51,873 bases of DNA from Gammaproteobacteria bacterium. GTDB taxonomy: Bacteria; Pseudomonadota; Gammaproteobacteria; SZUA-229. The stretch's first letter is position 1. Every line of letters begins with the position of its first letter. Under the pieces are notes generated by a model that had not been told where the DNA came from, ran no database searches, and saw nothing but the letters and a program-made list of their open reading frames with translations. Both the position numbers and the translations under genes were made by a program. Below are positions 1 through 51,873 of this stretch, in pieces. The DNA is taken from positions 1 to 51,873 of the forward strand of contig JAPHRO010000063.1 of the NCBI GenBank assembly GCA_026195895.1, read 5' to 3'.

Positions 1-170
1 TGCATTTCAGCCTGGCGCTGTTTTACCCACTCGGGAGGTTCCGGTTGCTGCCATTGCTGAGGGGCTTGAGTTGCCCAGTCCGGACGTTGTGGCTGTGCCG
101 GTTTTTGCTGCTGCATTTCAGCCTGGCGCTGTTTTACCCATTCTGGCGTTGGATTGTGCTGCCATTGACG
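1..170. repeat. 111-bp coding tandem repeat
   Basis: Bases 1-28 and 112-139 are identical, and similarity continues to about base 59 and 170. The period of 111 bp is 37 codons, so the reading frame is kept. It lies inside the Pro/Gln-rich gene and may continue beyond the window. Confidence 0.75.
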
Positions 171-392
171 GGGGCCAAAGGGTTGACCTGAATTAAATGC
201 ATGAGCTGCGTTCTGGTTCTGTGGCTCAATTAAAGGTGTCTGTACCAGGGGTGTTTCTACATTCCTGTTCTGGCTCGGTTCAAAAGCCTGATATGGGCCG
301 GGTGGCGGTTTAACCGCGTCTTTATCTGCTAAAGTTACCTGGCTAGCTAATGCAAATGATAAAAATAGAGCACTACGATTAAAAGTATTCAT
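1..392 (-). CDS. Secreted Pro/Gln-rich repeat protein (partial, runs off the left edge)
   Basis: The frame opens at ATG 392 and stays open to base 1, so the C-terminus is missing. The first 22 residues (MNTFNRSALFLSFALASQVTLA) look like a Sec signal peptide with an Ala-x-Ala-like end, so the product is probably exported. The rest is rich in Pro, Gln and Trp. It contains PEWVKQRQAEM twice with a period of 37 residues, and the corresponding 111-bp DNA repeat is visible. The gene starts about 25 bases after the RND pump stop codon on the same strand, so it is probably the last visible gene of that operon. I do not recognise the family. A periplasmic accessory of the efflux complex is only an inference. 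Confidence 0.75.
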   Translation of the reverse strand, partial: MNTFNRSALFLSFALASQVTLADKDAVKPPPGPYQAFEPSQNRNVETPLVQTPLIEPQNQNAAHAFNSGQPFGPRQWQHNPTPEWVKQRQAEMQQQKPAQPQRPDWATQAPQQWQQPEPPEWVKQRQAEM

Positions 393-417
393 ATTTATAA
401 TTAAACCTCTATATTCA

Positions 418-3400
418 CTAATCATTTTGATCATCGGTTTTTAAACGTATACCCCGACGTTTGTGTGCTGCTTTCTTTACTGGCGCAGTTTTTGGTTTTG
501 ACGCGCTCTTATTCTCCGATGCTGCGGCTGCTTTCTTTGCTGTAGTTTTCTTTTTAGTAGCCGTTTTCTTTTTGGTAACTTTCTTTTTAACCGACTTTAC
601 TGCTGCCGGTTGAGGTTCTTCGGTATCACCGGCATGAGTCACTTTAATACCCGGTGGTTTTGCCGCAGGTTCGGGTTCTTCTGAACTGGATGTACGAGTT
701 ACTTTAATGCCGCCAGCAGGTGGTGGTGTTGAACCGCTCGGTCCAGATCCAGGCCCCTGTCCTGGTGATGAAGGACCAGAAGGCGACGGCGGTGGGCTTG
801 ATGGTGGTGATTCCGAATCTGAACCGCCTGTTATTTTTTCATAAGCCATTTTCAGCATCATAAAAAACATGCGGGCTATATAGAATAACCATGAGCCAAG
901 ATTAACAATACCGGTGTACAGGCGCATCCACAATGGTGCCTTAAATCCGGCTGCCTCAGACTCCATTTCGGCTACGTCTGTCAGTCCAGCAACAATGTAG
1001 AACTGTTTTCTAACGCTAATGCAACCAAGAGGAATAACCACAAGCGTTAGCACAGTTGCGACACCTGCGCCAAATAGCAGACTAACTGCCATGCCTTTAA
1101 AAATGAGGTCATCCAGTATCATGTATGAACCGGCCATCAGGGTTAAAGCTGTAATAAGGATGGGCCGCATACGAGCGGTACCCGCATTCATAACAGCTTC
1201 TTTTATTTCAGTACCACTGGCTACTTCATGTTTAACAAATTCAACCAGAAGAATAGAATTTCGCACGACTATACCGGCTAATGCGATAAAACCGATCATG
1301 GACGTTGCCGTAAATTCCGCATTGGCAAACCAGTGGCCAGGCACTATACCGATTAGTGTAAGCGGAATGGGCGCCATAATAAGCCCACCCAGAGTGAAGT
1401 TTTTAAATTCCCAGACAATCAGGGCATAAATCAATAGCAGTGCGGCCATAAATGCACCGCCCATGTCACGGAAGGTTTCATAGGTAACTGTCCATTCACC
1501 ACCCCATTCAAAACCGCTCTGGAAACTATCACCTGGTGGTCCAAGCAAACCCATAGGCATGCCTGTCATAGTGACACCGTCGGGGGTTTCATAGGTTTCC
1601 AATATGTCTTCAACGGCAAACATGCCGTAAATGGGAGCGCCCAGACGACCTTCCATTTCACCTGTTACATATTCAACATCGCGCAGGTCCTTGTGGTAGA
1701 CAATAGGATCTTCCACGGCTTTTACAAACTTGCCTAATTCGGCGAGCGGAATGTGCTCATTATTCACGCCAATAATTGGCATATTCCCAAGACGATTAAT
1801 CTGAGAGCGAGCACCCATAGGCGCCTGGATGACAATATATGTAGGTTCAAGCACTCGGCCCTTTTTGACATCTCCTAATTTGTAACCACCCATCACCATT
1901 GCCAGGCTTTTATTGATTGAATCAACCGAGATGCCGCGCCGTGCTGCTTTTTTCGTATCGACTTCGAAACGCCAGTATTCATAGGGCTCGGCCATGTAAT
2001 TATCGACATCGACGATACCATCGGCTTCTTCAAAAATACTGGTCATATCCAGAGCAACCTGACGTCGGGTCTCCGCATCAGGACCATAAATTTCTGTAAC
2101 AACCGTTTGTAACACTGGCGGACCTGGGGGCATTTCCACCACCTGGATTCTGGCGCTAAACTCTTCGGCTAATTCTTGCAGTAATGCTCTGGCATCTACG
2201 GCAATTTCGTGACTTTCGCGTTCGCGTTTATCTTTATCCAGCAACATAATCTGAATATCAGCCTGCCAGGGCTTCTGTCTCATGTAGTAGTGTCTGACCA
2301 TGCCATTAAAATTGAATGGCGAGGCGGTGCCCACATAGGTTTGAATTGCAATTACTTCTGGCATTTCTCGCAAAATAGCTGCCGCCTGAGTCGTCATATT
2401 AGCCGTGACAGGTAAAGCCGTACCCTCGGGCATGTTGATAACAACATTAAATTCAGATTTGTTATCAAAGGGCAGCATTTTTACGGTGACGGCTTTGGTA
2501 TAAAACATGGAGCATGCCAGGAATGTCGCACCGATTAAACTGAACAGAAAAACATAACCAACAACACTGTTAGTGCATAACGGCCGCATAATAGGCGTAT
2601 AAAAACGTCCTATGGCTTTTACCATTCTGGCTTCGCGTTTTTCCGCATTTTCCAGTGCTTTCAATTGCGGCCTTAAACGCATAGCAAACCAGGGCACAAA
2701 AATGAACGCAGCAATCAGAGACAGGAACATAGCTGCAGAACCGAGTACGGGTATTGGCCGCATATAAGGTCCCATCATACCGCTGACAAAACCCATCGCC
2801 AGTAATGCAGAAATGATAGTCAGCGTGGCAAGTATGGTTGGATTACCAACTTCGCGCACCGCATCTATTGCAATATTGGTGGTTGTTTGCCCTGCCTTTA
2901 GCCAGCGCCGGAATATATTTTCTACAACGACGGTCGCATCATCAACCAGAATACCGATGGTAAACACAAGGGCGAACAAACTAACGCGGTCGATGGTGTA
3001 GTCGATAACCCAGGCCGACCAGACAGTCATTAGAATAACCACGGGAATAACAAAAATAACCACCGAGGCTGCGCGAATACCTAGCCCAATCAAACATAAA
3101 ATACTAACAGCAATAGTCGCTTCAAATAATGCTAGCAATAGTTCATTGACTTTGTCGTTGGCTGTTTTACCGTAATTACGTGTAATGGTTGCATGCACAT
3201 TATCGGGAATCAGATGCCCTTTTAATGATTCAAGTTTATTAATTAACTGGTTGGCAACACTAACGCCATTGGTGCCAATTTTCTTGGCCACTGCAATGGT
3301 TACCGCAGGCGCATCGGCTATTTCAAGGTCGTCATCGGTAAACGCCGGACCGGTTGAAAAACTCACCAGTTGAGCAGTTTCTTCCGGGGCCTGATAAACC

Positions 3401-4248
3401 CATGCCACATCACGAATATAAACCGGAGCGCCATGACGTATGGCAACGACTAAATTGGATACATCCTGTGCCGTTTTCAGGAAAGCACCCGAATAAACAT
3501 TGAAACTAAGATTCGAGCCTTCAACATTACCCGTAGATTGTTCCGAGTTTGCAGTGCGTATAGTGTTAGCCACATCCTGAACACTCAAACCGAAGCCGCT
3601 TAAGCGTTCCGGTGAAACTTCTACACGAATTTGTTCGGCACGTCCGCCAACGATAAAGCCTTTGCCTGAATTTGGCACCTCTTCCATGCGCTGTAATACA
3701 TCGAGCGCAAGTGTGCGCAAAATCGAATCGTCAATACCGTTATCTTCTGACCATAGCGTGACCGTGACAACAGGTACGTCATCAACGCCTACGGGTTTAA
3801 CCAGTGGCATCGAAACACCCGGTGGAATTTTGTCCAGGTTTGATTGAATCTTATCGTGAACTTTAACAATAGATTCACCCATGTCTTCGCCGACGATGAA
3901 CTGAGCCGTTACCATGCCCTGGCCTCGTGAACTTGCCGAGTACACATGACGTATGCCAGGTATTTCAGAAATCATTCGTTCCAGTGGATTGACTGCAAGA
4001 TTAGCAACCTGTTCAGCCGACGCGCCCGGATACTTGAACACTATATCTACCATAGGAACAGATATTTTGGGGTCTTCCTGCCGGGGTGTGAACATAAGGC
4101 CGAGTAGACCAATGCCAAGGAAGGCCATCATCAATAGTGGCGTTACCGGAGAATTTATAAACTGACGAGCAATACGGCCCGCAATACCCAACTGTTTTTC
4201 ATCAAGCTCGGTAACAGCATCATTGTTATTGTTATTTTCTGTAGTCAT
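418..4248 (-). CDS. RND efflux pump inner-membrane subunit with long Pro/Lys-rich C-terminal tail
   Basis: This is a full-length AcrB/HAE-type permease: an N-terminal TM, large periplasmic loops, and two TM bundles. TM4 carries the paired aspartates in GILVDDATVVVENIF at about residue 434. HAE drug or hydrophobe pumps have this pair, whereas CzcA-type metal pumps usually have a single Asp. In TM10 the motif reads AGIVVRNSILLVEF, with Arg where AcrB has Lys940. The family exports amphiphiles by proton antiport with an adaptor and an outer-membrane channel. The protein is 1276 residues, over 200 longer than usual for the family. The last ~135 residues are a Ser/Pro/Gly-rich linker followed by a Lys/Ala-rich stretch (KKKVTKKKTATKKK), resembling histone-H1/AlgP-type tails. 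The gene follows the adaptor gene by 64 bases. No TolC-like channel is in the window. Confidence 0.93.
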   Translation of the reverse strand: MTTENNNNNDAVTELDEKQLGIAGRIARQFINSPVTPLLMMAFLGIGLLGLMFTPRQEDPKISVPMVDIVFKYPGASAEQVANLAVNPLERMISEIPGIRHVYSASSRGQGMVTAQFIVGEDMGESIVKVHDKIQSNLDKIPPGVSMPLVKPVGVDDVPVVTVTLWSEDNGIDDSILRTLALDVLQRMEEVPNSGKGFIVGGRAEQIRVEVSPERLSGFGLSVQDVANTIRTANSEQSTGNVEGSNLSFNVYSGAFLKTAQDVSNLVVAIRHGAPVYIRDVAWVYQAPEETAQLVSFSTGPAFTDDDLEIADAPAVTIAVAKKIGTNGVSVANQLINKLESLKGHLIPDNVHATITRNYGKTANDKVNELLLALFEATIAVSILCLIGLGIRAASVVIFVIPVVILMTVWSAWVIDYTIDRVSLFALVFTIGILVDDATVVVENIFRRWLKAGQTTTNIAIDAVREVGNPTILATLTIISALLAMGFVSGMMGPYMRPIPVLGSAAMFLSLIAAFIFVPWFAMRLRPQLKALENAEKREARMVKAIGRFYTPIMRPLCTNSVVGYVFLFSLIGATFLACSMFYTKAVTVKMLPFDNKSEFNVVINMPEGTALPVTANMTTQAAAILREMPEVIAIQTYVGTASPFNFNGMVRHYYMRQKPWQADIQIMLLDKDKRERESHEIAVDARALLQELAEEFSARIQVVEMPPGPPVLQTVVTEIYGPDAETRRQVALDMTSIFEEADGIVDVDNYMAEPYEYWRFEVDTKKAARRGISVDSINKSLAMVMGGYKLGDVKKGRVLEPTYIVIQAPMGARSQINRLGNMPIIGVNNEHIPLAELGKFVKAVEDPIVYHKDLRDVEYVTGEMEGRLGAPIYGMFAVEDILETYETPDGVTMTGMPMGLLGPPGDSFQSGFEWGGEWTVTYETFRDMGGAFMAALLLIYALIVWEFKNFTLGGLIMAPIPLTLIGIVPGHWFANAEFTATSMIGFIALAGIVVRNSILLVEFVKHEVASGTEIKEAVMNAGTARMRPILITALTLMAGSYMILDDLIFKGMAVSLLFGAGVATVLTLVVIPLGCISVRKQFYIVAGLTDVAEMESEAAGFKAPLWMRLYTGIVNLGSWLFYIARMFFMMLKMAYEKITGGSDSESPPSSPPPSPSGPSSPGQGPGSGPSGSTPPPAGGIKVTRTSSSEEPEPAAKPPGIKVTHAGDTEEPQPAAVKSVKKKVTKKKTATKKKTTAKKAAAASENKSASKPKTAPVKKAAHKRRGIRLKTDDQND

Positions 4249-4312
4249 TTCAGATCAAGCCCAATACCTTAGTCAGTGGCGTTATTTAACAGTTAGAAAA
4301 ACAAATGTCTGA

Positions 4313-5725
4313 TTAATCTTCATCAGATAATTTTTTTCTTTTCCTGAATTTTTTCTTTTTAGGTGATGGCGACCAGCCTGATCTGATTCCGGGCGGCGGT
4401 GAGGCAAATACCTGTTCCCCCGGTCTGACGCCTGATAAAACAGCCACATGGTTGCGGTCAACCTGTTCACCCAGTCTGATAAGTCGTAGTTCAGCTTCAT
4501 TATTCTGATTAAGCACAAATACCGCAGGCAGGCTGCCACGATGAATAACAGCCGTGGAAGGAATGACGGGCATATCTTTGATCGGGGTATTGACGTCAGG
4601 AATCATGACTTCTGCATACATACCTGGCCCCCCGGGTACGCCGGATGGTAAATCAAATTTAACTGTTACGGTGTGGCGTTCACTGTCCGCGGTAGGGTAT
4701 ATCTGAGCCACGCGAACTTCGGTATAGGTATCACCTACATCCAGTTTGGCTGGCACCATGACATCTTTACTTAAGGCAGATACCAGTCGAGCTGGTACCT
4801 GGACTTCCAGTTGCAGGTAACGGGTATCCGCGTATTTAATCAACGGCTGTCCCGGTTGAACGGTATCACCTTCTTCGGCAATTTTGTCAACGATGACACC
4901 TTCAAATGGACTGATTGACCTGGCATCTCTCAGGTGTGCGTCAATTTCATCAATTTTAGATCGTGCTCCATAAATTTGACTTTGCGCCTGATCGACATGA
5001 CTGCTGTGGCTATACAAATCCAGGTCACGCATGATCCAGGGCTGGAGGTCATAATCAGGAAAATATGTAATTGGAGTATTCGATGAACTACCGCCGCCCA
5101 TAGGGTTACCACCGCCAAAGCCCATGAACTTTTCAAACATAGACGGAAAATATCCCATGCTCGGCGAGCTTTGTCGTTGACGATTGAACTGCTGATTAAA
5201 TAAGTGATTCAATTGGCGATTATGTTTTTTATAGGCTTGCGGCATCCAGAATTCTTTGGTGTAGCCTACCTGGGCGTCGCTAATTCCAGCCTGAGCACCA
5301 TACAGGTTGGCGATTGCCTGGCGCCTTTGCGCCAGTACATCGTCATGTTCAAGCGCGACGAGAACCTGGCCTTCATCGAACCAGTCACCTGCCTCTCCGG
5401 CGATATATTCGACACGTCCGGGAAGCTGTGCCGTTAGTGTGACTTCTCGATAAGGTACTACCGTACCGCCCAGTACAACATGTGCCCCGGTTTTTGAATT
5501 GGTAACAGAAACAATGGAAGACGGGTTATCCCCGCGTGTGACGGGAGGGTAATAAATTGGTGCAGACTGATAGCTTTGCTGGTTTGCATACCCACTCCCA
5601 TTTCCATAATAGTCCACCGCAAAACTGTTGCTAATGCCTGATAAAAATACCAGGCTACTGGTGGTAATTAAGGAAAGAAATGTACAGGGTTTGAAAATTT
5701 CATTTCGAATCAGTCTTGAAGGCAT
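4313..5725 (-). CDS. RND periplasmic adaptor (membrane fusion protein)
   Basis: HlyD/AcrA-type adaptor linking the RND pump to an outer-membrane channel. The lipoyl half-motifs are recognisable (PGRVEYIAGEAGDWFDEGQVL and SPFEGVIVDKIAEEGDTVQ), followed by beta-barrel and membrane-proximal regions. I chose ATG 5725 rather than 5743 because GAGAGTGG lies just upstream and the protein then begins with a signal peptide ending near SFA. The helical hairpin between the lipoyl halves holds an unusual Gln/Asn- and Gly-rich insert (around NRQLNHLFNQQFNRQRQ and MGFGGGNPMGGGSSS). The C-terminus ends in a basic run, KKKKFRKRKK. Both oddities, together with the tail on the pump, suggest a specialised subfamily. 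It is co-transcribed with the SCP2-like gene upstream. Confidence 0.9.
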   Translation of the reverse strand: MPSRLIRNEIFKPCTFLSLITTSSLVFLSGISNSFAVDYYGNGSGYANQQSYQSAPIYYPPVTRGDNPSSIVSVTNSKTGAHVVLGGTVVPYREVTLTAQLPGRVEYIAGEAGDWFDEGQVLVALEHDDVLAQRRQAIANLYGAQAGISDAQVGYTKEFWMPQAYKKHNRQLNHLFNQQFNRQRQSSPSMGYFPSMFEKFMGFGGGNPMGGGSSSNTPITYFPDYDLQPWIMRDLDLYSHSSHVDQAQSQIYGARSKIDEIDAHLRDARSISPFEGVIVDKIAEEGDTVQPGQPLIKYADTRYLQLEVQVPARLVSALSKDVMVPAKLDVGDTYTEVRVAQIYPTADSERHTVTVKFDLPSGVPGGPGMYAEVMIPDVNTPIKDMPVIPSTAVIHRGSLPAVFVLNQNNEAELRLIRLGEQVDRNHVAVLSGVRPGEQVFASPPPGIRSGWSPSPKKKKFRKRKKLSDED

Positions 5726-5778
5726 AAGGCCACTCTCGATCATTTAATTATTGTTATGTAGATTAAAAGATAAAGTTT

Positions 5779-6171
5779 TTAAACTTTACCCATTATTCCG
5801 AAGCTTTTGATGAATGGACCTGCCATTCGAGGATCTTTTACCATGGCGGCATAATCGCCGACATTGAATTTCAATTTTTTTGTGGTGTAAGCCATGCCAA
5901 GGCCCATCATGCCAGGCGGTTTGGATGCCCATTTTGCCCAGTTATCTGGTGTGGCCCGCAAGTCCCAGTTCAGTTCCTGGCCATCATATTCGCCAGCGGC
6001 AGTAACATAACCATTTTCAACCGTGATATAACCAGTCGGTGCGCTATCGCCGTCAAATCCATAACCAATAACTGAATTGAACCCTATCTGTCCGAGGGCC
6101 GCTCCCAGCTCGGGTTCATTGTTCCACTCTTCGCCAAATTTGGCCATCCAGTCAGCACTAAACAAGTTCAT
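5779..6171 (-). CDS. SCP2 sterol/lipid-binding domain protein
   Basis: A 130-residue single-domain protein with the sterol-carrier-protein-2 pattern: a central stretch with alternating hydrophobic residues, and a C-terminal KLKFNVGDYAAMVKDPRMAG segment that matches the end of SCP2 domains. There is no signal peptide, so it is probably cytoplasmic. SCP2 folds bind sterols, fatty acyl chains or other apolar ligands. AAGGTG lies 8 bases before the ATG. It is the first gene behind the -24/-12 element at 6216-6231 and is followed 54 bases later by the RND adaptor. That context suggests it senses, buffers or delivers the pump's hydrophobic substrate. The family call is by motif and the role is inference. 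Confidence 0.75.
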   Translation of the reverse strand: MNLFSADWMAKFGEEWNNEPELGAALGQIGFNSVIGYGFDGDSAPTGYITVENGYVTAAGEYDGQELNWDLRATPDNWAKWASKPPGMMGLGMAYTTKKLKFNVGDYAAMVKDPRMAGPFIKSFGIMGKV

Positions 6172-6215
6172 GATTATTCACCTTTATGTCATTTTTTAAA
6201 ACGAATTGTATTTGA

Positions 6216-6231
6216 AGCAATCTATATGCCA
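6216..6231 (-). promoter_or_regulatory. Sigma54 (RpoN) -24/-12 promoter of the SCP2-RND operon
   Basis: Read on the minus strand the sequence is TGGCATATAGATTGCT. It matches the RpoN consensus TGGCAC-N5-TTGCW except for one C-to-T change, and the GG and GC doublets have the required spacing. Transcription would start near 6205, about 35 bases before the SCP2-like ATG. The gene next door is a sigma54-dependent activator, which strongly supports the call. Confidence 0.85.
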
Positions 6232-6343
6232 GATGCTAAACCCCTGTTTTTAATGGTATTAATTTTTTTTAAAAAAATACGCTGCATCGTTTGATAGCTC
6301 CGATGTTCATCTAAGTTGATGTTTTATATGTGTATTACATAAA

Positions 6344-6376
6344 TGCAACAAGTGCAACACGTTGCGCAACGTTGCA
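6344..6376. promoter_or_regulatory. Probable enhancer (UAS) sites for the adjacent sigma54 activator
   Basis: The 33 bases contain TGCAAC at 6344 and 6353, then GTTGC (6361), GCAAC (6366) and GTTGCA (6371). They form overlapping inverted repeats: GCAAC-AC-GTTGC at 6354-6365 and the perfect palindromes GTTGCGCAAC at 6361-6370 and GCAACGTTGC at 6366-6375. The cluster is about 125-160 bases upstream of the -12 element, the usual place for activator sites of this class. Binding by the 6437-7795 product is inference. Confidence 0.65.
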
Positions 6377-6400
6377 TGATTTGTATCAATTGTGTTTAAT
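6372..6400 (+). promoter_or_regulatory. Candidate sigma70 promoter of the sigma54 activator gene
   Basis: TTGCAT (6372-6377) and TTTAAT (6395-6400) are separated by 17 bases. The -35 hexamer overlaps the last GTTGCA half-site of the UAS cluster, so a bound activator could repress its own gene. Both hexamers are imperfect. Confidence 0.4.
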
Positions 6401-6436
6401 GCTGTTTAGCACTCGCTTTCTGAAGGTTCCAGGCTT

Positions 6437-7795
6437 ATGCCACATACAATTGATGCCGATATTGATTTTGCACCGCTACTTGAAAACATTGTTTATTTCA
6501 TAGATGAAGGAATAATGGTAGCAGATAATCTCGGCAATGTTCTATATCACAATCCGGCGGTCATTAGTTTACTGGGTCTGGAAGAAGATAAAGTTATCAA
6601 AAAACTGAATGATATTGGGAAATTTAATTTACAGAGGTCCCTGCTGAAAGCCGCCATTGATGCAGGTGAAGTTGATGCTGCCGGAAAACCCAGTGGCAAT
6701 TTCATCAGCTTTGAAGAGCAGTTTAAGCACAATGATGGTTTTAAACTCATAGAAATCACCAGCGGTCTGATTACCAGTGATCGTTCAAAGAACCGCAAAC
6801 GCTTAATTTTATTCCGTGATAAAACAGATACGCGCTACATACAGGCCGTGCTCAATCCAGAAGGCACAAGCCTTACTACGCAAGATCCACGCATGCTGGA
6901 AATAATTGATCGACTTAGACAGATAGCGCCTACCAACGCTTTTACCCTGCTTCAGGGTGAATCGGGTACGGGTAAAACGCAGCTGGTTCGCATGGTACAT
7001 AAACAAAGCCACCGAGCAAGTGAATCTTATGTTGAAGTCAACTGTGCGGCCATACCTGAAACGCTGATCGAGTCAGAATTATTTGGCCATGTTAAAGGAG
7101 CCTTCACTGGCGCGACCAGTGATCGACAGGGTCGCTTTCAGGCAGCGAACAAAGGCACACTATTTCTTGATGAAGTGGGTGAAATTCCAATACATCTGCA
7201 AGCCAAATTGCTGAGGGCTATTCAGGATCAGGAATTTGAAATGGTGGGCTCCGATAAAACGATAAAAGTCGATGTTCGGATTATTGCCGCATCTAACAAA
7301 AATTTACGTGACATGGTGGATGATGGACTGTTCAGGGCCGACCTGTTTTATCGGCTCGCTGTTATACCGGTTACTATTCCGTCACTGCGGGACAGGCCCG
7401 GTGATATTCCTTTGCTGACCAGGCATTTTTGCAAACATCTGGTAGCCAGGGGCTATCCTGACAATGTCACCTGTTCCGATGAGGCGATGCGTATGATGAT
7501 GGATTATCCCTGGCCCGGTAACGTCCGCGAACTAGAAAATGCCGTTGAGCATGGTCTGATATGTGCGATTGATGGTCGTGTAAGCACAGAAAGCCTGCCC
7601 CAGGATATTCGAGATTATTCAAGGCAAAGTGAAACCCATCAGAATTTTATCGAAGGCGATCTCGAACAGCAGGCTAAAGAAATAAGAGATGCGCTACAGG
7701 AATGCAATGGTAGCAAGGCGGCGGCTGCCAGGTTACTGGGGGTCAATCGGACCACACTATGGCGCTGGATACAAAAATACGGAATTGACGACTAG
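6437..7795 (+). CDS. Sigma54-dependent transcriptional activator, PAS-AAA+-Fis
   Basis: A bacterial enhancer-binding protein of 452 residues. Residues ~10-130 form a PAS-like sensor with no receiver domain, so control is probably by ligand or redox rather than a cognate kinase. The AAA+ core has Walker A GESGTGKT (174-181), the sigma54-contact loop GAFTGA (221-226), Walker B TLFLDEVGEI (~241-250) and WPGNVREL. The C-terminal Fis-type helix-turn-helix is SKAAAARLLGVNRTTLWRW. All residues needed for ATPase and sigma54 contact are present. The gene is divergent from the SCP2-RND operon, whose promoter is of the -24/-12 type, so that operon is the obvious target. An intrinsic terminator follows the stop codon directly. 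Confidence 0.95.
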   Translation: MPHTIDADIDFAPLLENIVYFIDEGIMVADNLGNVLYHNPAVISLLGLEEDKVIKKLNDIGKFNLQRSLLKAAIDAGEVDAAGKPSGNFISFEEQFKHNDGFKLIEITSGLITSDRSKNRKRLILFRDKTDTRYIQAVLNPEGTSLTTQDPRMLEIIDRLRQIAPTNAFTLLQGESGTGKTQLVRMVHKQSHRASESYVEVNCAAIPETLIESELFGHVKGAFTGATSDRQGRFQAANKGTLFLDEVGEIPIHLQAKLLRAIQDQEFEMVGSDKTIKVDVRIIAASNKNLRDMVDDGLFRADLFYRLAVIPVTIPSLRDRPGDIPLLTRHFCKHLVARGYPDNVTCSDEAMRMMMDYPWPGNVRELENAVEHGLICAIDGRVSTESLPQDIRDYSRQSETHQNFIEGDLEQQAKEIRDALQECNGSKAAAARLLGVNRTTLWRWIQKYGIDD

Positions 7796-7801
7796 AAACA
7801 G

Positions 7802-7828
7802 AAACGCCTGCAGATGCAGGCGTTTTCA
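7802..7828 (+). terminator. Intrinsic terminator of the sigma54 activator gene
   Basis: AACGCCTGCA and TGCAGGCGTT form a near-perfect hairpin followed by TTTTCATTTCTTT. It starts 7 bases after the stop codon. Confidence 0.85.
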
Positions 7829-7853
7829 TTTCTTTAGTCATTTAATTGCGTGA

Positions 7854-7967
7854 TCAGCAAATGGGCTTATCACATCCGCCACGTAGCTTACACAGAATGA
7901 ACATAACCGCTACCACAGCAGCTACGGTAATCAATCCTGTAATGGTCAATACATCTAGAGAGGCCAT
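7854..7967 (-). CDS. 37-residue single-pass membrane protein
   Basis: ATG at 7967, TGA at 7854-7856. GGAGA lies 7 bases before the start (TTCGGAGACAATTATG), which is a strong ribosome-binding site for such a small frame. The product has one hydrophobic helix (about residues 8-26, LTITGLITVAAVVAVMFIL) and then a short basic, Cys-containing tail with CKLRGGCDKPIC. It converges with the sigma54 activator gene. I do not recognise the family. The Cys pattern in the tail suggests a metal or disulfide role, but nothing more can be said. Confidence 0.6.
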   Translation of the reverse strand: MASLDVLTITGLITVAAVVAVMFILCKLRGGCDKPIC

Positions 7968-8078
7968 AATTGTCTCCGAATAACTAAAGTAACAGCATTT
8001 TAGAATACTTTAATATTATTATCCATGTTTTCAGCGACTTAGGTCATCTAGAATAGAAATATGTGAATTAATGCGCAG

Positions 8079-8101
8079 TTCGGCCGCTATTTTCGGCCGA
8101 A
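8079..8101. repeat. Inverted repeat in the 7968-8207 gap
   Basis: TTCGGCCG and CGGCCGAA are separated by 7 bases. No U-tract follows on either strand, so it is a weak terminator candidate for the 8208-9839 gene and could equally be an operator. The rest of this gap shows nothing recognisable. Confidence 0.4.
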
Positions 8102-8207
8102 TTAACCAGTTGCATCGAAAATGTATTGCCGAAGATCAGTCATATCACGTTTTAAACATTAATTTAAAAGGAATAAACATGAAGGTGTAAAAGTGATATT
8201 TTTATGA

Positions 8208-9839
8208 CTACAGACTAACTTTTACCGTATTGAAGCCCGATTCTTTCGCTACAAATAATCCCATATCTGCTTTTCTAATCAATGACGCCATATCTTCGCC
8301 CTGTTCAGATACTGTAGTTAGCCCGATGCTAACCGTCGTTGTAACCACCGCATCTTTTGTTTTACATTTTAAAGCTGCGATTTGCTTTCGCATCTGTTCA
8401 GCTATTTTCTTGGCCTGTAATAAGTCATTTTCGTGTAACAGCACAATGAAGCCTTCTTTACCATAGCGACCATACTCATCGTCAGCCTGGAGGTTTGCTA
8501 GAATAATCACCGAGGTCTGTTTGAACAGATTAGTGGCAACCTGATGTCCATGTTGGGCTTCGATCACGTCGTATTTATCTATTTCTATTATGAGTAAAGA
8601 AAAAACCCTGGGCTTATTAAGTTGGTCAAGTTCCACCCTGGCTCTCTCAATAAACTGTTCTCTAGTGAGCAATGTTTTATTGCTGCTACTGCTCATAGAT
8701 AGTCGCTTTATCTCTTCTTGCAGACGCGCCTGGCGTAAGGCAATCATACTGTGAAAAACAATACCAGACGCCAGCTTGCAATCGTATTCATCAAACAAAA
8801 GTTCGTGCCTGAACAGGCTAACCAGGCCAACCGGCTTGTCACTGGAAAAAACAGGAATATCCAGCCTGAATAAATCTTCAGCGTTATTTTTATCGTTAAG
8901 GTGATTTTGCTGACTAATGTGTTCTTTTCTGGTTTTAAACAATTGATTTAGCCGTTGGCTATCCCAGCTTAATGTCTTTTGATGTAAAAACTCATCAGGG
9001 CCATAGCTGGCTATTTTTTTTATGGATTTACCCTGCATCATACCAACCGCCGCCGCATCGAATTCAACCGCGCCACTCATAAATAACAGCATGCTTTTAA
9101 ACAGACTGTCTACATCGTGTATAGATTTTAATTCACCGTGCAATTCACGCAAAGTTCTTTCCCAATCATAGGAAGAATTATGTGTGGTCATATTGATTAT
9201 AGGAGCGCCTTGTTCGGTGACAGATACAAATTCAGTCGTTATCTCCGCTGGCTCAGTCATGATTCCCTGCCTGGACGTTTCATCGTTTGGCAACATGTCC
9301 CGATGATTTTTTTTGAATTGTACGTCGAGTTTAAAGAACCGGATAAACTCCCCCATTGATATTGCAAAACCATATATTAAAAAATAAACGATCAGGTTTT
9401 TTATATTCAGGTCAGCCAGCATCTTTAGAGAAACAAGAGACACTAGCGCAACAAGTATAGAAATCCAGTATGCCTGCCTGTATTGCAGATTATGCCAGAT
9501 CAAAAGTATCATCAGACCAATGATATTTATCATGTCACTAAGAGTGGCGTTGTACAGATCCAGATATGACCATGCCGAAAATAAAACCAGGAATGCCAGT
9601 GAACTGGTTATTCTGGATATGAGTGGCGCCGGGTATTTATAGGCGATACCCCAGAATAACAACGCAATTAAAATTGCAGAAAAATTAACTGCCTGGCCTA
9701 AGCCTGCTTTTAAGGGTAGGTAGAGTAGAAAATTGGCAGAACTAACAATTACAGTTAATAAAAACAGCGTCCCATAGGAAGCGTTAATATAACTTCGGGA
9801 TGATAATTTTGTTTCGGTCGATTCTATAAATACTGACAT
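8208..9839 (-). CDS. Membrane GAF protein with degenerate GGDEF domain
   Basis: 543 residues. About six TM helices lie in residues 20-170, a GAF-like region at ~240-370, and a diguanylate-cyclase fold at ~385-543 with the typical ending VSIGLTT...LIRKADMGLFVAKESGFNTV. The signature loop reads RYGKEGF instead of RYGGDEF, at about residues 457-463. No RxxD inhibitory site precedes it. Diguanylate cyclases need GG(D/E)EF for GTP and metal binding, so this protein is probably inactive as a cyclase and may act as a GTP or effector-binding sensor. It stands alone between a small membrane protein and a lipoprotein gene, so context gives no pathway. Confidence 0.85.
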   Translation of the reverse strand: MSVFIESTETKLSSRSYINASYGTLFLLTVIVSSANFLLYLPLKAGLGQAVNFSAILIALLFWGIAYKYPAPLISRITSSLAFLVLFSAWSYLDLYNATLSDMINIIGLMILLIWHNLQYRQAYWISILVALVSLVSLKMLADLNIKNLIVYFLIYGFAISMGEFIRFFKLDVQFKKNHRDMLPNDETSRQGIMTEPAEITTEFVSVTEQGAPIINMTTHNSSYDWERTLRELHGELKSIHDVDSLFKSMLLFMSGAVEFDAAAVGMMQGKSIKKIASYGPDEFLHQKTLSWDSQRLNQLFKTRKEHISQQNHLNDKNNAEDLFRLDIPVFSSDKPVGLVSLFRHELLFDEYDCKLASGIVFHSMIALRQARLQEEIKRLSMSSSSNKTLLTREQFIERARVELDQLNKPRVFSLLIIEIDKYDVIEAQHGHQVATNLFKQTSVIILANLQADDEYGRYGKEGFIVLLHENDLLQAKKIAEQMRKQIAALKCKTKDAVVTTTVSIGLTTVSEQGEDMASLIRKADMGLFVAKESGFNTVKVSL

Positions 9840-9980
9840 TTATTTATCTCAGCATTGATAGCTTATGTGAGTTCTTGCCTGATTATTTTTGGGCAAACGC
9901 ATCTTGAAAAATATGACATAAAGATTACCAGTCCAAAAGGTGAAGTGACACATTTTCCTGACAGTCTCCTTACTGCTTTA

Positions 9981-10011
9981 CAAAGAAACAGCGCCCGAAT
10001 TACAGGCGCTG
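9981..10011 (-). terminator. Intrinsic terminator after the small lipoprotein gene
   Basis: CAGCGCC (9989-9995) and GGCGCTG (10005-10011) form a hairpin. On the minus strand it is followed by TTTCTTTG. It lies about 10 bases past the 10020-10367 stop codon and probably ends the plsX-fabH-VOC-lipoprotein transcript. Confidence 0.7.
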
Positions 10012-10019
10012 CTGGATTA

Positions 10020-10367
10020 TTAGCCTTTGGTATCTACATTTAATTTCTCAATTCGAGAAATTAAATCAGACGGTTGTTTTAGATTACCAAACAGTTCATC
10101 ATAGTTATTTTGCATTAAACTGGCAAATGCAGCCGTATCAGTTCGACCCATTAACTGAGCCAGAGCTTCAATATTTTCACCGCTGCCTGTTGCAGCATCT
10201 TTGCGGATGGCTTCAAAACGTTTGTCCAGATAATCATTCAGAGTAATATCAGGTGTTGCTGCATCCAGTGTACTGCTGGTGCTGGATGTGAAATCTGTAA
10301 TTGCTGAGCAAGCTGCCAGACTCGAAAATACACTGGTAAAAACCAGTGCTTTGATAGTTTTTTTCAT
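10020..10367 (-). CDS. Small putative lipoprotein of unknown function
   Basis: 115 residues beginning MKKTIKALVFTSVFSSLAAC, a lipoprotein signal peptide with lipobox LAAC, so Cys20 is the likely acylated residue. The mature part is Ser/Thr-rich at first and then mostly helical and acidic, with no motif I recognise. It follows the VOC gene by 24 bases on the same strand and is followed by a terminator, so it is probably the last gene of the plsX-fabH transcript. Confidence 0.75.
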   Translation of the reverse strand: MKKTIKALVFTSVFSSLAACSAITDFTSSTSSTLDAATPDITLNDYLDKRFEAIRKDAATGSGENIEALAQLMGRTDTAAFASLMQNNYDELFGNLKQPSDLISRIEKLNVDTKG

Positions 10368-10391
10368 AAACAGGATCTCTGATAGTTAGTT

Positions 10392-10784
10392 TTAGTTTTT
10401 ACCCATTCGCTGACCTACTGCAAGTCTATTGCCTTCCGGATCATCCAGAAAAAACTCTTTCATTCCATATTCTGTTAATGATATGTCACCGGGATTCATT
10501 CCCCTGGCAAGCATGAGCTGATATTGGGCTTCCACATCATCAGTATAGTAATAGAGCAGGATGTTGTCTTTTTTTTCTGCCGAGTTGTTGCGATTGGCGG
10601 AAGTATGGTCTGCTTGCTGTTGCAGCATGATATAGGTGTTATCAGATTTTAAGTGGACCCATTCCAGACCAGCATCACTTTCCGTTTTATTGATAACTAT
10701 ATAACGGAAGGCCTGTTGATAAAATTCCATGGTCTGCTGTAAATGATTGCAGCTAAGGACGGGAATAAGACCATGGAGTTTCAT
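10392..10784 (-). CDS. VOC/glyoxalase-family protein
   Basis: 130 residues with the vicinal-oxygen-chelate layout: it opens with LIPVLSCNHLQQTMEFYQQ and ends with MKEFFLDDPEGNRLAVGQR, the typical DPEGN element before the last strand. Members include glyoxalases, bleomycin-type binding proteins and dioxygenases; the substrate cannot be read from sequence. The gene starts 11 bases after the fabH stop, where fabD is found in many gammaproteobacteria, so fabD is not in its common place here. Confidence 0.8.
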   Translation of the reverse strand: MKLHGLIPVLSCNHLQQTMEFYQQAFRYIVINKTESDAGLEWVHLKSDNTYIMLQQQADHTSANRNNSAEKKDNILLYYYTDDVEAQYQLMLARGMNPGDISLTEYGMKEFFLDDPEGNRLAVGQRMGKN

Positions 10785-10795
10785 ATTTTAAACAC

Positions 10796-11764
10796 TTACA
10801 TTTTTAATAGAACAGAGCCCCAGGTAAAGCCACCGCCAAAGGCTTCCAGTAGGACAGTTTCACCTTTTTTGATGCGCCCATCACGGACCGCGGTATCCAG
10901 GGCCAGTGGTACCGAAGCAGCCGAGGTATTACCCTGCTTGTCTACCGTCATAACCACATGATCGCTATTCATGCGCAGTTTTTTTGCTGTTGCATTAATA
11001 ATGCGTATGTTGGCCTGATGTGGCACCAACCAGTCGATATCGCTTTTTTCCATATTATTGGCGGCCAGTGTTTCGTCTACGATACGTCCCAGTGTATTAA
11101 CCGCCATTTTAAATACTTCGTTACCCTTCATGGTGATATGCGCTTCACCGGCTTTTAATTTATCCAGGCCATTGGAAACGCCATAAGGTACATTCAGCAA
11201 ATGTTCGTAGCTGCCATCGGCATGTAGATGGGAGGACAATATGCCAGGTTCTTCACTGGCTTCTACAATGACTGCCCCGGCGCCATCGCCAAACAGCACA
11301 CAGGTAGTACGGTCAGTCCAGTCCAGAATTCTGGATAGTGTCTCAGCACCTATAACCAGAGCGCATTTGGCAGAACCCGCTTTGATAAAGTTATCCGCGA
11401 TGCCCAACGCATAGACAAAACCGGTGCATACTGCCTGCACATCGAACGCAGTACAGCCATGGATATCCAGCTTTTGCTGTAATAAACAGGCGGTGCTGGG
11501 GAAAATACGATCAGGCGTTGTGGTGGCTACGATGATCAGATCAATATCAACTTTCGTTTTGCCGGCCGCTTCCATGGCATTACGTGCAGCATGTTCTGCA
11601 AGATCACAGGTAAATTCGTCATCCGCCGCAATGTGGCGTTGAGTAATGCCAGTGCGTTCACGTATCCACTGATCAGTAGTGTCAACGATTGTTTCCATCT
11701 CGGCATTGGTCAGTATTCTTTCCGGCAGGTAACTGCCTGTTCCGGTGATTCGTGAGTAAGTCAA
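10796..11764 (-). CDS. fabH: 3-oxoacyl-ACP synthase III (KAS III)
   Basis: Starts fatty acid synthesis by condensing acetyl-CoA with malonyl-ACP. The catalytic triad is present: Cys113 in QAVCTGF, His249 in VPHQANIRI and Asn279 in GNTSAAS. The length of 322 is normal. The start codon is TTG: bases TTGA overlap the plsX stop TGA, and AAGGA within the last plsX codons provides the ribosome-binding site. Translation is therefore probably coupled to plsX. Confidence 0.97.
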
Positions 11765-12786
11765 GCCGATTCCTTCTCTAGTAAGGTTTCAAGATGTTTT
11801 TCTATGCGCTGCGGTAGTGATTTTTCAACTTCCAGCATGGCCACTTTAATCGCATTGCTAAATGCGTATGCATCCGCTCCACCATGGCTTTTGATCGCTA
11901 TATCCCTTAGCCCAAGCAAACTCGCACCATTATATGCTCTATGGTCAACCCGTTTGCGGAATGCTTTAAGAATCGGCATGGCTGCCAGCCCAACTAGCCT
12001 GGTTAGCCAGTTGCGCGTGAATTCTTCTTTCATCAGCTGGGTGATCATTTTAGCAACACCTTCTGCCGATTTAAGCGAGACATTACCCACAAATCCATCA
12101 CAGACAACGACATCCACATCACCGGTAAAAATATCGTCTCCCTCAACAAAACCTATGTAATTTAAGCCACTATTTTGTAATAAAGGCTCCGCTGCTTTTA
12201 CCTGGGCATTGCCTTTCATCGCTTCTGAACCTACATTGAGCAGACCTACTCTGGGATTCTCGATATTATCAACAGCCGCCGCCGTAATTGAACCCATGAC
12301 GGCAAATTGAAACAGGTGATTAGCGCCAACATCGACATTGGCACCTAAATCCAGCATGTGGGTATGTCCCATCAGCGAAGGCAGTGTGGTCATCAGTGCG
12401 GGACGATCAATGCCGGGAAGCGTTTTCAGGACAAATTTGGCTGTTGCCATCAAGGCACCCGTATTGCCAGCACTGACGACCGCATTTGCCCTGCCCTCAT
12501 GGACCAGGTTAATCGCCACGCGCATTGACGAGTCTTTCTTTTTACGCAACGCCTGCGCGGGGGCTTCGTCCATGGCGACTATTTCAGCGGCATGGTGAAT
12601 TTGCAGGTTTTCGGATAATTGCAGGCCATGAAGTGCAATCTGTTCTTTGATGGCGTCTTGCTGCCCTACCAGAATCAGGCGGGCATCGGGTTTTTCTTTC
12701 AGCACCAGTGCCGCTGCGGGAACAATGACCCTGGGTCCAAAATCACCACCCATGGCATCAAGTGCAATTATTGGATTGTCAGCCAT
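11761..12786 (-). CDS. plsX: Phosphate acyltransferase PlsX
   Basis: Makes acyl-phosphate from acyl-ACP for phospholipid synthesis. It begins [13 protein letters not shown], the family's N-terminal signature, and keeps [17 protein letters not shown]-type and [15 protein letters not shown] segments. Length 341 is typical. It overlaps fabH by 4 bases. Upstream, a strong terminator and a 51-bp tandem repeat separate it from rpmF, so it needs its own promoter between about 12790 and 12980; I see no convincing one. Confidence 0.97.
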
Positions 12787-12857
12787 CTAAATCTTCTATT
12801 AATATCCTGTGACTTTGATTGATAAAGCGCGCCTGCGTAGATCCTTTACATACACGT

Positions 12858-12979
12858 TATTCGTACTTCAGCTACATATTCGCTGCCGACATCCGTGTCT
12901 CTCGCGATATACCGTACTTCCTGTACATATTCACTACCGACGTCCATGTCTCTCGCGTTATACCGTACTTCCTGTACAT
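12858..12979. repeat. 51-bp tandem repeat, about 2.4 copies
   Basis: CGTACTTC recurs at 12862, 12913 and 12964. Each unit contains CGTACTTCCTGTACAT (the first copy is diverged) and a block ending TGTCTCTCGCG. GTAC-TTCCT-GTAC is an imperfect palindrome. The array fills the gap between the rpmF terminator and plsX. Period 51 is divisible by 3, which makes chance open frames across it, but no ribosome-binding site or family resemblance supports a gene. Confidence 0.85.
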
Positions 12980-12981
12980 AA

Positions 12982-13009
12982 AAAACGGGCGGATTAATCC
13001 GCCCGTTTT
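12982..13009 (-). terminator. Intrinsic terminator of yceD-rpmF
   Basis: A perfect 28-base palindrome with arms AAAACGGGCGGATT and its complement. On the minus strand it is followed by T6. It lies 18 bases after the rpmF stop, so transcription from yceD-rpmF should largely end before plsX. Confidence 0.9.
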
Positions 13010-13027
13010 CATAATAAATAGCTTGTA

Positions 13028-13213
13028 TTACTCGCTATCAGCGTTAGATGTAACAACTTTACGGCCACGATAGAAACCGTCAGGGCTAACATGGTGGCGC
13101 AGATGTGTTTCACCTGTAGTTGAATCTACAGACAGTGTTGCACTGCTCAGTGCATCGTGTGAGCGACGCATACCGCGACGTGAGCGAGTTTTACGGTTTT
13201 GTTGTACCGCCAT
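13028..13213 (-). CDS. rpmF: Ribosomal protein bL32
   Basis: 61 residues beginning [20 protein letters not shown], the bL32 signature, with the later [14 protein letters not shown] segment. Part of the 50S subunit. No zinc-binding Cys pairs are present, so this is the Cys-free form common in Gammaproteobacteria. It follows yceD by 32 bases, the conserved order. Confidence 0.98.
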
Positions 13214-13245
13214 GATATTCTCCAGTAATCAATAACTTATGTTAA

Positions 13246-13764
13246 CTATTTCAACAGATCTTTAAGAACGGAAAAAGGATTTTCCTTTTCCTGCTGCTTC
13301 TCTGCATCTTGCTGCTGCTGATCTTTCTGTGTTTGCAGATAATCAGAACAGTCATAATCGTGCATTGCCACCAGGGGCATTGCGAGTAATATTTCGTCTT
13401 CTAACACGGCTGGAAGACTCATATTTTCATCGTCTACCAGCAGGGGTTCAAAATCTGCTGGCAGTTTTTCAGCTTGCTGCTCGTTGGTGATCAGACCAAG
13501 CTTGAATTCTATATGCAGCGGATATTTCATTGGCTGCATGCATCGCTGACAGGTCAAGCCCAGTTCAGCCGTTACTTTGCCAATTACATATCTCAGTGGG
13601 CCTTCCTGACCAAAGCTGACTTCGGCTTGCAGCTCGCCTGTCTCATCCAGCAGTAAATCGGCCAGTCGATCCAGTTGACCAATCGGCCATAATCCATTGA
13701 TTTCACAGCCAATTTTGGCTTTCTGTATAAAATCAAAGTGCTCGGGTAATAATGTCGCTGTCAT
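13246..13764 (-). CDS. yceD: YceD/DUF177 large-rRNA accumulation protein
   Basis: The DUF177 family is involved in 23S rRNA accumulation and is almost always upstream of rpmF, as here. The CxxC motif LTCQRCMQP and the acidic VEDE/LEDEILLAMP-type segment match the family, and the C-terminus ends NPFSVLKDLLK as in E. coli YceD. I chose ATG 13764 (173 residues). Upstream ATGs at 13779 and 13824 have no ribosome-binding site and would add residues absent from the family. Confidence 0.92.
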   Translation of the reverse strand: MTATLLPEHFDFIQKAKIGCEINGLWPIGQLDRLADLLLDETGELQAEVSFGQEGPLRYVIGKVTAELGLTCQRCMQPMKYPLHIEFKLGLITNEQQAEKLPADFEPLLVDDENMSLPAVLEDEILLAMPLVAMHDYDCSDYLQTQKDQQQQDAEKQQEKENPFSVLKDLLK

Positions 13765-13922
13765 AAACCGCGCAATCATATATGTTTTGTTATCGAGTGT
13801 CAAAAGAAATGCCTTATATATCAAGCATTTCCATTAAAGAATCAGTTTGCACTAAATGCCACTTGAACCCAGACATAGAGAGGTTAATATGTGCCCTATT
13901 TTCATCCGGTTATTCTAAGATA

Positions 13923-14498
13923 ATGAAACTCGTATTAGCATCCACCTCACCTTACCGTAAACAGCTTCTCGATCGATTACAATTGCCCTACGAAACGGAT
14001 TCTCCAGATATTGACGAAACCCCGCTGGCTAATGAATCCATCCAGGACATGGTGACACGCCTGGCAGAAGCCAAAGCCAGAAAGGTTATGGATACTCACC
14101 CGGATTCGCTCATCATCGGTTCAGACCAGAGCGCTGTGCTCGACGGCGAACCTTTAACCAAGCCAGGCAATTACGAAACGGCCTTTCAACAGTTGCGCGC
14201 TGCCTCAGGTAAACGCATTGTCTTTCAAACTGGATTATGTCTGTTGAATTCCGCAACCGGCAAGAGCCAGACGATCTGTGTGCCATATACCGTGGTATTT
14301 AAGGCGCTATCTGACGACCAGATCAGAAATTATCTATTAAAGGAAGAGCCTTATAACTGTGCCGGCAGCTTCAAGTCCGAAGGCCTGGGGATTGCATTAT
14401 TTGATCACTTTGAGGGCGATGACCCCAATGCATTAATTGGTTTACCGCTGATCAGGCTAATCGAAATGCTGAATAAGGAAGGCATGTCACCACTGTAA
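13923..14498 (+). CDS. maf: Maf-like nucleotide pyrophosphatase, YceF type
   Basis: House-cleaning pyrophosphatase that hydrolyses modified nucleoside triphosphates. The YceF branch acts on 7-methyl-GTP. The N-terminal motif LASTSPYRKQLL, the catalytic GSDQ loop and the SFKSEGLG segment are all present. ATG 13923 gives 191 residues, the normal length; the long upstream open stretch is not part of the protein. It is divergent from yceD, as in E. coli, which supports the YceF assignment. Confidence 0.95.
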   Translation: MKLVLASTSPYRKQLLDRLQLPYETDSPDIDETPLANESIQDMVTRLAEAKARKVMDTHPDSLIIGSDQSAVLDGEPLTKPGNYETAFQQLRAASGKRIVFQTGLCLLNSATGKSQTICVPYTVVFKALSDDQIRNYLLKEEPYNCAGSFKSEGLGIALFDHFEGDDPNALIGLPLIRLIEMLNKEGMSPL

Positions 14499-14552
14499 TG
14501 TGTTCCGGGGAATAACTGCTAAACTTCAGACAATCAAAACAAAAAATATCAA

Positions 14553-15050
14553 TTGATGGCTAATTTAAAACATCCGCTCTGGCAAAATCTATTCCGCCCC
14601 CAGGGTGATCGTATAACCGAAGTAACTGCCATGTGGATGGATACCCCGCTGTTTGAAAATATCTCCAGACATAAATGTCGAGAACTGGTGAAAAACATGC
14701 ATCCTCGGCAATATAAAAAAGATGAAAAAATTTTTAACAGCGGAGATATTGGCACCAGTGTCGTGCTCATTCGACAGGGTGAAGTTGAAATAAGGGCAGG
14801 CGAAAAATTACTGGCAGAATTAAGACAGGGCGATTTTTTCGGCGAAGTCGCACTTATCATAGATGAACCCAGAACAGCTGATGCGGTGGCTGCTGAAGAT
14901 GCGGAACTGATATTCTTTTTACGTTCCGACCTGGAGGAATGGGTGCAACGCTCGCCACGTGATGGCGCACAGTTTATGCTGAACATGTCTAAAGTTCTGG
15001 CTGCCCGCTTACGCCATACCAACATTCTCATGTCGTTACAGGCGAACTGA
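14553..15050 (+). CDS. Stand-alone cyclic-nucleotide-binding domain protein
   Basis: 165 residues made of one Crp-type cNMP-binding beta-roll. The phosphate-binding cassette FGEVALIIDEPRTADAV keeps Gly-Glu and the Arg that contacts cyclic phosphate. No helix-turn-helix follows, so it is not a DNA-binding regulator. Its stop overlaps the ATG of the next gene (TGATG), so it is translationally coupled to the AI-2E-type permease, suggesting that it senses for or regulates that protein. There are two adjacent in-frame ATGs at the start. Confidence 0.85.
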   Translation: MMANLKHPLWQNLFRPQGDRITEVTAMWMDTPLFENISRHKCRELVKNMHPRQYKKDEKIFNSGDIGTSVVLIRQGEVEIRAGEKLLAELRQGDFFGEVALIIDEPRTADAVAAEDAELIFFLRSDLEEWVQRSPRDGAQFMLNMSKVLAARLRHTNILMSLQAN

Positions 15051-16117
15051 TGCTGCAGAGCTTTATATCTCACCCACTCACTCGAGCACTGTTTTTATTT
15101 GGCTTAATTATATCTATCATCTCCTTTCTGGCCATTTTACTAGCGCCGCTACTTTTACCGATTATTATTTCATTTGCTTTATATGCCGTACTCGAACCAC
15201 TCAGCAGCATGTTAGAACGCCAGGGTCTTTCGAAATCAGCATCTTCTTTAACGGTACTATTGCTACTGGTACTGCTTGCCGCTCTGGTAATGTCCCTGCT
15301 CTTGCCACATTTGGCGGCTCAGCTATCCGCGCTACAAAAACAACTACCCGCTGTCTGGAACACCTTAGTTAATTTTGCTAACGAGTTTAGCCACTACCTT
15401 GCACATTCTTCAGGGCTCAACTTAAAAATAAGCGCGTTTACCCAGCCTTTTATAGATCAGGCCGATGAGCTGGGAAAAAAAGCACTTATAGAAGGCTCTA
15501 ACCTGCTAATCAGTTTTACAATTTTAATGATACTTGTACCTATCTTTACATTTTTTCTGATTAGAGATTTTCGAACGATAAGAAATCAGTTACTCGATAA
15601 GCTTCCCAACAATAGCTTTGAACTGGGCTGGATAATTTATCATCGTGTAGCACATCAATTACAGGACTATATTCGAGGCATCATGATTCAATCGGGCATC
15701 ATGAGCATTGTGGTAACCGCAGGCTTTTATATAATCGGTCTTGAATCGCCTATTTTACTTGGCCTGGTTGCAGGTATATTGAATCTCATTCCTTATGTTG
15801 GACCTTTGCTGGCCATGGTCTTACCGGTTTTGCTTGCACTGGGGCATGCACCGCTTGAATTATGGATGGTTGGGGCAGCAGTTGGCGTTATTCTGGCAGC
15901 CCAGTTAATTGACAATGTGCTGGTGATACCTTCGGTTATCGCTCATGCCGTTAATTTGCATCCGGTGATAGTCATCATCGGTATTATAATTTTTGGCAAT
16001 CTGTTTGGTTTTATTGGGATGGTTTTAGCGATACCTGTAATTTCAACAGCCAACATTATTTTTAAAGCCCTGTTACAGGGAATTAAAACTCGGCAGCCCG
16101 CATATTCTGATAGCTGA
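15050..16117 (+). CDS. AI-2E/PerM-family permease
   Basis: 355 residues with about eight TM helices in the family pattern: two hydrophobic hairpins at the N-terminus, a long soluble stretch (~75-150), and a C-terminal bundle with LNLIPYVGPLLAM and the IGIIIFGNLFGFIGMVLAIPV motif. The family includes TqsA (autoinducer-2 export) and other transporters including Na+/H+ antiporters, so the substrate is open. It overlaps the cNMP-binding gene by one base. Confidence 0.9.
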   Translation: MLQSFISHPLTRALFLFGLIISIISFLAILLAPLLLPIIISFALYAVLEPLSSMLERQGLSKSASSLTVLLLLVLLAALVMSLLLPHLAAQLSALQKQLPAVWNTLVNFANEFSHYLAHSSGLNLKISAFTQPFIDQADELGKKALIEGSNLLISFTILMILVPIFTFFLIRDFRTIRNQLLDKLPNNSFELGWIIYHRVAHQLQDYIRGIMIQSGIMSIVVTAGFYIIGLESPILLGLVAGILNLIPYVGPLLAMVLPVLLALGHAPLELWMVGAAVGVILAAQLIDNVLVIPSVIAHAVNLHPVIVIIGIIIFGNLFGFIGMVLAIPVISTANIIFKALLQGIKTRQPAYSDS

Positions 16118-16121
16118 AAAA

Positions 16122-16769
16122 TTAGTATTTTTGTTCCAGAATCATCAGATTGTTTTCCTTGCTTACTTTTAGCTTATCGAGAAAACTCATACCCAGAAGA
16201 ATGTGGCGTGGATAGTCACCATCAACGACCATGGCATCGACGTTAGCAAACGATATTTTGCCGAGTTTTACTGACTTTAATTTTATTCTCCATGCATTGG
16301 CAATGCCTGAAGCCGTAGATGCACTGGCCGGTATGCCATCTAATCGGTATTGAATCCCCAGTCGTTTGGCGTCAGGCGAACTCATGGCTATAGTAGTTGC
16401 GCCTGTATCGATAAGGAATCGGACAGACTGCCCATTTATGCTGCCATAGGTTAAATACATACCACGCTGATTAGCGACGATTTGTTCTTTAACTTTTTCC
16501 TGTTTTACATAGGACGTACTAATCCGAGTGCCCATTTGATATTCTTTGGCAACACCATCGATTTCCAGTGTCGCGATTTTGCTATCCGAAGTTATTAATC
16601 TGACACCGGATATTGGCGGCTGCCCCTGCTTTAAAGTATGGCGTTCACCATCAATCAATACCACTGCCATTCCGGGCAACAAGGCCTGTACTTCAATCTG
16701 TTCAATTGCCTCTGCAATAGCACTTGCTAGCAGTACAATAATAAATAATGTCAGCTTAATGTATTTCAT
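16122..16769 (-). CDS. Retropepsin-like aspartic protease (clan AA), exported
   Basis: 215 residues with an N-terminal signal peptide (MKYIKLTLFIIVLLASAIAEA). A clan AA domain follows with active-site motif LIDTGATT at residues ~119-126 and the later LGMSFLDKL segment. Such proteins work as homodimers, each giving one Asp. This corresponds to the bacterial TIGR02281-type family, here with an N-terminal region of its own (residues 25-100). Its ATG overlaps the stop of the DUF481-like gene by one base, so the two are co-translated. Confidence 0.85.
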   Translation of the reverse strand: MKYIKLTLFIIVLLASAIAEAIEQIEVQALLPGMAVVLIDGERHTLKQGQPPISGVRLITSDSKIATLEIDGVAKEYQMGTRISTSYVKQEKVKEQIVANQRGMYLTYGSINGQSVRFLIDTGATTIAMSSPDAKRLGIQYRLDGIPASASTASGIANAWRIKLKSVKLGKISFANVDAMVVDGDYPRHILLGMSFLDKLKVSKENNLMILEQKY

Positions 16770-17548
16770 TAGAATTTATATTCAAAGCCCGTAGTGTAAC
16801 TGGTGTCCGTTTTCTCGACATTTTCTGGCGGCTGGTTGTCACGCGCTATATCTAAAGAAATATTGATTGATAGATGGCTGTTAATATCGACCTGAAATTT
16901 AAATTTTTCGAGTAGTCTGTAATCTGAAAACTCTTCAATGTCAGGCTGATAGTACACAGTATTTAACAGTCTGGAATTCCTGTTAATAGCATATTTATAT
17001 ATTTGATAGATATTTAAACGGGTATAATATTCCGTTCCGGCATCCGTTGTTCCTGCTGCATCGTCAAGTTCCTCTTTTGAATAGAATAAACCAGCACCGA
17101 TGTATGCTGAATGTTTTTGAGGTTTATGGATTAATTTAAATCGCGCCCCGCCTCCTGCCAATGCTCTAATAGTCAATCGTTTAAATTCATCGTTTTCTAT
17201 TTGAGCGTAGCCTTCCCAGAATAATGTGTCCGTGCTGTACCAGACCTGTCTTAAATGCAGGAAACCATTATCGGTATCTTTTACATTAGATGATTCGCCA
17301 TATTCATAGTTAAAAATAGCCAGTTGCGTATAATCCGTTTTGTAGGACTGCACTTTAGTACCTAAAGAATATTTGGCATTTTTTGTATTGCCATTTTTTC
17401 CACTCAGATCCAGATTAACATTTGTTCTCAACCCCAGTTCCTGGCTTACAGGATCAATACGCACATCTTCAATGCTTACAATGGCATATACCGGGTTTAT
17501 AAAAACACAACAAAAACTGACTACCAGGCTTATATATTTTTTTTTCAT
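16769..17548 (-). CDS. DUF481-like outer-membrane beta-barrel protein
   Basis: 259 residues with signal peptide MKKKYISLVVSFCCVFINPVYA. The rest alternates polar and hydrophobic residues, has many aromatic residues, and ends in Phe (TSYTTGFEYKF), as outer-membrane barrels do. The pattern resembles DUF481 proteins (YdiY-like). I chose ATG 17548 because the signal peptide starts there; it lies 5 bases past the pgpA stop. It is coupled to the aspartic protease gene downstream. Function unknown. Confidence 0.75.
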   Translation of the reverse strand: MKKKYISLVVSFCCVFINPVYAIVSIEDVRIDPVSQELGLRTNVNLDLSGKNGNTKNAKYSLGTKVQSYKTDYTQLAIFNYEYGESSNVKDTDNGFLHLRQVWYSTDTLFWEGYAQIENDEFKRLTIRALAGGGARFKLIHKPQKHSAYIGAGLFYSKEELDDAAGTTDAGTEYYTRLNIYQIYKYAINRNSRLLNTVYYQPDIEEFSDYRLLEKFKFQVDINSHLSINISLDIARDNQPPENVEKTDTSYTTGFEYKF

Positions 17549-17553
17549 AAATT

Positions 17554-18036
17554 TTAAAACAGGAATATTAGTAAATGGGCAATACACAGGGCAAAGAAAC
17601 CGGCCAGAATATCATCAAGCATAATCCCTAAGCCGCCGTGTACATGTTTATCCAGCCACGAAATTGGCCATGGTTTTAAGATATCAAATATGCGAAACAG
17701 AATAAAACCGACAACAATCCACAACCCGGTTGTTGGTAAAGCGATCATGGTTATTAAATAGCCGGCAAACTCATCAATCACTATGCCAGGATGATCATGC
17801 ACACCCAGTTTTCGACTAGTGTAACCACAAATCCACACGCCAACTAGTGAGAGCAAAATAACTGCCGCAATATAGAGCTCCATGGATAACAGGCTGAATA
17901 GCAAATAAACGGGGATTGCAGCAAGCGTGCCAAAGGTGCCGGGGGCTTTAGGCATTAAACCTGAGCCAAATCCCAATGCTAAAAAATGTACCGGATTTTT
18001 TAAAAAGCTTACAGGAATGTGTTTTCTGGATTTCAT
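17554..18036 (-). CDS. pgpA: Phosphatidylglycerophosphatase A
   Basis: Dephosphorylates phosphatidylglycerophosphate to phosphatidylglycerol in the inner membrane. 160 residues with the family signature GFGSGLMPKAPGTFGTLAA near the N-terminus and VHDHPGIVIDEFAGYL in the middle; the acidic residues are expected to bind Mg2+. It follows thiL by 15 bases, the conserved gammaproteobacterial order. Confidence 0.96.
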   Translation of the reverse strand: MKSRKHIPVSFLKNPVHFLALGFGSGLMPKAPGTFGTLAAIPVYLLFSLLSMELYIAAVILLSLVGVWICGYTSRKLGVHDHPGIVIDEFAGYLITMIALPTTGLWIVVGFILFRIFDILKPWPISWLDKHVHGGLGIMLDDILAGFFALCIAHLLIFLF

Positions 18037-18051
18037 ATAATAATCTTATTT

Positions 18052-19011
18052 TTATTTATTGAAATGATCGTAACCCTTGTCTGCAATTTGCACGGGCCTG
18101 TTATCTTTATCAATGTATTTAATTCCAGCTCCCGGCGTTATCTTTCCAATACAACTGAGTTTCACATTGAGTTTATCTTCAATAATTTTTATTTGGTCTT
18201 GGTACTCAGGCCTGATAGTAAAACACAATTCATAGTCATCTCCTGAGCTGAGAATGTTATTCCAGTTTATATCCGCACCATAAAAAGCTTTTAATTCTTT
18301 TGACAGGGGTAAATCAGCCAGTTTAATTTCCGCACCGCAGTTACTTTGTTCACATATATGTCCAAGGTCTGCCGACAGGCCATCGGATACATCTATGGCG
18401 CATTGGCTGATTTTTACCAGTTCTTTTCCCGTTGTGATTCGAGGCTGTGGACGATTCAGGCGTTCAATTAGAAACTGCTGCTCTGTTTGCTGACTCTGGT
18501 TCAGTAGCAGGTCCAGCCCAAGACCGGCATCACCCAGTGTTCCTGACAGGTAAATGAGATCGCCAGGCTGGGCAGCATCTCGACGCAATGTGCGGGTTTT
18601 ATTTACAAAACCGAATATTTGAATGGTTATTGATAAGGGGCCTCTTGTGGTATCCCCCCCAATGAGCTGCAGTTGATAACTGTTTGCCAGTTCACTGAAT
18701 CCTTCGCTAAATTCTTTCAGCCATACTGGATTTTCCTCGGGCAAGGTTAAGGCGAGACTTACCCAGGCAGGTTCAGCGCCCATGGCAGCAAGATCACTAA
18801 GATTAACCGCAAGTGATTTATAACCAATATTCCTGGCTGAAGTTTGCCGGGGAAAGTGGGTGCCTTCAATCAGGGTATCAGTTGACACCGCCAGTTGTTT
18901 ACCTTCAGCTACTTCAAGAATGGCACAATCATCGCCAATACCTAGCACGACATCTTTTCGTCGTACCGGCATGGATTTGAAATAATCATTAATTAAATTA
19001 AATTCAGACAC
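18052..19011 (-). CDS. thiL: Thiamine-monophosphate kinase
   Basis: Last step of thiamine pyrophosphate synthesis. It begins SEFNLINDYF and carries the ATP/Mg-binding segments GIGDDCAIL, SVNLSDLAAMGA-like VNLSDLAAMGAEP, GGDTTRG and IDVSDGLSADLGHI. Length 319 is typical. In most relatives nusB lies directly upstream; here a plus-strand gene and a terminator intervene, so thiL-pgpA has its own promoter in the 19012-19095 gap. Confidence 0.97.
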   Translation of the reverse strand: MSEFNLINDYFKSMPVRRKDVVLGIGDDCAILEVAEGKQLAVSTDTLIEGTHFPRQTSARNIGYKSLAVNLSDLAAMGAEPAWVSLALTLPEENPVWLKEFSEGFSELANSYQLQLIGGDTTRGPLSITIQIFGFVNKTRTLRRDAAQPGDLIYLSGTLGDAGLGLDLLLNQSQQTEQQFLIERLNRPQPRITTGKELVKISQCAIDVSDGLSADLGHICEQSNCGAEIKLADLPLSKELKAFYGADINWNNILSSGDDYELCFTIRPEYQDQIKIIEDKLNVKLSCIGKITPGAGIKYIDKDNRPVQIADKGYDHFNK

Positions 19012-19095
19012 ATTAAATTGATCGTTTACTAGTTGACTGCATTTTAATAGTCTGTGATATATTCACAAGTTAAATGCTTTCAAAGGAAAAGAAAC

Positions 19096-19911
19096 ATGTT
19101 AAAAACAAGACTGATTGCCCTGTCCCTTACTCTTATTCTTCCTGTCAGTGCTTTTGCAGCCGCCATGATCGAGTCTCGGGATGGTCGAGGTGAAACAACG
19201 CGAATCTATGTACAGGGTGATAAAGCCCGTATTGAAATGCCCCGCCAGGAAGGTTTCATGGTGATGGATGTCAAAAATAAAACCATGAAAGTGGTCATGC
19301 ATAAAGAGCGTACCGTTCTGGACATGAGCGATTTACTTAAAGATGATGGCGGCGCAACAACTCAGGATCAGGGGCGCTACGTGGATGCATACACCAAATC
19401 AAAAGGCCTGGGCCCCAGACTTGCTGGCTATGAAACCGAAGAATATGAAATTTATGCCGATAACAACTACTGTGGCAGCGTATTTGTTTCAGTTCGTGCT
19501 TTGAATGATATTGGGTTAAGAAAATTTGCCGCCGCCTTCCAGAACATGGCTGATCAGGTACAGAAAAAAATCACCGGTATGACAGGTATGCAGGTAGAGC
19601 AATATATGGATCCCTGCAACCAGGCTGAACAGAAGCTTTCTGATCAACTGCAGGACATCGGCTTCCCATTAAAATCCGTTGATGCGCGCAAACGCCTGGA
19701 AAGCGTGGTCACTCGCATCGATCGGAATGCCCGACTACCTGCAAATGCTTTTGTGATTCCAGCGAACTATCAGCATACCAATCCAACAAAAATGATGCAT
19801 GATGCGACGCAGCAGATGAAACAAATGCAGCCGCAGATGCAGGAAATGATGAAAAACATGCCACCAGAAATGCGTGACATGATGCGCCAGCAAATGCAGC
19901 AATATCAGTAG
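19096..19911 (+). CDS. Exported DUF4412-like protein with Met-rich C-terminus
   Basis: ATG 19096 follows AAAGGAAAAG and opens a signal peptide (MLKTRLIALSLTLILPVSAFA). The mature part begins with a segment typical of DUF4412-like periplasmic proteins (RIYVQGDKARIEM, then VMDVKNKTMKVVMHKER). The last 45 residues are rich in Met and Gln, e.g. MQPQMQEMMKNMPPEMRDMM, which could bind soft metals or form a helix; neither is proven. It sits in the opposite orientation between thiL and nusB, whose usual linkage it breaks. Confidence 0.7.
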   Translation: MLKTRLIALSLTLILPVSAFAAAMIESRDGRGETTRIYVQGDKARIEMPRQEGFMVMDVKNKTMKVVMHKERTVLDMSDLLKDDGGATTQDQGRYVDAYTKSKGLGPRLAGYETEEYEIYADNNYCGSVFVSVRALNDIGLRKFAAAFQNMADQVQKKITGMTGMQVEQYMDPCNQAEQKLSDQLQDIGFPLKSVDARKRLESVVTRIDRNARLPANAFVIPANYQHTNPTKMMHDATQQMKQMQPQMQEMMKNMPPEMRDMMRQQMQQYQ

Positions 19912-19928
19912 TCACAAACTACAGCCAT

Positions 19929-19960
19929 AAAAAAAGGCCGGTTTTAAACCGGCCTTTTTT
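19929..19960. terminator. Bidirectional intrinsic terminator
   Basis: GGCCGGTTT and AAACCGGCC form a 9-bp stem with A7 on one side and T6 on the other, so it can end both the DUF4412-like gene (+) and the nusB operon (-). Confidence 0.92.
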
Positions 19961-19979
19961 ATTTTAAATATTTTAGTTA

Positions 19980-20417
19980 TTACTGGGAACTGATCTCAAG
20001 CTGGCGGAATTGCTGGGCCAGTTTATCGAGCACACTGTTGATAAACTTGTGGCTCTTGTCTGCACCAAATGACCGTGATAACTGAATCGCCTCATTGATA
20101 ATCACCTTGTAGGGTACGTCGATGCGGTTTTTCATTTCGTAAGTAGACAATCTCAGAATCGCCTGCTCCACCGGATCCAGTTCATCACAGGTCCGGTCCA
20201 TATACGCCGCCATCAGTTCGTCCAGATCGGCCACCTGCGTCGGCACATCGTGCAGCAGGCTATGGAAATAGTCCTGATCGACTTTACTCATATCCTGTTC
20301 CTGATGAAACTGCACTTCAATTTCATTCAGGTCGCTGCCGCTCATTGACCATTGATACAACGCCTGCATGGCCTTTTTACGCGCATTGCTGCGACTCTTG
20401 GCAAGACTAACAGTCAT
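19980..20417 (-). CDS. nusB: Transcription antitermination factor NusB
   Basis: Binds boxA RNA with NusE (S10) for rRNA antitermination. The segments ARKKAMQALYQW, LDPVEQAILRLSTYEM and PYKVIINEAIQLSRSFGADKSHKFINSVLDKLA are diagnostic in order. 145 residues. It follows ribH by 3 bases and is the last gene of the riboflavin operon, ended by the shared terminator. Confidence 0.97.
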   Translation of the reverse strand: MTVSLAKSRSNARKKAMQALYQWSMSGSDLNEIEVQFHQEQDMSKVDQDYFHSLLHDVPTQVADLDELMAAYMDRTCDELDPVEQAILRLSTYEMKNRIDVPYKVIINEAIQLSRSFGADKSHKFINSVLDKLAQQFRQLEISSQ

Positions 20418-20420
20418 TAA

Positions 20421-20894
20421 CTAATCGATCTTCTTAAACAGATTAACCATTTCCAGCGCAGTAATGGCGGCTTCAGCACCCTTGTTACCTGCCTTGGTAC
20501 CAGCTCGCTCGATAGCCTGCTCGATAGTATCGGTAGTTAACACACCGAAAATAATTGGCAGATTATGGTCCAGACCAACAGATGCCATACCTTTTGAAGC
20601 TTCACCGGCAACAAAATCAAAGTGCGGTGTGGAACCACGAATCACCGCGCCCAGGCCAATGATGGCATCATATTTATCTGATTGCGCCAGACGCTGGGTA
20701 GCAAATGGCATTTCATAGGCACCAGGCACCTTCACAACGGTAATGTTTTCGACGGGCACACCATGGCGTTTGAACGCATCCAGGGCACCTGCTTGCAGGC
20801 TATCTACGATAAAGCCATTAAAACGCGCTACCACGATGGCAAATTTGCCTTCGGAATATTGCAGTTCACCTTCGATTGTTTTTACTTCAGACAT
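20421..20894 (-). CDS. ribH: 6,7-dimethyl-8-ribityllumazine synthase
   Basis: Penultimate step of riboflavin synthesis. 157 residues with ARFN near the N-terminus, [36 protein letters not shown] (His for catalysis) and [17 protein letters not shown]. It lies between ribBA and nusB. A TATAAT on the minus strand at 20937-20942 could give an internal promoter. Confidence 0.98.
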
Positions 20895-20936
20895 TATTTT
20901 CGCTCTTCTAAATTAGATAATCTGTAATTGCGGCGC

Positions 20937-20942
20937 ATTATA
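20937..20942 (-). promoter_or_regulatory. Candidate -10 element before ribH
   Basis: A perfect TATAAT preceded by TG on the minus strand in the 63-base ribBA-ribH gap. There is no good -35 hexamer, so it is tentative. Confidence 0.3.
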
Positions 20943-20957
20943 CAGTGCCGGCTTCAA

Positions 20958-22067
20958 TTATTCAGTTCCCTTAATATAATCGACAACTTCCAGCCCAAAG
21001 CCCGCCAGACCATGTATTTTCTTCGGTGCAGACATCAGGCGCATTTTATGGACATTCAAATCCATCAGGATCTGCGCCCCGACACCATGGGTGCGTAAAT
21101 CTTCCGGATGATTCTCATCGTGCTTTTCCTGATCCGGGTGCTTGATCATCCACTGCACAATATGACGCGCATTCTGCATCTGGGCCTGGCGTAATACCAC
21201 GATAACAGCCGGTTCATCGGCTTCGACAATCTGTTTCATGGCGCTGCGCAGCGGCCAGCCAGCCACCTGTGTGGAAGCCAGCACATCGGACAATGGATTT
21301 TCCATATGCACACGAACTATGACCGGCCTGTCAGGATCAATTTCACCGTGCACCAGCGCCAGGTGCAGATCATTGCCAATTTCATCCTGATAGGCATACA
21401 GTCTGAAATGGCCGAATTCATTAGGGAAATCGCTTTCGGCCACGCGTTCAACGGTTTTTTCGTTCTCGATACGGTACTTGATCAGATCTTCGATGGTGCC
21501 CATCTTGAGATTGTGCTGTTTGGCAAATACTTCCAGATCGGGACGGCGCGCCATGGTGCCGTCGTCATTCAGTATTTCAACAATGACAGCACTGGGATCA
21601 TGGCCGGCAAGACGGGCCAGATCACAACCGGCCTCGGTGTGCCCTGCTCGATTCAGTACGCCACCCGGTTGTGCCATCAACGGAAAAATATGCCCCGGCT
21701 GCACAATATCTTCGGGGCGCGCATCGGGTGCGACAGCAGCCTGCACGGTGGCTGCGCGATCCGCTGCTGAAATGCCGGTGGTTACACCTTCGGCCGCTTC
21801 AATCGATAAAGTGAAATTGGTGCCGTGTTCTGAATCGGTCGCATCGACCATCAAAGGCAGACGTAACTGTTTGCAGCGATCACGGGTCAGGGTCAGGCAA
21901 ATCAGGCCGCGGCCGAAACGGGCCATGAAATTAATATCGTCGGCTGTCGCTGCCTGTGCCGACATTAGCAGGTCGCCTTCGTTCTCGCGATCTTCATCAT
22001 CTACGATGATAACCATCCTGCCCTGGCGTAGTTCTTCAATAATTTCTTCTGTAGTATTCAATGACAT
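20958..22067 (-). CDS. ribBA: DHBP synthase fused to a degenerate GTP cyclohydrolase II domain (RibBX type)
   Basis: Residues 1-~205 are a complete RibB (3,4-dihydroxy-2-butanone-4-phosphate synthase) with the acidic loop [12 protein letters not shown] and the [14 protein letters not shown] segment. Residues ~206-369 align with RibA, but where RibA has the zinc-binding ECLTGD...RCDC this protein reads [18 protein letters not shown], with no Cys. The second half should therefore not make the GTP product, as in the RibBX proteins known from Proteobacteria. A separate ribA is expected elsewhere in the genome. Confidence 0.93.
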
Positions 22068-22089
22068 AGCGTACTTTCTTAATGTAATT

Positions 22090-22746
22090 TCACTTAATAA
22101 AACCGTGTTCTGCCAGAAACGATTCTGTTATGTTGCTGCCGGACTCAGCCGCCTTTTCACCCAGAACCAGACGCTCCAGATAGCGGGCAATTAAATCAAC
22201 TTCAAGGTTTACTGCGCGTCCGGGCTGGTACTGATCCATGATGGTTTCCTGCAAGGTATGGGGCACAATGTTTAACTCAAAACGCGCTCCATCCACTCTG
22301 TTAACCGTTAAGCTTACACCATCAACCGTAATCGAGCCTTTCATGGCAATGTATTTAGCCAGCTCTTTCGGTGCCTCGATGGTGAACCGAACCGAGCGGG
22401 CATCATCATGGCGGTCGACCACCTTACCCATGCCGTCGACATGACCACTCACCAGATGACCACCAAGCCGGGTGGTCGGTGTCAGGGCTTTTTCAAGATT
22501 GACAATGCTGCCGGATGTTAAATCTTTAAGGGATGTCAGCGACAGGGTTTCACCGGATACATCGGCACAGTAGGCATCATCACGCAGTTCAATGGCGGTC
22601 AGACAGACACCATTCATGGCGATACTGTCACCCAGTTGCACATCGGACATGTCCAGTTTGCCGGTGTTGATCCAGAACCGGGCATCGCCACCCTTATCTT
22701 CGATGGATTCGATTTTACCCAGCGACTCTATGATTCCGGTAAACAT
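22090..22746 (-). CDS. ribE: Riboflavin synthase, alpha subunit
   Basis: Dismutates two lumazines to riboflavin. 218 residues, beginning [10 protein letters not shown], with the internal duplication visible as two lumazine-binding repeats ([12 protein letters not shown] and [12 protein letters not shown]). Some annotations call this gene ribC. It lies just downstream of the HslV-like gene, with 1 base between them. Confidence 0.97.
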
Positions 22747-22747
22747 A

Positions 22748-23323
22748 CTATTTCTCGTCCAGATTGACCGTGTACAGACTTAATGGCAACGCCGATGAGG
22801 CATTAAACTCGGCACCCGCTTCGACACCGGCTGTGGCGATTTCTTCGGCGGAATCCAGTCGATCATACAGGGCAAACATCGCTCCCAGCGCAAATTCAGA
22901 GCCAGAACCAATGGCCCAGTATTTGGTGTATTCACTGACTTCGCGTAACGAATAAATGCCAAAAATACCGGCTTTATTACAGATCAGCGCATCGATGTGA
23001 CTGGCTTCATAAGGATCATCATCTTCATCTTTGGCATTCAGAAAATACTTGTCTTTCAGTACCGGGTGAAGCTGGCGAAAAGTTTCAAAAATAGCCATGC
23101 GATCAGAAAAATCGATCTTAACTTTTTTGTTTTTAATAACACTTTCCATGACCAGCGAATGCGCAGCGCTGCCGACAATACCGAAATAGCCGTCACCATA
23201 GGACTGCACTTTATCATGGGCATTGTCAAAGCCCGATCCCATACGCAGGTCGCCAAAGGTCGTTAAACTATCGGCGGCGATACAGGCTTTGCCATTTTTT
23301 TTGACCACGACGATGGTGGACAT
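22748..23323 (-). CDS. HslV/proteasome-like Ntn-hydrolase inside the riboflavin operon
   Basis: 191 residues starting MSTIVVVKKNGKACIAADS, closely parallel to HslV (TTIVSVRRNGHVVIAGDG). After Met removal the first residue would be Ser, whereas HslV and proteasome beta subunits have Thr1. The Asp equivalent to HslV Asp17 and a DKV motif that could supply the catalytic Lys are present, as is AIGSGSEFALGAM, like HslV's IGSGGPYAQAA. CAGGAG precedes ATG 23323; upstream in-frame codons overlap ribD and lack a site. No HslU-like ATPase is nearby. It lies 4 bases after ribD and 1 before ribE. Activity and substrate are unknown. Confidence 0.82.
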   Translation of the reverse strand: MSTIVVVKKNGKACIAADSLTTFGDLRMGSGFDNAHDKVQSYGDGYFGIVGSAAHSLVMESVIKNKKVKIDFSDRMAIFETFRQLHPVLKDKYFLNAKDEDDDPYEASHIDALICNKAGIFGIYSLREVSEYTKYWAIGSGSEFALGAMFALYDRLDSAEEIATAGVEAGAEFNASSALPLSLYTVNLDEK

Positions 23324-23327
23324 ACTA

Positions 23328-24428
23328 CTACTCCTGATACTTCGGACGGGCCGTGATGCGCCAGTCCTTACCAATGGGTCTGATATCGTTAATTTCAAGA
23401 TCTATGCGCTGTTTCATCTGATCAAGACCGGGCAGATGAAACAGGCCTTTAGCACTATCGCCCATGATATGCGGGGCCATATACACAATAATTTCGTCAA
23501 CCAATTGCTGCTGTAACAGCGCACCACACAGTACACTGCCCGCTTCGACATGCACCTCGTTCACTTCTTTCTCGGCCAGATATTTCAGTGCGGCGGTTAA
23601 ATCCACTTTGCCCTGGAGATCATCGACTGTGATTACCTCGAGGTTTGTATGCTTAAAATCTACTGACTCTGGCTGACTGGTAAAAATAATCGTCTGCCCT
23701 GGCAGATCCAGCATTTTAGCATTCTTCGGTGTTTTACACTGACTATCAATGATGACTCTTAGCGGTTGTAGCGGCGCTGTATCGATACCGAGTGCTTCGC
23801 TACTGGCGCGCACGTTCAGCGATGGGTCATCCGCAATCACCGTGCCGGTACCGGTTAGAATGGCTGAACTTCTGGCCCTTAATTTCTGAACGTCCTCACG
23901 GGCTTCCGCACCGCTAATCCACTTGCTTTCACCGGAGGCCATGGCGGTACGCCCATCCAGGCTCATCGCCAGCTTGATTCTCACCCAGGGTAAACCGGTA
24001 GCCATGCGCTTGATAAAGCCTGGGTTTAATTCACGCGCCTGCGGCCCCAGTACACCCGACTCGGTCGCAATGCCGGCAGCCGCCAGTTTTTTTAAGCCAG
24101 AACCCGACACGGCGGGATTCGGATCAACCATGGCGGCCACGACCCGAGCCACTCTGGCCTTAATCAGGGCATCGGCACAGGGCGGTGTTTTACCCTGATG
24201 ACTACAGGGTTCTAAAGTGACATAGGCCGTCGCACCCTCAGCCCTGTCGCCAGCCTGATTCAGCGCATTGATTTCAGCGTGGGCTTCACCGGCTTTTTTG
24301 TGCCAGCCCTCGCCCACAATCTCACCATCCTTCACCAGCACGCAACCCACTCTTGGGTTGGGATTCGTTGTATACAGCCCCTTTTGAGCCAGTCGAATTG
24401 CTCGCGCCATGTAGTTTTTATCGGACAT
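23328..24428 (-). CDS. ribD: Bifunctional riboflavin deaminase/reductase
   Basis: Deaminates and reduces the pyrimidine intermediate of riboflavin synthesis. The N-terminal deaminase has the zinc motif HAEINAL and EPCSHQGKTPPCADAL. The C-terminal reductase begins near PWVRIKLAMSLDGRTAMASGESKWI. 366 residues is normal. It follows nrdR by 8 bases. Confidence 0.98.
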   Translation of the reverse strand: MSDKNYMARAIRLAQKGLYTTNPNPRVGCVLVKDGEIVGEGWHKKAGEAHAEINALNQAGDRAEGATAYVTLEPCSHQGKTPPCADALIKARVARVVAAMVDPNPAVSGSGLKKLAAAGIATESGVLGPQARELNPGFIKRMATGLPWVRIKLAMSLDGRTAMASGESKWISGAEAREDVQKLRARSSAILTGTGTVIADDPSLNVRASSEALGIDTAPLQPLRVIIDSQCKTPKNAKMLDLPGQTIIFTSQPESVDFKHTNLEVITVDDLQGKVDLTAALKYLAEKEVNEVHVEAGSVLCGALLQQQLVDEIIVYMAPHIMGDSAKGLFHLPGLDQMKQRIDLEINDIRPIGKDWRITARPKYQE

Positions 24429-24436
24429 CGAAGAAA

Positions 24437-24892
24437 TTATTTTGAAGGTTCCAGATTTTCGATAGCATTGCGGAAAGCATCCACATCTTCGAAACTGAGG
24501 TATACCGAGGCAAATCGAATATAGGCCACCTGATCCAGAGATTTGAGTTCTTCCATTACCCAGTCGCCAATCTGTCGGGCAGCGACTTCACGCTCACCGG
24601 AAGACAACAGTTTATGTTTGATACGGCTGATACTTGCTTCGATTTGTTCCATGCCCACCGGACGTTTTTCCAGCGCTTTACAGAGCCCGGCTCGTAGCTT
24701 GTCTTCCAGGAAGGGCTGGCGTGAGCCATCATGTTTTACGATGCGCGGTAAATTAAGTTCCGCCGATTCATAGGTGGTAAAGCGTTCGTTGCATTCTGTG
24801 CATTCCCGACGTCGACGTACCTGGCCCCCGTCTCCTGAGAGACGGGAATCGATAACGCGGGTATCCGGAGCGGCGCAGAATGGACAGTGCAT
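24437..24892 (-). CDS. nrdR: Transcriptional repressor NrdR
   Basis: Zinc-ribbon/ATP-cone repressor of ribonucleotide reductase genes. Zinc ligands Cys3, Cys6, Cys31 and Cys34 (MHCPFC and ECTEC) are present, followed by [16 protein letters not shown] and an ATP-cone from about residue 49. 151 residues. It sits between glyA and ribD, as in many Gammaproteobacteria. Confidence 0.98.
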
Positions 24893-24900
24893 GGCTTTCT

Positions 24901-26160
24901 TTAAGCGTTTTTATACACGGGGAGTCTGGCACAGATTGCCTTAACTTTCTGCTTCACTTCGGTAATCACCTGCTCGTTATTCATGTCTTCGATAAGATCG
25001 CACATCCAGCCGGCCAGATCGGTAGCATCCTGTTCATTAAAGCCGCGAGTGGTTAACGCCGGTGTGCCGACCCGAATACCGGAGGTCACAAAGGGCGACT
25101 GCGGATCATTCGGTACCGAGTTCTTGTTGATGGTAATATTGGCCGCACCCAGCGCTGCCTCAACGTCCTTACCGGTTAAACCGGCTTCAATGAAGCTGAC
25201 CAGGAACAGATGATTATCCGTACCTTTGGAAACCACGTCATAACCACGATCCATGAATACTCTGGCCATCGCCTGCGCATTCACAATGACCTGCTTCTGG
25301 TATTCCCGGTATTCCGGCTCCATCGCTTCTTTAAAAGCGACCGCTTTAGCGGCAATCACGTGCATCAGCGGACCGCCCTGGCTACCGGGGAAAATGGCAG
25401 AATTGAATTTTTTGGTCAGCTCTTCATTTGCTTTGGCCAGAATGATACCGCCGCGAGGGCCGCGTAGAGTTTTATGCGTGGTTGAAGTAACCACATCGGC
25501 AATCGGCACCGGATTCGGATACAGGCCGGCAGCCACCAGACCCGCAACGTGCGCCATATCGACAAACAGGTAAGCACCCACTTCATCAGCGATATCACGG
25601 AAACGCTGCCAGTCCATAATGCGCGAATAGGCAGAAAAACCCGCCACGATCATTTTCGGTTTGTGTTCTTTCGCCAGGCGCTCGACTTCGTCGTAATCCA
25701 CTTCACCGGTTTCAGTATTCAGACCGTACTGCACCGCGTGGTAGATTTTGCCGGAGAAGCTGACTTTAGAGCCGTGAGTCAGGTGACCACCATGCGCCAG
25801 GCTCATACCTAATACCGTATCACCGGGCTCGCATAGAGCCATATAAACAGCGGCATTGGCCTGCGAACCTGAATGGGGCTGCACATTGGCGTAATCCGCG
25901 CCGAACAGCTGTTTGGCGCGATCAATCGCCAACTGCTCGGCCTTGTCGACATATTCACAGCCGCCGTAGTAACGCTTGGCAGGATAACCCTCGGCATACT
26001 TGTTGGTCAGTACCGAACCCTGGGCTTCCATGACGCGAGGACTGGTGTAGTTTTCAGAGGCAATCAGCTCGATGTGCTCTTCCTGGCGGCGAGTTTCATG
26101 TTCGATGGCATCGAACAACTCATCATCATAACCCTTGATACTCATATTGACTGAAAACAT
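24901..26160 (-). CDS. glyA: Serine hydroxymethyltransferase
   Basis: PLP enzyme interconverting serine and glycine with tetrahydrofolate. The PLP lysine lies in [29 protein letters not shown] and [21 protein letters not shown] are also diagnostic. GGAGAG precedes ATG 26160; a second ATG 15 bases inside is possible. It is the first gene of the run to nusB. I see no glycine riboswitch fold in the 26161-26359 leader, but I cannot compute one. Confidence 0.98.
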
Positions 26161-26315
26161 GCACGCTCTCCGAAATTAGCTGTGGCCGGCGAACCGGTGA
26201 AAAGGTGCAATAGAATAGCTGATATGGGCTTATTAGGCCAGCCTGATAAAGGTTTTAAAAGAAAAGATTTAGTCAGCAAATGAAGGCGAATTTAAGGCTA
26301 AAAAAAACCGCCAAA

Positions 26316-26337
26316 GCCCCTCTCCTGCTGGAGAGGG
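26316..26337. repeat. Hairpin CCCTCTCC/GGAGAGGG upstream of glyA
   Basis: CCCTCTCC-TGCT-GGAGAGGG with flanking CCCC/GGGG. It resembles the dispersed GC-rich hairpins found between genes of many Gammaproteobacteria. On the minus strand it lies just past the stop of the 26360-26914 gene and is followed a few bases later by T-rich sequence, so it may also terminate that operon. Confidence 0.55.
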
Positions 26338-26359
26338 TCAGGGGAATAAAATAAGCAGC

Positions 26360-26914
26360 TTATTCAGATACCTGTGCTGGCATGGAAATTATGCGACGAC
26401 CACTGCCATTATCTATTACTTCACCAGTTGGTGACTTCATATAGGCTTTAGGATCGACATTTCCGATATTCACTGGGATAGCAAAACTGCGAGACTGGCT
26501 CCTACCATCCACTACTAGCGTTGCCAGCAGCTTGATATAGTACATACCTTTGGACTGAGGTATGACAGATATGTTTACGACCTGCTTCTCATTAGCATTA
26601 ACAGATCCAAATGAGTGCTTCATTTTCATATCCGCGGACTCGAGCTGGTGAGGTGTTGTATACACTACTTTCAAATCATCGACATTTTTACGAGTAGATA
26701 TTTGCACCTCCACCTCAAGAGTTTCACCAACAGCAGCCGATTTTGACATAGCATAGTTAATGTCGATCGGTGCAACCGGTTTACCTGGATATTTACCTGT
26801 TTGAGACATAGCTGAATGCTCTTTAATTTGTACATCCGAGGCTGAATCATGTTTACAGGCTGTTAATGAGGCTACTGCAATAATAAGCCCGAATTTAAAA
26901 ACACTGGAATTCAT
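26360..26914 (-). CDS. Putative lipoprotein, unknown function
   Basis: 184 residues. Signal peptide with lipobox LTAC (acylated Cys about residue 20). The mature part has predicted beta-strands (VGETLEVEVQIST, MYYIKLLATLVV) and looks like an Ig-like or beta-sandwich fold. It ends with a Gly/Arg/Pro-rich tail. GGAG lies 7 bases before the ATG. It follows the metalloprotease gene by 21 bases, so the two are co-transcribed and may act together at the cell surface or in the periplasm. I do not recognise the family. Confidence 0.75.
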   Translation of the reverse strand: MNSSVFKFGLIIAVASLTACKHDSASDVQIKEHSAMSQTGKYPGKPVAPIDINYAMSKSAAVGETLEVEVQISTRKNVDDLKVVYTTPHQLESADMKMKHSFGSVNANEKQVVNISVIPQSKGMYYIKLLATLVVDGRSQSRSFAIPVNIGNVDPKAYMKSPTGEVIDNGSGRRIISMPAQVSE

Positions 26915-26935
26915 TAATTACTCCATTATCAACAT

Positions 26936-28564
26936 TTAGTTGAGGTCAATAGTAAAACAGGTAGTTGCTGATGCCGCTGAAGGATCTGTAAAACTATACT
27001 CATAGACATCGACAACGTATTCTGCTCCGTTAACCAGATTTGAAATATTCATAGTTTCCGACGTCCCTATAACTTCTGAAAGTGCTACCAGTTGACCGTT
27101 TCTAAAAAGCTGAATATCCGGATCAGTGCCTGTCCCGCCGCTGGCAATAATAGTTGCACTAGTATTCGTCGCTGTAAAATTAAGAAAGCGATGAACACCT
27201 AATCCATTGTAACCTCCATTTTGGGAAGTTGAGCAAACTGTTCTGGTCGATGCTATTCCTAGATCTGTATGAACTGGTATTTGATTTACCGATCCGGGAT
27301 TATTTCTTATTTCAGAATCACCAAATGAATCAATAACTGGAATAGTATCAATATTCTGATTGCCAACGATATTATCTATGGAAGTTCCCACGCTAATATT
27401 TTGTGATCGTAAATTCGAAATAAAACTGAATATACTGGTGGTCGATGGCGTATTTTTTTGTGCCCCTGTTAACACAGTATAAATGGGATTGAAACCCATA
27501 CTTAAGTTATCGACACCGCCGTCATCAGTACTGTCGTAGAGATCATACAAAATGGACTGTACCGAGCATTCGTTATACCAGCCTGCATTGGTACAGTTGT
27601 TCCCTTCTACATTAATATCAAATCCGCTGCTTTGTCTAATCCCATAGGAATCTCGATAATACTGATCATCAGTAGCCATACCCGAAAACGCATTGCCCCA
27701 GCCTTCACCGAAAGCAACACGAATATCCAGAATATCACCCCCGCTGTGTGAACCACCGATGGAATCTGAACGTGAGAAAAACTCTTCGAAATAATGACCC
27801 CATTCGTGAACGATGACATGACCATCGTATTCATCGGTATCGTTATCCGCATCGCCTAGTATAAATATCTCAGTGCCATTGAAATGCGAGGTAGTAATTT
27901 GTCCGAGCGCCGTAGACCCTGAAGATGCCACGTTATTGACGCTCCAGTTTAATTTCAAAGATTGAAAATTAGCCGTAGCATCGACAGATAACACTTTGTT
28001 AAAGGCAACATATACACTATCTAAAATAGCAAAAGGTGCCGCTACTCGTGTTCCGGTATAATAAGTTCCGCCCCATCCTGAAGAAGCATTAAGATTCTTT
28101 GTAATATTGGAAGAACCCATATCAAATGGTACGGTTTCCATTGAATAAATCGCCTGGCCTTGAGTATTGTCAACCACCGTAAAATTCCAGGACGGCGTAC
28201 CCGTTTGAACCATTTCTGCCACAGCACGAATCATGAAACTACTGCTGCCGCCTGGTGCAGTAATGGTGTAGTTTCCATTGATATCGGTTTTAGTCGATGC
28301 AATTACACCATTACAGACTGCCTCAACAGTGGCGCCTCTAACAGGATCCTGTGTGGTGTTACTGTAGTCCAGACCATTTGTTGTCACATTATGATGAACA
28401 TGGTCGTAGGTTACTGTTCCCGAAATAGTAATGTTCGCGCCAGTTCCCTGGGTACAGTTAACAGTCGATGTACTACTAGAACCGCCACCGCTACAACCAG
28501 AAAGAACAATAATGCTCATCGCAGCTAAAACACCTGTTCCACGTAAAATCGAAGCAACACCCAT
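26936..28564 (-). CDS. Lipoprotein zinc metalloprotease (gluzincin-like)
   Basis: 542 residues. Lipobox LSGC places the acylated Cys at 24. Residues ~45-115 resemble a carboxypeptidase-regulatory-type beta-sandwich (ISGTVTYD...VRGATVEAVCNG...TDINGNYTI). The zinc site is HEWGH (253-257), and FGEGWGNAF with Glu287 is a good third ligand, as in M36-like HExxH...EGW enzymes. The last ~110 residues look like a PPC-type C-terminal domain (ATIIASGGTGTDPDIQLFRNG). All catalytic residues seem present. It is transcribed with a small lipoprotein. Substrate unknown. Confidence 0.82.
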   Translation of the reverse strand: MGVASILRGTGVLAAMSIIVLSGCSGGGSSSTSTVNCTQGTGANITISGTVTYDHVHHNVTTNGLDYSNTTQDPVRGATVEAVCNGVIASTKTDINGNYTITAPGGSSSFMIRAVAEMVQTGTPSWNFTVVDNTQGQAIYSMETVPFDMGSSNITKNLNASSGWGGTYYTGTRVAAPFAILDSVYVAFNKVLSVDATANFQSLKLNWSVNNVASSGSTALGQITTSHFNGTEIFILGDADNDTDEYDGHVIVHEWGHYFEEFFSRSDSIGGSHSGGDILDIRVAFGEGWGNAFSGMATDDQYYRDSYGIRQSSGFDINVEGNNCTNAGWYNECSVQSILYDLYDSTDDGGVDNLSMGFNPIYTVLTGAQKNTPSTTSIFSFISNLRSQNISVGTSIDNIVGNQNIDTIPVIDSFGDSEIRNNPGSVNQIPVHTDLGIASTRTVCSTSQNGGYNGLGVHRFLNFTATNTSATIIASGGTGTDPDIQLFRNGQLVALSEVIGTSETMNISNLVNGAEYVVDVYEYSFTDPSAASATTCFTIDLN

Positions 28565-28686
28565 GAATTATTTCCTTGTTATCTAATGCATCACAAAATA
28601 TATCATGATCTTAGACGCTAATTATGTGATCCGTTCAAGTATAATCTGGAAAATTATTTTAATTATCACTCATTCAAAGCAGAGCT

Positions 28687-30351
28687 ATGGCCCAATATAT
28701 TTTTACCATGAATGGTGTGGGTAAGGTTGTCCCACCCAAAAAACAGATTCTTAAAGACATTTACCTGAATTTTTTCCCCGGCGCAAAAATCGGTGTGCTC
28801 GGTTACAACGGTGCGGGTAAATCGACGCTGCTGCGCATTATGGCCGGTGTTGACCAGGACTATATTGGTGAAGCCCGCCCGCAGCCGGGCATCAAAATCG
28901 GCTATTTGCAACAGGAGCCTGAGCTGGATCCCGATAAAGACGTTAAAGGCAATGTTGAAGATGGGCTGAAAGACATCAAGGAAGCGCAGCAAAAACTGGA
29001 CGCGGTCTATGCCGCCTATGCCGAACCGGATGCGGACTTCGATGCGCTGGCGGCTGAACAGGCCCGGCTGGAAAATATTATCCAGGCATCGGATTCACAT
29101 AATCTGGACCTTAAACTCGAAGTCGCTGCCGATGCCCTGCGCCTGCCACCCTGGGATGCTGATGTTACCAAGCTATCTGGGGGTGAACGCCGCCGTGTTG
29201 CGCTGTGTCGTTTGCTGATGTCGAATCCCGATATGCTGATTCTCGACGAACCCACCAACCATCTGGATGCTGAATCGGTGGCCTGGCTGGAACGCTTCCT
29301 CAAGGAATATCAGGGCACCGTGGTGGCCGTTACCCATGACCGCTACTTCCTCGATAACGTCGCCGGCTGGATTCTGGAACTGGATCGTGGCCAGGGTATT
29401 CCCTGGGAAGGCAATTATTCCTCCTGGCTGGAACAGAAAGAAAAACGCCTGGAACAGGAAGAAAAGAAAGAAGCGGGTCGTCAGAAAGCCATCAAAGCGG
29501 AACTGGAATGGGTGCGTTCCAATGCCAAGGGCCGGCATGCCAAGAGCAAGGCGCGTTTATCACGCTTTGAAGAATTATCCTCAGACGATTACCAGAAACG
29601 TTCTGAAACCAAGAGCCTGTATATTCCCCCCGGCCAGCGCCTGGGCGACATGGTGATCGAAGCGGACAATATCGGCAAGGGATTTGGTGACAGGGTGCTG
29701 TATGAAGGCATGAGTTTCAATTTACCCAAAGGCGGTATTGTCGGTGTCATCGGGCCGAACGGTGCAGGTAAAACCACCCTGTTCCGCATACTTACCGGTG
29801 AAGAACAGCCGGATACAGGCACGATCAAGATTGGCGACACTGTTGAAATCGGTTATGTGGATCAGAGTCGCGATAGCCTGGATGGCAGTAAAACCATCTG
29901 GGAAGAAATATCCGATGGGCTGGATAATATCGCCATTGGCAAATACACCATTTCCTCGCGCGCTTATGTCAGCCATTTCAATTTCAAAGGTGAGGATCAG
30001 CAGAAATACATTAAAGACCTGTCCGGCGGTGAGCGCAATCGGGTACATCTGGCCAAGCTGCTGAAAAAAGGCGCCAACCAGCTGCTACTGGACGAACCCA
30101 CCAATGACCTGGATGTGGAAACCCTGCGCGCACTGGAAGAAGCCCTGCTGGACTTCCCCGGTTGTGCCGTGGTGATATCCCATGATCGCTGGTTCCTCGA
30201 TCGAATTGCGACTCATATTCTGGCCTTTGAAGGCGATAGTCAGGTAACCTTCTTTGAAGGTAATTATTCTGATTATGAAGAAGATCGCAAACGCCGGCTG
30301 GGGGATGAGGCGCTGAATCCACATCGAATAAAATACAAACGTTTGAAATAA
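28687..30351 (+). CDS. ettA: Energy-dependent translational throttle protein EttA (ABC-F)
   Basis: Ribosome-bound ABC-F ATPase that gates early elongation according to ATP/ADP level. Two ATPase domains with Walker [10 protein letters not shown] and GPNGAGKTT, signatures LSGGERRR and LSGGERNR, and Walker [11 protein letters not shown] and [10 protein letters not shown]. The Lys/Glu-rich linker ([17 protein letters not shown]) and the [19 protein letters not shown] start match EttA. 554 residues is normal. It is followed by a hairpin terminator. Confidence 0.97.
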
Positions 30352-30360
30352 ATACCGGCT

Positions 30361-30390
30361 TTTCGCGAGCTTCAGCTCGCGAAAGACTTT
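30361..30390 (+). terminator. Intrinsic terminator of ettA
   Basis: TTTCGCGAGCT and AGCTCGCGAAA form an 11-bp stem about 10 bases after the ettA stop. The following T-tract (GACTTTAT) is weak. Confidence 0.65.
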
Positions 30391-30460
30391 ATAAATCCAC
30401 CTTGCGTTTGCGCAGACCAGGTCTATTCTCTTTTAATATCAATTGCTTATTAAAAGAAAC

Positions 30461-32824
30461 ATGCCCCCTACCCCAAATAACTCCATTTTACCCGGCTACA
30501 TCGGTCGCTTCAGGATCATCAGTGAACTCGGCAAAGGCGCACAGGGTATCGTCTACCTTGCCTCCGATACACAACTCGAACGCAATGTCGCTATTAAAAC
30601 GATTCAGTTTGAAAGACCTACTGCAAAACTGAAAACGCAGTTTCTCAAAGAATCAAGAACGGTCAGCAAACTTCAGCATCCCGGTATTATTACCCTGTAT
30701 GAAGCCGATGAACATCTCGGCAAGCCATATCTCGTTTTTGAGTATGTGGATGGAATATCACTGAAAGAACATTTAATAAAAAATGGCAAACTGTCGCCCA
30801 AAGATGCCATTAATATTTTAGCGCCGGTTTTAAATGCCATCGCTTATGCGCATAAACGCGGTGTGGTTCATCGAGATTTAAGCCCGGATAATATTATGCT
30901 GACCGAGGGTAACGGCAAACCTCGATTAATGGATTTTGGTATTGCATCACTGCTCGGCAACAAATCTGACGATGGCATCTGGGGCACCTTAAAATATTTA
31001 TCGCCAGAGCAATGTGAAAACAAAGATCCCATTCCCTCTTCTGATATTTTTACCCTTGGTTTAATTTTATTTGAAATGCTCACCGGTAAACCGGCCATTG
31101 AAGTCGACAATAAATTTGCGGCAATAAATAAAATTGTAAATGAAGAAATTGTATTACCTGATAGCATCGCACCCGCTTTAAAAAACATCATAAAAAAAGC
31201 CCTGGAAAAAATGCCTGAAGCGCGTTATGCCGATGCGCTGGATATGCGCCAGGACCTGTTAAAACATTTGCATCAAATTGCACCGGATGTGTCATCAGCC
31301 GCATCGAATGAAAACAGTTCCGATAACAGCACGCTCAATTTCTTGCTGCGTCGCATGGAGCACAAAAAAGATTTTCCAACCATGTCACATCAGGTGGTGG
31401 AAATCAGTCAGAAAGCGCAGGCCGGTAATGAATTTTCAGCCAATGCTTTGTCGAACGCGATACTTAAAGATTATTCCCTTTCCACAAAGCTGTTGCGACT
31501 GGTTAACTCACCGATGTATGGACATTATGGCGGCCGTATCAGCACTATTTCGCGCGCCGTGGTTATCCTGGGGTTTGAAGAAGTGCGCAACGCAGCACTG
31601 GGATTAATATTGCTGGATCATCTGAAAGATAAAAATCAGGCAAGCTCACTGAAAGAAGCCTGCATCAGTTCAATGATGAGTGGCAGCATTGCCAACGGCC
31701 TGGCGCATAAGCTTAGACTACGCGACATGGAAGAAGCCTATGTCTGCTCCATGTTTCATAATCTTGGTAAATTATTGGCCATCTATTATTTTCCCGATGA
31801 AGCCGAAGTTATCCAGGATGTGGTTAAACACAAACAGATGAAGGAAAACCATGCGGCCGAGTCGGTGCTCGGGGTCAGCTATGAGGAAATTGGCATCGCC
31901 GTTGGCGAATCCTGGCAGTTACCCACCGAACTGATAGAAAGCATGCATACCTTGCCACCGGGTGAATTAAAAAAACCATTGAGTCAAAGTGATCTGCTGA
32001 AACACGTATCCGGTTTTTCCAATGAATATTGCGAACTTATTTCAACCACCACTGCCGAAGAAAGGCAGCAAAATTTCGAAACACTGGCATCGCGCTATAA
32101 CAACACCGTCACGATTTCGCGCGCGCAAATGGATGACATCGTCAGCAACGCCGTCAATGAAATGCAAAAATATGCCCAACTTGTTAATCTCGATTTAAAA
32201 CAAAGCACCTTGTTTAGCCGAGCCAGTTCCTGGTCATCAAAAACTGAAAATAATGCAACTGACACCAGCAACAATGATGCAATTATTTCTGAAACCAGTG
32301 CGTCGGAAGAATTATCCCGCCAGCAAAATATTCTACATGCCATTCAGGAAATTACCGATGCGATTCTGGAAGGGGCATCGCTCAATGACATCCTGGTCAT
32401 GGTGATGGAAACGATTTACAGCGGATTTGGTTTTACCCGGGTCATGTTCTGTTTTATTAACAAATCACGCACCTCGATTATCGCTCGTTTTGGCTTTGGG
32501 CGTGATGTTGAAATATTAACCCAGCGTTTTAGTATTCCATTGGGCGGCGAAAAAGATATCTTTAATCAGGCATTAACCCAGTGCAAAGATCTCGTTATAG
32601 AAGATGTCAATTCGACCGACTGTAAGGATCTGATACCTGACTGGTATCGCGATAAATACGCAAAAAATTCCATGCTCGTTTATCCTATCGTGGTAAAAAA
32701 TATACCCATGGGTATTTTGTATATCGATAGCATCACGCCCATATCCATTGGCGATGAAAGCCGGCTGAGCATGATCAAAACTTTGCGCAATCAAATTGTG
32801 CTGGCGATTCGACAAAGCACCTAG
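30461..32824 (+). CDS. Ser/Thr protein kinase fused to HDOD and GAF domains
   Basis: 787 residues from ATG 30461 (a TTG 18 bases upstream is in frame). Residues ~15-270 are a Hanks-type kinase: Gly-loop LGKGAQGIVYLA, VAIKTI lysine, HRDLSPDNI catalytic loop, DFGIA metal site and TLKYLSPEQC. Residues ~295-500 are an HDOD domain (LSTKLLRLVNSPMYG, FHNLGKLLAIYYFP). Residues ~620-785 are a GAF-like domain with IPMGILYIDS. The kinase residues appear complete, so it is probably active. HDOD domains are common in signalling, often tied to motility or c-di-GMP. No partner phosphatase is nearby. Confidence 0.92.
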   Translation: MPPTPNNSILPGYIGRFRIISELGKGAQGIVYLASDTQLERNVAIKTIQFERPTAKLKTQFLKESRTVSKLQHPGIITLYEADEHLGKPYLVFEYVDGISLKEHLIKNGKLSPKDAINILAPVLNAIAYAHKRGVVHRDLSPDNIMLTEGNGKPRLMDFGIASLLGNKSDDGIWGTLKYLSPEQCENKDPIPSSDIFTLGLILFEMLTGKPAIEVDNKFAAINKIVNEEIVLPDSIAPALKNIIKKALEKMPEARYADALDMRQDLLKHLHQIAPDVSSAASNENSSDNSTLNFLLRRMEHKKDFPTMSHQVVEISQKAQAGNEFSANALSNAILKDYSLSTKLLRLVNSPMYGHYGGRISTISRAVVILGFEEVRNAALGLILLDHLKDKNQASSLKEACISSMMSGSIANGLAHKLRLRDMEEAYVCSMFHNLGKLLAIYYFPDEAEVIQDVVKHKQMKENHAAESVLGVSYEEIGIAVGESWQLPTELIESMHTLPPGELKKPLSQSDLLKHVSGFSNEYCELISTTTAEERQQNFETLASRYNNTVTISRAQMDDIVSNAVNEMQKYAQLVNLDLKQSTLFSRASSWSSKTENNATDTSNNDAIISETSASEELSRQQNILHAIQEITDAILEGASLNDILVMVMETIYSGFGFTRVMFCFINKSRTSIIARFGFGRDVEILTQRFSIPLGGEKDIFNQALTQCKDLVIEDVNSTDCKDLIPDWYRDKYAKNSMLVYPIVVKNIPMGILYIDSITPISIGDESRLSMIKTLRNQIVLAIRQST

Positions 32825-32860
32825 CCTGTTTTACCCCTTAAATACATTAGGGTTTTATGA

Positions 32861-32866
32861 TATGAT
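32861..32866 (+). promoter_or_regulatory. Candidate extended -10 promoter before the DASS transporter
   Basis: TGATATGAT is an extended -10 element (TGnTATGAT) followed by a GC-rich discriminator CCGCGCCC. The -35 (TTAAAT at 32838) is weak. It lies about 100 bases upstream of the GTG start. Confidence 0.5.
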
Positions 32867-32967
32867 CCGCGCCCGAAACTCCCGGGCGTGTCTGAATTTA
32901 GATTCCTGCAACTCAGTGAAATGTCTGGTAGTTTGAATCCTGTCCATCAACATCAGAGATTTCGATT

Positions 32968-34926
32968 GTGCCCGAGACTGAAACTAGCCCACTACCCCTG
33001 AAAAAAATTATTGCTGCCATCATCTTCATTGCAGTAGCTATTGGCCTTTCGTTCGTTGTACCCAGTGTCCAAATTGCCTGGGTAACAGCGATATTACTAT
33101 TTACCATTTACCTGTTTGCTTTTGAAGTGGTTGATGTCGATGTCGCTGCGATCAGTATTATGGTCATACTTGGGCTAACCAGTTTACTGGCACCGTTTAT
33201 GGGGCTAGAAAAAGGCCTGGTCGATACCTCCCAGATATTCAACGGTTTCTCCAGTAATGCCGTTATCTCCATTATCGCCGTCATGATCATTGGTGCCGGA
33301 CTCGATAAAACAGGCATGATGAGCCAGGTGGCCACCCTGATTCTTAAATTTGGCGGCAGCACTGAAAAACGTATCATTCCGATCATTTCCAGTACCGTGG
33401 GGATTATTTCTTCATTTATGCAGAATGTAGGTGCCGCCGCTCTATTCCTGCCCGTGGTGAGTCGTATTTCTGCGCGCTCAGGTTTGCCCATGTCGCGTTT
33501 ACTCATGCCCATGGGCTTTTGCGCCATCCTGGGTGGCACGGTGACCATGGTCGGCTCCAGCCCGCTGATTCTGCTGAATGACCTGATTCTGGCATCGAAT
33601 CAGGCATTACCCGCAGACAAACAGATGGAAACCTGGTCGCTGTTTTCGGTCACTCCAGTTGGTCTGGCCCTGGTGGCTACGGGTATTCTTTATTTTGTAA
33701 TAGCCGGACGTTTTGTACTGCCCAGCAGCAAGGGTGAGGATGGATCGAGTCTGAAAACAACCGATTACTTTGACAATATTTATGGCGTTGACTACGAAAT
33801 AAATGAAGTCGTCGTGCCACCGAGTAGTCCACTGGTTGGCAAATGCATTGATGACATAGAAAGTGATTTTCCGGTTCGCATCGTAGCCGTAGATAAAGGT
33901 GATGGTCCCCGATTTGGCGCACAGAGCATGGATCGTAGCACCGGTATTGATGCAGGCATGATCCTCGGCCTGCTAGCAGATGATGAAATTTTCAAACACT
34001 TTGTCATGGCAACGAAAGTTGAAGTCAAAAAAGAGCTTGATGTAATGACCGATGCCCTGACCTCAAGTAAATCAGGTATCGCCGAAGTTGTCATCGCCCC
34101 GGGTTCCCAGCTCATTGGTAAAACTGCTCGCGATCTATGGATGCGTAAAACTTACGGTCTGTCTCTGCTAGCAATTCATCGGGGTGGTGAAACAATCATC
34201 CGTGAAGGTGGCGGCGTGCGTGATACCGCATTTCAATCCGGTGATGCGCTGGTGGTTCATACAACCTGGCATGATCTGGCACGTCTTGCGCGGGATCGTA
34301 ATTTTGTTGTGGTCACCACCGAATATCCCCATGAAGAATTGCGCCCTCACAAGGTACGTTGTGCGGGTATTTTCTTTGGCCTGGCATTATTTTTAGTATT
34401 ATTTACAGATTTACGTTTATCTATTTCACTGCTTACCGGTGCCATGGGTATGGTGCTAACGCGGGTGCTCACCATTGATGAAGCCTACGAAGCAGTAAGC
34501 TGGAAAACTGTATTCCTGTTAGCCAGTTTAATCCCGCTGGGACTGGCGGTGGAAACCTCCGGCACCGCGGCCTGGATTGCCGATCAAACATTATCGGTGC
34601 TCGGCGGAGTGCCAACCTGGGTGCTGCAACTGGCAATTGCTGTACTGGCGACCTTCTTCACCCTGGTCATGTCCAATGTCGGTGCGACCGTATTACTGGT
34701 ACCCCTGGCCGTGAATATTGCGATCGGTGCCGGCGCCAATCCAGCGGTATTTGCACTGACTGTCGCCATTGCCACTTCCAATTCCTTCCTTATTCCTACT
34801 CATCAGGTTAATGCATTAATCATGGGACCAGGCGGTTATGGGGTAGCGGATTACATGAAAGCAGGCGGTATTATGACCATCCTGTTCCTGGTCGTATCTA
34901 TGCTGATGTTGAATTTGATATTTTAA
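32968..34926 (+). CDS. DASS/SLC13-family anion transporter with TrkA-C domains
   Basis: 652 residues. N- and C-terminal TM bundles flank a central soluble region that holds two RCK-C (TrkA-C) domains, seen as VVVPPSSPLVGKCIDDIE...(~275) and VVIAPGSQLIGKTARDLWMRKTYGLSLLAIHRGG (~370-410). The C-terminal FTLVMSNVGATVLLVPLAVNIA and SNSFLIPTHQVNALIMGPGGY motifs are typical. Such proteins move sulfate, dicarboxylates or similar anions. The start is GTG 32968, within weak ribosome-binding context (AGAG). A 15-bp-stem terminator follows. Confidence 0.92.
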   Translation: MPETETSPLPLKKIIAAIIFIAVAIGLSFVVPSVQIAWVTAILLFTIYLFAFEVVDVDVAAISIMVILGLTSLLAPFMGLEKGLVDTSQIFNGFSSNAVISIIAVMIIGAGLDKTGMMSQVATLILKFGGSTEKRIIPIISSTVGIISSFMQNVGAAALFLPVVSRISARSGLPMSRLLMPMGFCAILGGTVTMVGSSPLILLNDLILASNQALPADKQMETWSLFSVTPVGLALVATGILYFVIAGRFVLPSSKGEDGSSLKTTDYFDNIYGVDYEINEVVVPPSSPLVGKCIDDIESDFPVRIVAVDKGDGPRFGAQSMDRSTGIDAGMILGLLADDEIFKHFVMATKVEVKKELDVMTDALTSSKSGIAEVVIAPGSQLIGKTARDLWMRKTYGLSLLAIHRGGETIIREGGGVRDTAFQSGDALVVHTTWHDLARLARDRNFVVVTTEYPHEELRPHKVRCAGIFFGLALFLVLFTDLRLSISLLTGAMGMVLTRVLTIDEAYEAVSWKTVFLLASLIPLGLAVETSGTAAWIADQTLSVLGGVPTWVLQLAIAVLATFFTLVMSNVGATVLLVPLAVNIAIGAGANPAVFALTVAIATSNSFLIPTHQVNALIMGPGGYGVADYMKAGGIMTILFLVVSMLMLNLIF

Positions 34927-34940
34927 TTCCCCGCGAATTT

Positions 34941-34976
34941 ATTCTTTTATCTCACATTGCCGTGAGATAAAAGAAT
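34941..34976 (+). terminator. Intrinsic terminator after the DASS transporter
   Basis: ATTCTTTTATCTCAC and GTGAGATAAAAGAAT form a perfect 15-bp stem with a 6-base loop, 14 bases after the stop. The T-tract is within the stem, so it may act in both directions or as an mRNA-end hairpin. Confidence 0.7.
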
Positions 34977-35054
34977 GTCTGGATTGATTATCGATTCAGA
35001 TAATCGTATTGTTTAGGCTCAGAAAATGGCCGATAAAAATCAAAAGATACAATT

Positions 35055-35990
35055 ATGGACAATTCGAAATTCAATGTGGTTTTAAGCAACCAGATCGAAA
35101 CCGGCAAGGATCGCACCCAGGTTATAGAAAACCTTGCCAGACTATTTAAAACCTCGCCGCAGAAAATTCAGAAGCTTTTCGAAAAAGCTGAAACGGTGAT
35201 CAAGAAAGACATCCCCGAAGCACAGGCTAAAAAATTTCAACTGGCCATTCATAAAACGGGTGGTATATGCCACCTGCTAGAAGTGCCATCGGATTTTGCT
35301 GACTTACCGGATATCGCTGAACCAGTAGCAACCCGCGAAACAAAAGTTGAAATCCAGCCATTTAATAAAATCGACGTTCCCAAAGAAAATAAAAGAATTT
35401 CCCTCGGCCTGGTATATGAAAAGCCGGAATCATCGGAAAAACAGGATGCAGCAATAGCATCTGTCGACGCAGAAAATTTCTGTCCTGAATGCGGCACGAT
35501 CAGAGCGAGCGCAGACTCTGTTTGTCTACACTGTAATTATGATCCTCTGGCGAAAGAAAAAATCAATTTTAAAAAATTTATTATCCCATCCGCAGCAGTA
35601 ATTTTAATAGGTATGCTGGCTTATATTTTTGGATTGCCGTTATACAAAGAATACAGTAAAAAGGTGGCGATAAATGAAGGTCTGCTAGTTGCATTTGATG
35701 TAAAAAATAAAGTCACTGAGTTTATAGAAAAAACCAATTTCTGGCCTAACCAAAATATTGATGCCAGTCTGCCTAAAGACATCAGCAATAACATCATCGA
35801 ATCGGTCATTATCAGTGACAACGCGGTAATCACCGCAACTCTAAGAGCGTCCGTATTAAATAAAACCAATCAGACACTGATATTTACACCACGCGTTTTA
35901 AACGGTCGCGTTATATGGAATTGCCACAAGGGAAGCCTGGAAGAAAAATATCGCCCCGAACTGTGCATAGCACGCATACCTGCACAATAA
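35055..35990 (+). CDS. Zinc-ribbon, transmembrane and pilin-like domain protein
   Basis: 311 residues in three parts. Residues 1-~78 are a helical domain with a basic centre (FKTSPQKIQKLFEKAETVIKK). Residues 143-160 are a zinc ribbon with CPEC and CLHC. One TM helix spans ~175-197. The C-terminal ~110 residues resemble the globular part of type IV pilins: VKNKVTEFIEKTNFWP, then TLIFTPRVLNGRVIWNC (Cys290), then KYRPELC (Cys304), the usual disulfide loop. It lacks a prepilin peptidase site, and the TM is internal, so it should stay in the inner membrane with the pilin-like part outside. No pilus genes are nearby. Function unknown. Confidence 0.75.
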   Translation: MDNSKFNVVLSNQIETGKDRTQVIENLARLFKTSPQKIQKLFEKAETVIKKDIPEAQAKKFQLAIHKTGGICHLLEVPSDFADLPDIAEPVATRETKVEIQPFNKIDVPKENKRISLGLVYEKPESSEKQDAAIASVDAENFCPECGTIRASADSVCLHCNYDPLAKEKINFKKFIIPSAAVILIGMLAYIFGLPLYKEYSKKVAINEGLLVAFDVKNKVTEFIEKTNFWPNQNIDASLPKDISNNIIESVIISDNAVITATLRASVLNKTNQTLIFTPRVLNGRVIWNCHKGSLEEKYRPELCIARIPAQ

Positions 35991-36002
35991 AAAACATGCG
36001 AT

Positions 36003-36467
36003 TTAATTAGCTAATTTATGCAATGATTCATTGATGGCATCGTCGAGCAGAGTATCAAAATAATCGGGCGCACTGATGCCGATAATTTTTCTGCTGAGTT
36101 CCTGCCCCTTCGAATCCATAAAAATAATGGTGGGGGATACATCCGCATCATAGCGCATAGCGATTTGATCAGCCGTTGTTCTAATTCCGCTAGCGTCAAT
36201 AACATTGAAATAACTTTCGGTTTTTATTTCCCTGATTATCACTTTATCGGCATAAGCAGAATCCTTCTGCATGGGAATCAGAAAATTCTCCTTAATATAT
36301 TCACAATACTCACATTCTTCGGCCGAAAAGAGTATTAGCAGAGGAAGACCAGCCTTATTAGCATTGTGGAATTCAACACGTAAATCTTTGACCTGCTTTA
36401 AATGACCGGCATGTAAAGGCGTGATCATTCCTGTGAGCAGAAATAGTAAAAAAATTAGTTTTTTCAT
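36003..36467 (-). CDS. Periplasmic thioredoxin-fold protein
   Basis: 154 residues with signal peptide MKKLIFLLFLLTGMITPLHA. The active site is CEYC (Cys52, Cys55) in LFSAEECEYCEYIK, and VSPTIIF carries the cis-Pro. It resembles SoxW/DsbC-like or thioredoxin_2-type periplasmic proteins that reduce or isomerise disulfides. It converges with the zinc-ribbon/pilin-like gene, which has a disulfide-type Cys pair, but a link is only a guess. Confidence 0.88.
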   Translation of the reverse strand: MKKLIFLLFLLTGMITPLHAGHLKQVKDLRVEFHNANKAGLPLLILFSAEECEYCEYIKENFLIPMQKDSAYADKVIIREIKTESYFNVIDASGIRTTADQIAMRYDADVSPTIIFMDSKGQELSRKIIGISAPDYFDTLLDDAINESLHKLAN

Positions 36468-36609
36468 AGAAACCAGTAAAAACAGGTGGTTGTTTATAAA
36501 TATTAAGAATTTAACATTAATAATTAAAGGTCATTTCGTCTGAATCTGAAAGACCCTGCACTGCCGAACTATGTGACTTCAGGGGCGTCTCGAAATAACA
36601 GGCTGTATA

Positions 36610-36618
36610 TGTTAGAAT
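36610..36618 (+). promoter_or_regulatory. Candidate extended -10 promoter of the DegT-family gene
   Basis: TGTTAGAAT fits an extended -10 (TGnTATAAT with one change). TCGAAA, 17 bases upstream, is a partial -35. It lies 34 bases before the ATG at 36652. Confidence 0.45.
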
Positions 36619-36651
36619 ACGGGGCATTTTAAATAAACACCTGGCTAAAGA

Positions 36652-37932
36652 ATGAAATTCACCAAGAGTTTTGATGCACCAAACCCCATCCCTGCCAAAG
36701 GTATCAGCAATGCTGTTAGCCTGATGAAAAATGGCATGCTTTACCGTTATGGACATATTGATAGTGATATCAATTTCGACGGTGATAACTCTCCCCACGC
36801 TAATGAAAGTGAAGTGTCCAAGCTGGAACTGGCTTTTAGCGATTATACCGGGCATAAATATGTCATTGCCGTCAATTCATGTGGCAGCGCCATGTTTATT
36901 GCACTTAAGGCCATGGGCGTACAGCCCAACGACAAAGTCTTCACCAATGCATTTACCTTTACGGCTGTACCCAGCAGTATTGTGCATGCTAATGCAATCC
37001 CCGTATACGTCGAATGCAACGATCAATACGTGATTGATATTGAACATTTTGAAGAACAGATCAAACAGAATCCAGACGTCAAATATTTTATTTTGTCGCA
37101 TATGCGCGGCCATGTCGCCGAGCTGGATAAAATCCAGGCGCTGTGTGACAGGCACGAAATACGACTGATTGAAGACTGCGCCCACGGTTTGGGTAAACGC
37201 TGGAATCCGGATGATTCGGATCACGATAACTTTGTCGGTCATCATTGTGAAATTGCCTGCTATAGCGCACAAAGCCACAAAATGCTGAATTCAGGTGAAG
37301 GTGGTTTTATTGCAACCAACGATGAACAACTGGCTGCTTATTGCATCCTGGCGGCAGGTTCCTATGAAGAACTCTATAAAAAACATCTGTCACGCCCTAT
37401 GGATGACAGCTTGTTTGAGAACATCAAATTTGAGGTACCCAACTTCAGCTTGCGCATGAACAACCTGACTGCTGCAATTCTGCGACCTCAAATTGATTTA
37501 ATAGATGAGCGAATTGCATCTTACAAAGAAAAACATGATCGACTCATTACTATTTTATCGGACATTGACTGCATCAATATACCCGAACCTGTCGATGCAG
37601 CAGAACACGTAGGTGACAGCTTGCAGTTTAATCTTGTTGATTTTGACAGGCCCCATGTAGACGACTTTGTAAAACGCTGTGCTGGCAAAGGCGTAAAAAT
37701 ACAGATATTTGGTACTGATGATAATGCGCGTGATTTCCGTAACTGGAAATACTCATTTGATGAAATCCCTGATCTGAACAATACGGCAGATATTATTTCC
37801 TGCGCCTGTGATTTAAGATTACCGATGACTTTTACTATGGACGATATAGAGTTACTGGGCGCCATCATCAAGGAAGTAATTGACGAAATGATTAATCAGG
37901 AACCTTCATTGCTCAGAGTTTCTTCGAAATAA
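36652..37932 (+). CDS. DegT/DnrJ/EryC1/StrS-family PLP aminotransferase
   Basis: 426 residues, fold type I. The PLP lysine is Lys210 in SAQSHKMLNSGEGGF, Asp175 in RLIEDCAHGLG binds the pyridine nitrogen, and VNSCGSAMFIALKAMGV gives the phosphate-binding region. Family members make amino-sugars (perosamine, kanosamine) from NDP-ketosugars, using Glu or Gln as donor. No sugar epimerase or glycosyltransferase genes are nearby, so the pathway is unclear. It has its own promoter and terminator. Confidence 0.9.
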   Translation: MKFTKSFDAPNPIPAKGISNAVSLMKNGMLYRYGHIDSDINFDGDNSPHANESEVSKLELAFSDYTGHKYVIAVNSCGSAMFIALKAMGVQPNDKVFTNAFTFTAVPSSIVHANAIPVYVECNDQYVIDIEHFEEQIKQNPDVKYFILSHMRGHVAELDKIQALCDRHEIRLIEDCAHGLGKRWNPDDSDHDNFVGHHCEIACYSAQSHKMLNSGEGGFIATNDEQLAAYCILAAGSYEELYKKHLSRPMDDSLFENIKFEVPNFSLRMNNLTAAILRPQIDLIDERIASYKEKHDRLITILSDIDCINIPEPVDAAEHVGDSLQFNLVDFDRPHVDDFVKRCAGKGVKIQIFGTDDNARDFRNWKYSFDEIPDLNNTADIISCACDLRLPMTFTMDDIELLGAIIKEVIDEMINQEPSLLRVSSK

Positions 37933-37945
37933 GCACTACTTTAAT

Positions 37946-37977
37946 AAAAACAACGGGCGTATATACCCGTTGTTTTT
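37946..37977 (+). terminator. Intrinsic terminator of the DegT-family gene
   Basis: AAAAACAACGGG and CCCGTTGTTTTT form a 12-bp stem with an 8-base loop, followed by ATTTTATATTTG. Confidence 0.85.
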
Positions 37978-38085
37978 ATTTTATATTTGCACGAGAAAAT
38001 AACTCGATACGATAGTGATTCAATCGGTCAACGTAACACAATCAGTAAAGGTAGCTGGCATCCCGTAAATATTAATTGAAGATTG

Positions 38086-38295
38086 TTATCCTGAATCTTT
38101 TTTTAGCATTTTTTCCTGTTGCTTTTGTTGCAATAGTTTATGGTGATGAGATCCCTCTCTTAGTAGTTTGACTCCACAGGCAGGACACCGTTCTTCCTGG
38201 CACGGCACGCCATCACGATGCAATGTCTTTTCACCACATTTGGAACATACGCAACAACCTCCATCACCCATTTCATGCCTGCGCTTTATCGTCAT
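38086..38295 (-). CDS. Small Cys-rich zinc-ribbon-like protein
   Basis: 69 residues. CCVCSKCGEKTLHRDG (14-29) and CQEERCPACG (32-41) form a rubredoxin-like pair of Cys knuckles, and HHH follows at 50-52. A Lys/Gln-rich helix ends the protein. GGAGA precedes ATG 38295; an inner ATG 24 bases on (MGDGG) is possible. It lies 62 bases downstream of the EncFtn-like gene on the same strand, so a shared iron or metal role is plausible. I do not recognise a named family. Confidence 0.75.
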   Translation of the reverse strand: MTIKRRHEMGDGGCCVCSKCGEKTLHRDGVPCQEERCPACGVKLLREGSHHHKLLQQKQQEKMLKKDSG

Positions 38296-38357
38296 GGCTT
38301 ATTCTCCGGGTGTTTAGGCTAGTGCATCACATCGCTTATTGTCCTGTCGGATGCTGA

Positions 38358-38645
38358 CTAATCATGCGCTATTGGCTTTTCCGTAAACAGATAATCTTTT
38401 AGCTCTTTATCCATAGTCGGATCTTTTCTTCGTATCCATTCTAAAACCATAGAAGCATGTTCTTTTTCTTCATCTCGATTATGGGCAAGTATTGCTCTTA
38501 GTTCATCATCTTTGCATGCATCAACTCTCTGGTTATACCAGTCAACAGCTTCTAACTCTTCCATTAATGAAATTATCGCTCGATGCATGTCCCGTGTTTC
38601 GTCAGTGAGTTCTTCAATAGGCTCATGGTAACCTTCATTTGACAT
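38358..38645 (-). CDS. Encapsulated-ferritin (EncFtn) homologue lacking a cargo-loading tail
   Basis: 95 residues, nearly the EncFtn core in full: HRAIISLMEELEAVDWYNQR then AILAHNRDEEKEHASMVLEW. By comparison with the Rhodospirillum rubrum protein, Glu30, Glu60 and His63 should form the intersubunit ferroxidase site. EncFtn proteins normally carry a C-terminal peptide that docks them inside an encapsulin shell; this one ends at YLFTEKPIAHD, just after the second helix. No encapsulin gene is in the window. AGGAGA precedes the ATG. Iron oxidation is likely from family knowledge, but storage must work differently, or the shell gene lies elsewhere. Confidence 0.9.
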   Translation of the reverse strand: MSNEGYHEPIEELTDETRDMHRAIISLMEELEAVDWYNQRVDACKDDELRAILAHNRDEEKEHASMVLEWIRRKDPTMDKELKDYLFTEKPIAHD

Positions 38646-38735
38646 CTTTATTCTCCTGTTTGCGTGTTATTTAACCGCTACTGATTTTCTATGTCCAAAT
38701 ATACAACTGCAGGATATTAAAGTCATTAACAAGTA

Positions 38736-40370
38736 TCAAGCCTGATAGCGATTTAGCAATTGCGTGAGTCTATTCGATAATTGACTGAGTCCATCCCCGG
38801 TATTTTTCATCTGCCCCATAGAATCACTGGTCTGATCTGCGACATCGCGGATGGTGATTACATTTCTATTAATTTCTTCGGCAACAGCGCTTTGTTCTTC
38901 AATTGAGCTGGCTATCTGGATGCTCATATCAGTAATCTGCGATACTGCTGCGGCGATACTTTCTAACGACACGCCTGCCTGTGCCGCCTGTTGAACACTA
39001 TCGTCAGCCTGAGTACGCCCGGCATTCATGACATCGACGGCATTGAAAGCGGCCTGTTGAAGATTTTCAATCATCGTCTGGATTTCCTGGGTGGCATCCT
39101 GGGTACGCTGAGCCAGAGTACGCACCTCATCAGCAACAACAGCAAAGCCACGCCCCTGCTCACCCGCACGGGCAGCCTCGATAGCCGCATTTAACGCCAG
39201 TAAATTAGTCTGTTCGGCAATACCCCGTATAACATCTAACACATTGCTAATATTTTTAGCATCATCTTCCAGATTTTTAATAACAGTTGAGGCTTTCTCA
39301 ACTTCCGAAGCTAGACGATTAATCGAGTTAATAGTTGAATTCACCACCTGTTTGCCATTGATACTTTCTGTATTGGCCTGTTGTGCCGCGTTTGCAGCAA
39401 GCGATGTATTCTGTGCAACTTCCTGCACCGTAGCCGTCATTTCATGCATTGCCGTAGCGGCCTGTTCAGTCTGCTGTTTCTGGTTATGCATGCCATAACT
39501 GGTTTTTTCTGTAATAGCTGATAGCGTGATGGATGAATCATCAACACTTGATGCAACGCTTTTAACATCATTCATAAAGCCTTGCAGGCTGGCTAACATA
39601 TCGTTAAATGATGCCGCCATGGAGCCAATTTCATCTTTTTGATTAATATCGACTCGATGAGTGAGGTTGCCATTTTTCTGCACATCCGTCATTACCAGGT
39701 GAAGTTTTTTTAGTGGGCTATTAATATTGCTTACAATGGTCAGGGACAATAGAATTAATACTAATGCACCCAGGCCAATGTAAATGGCCTGCTCCCCAAG
39801 TTTAGTAAAAAAAGTTTTATTAATATCATCAATATAAATACCAGAACCAATCACCCAGCCCCATGGCTGATAGCCTTTAACGAAAGATATTTTTTTAAGC
39901 GGTTCTGATGCGCCGGGTTTTGGCCACATGTAGTGGACATAACCCTCGCCCTGTTGTTTAACAGTATCGACAAAAGCAACGAATAATTTTTTTCCATTAG
40001 GGTCTTTGATGCCAGAGATATCTTTTCCATCAAGTTCTGGCTTATAAGGGTGCATCACCATGTTGGGATACATATCATTGATCCAGAAATATTCTTTTTC
40101 TTCATATCTAAGTAGTTTGATTGCCGCAATGGCCAGGCTCTTCGCTTCTTCCTCAGACAGTTCATTATTGTCTGTCTTACGATCATAAAACTCGACCAGG
40201 CTATAGGCGACCTCAACCAGATTACGGGTTTTTATTTTTTTATCTTCAAGAAGGCTGTGTTTAAGCTCAAATAAGCCACTACCTGCGACAATAACCATAC
40301 AGATCAGGGCAATGGAAATAATCACCCATAGTTTTTTAACTACACTAAGCCGACCAATAATTTTATTCAC
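38736..40370 (-). CDS. Methyl-accepting chemotaxis protein with Cache sensor
   Basis: 544 residues from GTG 40370 (GGAGA lies 7 bases upstream; the in-frame ATG 60 bases further up lacks one). TM1 ~15-32, a periplasmic single-Cache domain ~35-185 with [23 protein letters not shown] and [12 protein letters not shown]2 ~190-215, HAMP, then the signalling hairpin with [27 protein letters not shown]. Binds CheA/CheW through the hairpin tip. The ligand is not readable; this Cache type often binds small organic acids. No che genes are in the window. Confidence 0.95.
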
Positions 40371-40693
40371 GTTTGTCTCCGTTACACTTTGTGCAGACAA
40401 GAAAAAGGACTGCATGGGTAGTCCACACAAGTTTAATAAGTATAGAAGAGCGTTACCCCAAAGTAACTGATACGATGGTAGAAGATGATAAAAATATCGT
40501 AATATTTTTGAACTAAACCAGGTCGCTATTTTGACTTATAGCAAATTTAGCTCATGATAGACAGTGGCAATTAATGGAAAACATCTTTAGTCTTACAGGA
40601 CATGCAGGTACTAACAGTCAATACTCTCTGATCAGAATATTTTTCACGCCGGTGATTAATTAGAAATTCAGATACTGGGCGGGTTGAAAAACT
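40371..40693. other. Intergenic region between rarA and the chemoreceptor gene
   Basis: No gene is supported. It contains an AT-rich inverted repeat, AAAAATAT-CGTA-ATATTTTT at 40490-40509, and GTTAC-CCCAAA-GTAAC at 40462-40477. I looked for a sigma28 flagellar/chemotaxis promoter (TAAA-N15-GCCGATAA) on the minus strand and found none. Confidence 0.5.
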
Positions 40694-42010
40694 TTATTTT
40701 TTATTTAATTGCCGCAGGCGTTGCAGCTTCTCCTGGATTTTTATCTCCAGCCCTCTATCCACTGGTTGGTAGTATATCTTCTCGCCCATATCTTCCGGAA
40801 AATAGGTTTCACCTGCGGCATAGGCATTTTGTTCATCATGGGCATAACGATAATTGTCTCCATGACCCAGATTTTTCATGAGTGCAGTTGGTGCATTCCG
40901 AATATGCATCGGCACTTCAGCAGAGCCGGTTTGTTTTGCATCTTGCATGGCTGTCCTGAAAGCCATATACGCCGCATTACTTTTGGGCGCACATGCCAGA
41001 TAGATGACCGCTTGCCCTATAGCCAACTCGCCTTCAGGACTACCCACCCTTTCGTAGGTTTCCCACGCATTAAGTGCCAACTGCAGGCCTCTGGGATCTG
41101 CATTACCAATATCTTCCGATGCAATACGCACCACACGGCGCGCAATGTAAACCGGATCACATCCGCCATCGATCATACGACACATCCAGTACAGCGCGGC
41201 GTCAGGATTACTGCCTCTTACCGATTTATGTAGTGCAGATATCTGATCGTAAAAATAATCACCGCCTTTATCAAATCGTCGTAATGTTTGCGCCGTTACA
41301 TTCTCGATAATATCTTTGGTAACTATCAGCTCTCCATCAACATCCTCAGCCAGTTCAGTCGCTATTTCTAAAAAATTGAGCGCTCGTCTGGCATCCCCAT
41401 CAGCAACCCGCGCAATCATTGCCACCAGTTCCGGCGCTATGCTGACACCTAAACTAGCCAGGCCATGTTCAGAATCTGTCAGCGCCTGAGTTAGCATCAG
41501 CACAATATCTTCGGCATCAATGCTTTTGAGCACGTAGGTTTTGCAACGTGACAGCAATGCATTATTCAATTCAAAAGAAGGGTTTTCTGTGGTTGCACCG
41601 ATAAAATAAATCGTACCGTCTTCGATAAATGGTAAAAAGGCATCCTGTTGTGATTTATTGAAACGATGGACTTCATCCACAAATAAAATAGTCGGTTTGC
41701 TATAGATTTCGTAAAATTGTCTGGCCTTATCTATGGCAGCGCGGATATCTTTGACACCGGATAAAACAGCAGAAAGACTTAAGAACTGAGCCTGAGAATA
41801 ATTTGCAATTAACCTTGCCAGGGTTGTTTTTCCGGTGCCCGGCGGCCCCCAGAAAATCATTGAATGCAACTTGCCGTTTTGTATTGCCCGCGTTAACGGC
41901 TTGTTTTCACCCAGTATATGTTTCTGACCAAGATAGTTTTCCAGCTTCGCCGGACGCATTCGATCTGCAAGCGGTCTGTATTGAGGATCAAAATTATTAT
42001 CATCTATCAT
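40694..42010 (-). CDS. rarA: Replication-associated recombination protein RarA (MgsA)
   Basis: AAA+ ATPase of the clamp-loader-like family acting at stalled forks. Walker A GPPGTGKTTLA, Walker B LFVDEVHRFNK, sensor GATTENPSFELN, and the C-terminal tetramerisation region DALYWMCRMIDGGCDP. 438 residues. It begins 23 bases after lolA; ftsK-lolA-rarA is a conserved order. Confidence 0.96.
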   Translation of the reverse strand: MIDDNNFDPQYRPLADRMRPAKLENYLGQKHILGENKPLTRAIQNGKLHSMIFWGPPGTGKTTLARLIANYSQAQFLSLSAVLSGVKDIRAAIDKARQFYEIYSKPTILFVDEVHRFNKSQQDAFLPFIEDGTIYFIGATTENPSFELNNALLSRCKTYVLKSIDAEDIVLMLTQALTDSEHGLASLGVSIAPELVAMIARVADGDARRALNFLEIATELAEDVDGELIVTKDIIENVTAQTLRRFDKGGDYFYDQISALHKSVRGSNPDAALYWMCRMIDGGCDPVYIARRVVRIASEDIGNADPRGLQLALNAWETYERVGSPEGELAIGQAVIYLACAPKSNAAYMAFRTAMQDAKQTGSAEVPMHIRNAPTALMKNLGHGDNYRYAHDEQNAYAAGETYFPEDMGEKIYYQPVDRGLEIKIQEKLQRLRQLNKK

Positions 42011-42033
42011 TGAAATATGATTATTGATTATGT

Positions 42034-42660
42034 TTAATAATCACCAACCACATCTGTTCCCGGTGGCGGTATAAATATGAATAAACTATCATCCAGTTGA
42101 TCATTTATTTTAAGATGTTCAAATTCGATAGTCGTACGTTGTTCGAAATTATCGACAAATTGCATGACACGCAATTCATTGTTCGACATACCTATTTCAA
42201 TTTCCTTAAAATCATTTTCAGTGTTTTTGGGTATCAGCAAAACCCATTGCAAATTATCTTTCTCCCCCTGATCTGAAACTGCAAAATCCTCGTCTAATTT
42301 TTTATTTTGGTCCAGCAATATTATCGGGGCACCCGTTAGTACCTGGCTATATTTTTTGACTGATACCTGTTCGAGTTCCGAATCATAAATCCAGATTTTC
42401 TTACCATTGGATACAATTTTCTGTTCATAGGGAATCAGGTAATCCCAGATAAAGCGCCCCGGTCTTTTCAAAGTAAAATCACCAGCCGACTGTTGCAACA
42501 GAAAACCCTGTTGGTCTAACAGCTTTTGCTGAAACTTTGCCTGCATACTGGTTGTGTTTTTTAGAAAATTTTCTAGCTGAGCACGACCCTGGCCATTAGC
42601 CTGCGTTGTAAACGAGACAATAAACAAGCAAAGTGATAAGCATATTTTTATTAATTTCAT
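42034..42660 (-). CDS. lolA: Outer-membrane lipoprotein carrier LolA
   Basis: Periplasmic chaperone that carries lipoproteins from LolCDE to LolB. Signal peptide MKLIKICLSLCLFIVSFTTQA, then SMQAKFQQKLLD, LKRPGRFIWDYLIPYEQKIVSNGKKIWIYD and LEQVSVKKY, all typical. 208 residues. It lies between ftsK and rarA, 52 bases from ftsK. Confidence 0.95.
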   Translation of the reverse strand: MKLIKICLSLCLFIVSFTTQANGQGRAQLENFLKNTTSMQAKFQQKLLDQQGFLLQQSAGDFTLKRPGRFIWDYLIPYEQKIVSNGKKIWIYDSELEQVSVKKYSQVLTGAPIILLDQNKKLDEDFAVSDQGEKDNLQWVLLIPKNTENDFKEIEIGMSNNELRVMQFVDNFEQRTTIEFEHLKINDQLDDSLFIFIPPPGTDVVGDY

Positions 42661-42712
42661 CTAGTACTCTTTAAATTAATTGACCCTGCCGATTTTCAAA
42701 TGAGTAGCGGAG

Positions 42713-45043
42713 CTACAGTTCAGGCGGCGGTGGCGCGAGCACTTCGCGCTTACCATTGCTCTGCATCGGTGTAACCACACCGGCCGCTTCCATTTCTTCA
42801 ATCATGCGTGCGGCACGGTTGTAACCAATTTTCAGGCGTCTTTGCACATAGGAAATCGATGCCTTGCCTGTTTCGGTGACGATGGCTACGGCTTCATCAT
42901 ATAGTGCATCGGTTTCACCACTACTTTCCCCTGCCGGTTTTTCACCGGGTAAGACAATAGAATCGGCATTATTTTCAATAAGATTTTCAATATAATTGGG
43001 TTTACCCTGTGATTTCAAATGATCAACCACACTATGCACTTCATGGTCATCGACAAAAGCACCGTGCACGCGTTCTGGAATGCCTGAACCACCATGCAGA
43101 TAAAGCATGTCGCCATGGCCGAGTAATTGCTCTGCCCCCATCTGATCAAGAATGGTGCGTGAATCAACTTTTGAAGATACCTGGAAAGCAATACGACTCG
43201 GTATATTGGATTTGATTAATCCGGTAATGACATCCACCGATGGACGCTGTGTGGCCAATATTAGATGTATGCCCGACGCACGGGCTTTCTGGGCCAGTCG
43301 TGCGATCAGTTCTTCAATTTTCTTACCCACCACCATGATCAGGTCAGCGAACTCATCGACGATAACGACGACATAGGGCAATGGCTTCAATGTCGGCGCT
43401 ACCTGGTCTTCACCGAGGAATTCATCCGGCGTAAACAAAGGGTCGCTGATTGGCTCACCGGCTTCGATGGCTTCACTGACTTTTTTGTTATAACCGGTAA
43501 TGTTGCGCACGCCCAGCGCCGCCATGATTCGATAACGGTTCTCCATTTCACCCACCGCCCAGCGTAGAGCATTGGCCGCTTCAGCCATGTCAGTCACTAC
43601 CGGCGTTAGCAGGTGCGGAATATCATCATAGATATTCAATTCCAGCATTTTGGGATCGATTAGAATTAGGCGCACTGTCTCTGGTGTGCTTTTGTAGAGC
43701 AGGCTCATCAGCATCGAGTTAATCCCCACTGACTTACCGGAACCGGTGGTACCTGCCACCAGTAAGTGGGGCATTTTAGCCAGATCGGCCACCACCGGAT
43801 TACCGGATATGTCCTTACCCAGTGCAACGGTCAGGGGTGAATGGGATTTGTCATAGGCTTTCGACATGAGTATTTCACTCAGGGAAACAATCTCACGATG
43901 CTCATTGGGAATCTCCAGCCCAACCACGGTTTTACCCGGAATAACTTCCACCACTCGGACACTCACCACGGACAGCGAACGGGCCAGATCTTTTGAGAGT
44001 GCGGTAATTTTGCTCGCTTTAATGCCCGGTGCCGGCTGCAGTTCAAACCGCGTAATCACCGGCCCGGGATGTACAGCAACCACTTCGACTTCAATATTAA
44101 AATCCTTGAGTTTCAGTTCTACCAGGCGCGAGATCGCTTCCAGGGCTTCGGCGGACAGGCCCTTGTCAGATTTGATGGCTTCGTCCAGCAGGCGCAGTGG
44201 CGGTAGTTCTGAATCACCGGGCACATCGTCGAACAGGGCAATCTGTTTTTCCTTGTTGTGTCGATCACTAAGCTCGACTTTTTTGATGACCGGCTCAATG
44301 CGTACCGGCATTTTGCGCTGTTCTTTTTTCTTCTCGGCTTCTTTTATAATTTCGACGCGTTTTTGCTTGGCCTGTTCACCCTGTTTTAATTCCTGGCGAT
44401 ATTCAATAGATTGTTTAATGCGTGCCGCTAGCAGCTCATAAGCCTTGAGCAAGGCAGATCCAAGCATATCCATAACGCCCAGCCAGGATAAACCGGAAAA
44501 TACCGTGATGCCTGCCAGAAACACCGCTAGTAACAGTAGTGTCGAACCCAGCAGTCCCAGAACTGAAGCCAGATCATCTCCCAGCCAGCGCCCGAGTATG
44601 CCGCCGCCATCCAGTGGCATACTCGAGCCTGCCACAAAATGCAGACTGGCCAGAGCACAGCCTGTCGCCAGTGTCATAAAAAATCCCAGCCAGCGAATAC
44701 CGATAATTTTAAAATCAATTTCACCATCACCGGTGCGGCCGCGCAGGGCTAACCAGCCACTGTAGGCGATCATGACAGGGAGTAAAAAGGCCAAATAACC
44801 GAGTAGATAAAACAGCACATCGGCAAACCAGGCGCCGACAACCCCGGCTGCATTATGAATGACTTCCCGCGGCCCGGTATGGGACCAGCCTGGATCTTCG
44901 ATGCTATAGGTCACCAATGCGATAAATAGAAATAGCGCAATGGCCAAAAGCACAAACAACGCTGCTTCCCTCAGCCCACGACTAATATGGATGGTTAGAC
45001 CTGACAAATTGCTGGATTCTTTCGTTCGGCGAGCCTGAGCCAC
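42713..45043 (-). CDS. ftsK: DNA translocase FtsK
   Basis: Division-site DNA pump for chromosome dimer resolution. Four to five N-terminal TM helices (to ~200), a short Lys/Glu-rich linker (~220-290), then the motor with Walker [13 protein letters not shown] and Walker [15 protein letters not shown]-type IVDEFADLI, and the C-terminal gamma winged helix ([24 protein letters not shown]) that reads KOPS. 776 residues, so the linker is short compared with E. coli FtsK (1329 residues). Confidence 0.97.
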
Positions 45044-45071
45044 GCGTTAACCCCTGTGATATGCACATTTT

Positions 45072-45090
45072 TATAATTCGGCGAATTATA
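45072..45090 (-). promoter_or_regulatory. Candidate ftsK promoter -10 within a palindrome
   Basis: TATAATTC-GGC-GAATTATA is a perfect inverted repeat in the 53-base ald-ftsK gap. On the minus strand it presents TATAAT at 45090-45085, a consensus -10, but no good -35 precedes it. The palindrome could also be an operator. Confidence 0.4.
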
Positions 45091-45096
45091 CCCCAT

Positions 45097-46170
45097 TCAG
45101 CCAGCTTTCAGTGTCTGCTCGATAAGAGGATTATCAATTTTGCCATTGCGGATATTAATTCCCTGCCGCAGATCTTCATCTTGCGCCCATCCCGATTCGC
45201 ACAATCGATGCACATAGGGGGTTATCGCGGCCGACAGGGCCTGGGAAGCAGTTCTGGGCACCGCCCCCGGCATATTGGTAACGCCAAAATGCAGTACATC
45301 GTGCAATCGATACGTTGGATTCTGGTAATCGGTGGCCCGCATGGTTTCAATACAGCCCCCCTGATCTATGGAGATATCAATAATGACACTAGCAGAAGGC
45401 ATAGTTTTAACCATGGCCTCGGTGACCACTCGCGGGGCATGTAAACCGGGCAGCAGCACCGCCCCTACCACCAGATCGGCGGTTGCAACAGCGTCGGCAA
45501 TAGCATCCGCAGCCGAAAATCTGCCCGTTATATTTGCGGCTGACCGGCTTAATGCATCAATACGCGGCTGATTTTTATCAAACACCGTCACTTCTGCACC
45601 CATACAACCGGCCAGACTGGCTGCTGCGCCACCGGCATGTCCGCCACCTAATATGACAACATGGCCTTTATCCGTCTGATCCAGGCCACCCAGTAATACA
45701 CCTCGCCCCCCCTGCGGCTGGTGCAACAGATGCGTACCAATCTGAATGGATAGACGGCCGGCTATTTCACTCATCGGCGTCAGCAGTGGCAGTCTCCCCT
45801 GCTCATCTGTAACGGTTTCAAAAGCGACTGCCGTCAGGCCTATCTCACAGAGTTTCCGGGTTAAGGTCGGATTAGCCGCCAGATGCAGGAAGCAAAACAA
45901 TAGATGATCTTTAGTCAATAAAACCAGTTCACTCGCCACCGGTTCTTTAACTTTAACGATGAGTTCTGCTGTGCCATACAAGGCTTCGGCACTATCAAGG
46001 AGCTGCACACCACAGCGTTCAAAATCGGCATCTAAATAACCGCTCAGCAAGCCGGCCCCGGATTGCAGATATACTTCATGGCCTTTATCGATCAGTGATT
46101 CACAGGAATCGGGTGTCAGTCCGACGCGCCCTTCCAGAGTCTTTATTTCAGTTGGAATACCAATTTTCAT
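45097..46170 (-). CDS. ald: Alanine dehydrogenase
   Basis: NAD-dependent interconversion of alanine and pyruvate plus ammonia. It begins MKIGIPTEIKTLEGRVGLTP, with Lys in IVKVKEP, the HLAANP substrate segment, the Rossmann motif GGGHAGGAAASLAGCMGAEVTVFD and IDISIDQGGCIET. 357 residues. It lies upstream of ftsK on the same strand and is divergent from trxB. No lrp-type regulator gene is beside it. Confidence 0.95.
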   Translation of the reverse strand: MKIGIPTEIKTLEGRVGLTPDSCESLIDKGHEVYLQSGAGLLSGYLDADFERCGVQLLDSAEALYGTAELIVKVKEPVASELVLLTKDHLLFCFLHLAANPTLTRKLCEIGLTAVAFETVTDEQGRLPLLTPMSEIAGRLSIQIGTHLLHQPQGGRGVLLGGLDQTDKGHVVILGGGHAGGAAASLAGCMGAEVTVFDKNQPRIDALSRSAANITGRFSAADAIADAVATADLVVGAVLLPGLHAPRVVTEAMVKTMPSASVIIDISIDQGGCIETMRATDYQNPTYRLHDVLHFGVTNMPGAVPRTASQALSAAITPYVHRLCESGWAQDEDLRQGINIRNGKIDNPLIEQTLKAG

Positions 46171-46274
46171 AACTTGAAATTATCGTAATTATTCATAGTA
46201 ATAAGTGTAGACAAACATCTTACGAAACTATTACAAATGAATGGAAATTTTCATTTAAAGTTTTGTTAAGATAG

Positions 46275-47276
<1,002 letters not shown>

Positions 47277-47307
47277 AATGTAGGTTGGTGCTAAGCAATA
47301 CCTGCAG

Positions 47308-48435
47308 ATGAAACTGACCACGACACAAAGCCTACAACATATCCCTGCCGAAGCATGGAACGCGCTGGCAGGCGATAGCAATCCATTCATACAGCACGAT
47401 TTTTTACTGGCGCTTGAAAGTGGCGAATGTCTACAGCCTTTTGGCTGGTATCCGCAGTACATTCTCGCCTGGTCCGACTCTGATGAACTGATTGGTGCTT
47501 CGCCAGCTTATATAAAAACCAATTCCTATGGTGAATTTGTTTTTGACTGGGCCTGGGCCGATGCTTACCAACGCGCCGGTCTTGAGTATTATCCAAAACT
47601 GGTTGTTGCAATTCCTTTTACGCCTGCGACGGGGCCGCGGCTGCTGGCAAAAAATGATAATCCAGAAATCAAACAGGCACTCATTCTTCACACAATTGAA
47701 TTTGCACAAAAAAACCAGCTATCGACCATACATTGGCTATTTAATCAAAAGGACAACCAGGAAATATTAAGCAAGTTTGATTTACTCACCCGCTTTGATT
47801 ATCAGTTTCACTGGACCAACAACAACTATAAATCCTTCGATGAATTTTTATCCGAGCTAAATTCAAAAAAACGCAAAAATATCAAGCGCGAAAGACGCAA
47901 GGTAAAAGAATCCGGCATTGAAATTAAAACTATACAGGGTAAAGACTTAACAGAAGAACAGTGGCAGCAGCTTTACAATTTTTATCAGATTACTTTTATG
48001 AAAAAACATGGTACGGCCACCTTATCACTTAATTTCTTTAAAGCCATCGCCAATAAAATTTTAGCCATTTTTGCCTATGACAATCTACAGGCTGTTGCGG
48101 GTGCTATTTGTATATCAGGCAAGAACAGTCTTTATGGTCGTCACTGGGGCTGCCATGAAAACTATGACAGCCTGCATTTTGAAGTATGTTATTACACCGG
48201 TATTGAGTATTGCATCCATAATAATATTCAATATTTTGAGCCGGGCGCACAGGGAGAACATAAAATATCTCGCGGTTTTTTACCCACAAAAACGCTATCC
48301 TGTCACTGGGTTGCAGATGAGAGATTTAAACAAATACTGGCGGAACATTTACAGCACGAGTCACAGGCCATGGCAGACTACGGTAAAGCATTAATTCAGG
48401 CTTCACCGTACAAAAAGCCTGACGATACTCAATAA
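47308..48435 (+). CDS. COG3146/DUF482 GNAT-like protein (FemAB-type fold)
   Basis: 375 residues. The order of segments, from EAWNALAGDSNPFIQHDFLLALESG at the N-terminus, through LNSKKRKNIKRERRKV, to YFEPGAQGEHKISRGFLPTKTLSCHWV near the end, matches the COG3146 (DUF482) acyltransferase-like family. These have a tandem GNAT/FemAB fold and are proposed to act on peptidoglycan or lipids, but the reaction is not established. It follows trxB by 31 bases and is commonly seen near trxB and aat. Confidence 0.9.
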   Translation: MKLTTTQSLQHIPAEAWNALAGDSNPFIQHDFLLALESGECLQPFGWYPQYILAWSDSDELIGASPAYIKTNSYGEFVFDWAWADAYQRAGLEYYPKLVVAIPFTPATGPRLLAKNDNPEIKQALILHTIEFAQKNQLSTIHWLFNQKDNQEILSKFDLLTRFDYQFHWTNNNYKSFDEFLSELNSKKRKNIKRERRKVKESGIEIKTIQGKDLTEEQWQQLYNFYQITFMKKHGTATLSLNFFKAIANKILAIFAYDNLQAVAGAICISGKNSLYGRHWGCHENYDSLHFEVCYYTGIEYCIHNNIQYFEPGAQGEHKISRGFLPTKTLSCHWVADERFKQILAEHLQHESQAMADYGKALIQASPYKKPDDTQ

Positions 48436-48447
48436 ATAATCTTTATT

Positions 48448-48470
48448 GCTGTGATTCAATTCACAGCCAC
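48448..48470 (+). terminator. Possible terminator after the COG3146 gene
   Basis: GCTGTGA and TCACAGC form a 7-bp stem with a 6-base loop, followed by CACTTTATTC. The T-tract is weak. Confidence 0.45.
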
Positions 48471-48491
48471 TTTATTCATCCCTGTGCTAAC

Positions 48492-49283
48492 TTGAAATCC
48501 CCTCAGGTTTGTTTATATGCACATGAAAAAATTATACCTATACTCGCCAGCCTTCCTTTAGTTGTCACTGCCTGCGGTGGCGGTGGATCATCGGATACTA
48601 CACAAAATAGTAGCAATATAGTTGATATAAATGACTTGAAAGGCACCTGGTCAAATGATTCGTCAGTTACCTTTACTTCTGCTTCTGGACCAGACGTGAC
48701 AATAGGGCCATCTGTTGGATTACTGACCAGCAATAACAAAGTATCGTTTATAACCGGTGACATTAAGGCTTTTACCATAGACCCTAATGGACTCAATGGC
48801 CACTACTACCTTTCTTTTACCTACTCGACACCAGTTTCAGTACAGCTCTCTGAACAAAACAACACAATGACCGTCAGGTTTATTAATGAAAGTCGCAATA
48901 TTGATGCCGCTATAACGCTAACTAAAAACAATACTTATTCGAGAACCTCATCCTTAACAAAATTAGCAGCGATCTGGAACGACGACTATTACACGACTTT
49001 TGGCACCTGGAATTTTAACATCAATAATGACGGTTCTTTTAATGCTAGTAGTAGCTCCAGCATTTGTGCTATCACCGGACAGTTTTCTACTATCAATCAG
49101 TCGGTAAACGAATACGAAGTAACAATGACAGTAACTAATTGCTCAACTCTAGCGGGCAGCTATACCGGTATAGCCTATACGGCAGATACAGATGTCACCG
49201 ATGATACCCTGGTAATTATAACAACCAATGGTGCGACCGCCGGTGCCAGGGCGCTTGGCTTTAAAGCTCGCAGGCAACCCTGA
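48492..49283 (+). CDS. Putative lipoprotein with an apparent frameshift at its start
   Basis: The long frame can only begin at TTG 48492 with a poor signal (MKSPQVCLYAHEK). A normal ATG at 48523 is out of frame. If the run of six A at 48526-48531 had seven, the protein would start MKKIIPILASLPLVVTAC followed by GGGG, a textbook lipoprotein signal. So the real gene is probably 48523-49283 with a one-base loss, either in the genome or in the assembly. The mature part (about 235 residues) is Ser/Thr/Asn-rich beta-strand sequence, with NLKGTWSND-like and FGTWNFNINNDGSF segments. I do not recognise the family. Confidence 0.7.
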   Translation: MKSPQVCLYAHEKIIPILASLPLVVTACGGGGSSDTTQNSSNIVDINDLKGTWSNDSSVTFTSASGPDVTIGPSVGLLTSNNKVSFITGDIKAFTIDPNGLNGHYYLSFTYSTPVSVQLSEQNNTMTVRFINESRNIDAAITLTKNNTYSRTSSLTKLAAIWNDDYYTTFGTWNFNINNDGSFNASSSSSICAITGQFSTINQSVNEYEVTMTVTNCSTLAGSYTGIAYTADTDVTDDTLVIITTNGATAGARALGFKARRQP

Positions 49284-49288
49284 AATTA

Positions 49289-50590
49289 TTATTTGGCAAA
49301 CATCTTTTTATCATCAGGCAGAAAATTATCTGCCAGAGTACTGTAAATAGGTGTTGTGCAAATTGATTTAGAAATACCCGTCGCAATAAACGCCGTCACC
49401 ATCATGGGCAGGATCAGTTGGTGTTGATCTGTCATCTCCATCACAATAACAAATGCAGTTATTGGCGCCTGAACAACACCGGCAAAATATCCCACCATGC
49501 CAAATAATACTAAAGCGCCATAGGGATATACAGTAAGCCAGTCTGCGATGTGGGCACCGAGTCCTGCACCGGTAGCCAGCGATGGTGCAAAAATACCTCC
49601 CGGGATGCCGCTTAAATATGAAACCACTGTAGCCAGTAATTTCAAATAGCCATAATTATTATCCAGCTCTTCACTTGCGGTTAATAATGCTTTGGCTTCG
49701 TCATAACCACTGCCATAACTCATATGACCTGAATAATATCCAATAATGGCGATGCTCAGGCCGCAAAGCGCGGCAATAATAAAGGGCTTATTGTTTCGGT
49801 AAGGCGCTATCCATCGACTGCCGTGAATTAACATTAAACTAAATATGCCGCCAAGAAATCCGCAGATAACACCGCAAACTATAACGGGTATTATTGCGTC
49901 CTGTAGCGCAATAACAGCGGATGTAGAACCGAAATAGGTGTAATTTCCTGCGATAGCTATCGCGGTGATTGCCGACACCATGATAGCCGTCAGCAGCAAA
50001 CCGCGGGTACGCACTTCAAAAGAACGACTCAATTCCTCTATGGCAAATACAATTCCGGCGAGTGGCGTATTGAATGCAGCGGCAACCCCTGCACCACCAC
50101 CTGCCAGAATTAAAACGCGCTCCATATCATAAATTCTAAAACGCACAAATTTACGTAATGAAAACATAATAGCGGCACCAACATGTACCGTGGGACCTTC
50201 TCGACCAATTGATGCACCACTTAGTAAACCGAGAATACATAACATGACTTTGCCGAAGGCAATACGCAGTGTGAGCAATATACTGCGCTCTTTTTCATGG
50301 CCCATTTCCAGAGTGGCCATTACCTGGGGTATGCCACTGCCTTCAGAGCCGGGAAAATATTTTCTGGTTAGCCATACGACCAGCATTAATCCTAGCGGAG
50401 ATACTATAAAAGGAAGATAGGGTGAATAAGTCGTGAGAGAGTGAAAAACATGATTTGCCCATTCACTGGATATCGCCATAAAAGTAGCAACAAGCCCGAT
50501 GACTACACCGCCCAGAGCAAAAGTAAAGTGGGCAGTCCAGTCTTTATGAGAAATCAACCATTTACCGGAATGTTTAACATGCTTAAGCAT
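49289..50590 (-). CDS. clcA: CLC-family chloride channel/antiporter
   Basis: 433 residues, about 12 membrane helices. The selectivity motifs are GSEGSGIPQ, GREGPTVHVGA (gating Glu in GREGP) and GGIFAPSLATGAGLG. The gating Glu is present. There are no C-terminal CBS domains, as in E. coli ClcA. CLC antiporters exchange Cl- for H+. It converges with the lipoprotein gene and ends 5 bases from it. The symbol is by similarity; the transport mode is not readable. Confidence 0.93.
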   Translation of the reverse strand: MLKHVKHSGKWLISHKDWTAHFTFALGGVVIGLVATFMAISSEWANHVFHSLTTYSPYLPFIVSPLGLMLVVWLTRKYFPGSEGSGIPQVMATLEMGHEKERSILLTLRIAFGKVMLCILGLLSGASIGREGPTVHVGAAIMFSLRKFVRFRIYDMERVLILAGGGAGVAAAFNTPLAGIVFAIEELSRSFEVRTRGLLLTAIMVSAITAIAIAGNYTYFGSTSAVIALQDAIIPVIVCGVICGFLGGIFSLMLIHGSRWIAPYRNNKPFIIAALCGLSIAIIGYYSGHMSYGSGYDEAKALLTASEELDNNYGYLKLLATVVSYLSGIPGGIFAPSLATGAGLGAHIADWLTVYPYGALVLFGMVGYFAGVVQAPITAFVIVMEMTDQHQLILPMMVTAFIATGISKSICTTPIYSTLADNFLPDDKKMFAK

Positions 50591-50688
50591 AGTGATATTT
50601 TTTTAAAGCTGAGAATCCAGCAATGTTAATTTGATTTAATCTAAAACGAAATATCTCTTGCAGGTAGTTCAACAAGTAGTTCAATTAA

Positions 50689-51489
50689 CTAAACATCTGT
50701 CATCATGACTCTTATCAACTCTCTAACGGCATCAGTTTCAAAAGGTTTGTCACAAATACCCGATACCCCTGCCTGCTCTACTGCAGCCAGATTTCCCATA
50801 TTACCTTCAGAAGTGACCATCAACACCGGTATTGATCGCTGATTACTGCTACCTCGAATATGCTCCAGCAATGCCTTGCCATCCATTTGAGGCATATTGT
50901 AATCGGTTACGACGAAATCAAAGAAATATTCATCGAGTAAAGGTACTGCGGTTGCGCCATCATCCGCTTCCGTTACCTGTTCGATGCCTAAGCCGCCCAG
51001 CACGCGCTTGATATGTTTACGAGCAGTCAGACTGTCATCAACTACCAGTACTTTTAGATCTTCAACCTGTAAATCATCCAGATCCAGTGAGTCAGGATTT
51101 AACATATCTGCCGTGTTGTACAGGGCACGTTTTAACTGATGCGATTCAAAAGGCTTGGGCAATATTGCGGTAACACCTGCCTGTCGCACTGGATCGATGT
51201 AGTTAAAACCGGTTTCACTGGAGATCAGCATGAATGCTATATCCTGCAAATCTGCTGAATTGCGCATTTGAATAACCAGCTCTGATCCCGTCATGTCAGG
51301 CATATGCATAGAACTTATCACCAGATCAGGTTTAAACTGACTCATGGTATTCAGAGCCGAAGTTCCATCGACGGCTGTATCAAAATGGGAAATACCTGCT
51401 TTACGCAATTCATTCAGTATAATTTTAGATTGTGTAGGAGACGGCTCGACTAACAAAACATATAATTCAGATAACGATTTTTCGGACAT
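50689..51489 (-). CDS. Double receiver-domain protein; first receiver degenerate
   Basis: 266 residues in two receiver domains with no output domain. REC2 (~145-266) is complete: VVDDS acidic pair (Asp151, Asp152), phosphoacceptor Asp196 in [10 protein letters not shown], Thr226 and Lys248 in DKPF. REC1 (~8-130) has VEPSP instead of a DD pair and Ser60 in the phosphoacceptor position ([12 protein letters not shown]), though Lys112 in PKPFE remains. REC1 therefore cannot be phosphorylated normally. The protein likely interacts with a sensor kinase or partner. AAGG precedes the ATG. No histidine kinase gene is adjacent. Confidence 0.92.
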
Positions 51490-51551
51490 TCATATGCAAC
51501 CTTTACATTCTTATATTGTTTGAGTGTAGCAGCTCTCGTAAACTTCGTTTT

Positions 51552-51873
51552 ATGAAACAACTTAGCTGGCTATCAGCCGAACCGAATTCACCGTTTCCGC
51601 CTTTAGAACAGGCATTGCTCGAACCCAATGGTCTGTTGGCTGCCGGTGGCGATTTAACTCCTGAACGTCTGTTAAATGCGTATCGGCATGGTATTTTTCC
51701 CTGGTATAACGAAGGCGAGCCTGTACTTTGGTGGTCGCCAGATCCTCGCTGCGTGCTGTTCCCGGAACAGTTAAAAATATCGCGCAGTCTTCGCAAGACG
51801 CTTAAAAAGAATCCTTTTGATGTGCGTATGGATACGGCCTTTATTCAGGTGATGAAAGCCTGTGCCGAAACAA
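51552..51873 (+). CDS. aat: Leucyl/phenylalanyl-tRNA--protein transferase (partial, right edge)
   Basis: ATG 51552 begins [20 protein letters not shown] and runs open to the window end (107 codons seen). The motifs [43 protein letters not shown] are diagnostic. It adds Leu or Phe to N-terminal Arg/Lys of proteins for N-end-rule degradation by ClpAP. It lies near trxB, a common arrangement, and is divergent from the double-receiver gene. Confidence 0.97.

What the first reader, a model, noticed from the sequence alone, without database searches (positions are those of the whole stretch)
38086..38645. Encapsulin-less EncFtn with a Cys-rich neighbour
The EncFtn core and its ferroxidase residues are intact, but the C-terminal cargo peptide is missing and no encapsulin gene adjoins it. 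Next to it is a 69-residue Cys-knuckle protein that might deliver or bind metal, or act as a redox partner. This suggests an iron-oxidising device that works outside a shell.
Basis: partly seen in the sequence, partly recalled or inferred. Interest (0 to 1): 0.55.

Follow-up and report, generated by a model that had tools for sequence, protein, structure and literature searches.

The report
Shell-free EncFtn; zinc-ribbon neighbour incidental
This is a small iron-oxidising protein of a type best known as encapsulin cargo, here in a version that lacks the docking tail and lives in cells without any capsule gene; the small cysteine-rich gene beside it is most likely an accidental neighbour.

Summary
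Window 38358-38645(-) is a 95-residue EncFtn with all ferroxidase residues and no targeting peptide; no family-1 encapsulin is found in the 99%-complete genome. It is not new: it belongs to the published 's-FLP' class (PDB 3K6C, full-length match). Of 369 genomes of the class, 84 carry a tail-less EncFtn; only 4 of these have an encapsulin, and all 4 have a second, tailed or fused, EncFtn beside it. So shell-free working is well supported as a class property. The Cys-protein partnership is not: no homologue lies beside any of 177 other tail-less EncFtn loci, and in the host's family of 54 genomes 16 have EncFtn, 3 the Cys protein, only the host both. Two things came out instead. At least 20 of 84 tail-less EncFtn genomes have the gene within 1 kb of DUF3501, always on the same strand, mostly inside the known aerobic rubrerythrin operon (rubrerythrin, GlpC-like Fe-S protein, DUF3501). 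And the tail-less form has its own C-terminal signature with a histidine (79 of 84 class loci; 0 of 21 tailed). The host has that operon on another contig, without EncFtn in it.

The parts
38358..38645 (-). Tail-less EncFtn (s-FLP type), 95 aa, ferroxidase residues E30, E60, H63, Y37 and entry-site E29, E32 intact; ends ...LFTEKPIAHD
38358..38393 (-). C-terminal signature YLFTEKPIAHD (with stop codon) found where cargo forms go on into the targeting-peptide tail; His94 kept in 151 of 169 distinct tail-less sequences
38646..38735 (-). Upstream region of EncFtn with a Shine-Dalgarno-like site (AGGAG) before the ATG; promoter-like matches at chance level
38296..38357 (-). 62-base gap between the two genes; no terminator-like site found in it, so co-transcription in this strain is possible
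38086..38295 (-). 69-aa zinc-ribbon/rubredoxin-like protein with six invariant Cys (CxCxxC...C....CPxC) and invariant His26 and His51 (first-sequence numbering of the alignment for the latter), judged an incidental neighbour

Best explanation
The gene encodes a short, tail-less EncFtn (s-FLP class, PDB 3K6C type) that forms a free decameric ring in the cytosol. Ferroxidase centres at subunit interfaces oxidise Fe2+ with O2 or H2O2; with no shell the ring cannot be a large iron store, so it most likely acts as an iron/peroxide detoxification catalyst whose ferric product is handed to the cytosol or to another carrier. The absence of a targeting peptide is a stable property of a widespread form with its own conserved C-terminus (KPIAH), not damage. 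The 69-aa zinc-ribbon protein next to it is a sporadic, unrelated gene. Shown: family, residues, missing tail, missing shell gene, class-wide pattern, lack of linkage of the small gene. Inferred: ring assembly (from 3K6C), ferroxidase activity (from R. rubrum EncFtn), detoxification role.
For: Full-length match to 3k6c NE0167, 95 on 95 aa, E 5e-49, described as a decamer without targeting peptide in PMC11202242 (passages). Of 10 functional positions counted, 8 are identical in 169 of 169 distinct tail-less sequences, H55 in 168, W36 in 167. Class census: 84 of 369 genomes have a tail-less EncFtn, 80 of 84 without encapsulin; all 19 encapsulin genomes have a tailed or fused EncFtn (20 such genomes; the other, G074, has a long tail without the motif). 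Family: 0 of 16 EncFtn genomes have encapsulin. Small gene: 0 of 177 other tail-less loci; family 16 EncFtn, 3 Cys, 1 both of 54. In R. rubrum the shell, not EncFtn, is reported as the store for the oxidised iron (PMC5012862, passages).
Against: No assay and no structure of this protein. The 2024 review keeps open that s-FLPs could be encapsulated through an undefined sequence. Genome-level co-occurrence of the Cys protein with EncFtn in the class is 4 of 6 against 96 of 363 (Fisher p 0.048, not corrected for kinship, and resting on a 42%-identical domain hit in G322). One Cys homologue (G290) lies next to a rubrerythrin-domain gene. Tails were split at 12 residues after seeing the distribution (0-11 against 22 or more).
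Confidence: 0.75

Rival explanations
1. The tail-less EncFtn is a working part of the 'aerobic' rubrerythrin defence module (rubrerythrin, GlpC-like Fe-S oxidoreductase RFO, DUF3501): the Fe-S protein feeds or takes electrons, rubrerythrin removes peroxide, the EncFtn ring removes Fe2+. In the host the module is on another contig, so the partnership would act in trans. This adds partners to the best explanation rather than excluding it.
For: At least 20 of 84 class genomes with tail-less EncFtn have it within 1 kb of DUF3501, all 20 on the same strand, 17 of 20 upstream of DUF3501 (the listing was cut, so a lower bound). An RFO homologue lies on the same strand just upstream in most of these. 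Co-occurrence 58 of 84 against 102 of 285, odds ratio 4.0, p 9e-8, kinship not corrected. In three of the four genomes with both EncFtn kinds (G014, G196, G247) the tail-less one sits next to RFO and DUF3501 and the tailed or fused one by the encapsulin. The host has RBR-RFO-DUF3501 on contig 27.
Against: 26 of 84 tail-less genomes have no DUF3501 match, and 38 of the 58 that do show no adjacency in the listing. In the window's genome the gene is not in the operon. On the poorly resolved tree the operon position is scattered: 17 changes against a shuffled mean of 20.1.
Confidence: 0.4
2. One reading: EncFtn plus the 69-aa Cys protein form a two-gene iron-oxidising device, the small protein delivering metal or electrons.
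For: Same strand, 62-base gap, no terminator-like site between. The Cys spacing CxxCG...CPxCG resembles rubredoxin knuckles and the top Foldseek hits include rubredoxin B and nigerythrin, all non-significant. Class co-occurrence 4 of 6.
Against: 0 of 177 other tail-less loci carry it; in the Cys loci fetched from other genomes (L121-L125, L252, L254-L257) no EncFtn lies beside it; the two closest homologues (72 and 71% identical) are in genomes without EncFtn.
Confidence: 0.07
3. The tail-less EncFtn is cargo after all, loaded through its conserved C-terminus (LFTEKPIAH) into a shell of another kind or family.
For: The C-terminus is conserved and the review lists it as a putative, uncharacterised targeting peptide.
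Against: No PF04454 in 80 of 84 genomes nor in 16 of 16 of the family. Where a shell is present a separate tailed or fused EncFtn accompanies it. Family-2 search negative in the host, without a positive control.
Confidence: 0.08

Closest known systems
s-FLP class, PDB 3K6C (NE0167, Nitrosomonas europaea)
   Same: 95 aa, full-length alignment without gaps, no targeting peptide, same C-terminal ending KPIAH(D/E)
   Different: No difference found in the protein; a different organism
R. rubrum / H. ochraceum EncFtn (FLP-TP, encapsulin cargo; 5DA5, 5N5F)
   Same: Core family and all ferroxidase residues
   Different: Lacks the long tail with the targeting peptide and the neighbouring encapsulin gene
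Aerobic-type rubrerythrin cluster RBR-RFO-DUF3501 (Cardenas 2016, PMC5114695)
   Same: Tail-less EncFtn genes of other genomes sit in it; the host has it elsewhere
   Different: The paper's text has no word beginning with 'encapsul'; in the window the gene is not in the cluster
Bacterioferritin plus bacterioferritin-associated ferredoxin, and IMEF plus ferredoxin pairs
   Same: A ferritin-like protein with a small Cys protein gene nearby (literature passages)
   Different: The 69-aa protein matches no ferredoxin model and is not linked to EncFtn elsewhere

Membership tests
EncFtn-like (PF22277, TIGR04535) | Score above the curated cut-off | tested here: met
   149.3 against 27 bits; 134.5 against 125 bits
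EncFtn-like (PF22277, TIGR04535) | Ferroxidase residues E32, E62, H65, Y39 (R. rubrum numbering) | tested here: met
   E30, E60, H63, Y37 by ungapped alignment (residues named)
s-FLP class (as 3K6C) | Short EncFtn without long tail or targeting peptide | tested here: met
   ends at the same residue as NE0167; definition seen in passages
s-FLP class (as 3K6C) | Decameric ring | not testable with these tools
   reported for 3K6C
FLP-TP encapsulin cargo | C-terminal targeting peptide | tested here: not met
   tail of 0 residues; a GSL-like motif is found in 17 of 18 long forms
FLP-TP encapsulin cargo | Family-1 encapsulin in the genome | tested here: not met
   controls rang; repeated
EncB family (NF058679) | Score above cut-off 90 bits | tested here: not met
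   78.3 bits
RBR-RFO-DUF3501 operon member | Gene adjacent to RFO or DUF3501 | tested here: not met
   host operon on contig 27, EncFtn on contig 21
Rubredoxin / zinc ribbon (69-aa protein) | Significant match to a family model or fold | tested here: inconclusive
   no model above its cut-off for the window protein or two close homologues; best Foldseek E 0.31; model pLDDT 77.6

The most novel reading that the evidence does not exclude
Tail-less EncFtn is a distinct, shell-independent ring enzyme that forms the unrecognised fourth component of the aerobic rubrerythrin module (rubrerythrin, GlpC-like Fe-S oxidoreductase, DUF3501), and its conserved C-terminal histidines, on the outer rim of the ring, form a functional metal or docking site in place of the encapsulin-targeting tail.
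Probability: 0.35. Interest if true: 0.6.

Novelty: new member of a known kind. Interest (0 to 1): 0.4.

Why it matters
EncFtn proteins are usually discussed as encapsulin cargo, and the 2024 review left open whether the short form is encapsulated. The class-wide count speaks to this at the level of genomes: most tail-less EncFtn genomes have no shell gene, and where both occur the shell has its own tailed or fused EncFtn. That makes a testable case of a ferritin-superfamily ferroxidase without any storage compartment, and the rubrerythrin-operon linkage names concrete candidate partners to test.

Tried and rejected
Cys protein as partner: rejected on linkage. A shared neighbourhood of the Cys homologues was looked for and not seen; the rubrerythrin-domain gene beside the G290 copy is a single case. 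Fold search of the 69-aa model gave no significant hit. A trade-off between tail-less EncFtn and classical ferritins was tested and not found: ferritin (PF00210, E at most 1e-12) in 55 of 84 tail-less genomes and 193 of 285 others, although the host itself has none at that threshold. A mere deficit of encapsulin in tail-less genomes is not the point either: encapsulin is about as rare in them (4 of 84) as in the others (15 of 285); the evidence is that the long form tracks the shell (19 of 20 against 0 of 349) and the tail-less form does not. A careful tree did not finish; the FastTree has few columns and few supported branches, so the number of tail losses is not decided. The weak EncFtn hits of G087, G211, G265, G093 and G283 (105 genomes) were dropped as not full EncFtn, leaving 100 genomes; G002 and G027 have only a C-terminal fragment in frame and were kept as tail-less. 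From the residue counts (173 tail-less loci, 169 distinct sequences) rows starting after query position 4 were dropped, L237, L238 and L164 (cut by a run of N) by name, and the own copies and L112-L119 as duplicates. The 80 loci were the best-scoring of 583, so they are biased towards close relatives, and the 177 loci contain some duplicates (for example L096 and L192); the class figures do not depend on that choice.

Full report
What is there. Window 38358-38645 on the minus strand encodes a 95-residue EncFtn, and 38086-38295 on the same strand, 62 bases further on, a 69-residue Cys-rich protein. The first matches PF22277 and TIGR04535 above their cut-offs and aligns over its full length, without gaps, with NE0167 of Nitrosomonas europaea, PDB 3K6C. 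The ferroxidase and entry/exit-site residues named for R. rubrum EncFtn (PMC5012862, passages) are all present. Nothing follows residue 95, so there is no targeting peptide.

Is there a shell? The host genome (3.33 Mb, 84 contigs, 99.05% complete) has no PF04454 match while three control genomes ring. A family-2 shell model was also negative, but no control rang. The genome holds one EncFtn.

Is this known? Yes. A 2024 review (PMC11202242, passages only) treats 3K6C as type of a class 's-FLP', short EncFtn without targeting peptide, first classed as non-encapsulated, and leaves open whether it can be encapsulated. The window protein is a plain member.

Class-wide test. In 369 genomes of the host's class, 105 had a PF22277 match; without five with only weak matches, 100 have an EncFtn. 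I took the loci and measured what follows the core. 84 genomes have a tail-less form (0-11 further residues), 20 a long form (22 or more, or fused to the shell protein). Encapsulin occurs in 19 genomes. All 19 have a long or fused EncFtn; the twentieth long form, in G074, has no encapsulin and no recognisable motif. Of the 84 tail-less genomes only 4 have an encapsulin, and these 4 have a long or fused form as well. Encapsulin is rare in the class as a whole, so 4 of 84 is no deficit against 15 of 285; the telling point is that shell and long form go together (19 of 20 against 0 of 349) while the tail-less form lives without a shell in 80 of 84 genomes. Within the family, 16 of 54 genomes have EncFtn and none of the 16 has an encapsulin.

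The Cys-rich neighbour. Homologues are rare: 6 of 369 class genomes at E at most 0.001, the host included, and 3 of 54 in the family. In the family only the host has both genes. Among the ORFs of 177 other tail-less EncFtn loci (1.5 to 6 kb on each side where the contig allows; some loci are duplicates) none is a homologue at E 0.01. The homologues lie beside unrelated genes, such as phosphatidylserine-decarboxylase-like, radical-SAM-like, TPR and Crp-like genes (my reading of the translations); the G290 copy lies by a rubrerythrin-domain gene. Genome-level co-occurrence in the class is 4 of 6 (p 0.048, uncorrected), too weak to set against the lack of linkage. The protein has six invariant Cys and two or more invariant His in a CxCxxC...C....CPxC frame. 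Its model is of medium confidence (pLDDT 77.6) and finds no significant fold match; rubredoxin chains head the list and RNA-polymerase zinc ribbons appear in it. Whether it binds zinc or iron cannot be told.

What does travel with tail-less EncFtn. Clustering neighbours of the 177 loci brought up a GlpC-like Fe-S protein on the same strand just upstream in about 20 loci, and reading these loci shows rubrerythrin, Fe-S protein, EncFtn, DUF3501 in a row (for example L099). This is the 'aerobic-type' rubrerythrin cluster RBR-RFO-DUF3501 of Cardenas and colleagues (PMC5114695, passages), whose text holds no word beginning with 'encapsul'. A text search for papers with at least five of six terms (encapsulin, rubrerythrin, operon, DUF3501, ferritin-like, Fe-S oxidoreductase) gave three papers, none with the word encapsulin (search listing); most subscription papers are not held, so I cannot say that the linkage is unpublished. 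DUF3501 is present in 58 of 84 tail-less genomes and 102 of 285 others (not corrected for kinship). In at least 20 of the 84 the two genes lie within 1 kb, in 20 of 20 on the same strand. In the host, the operon RBR-RFO-DUF3501 is on contig 27 with no room for EncFtn between RFO and DUF3501, so the window gene is an unlinked copy.

A C-terminus of its own. Among 169 distinct tail-less sequences position 94 is His in 151, and 163 have a His in the last six residues; of 18 long forms none has. In the class sample alone it is 79 of 84 against 0 of 21 loci. The tail-less form is therefore not a decayed cargo protein but has a conserved ending (KPIAH), whose role is unknown; on the R. rubrum structure the C-termini point outward from the ring, so a rim of histidines is an inference.

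How it likely works. A free ring that oxidises Fe2+ at interface centres, with O2 or H2O2, and without a store of its own; in R. rubrum the shell is taken to be the store. In this host no classical ferritin, bacterioferritin or Dps reaches E 1e-12, only rubrerythrin-like proteins, so the ring may carry more of the Fe2+ load here; across the class there is no such trade-off.

Verdict. Observation confirmed, known class, shell-free reading strengthened by a class-wide count, Cys partnership rejected, and better candidates for the partners found in the rubrerythrin operon.

Noticed in passing
L236 (G196:C227:4300-7900), ORF 1184-2659 (-): In-frame EncFtn joined to the C-terminal half of an encapsulin (profile positions 116-252) in a bacterium of the class; published EncFtn-encapsulin fusions are said to be archaeal (passage). 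Could be an in-frame deletion or an assembly error.
   Followed up: no
L237 (G002) and L238 (G027): Only the C-terminal third of an EncFtn is in frame: broken or frameshifted tail-less genes.
   Followed up: no
L197 (G074:C20:63600-67200): EncFtn with a 32-residue Lys/Ala/Pro-rich tail without a targeting motif, in a genome without encapsulin.
   Followed up: no
L251 (G066:C35:75500-80500): RFO, DUF3501, a peroxiredoxin-like gene and tail-less EncFtn in a row on one strand; a similar peroxiredoxin-like ORF is near EncFtn in 4 of the 177 loci.
   Followed up: partly
L125 (G322:C25): A more distant relative of the 69-aa Cys domain is fused to a DUF5320-like Gly-rich N-terminus (below Pfam's cut-off) beside two genes that read like ATPases with ferredoxin motifs.
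   Followed up: no
window 30443-32824 (+): Protein kinase domain joined to an HDOD domain in one ORF.
   Followed up: no
window 35055-35990 (+): Protein with a weak ribosomal-L12-C-like N-terminus, a zinc-ribbon-like stretch and a pilin-like C-terminal domain.
   Followed up: no
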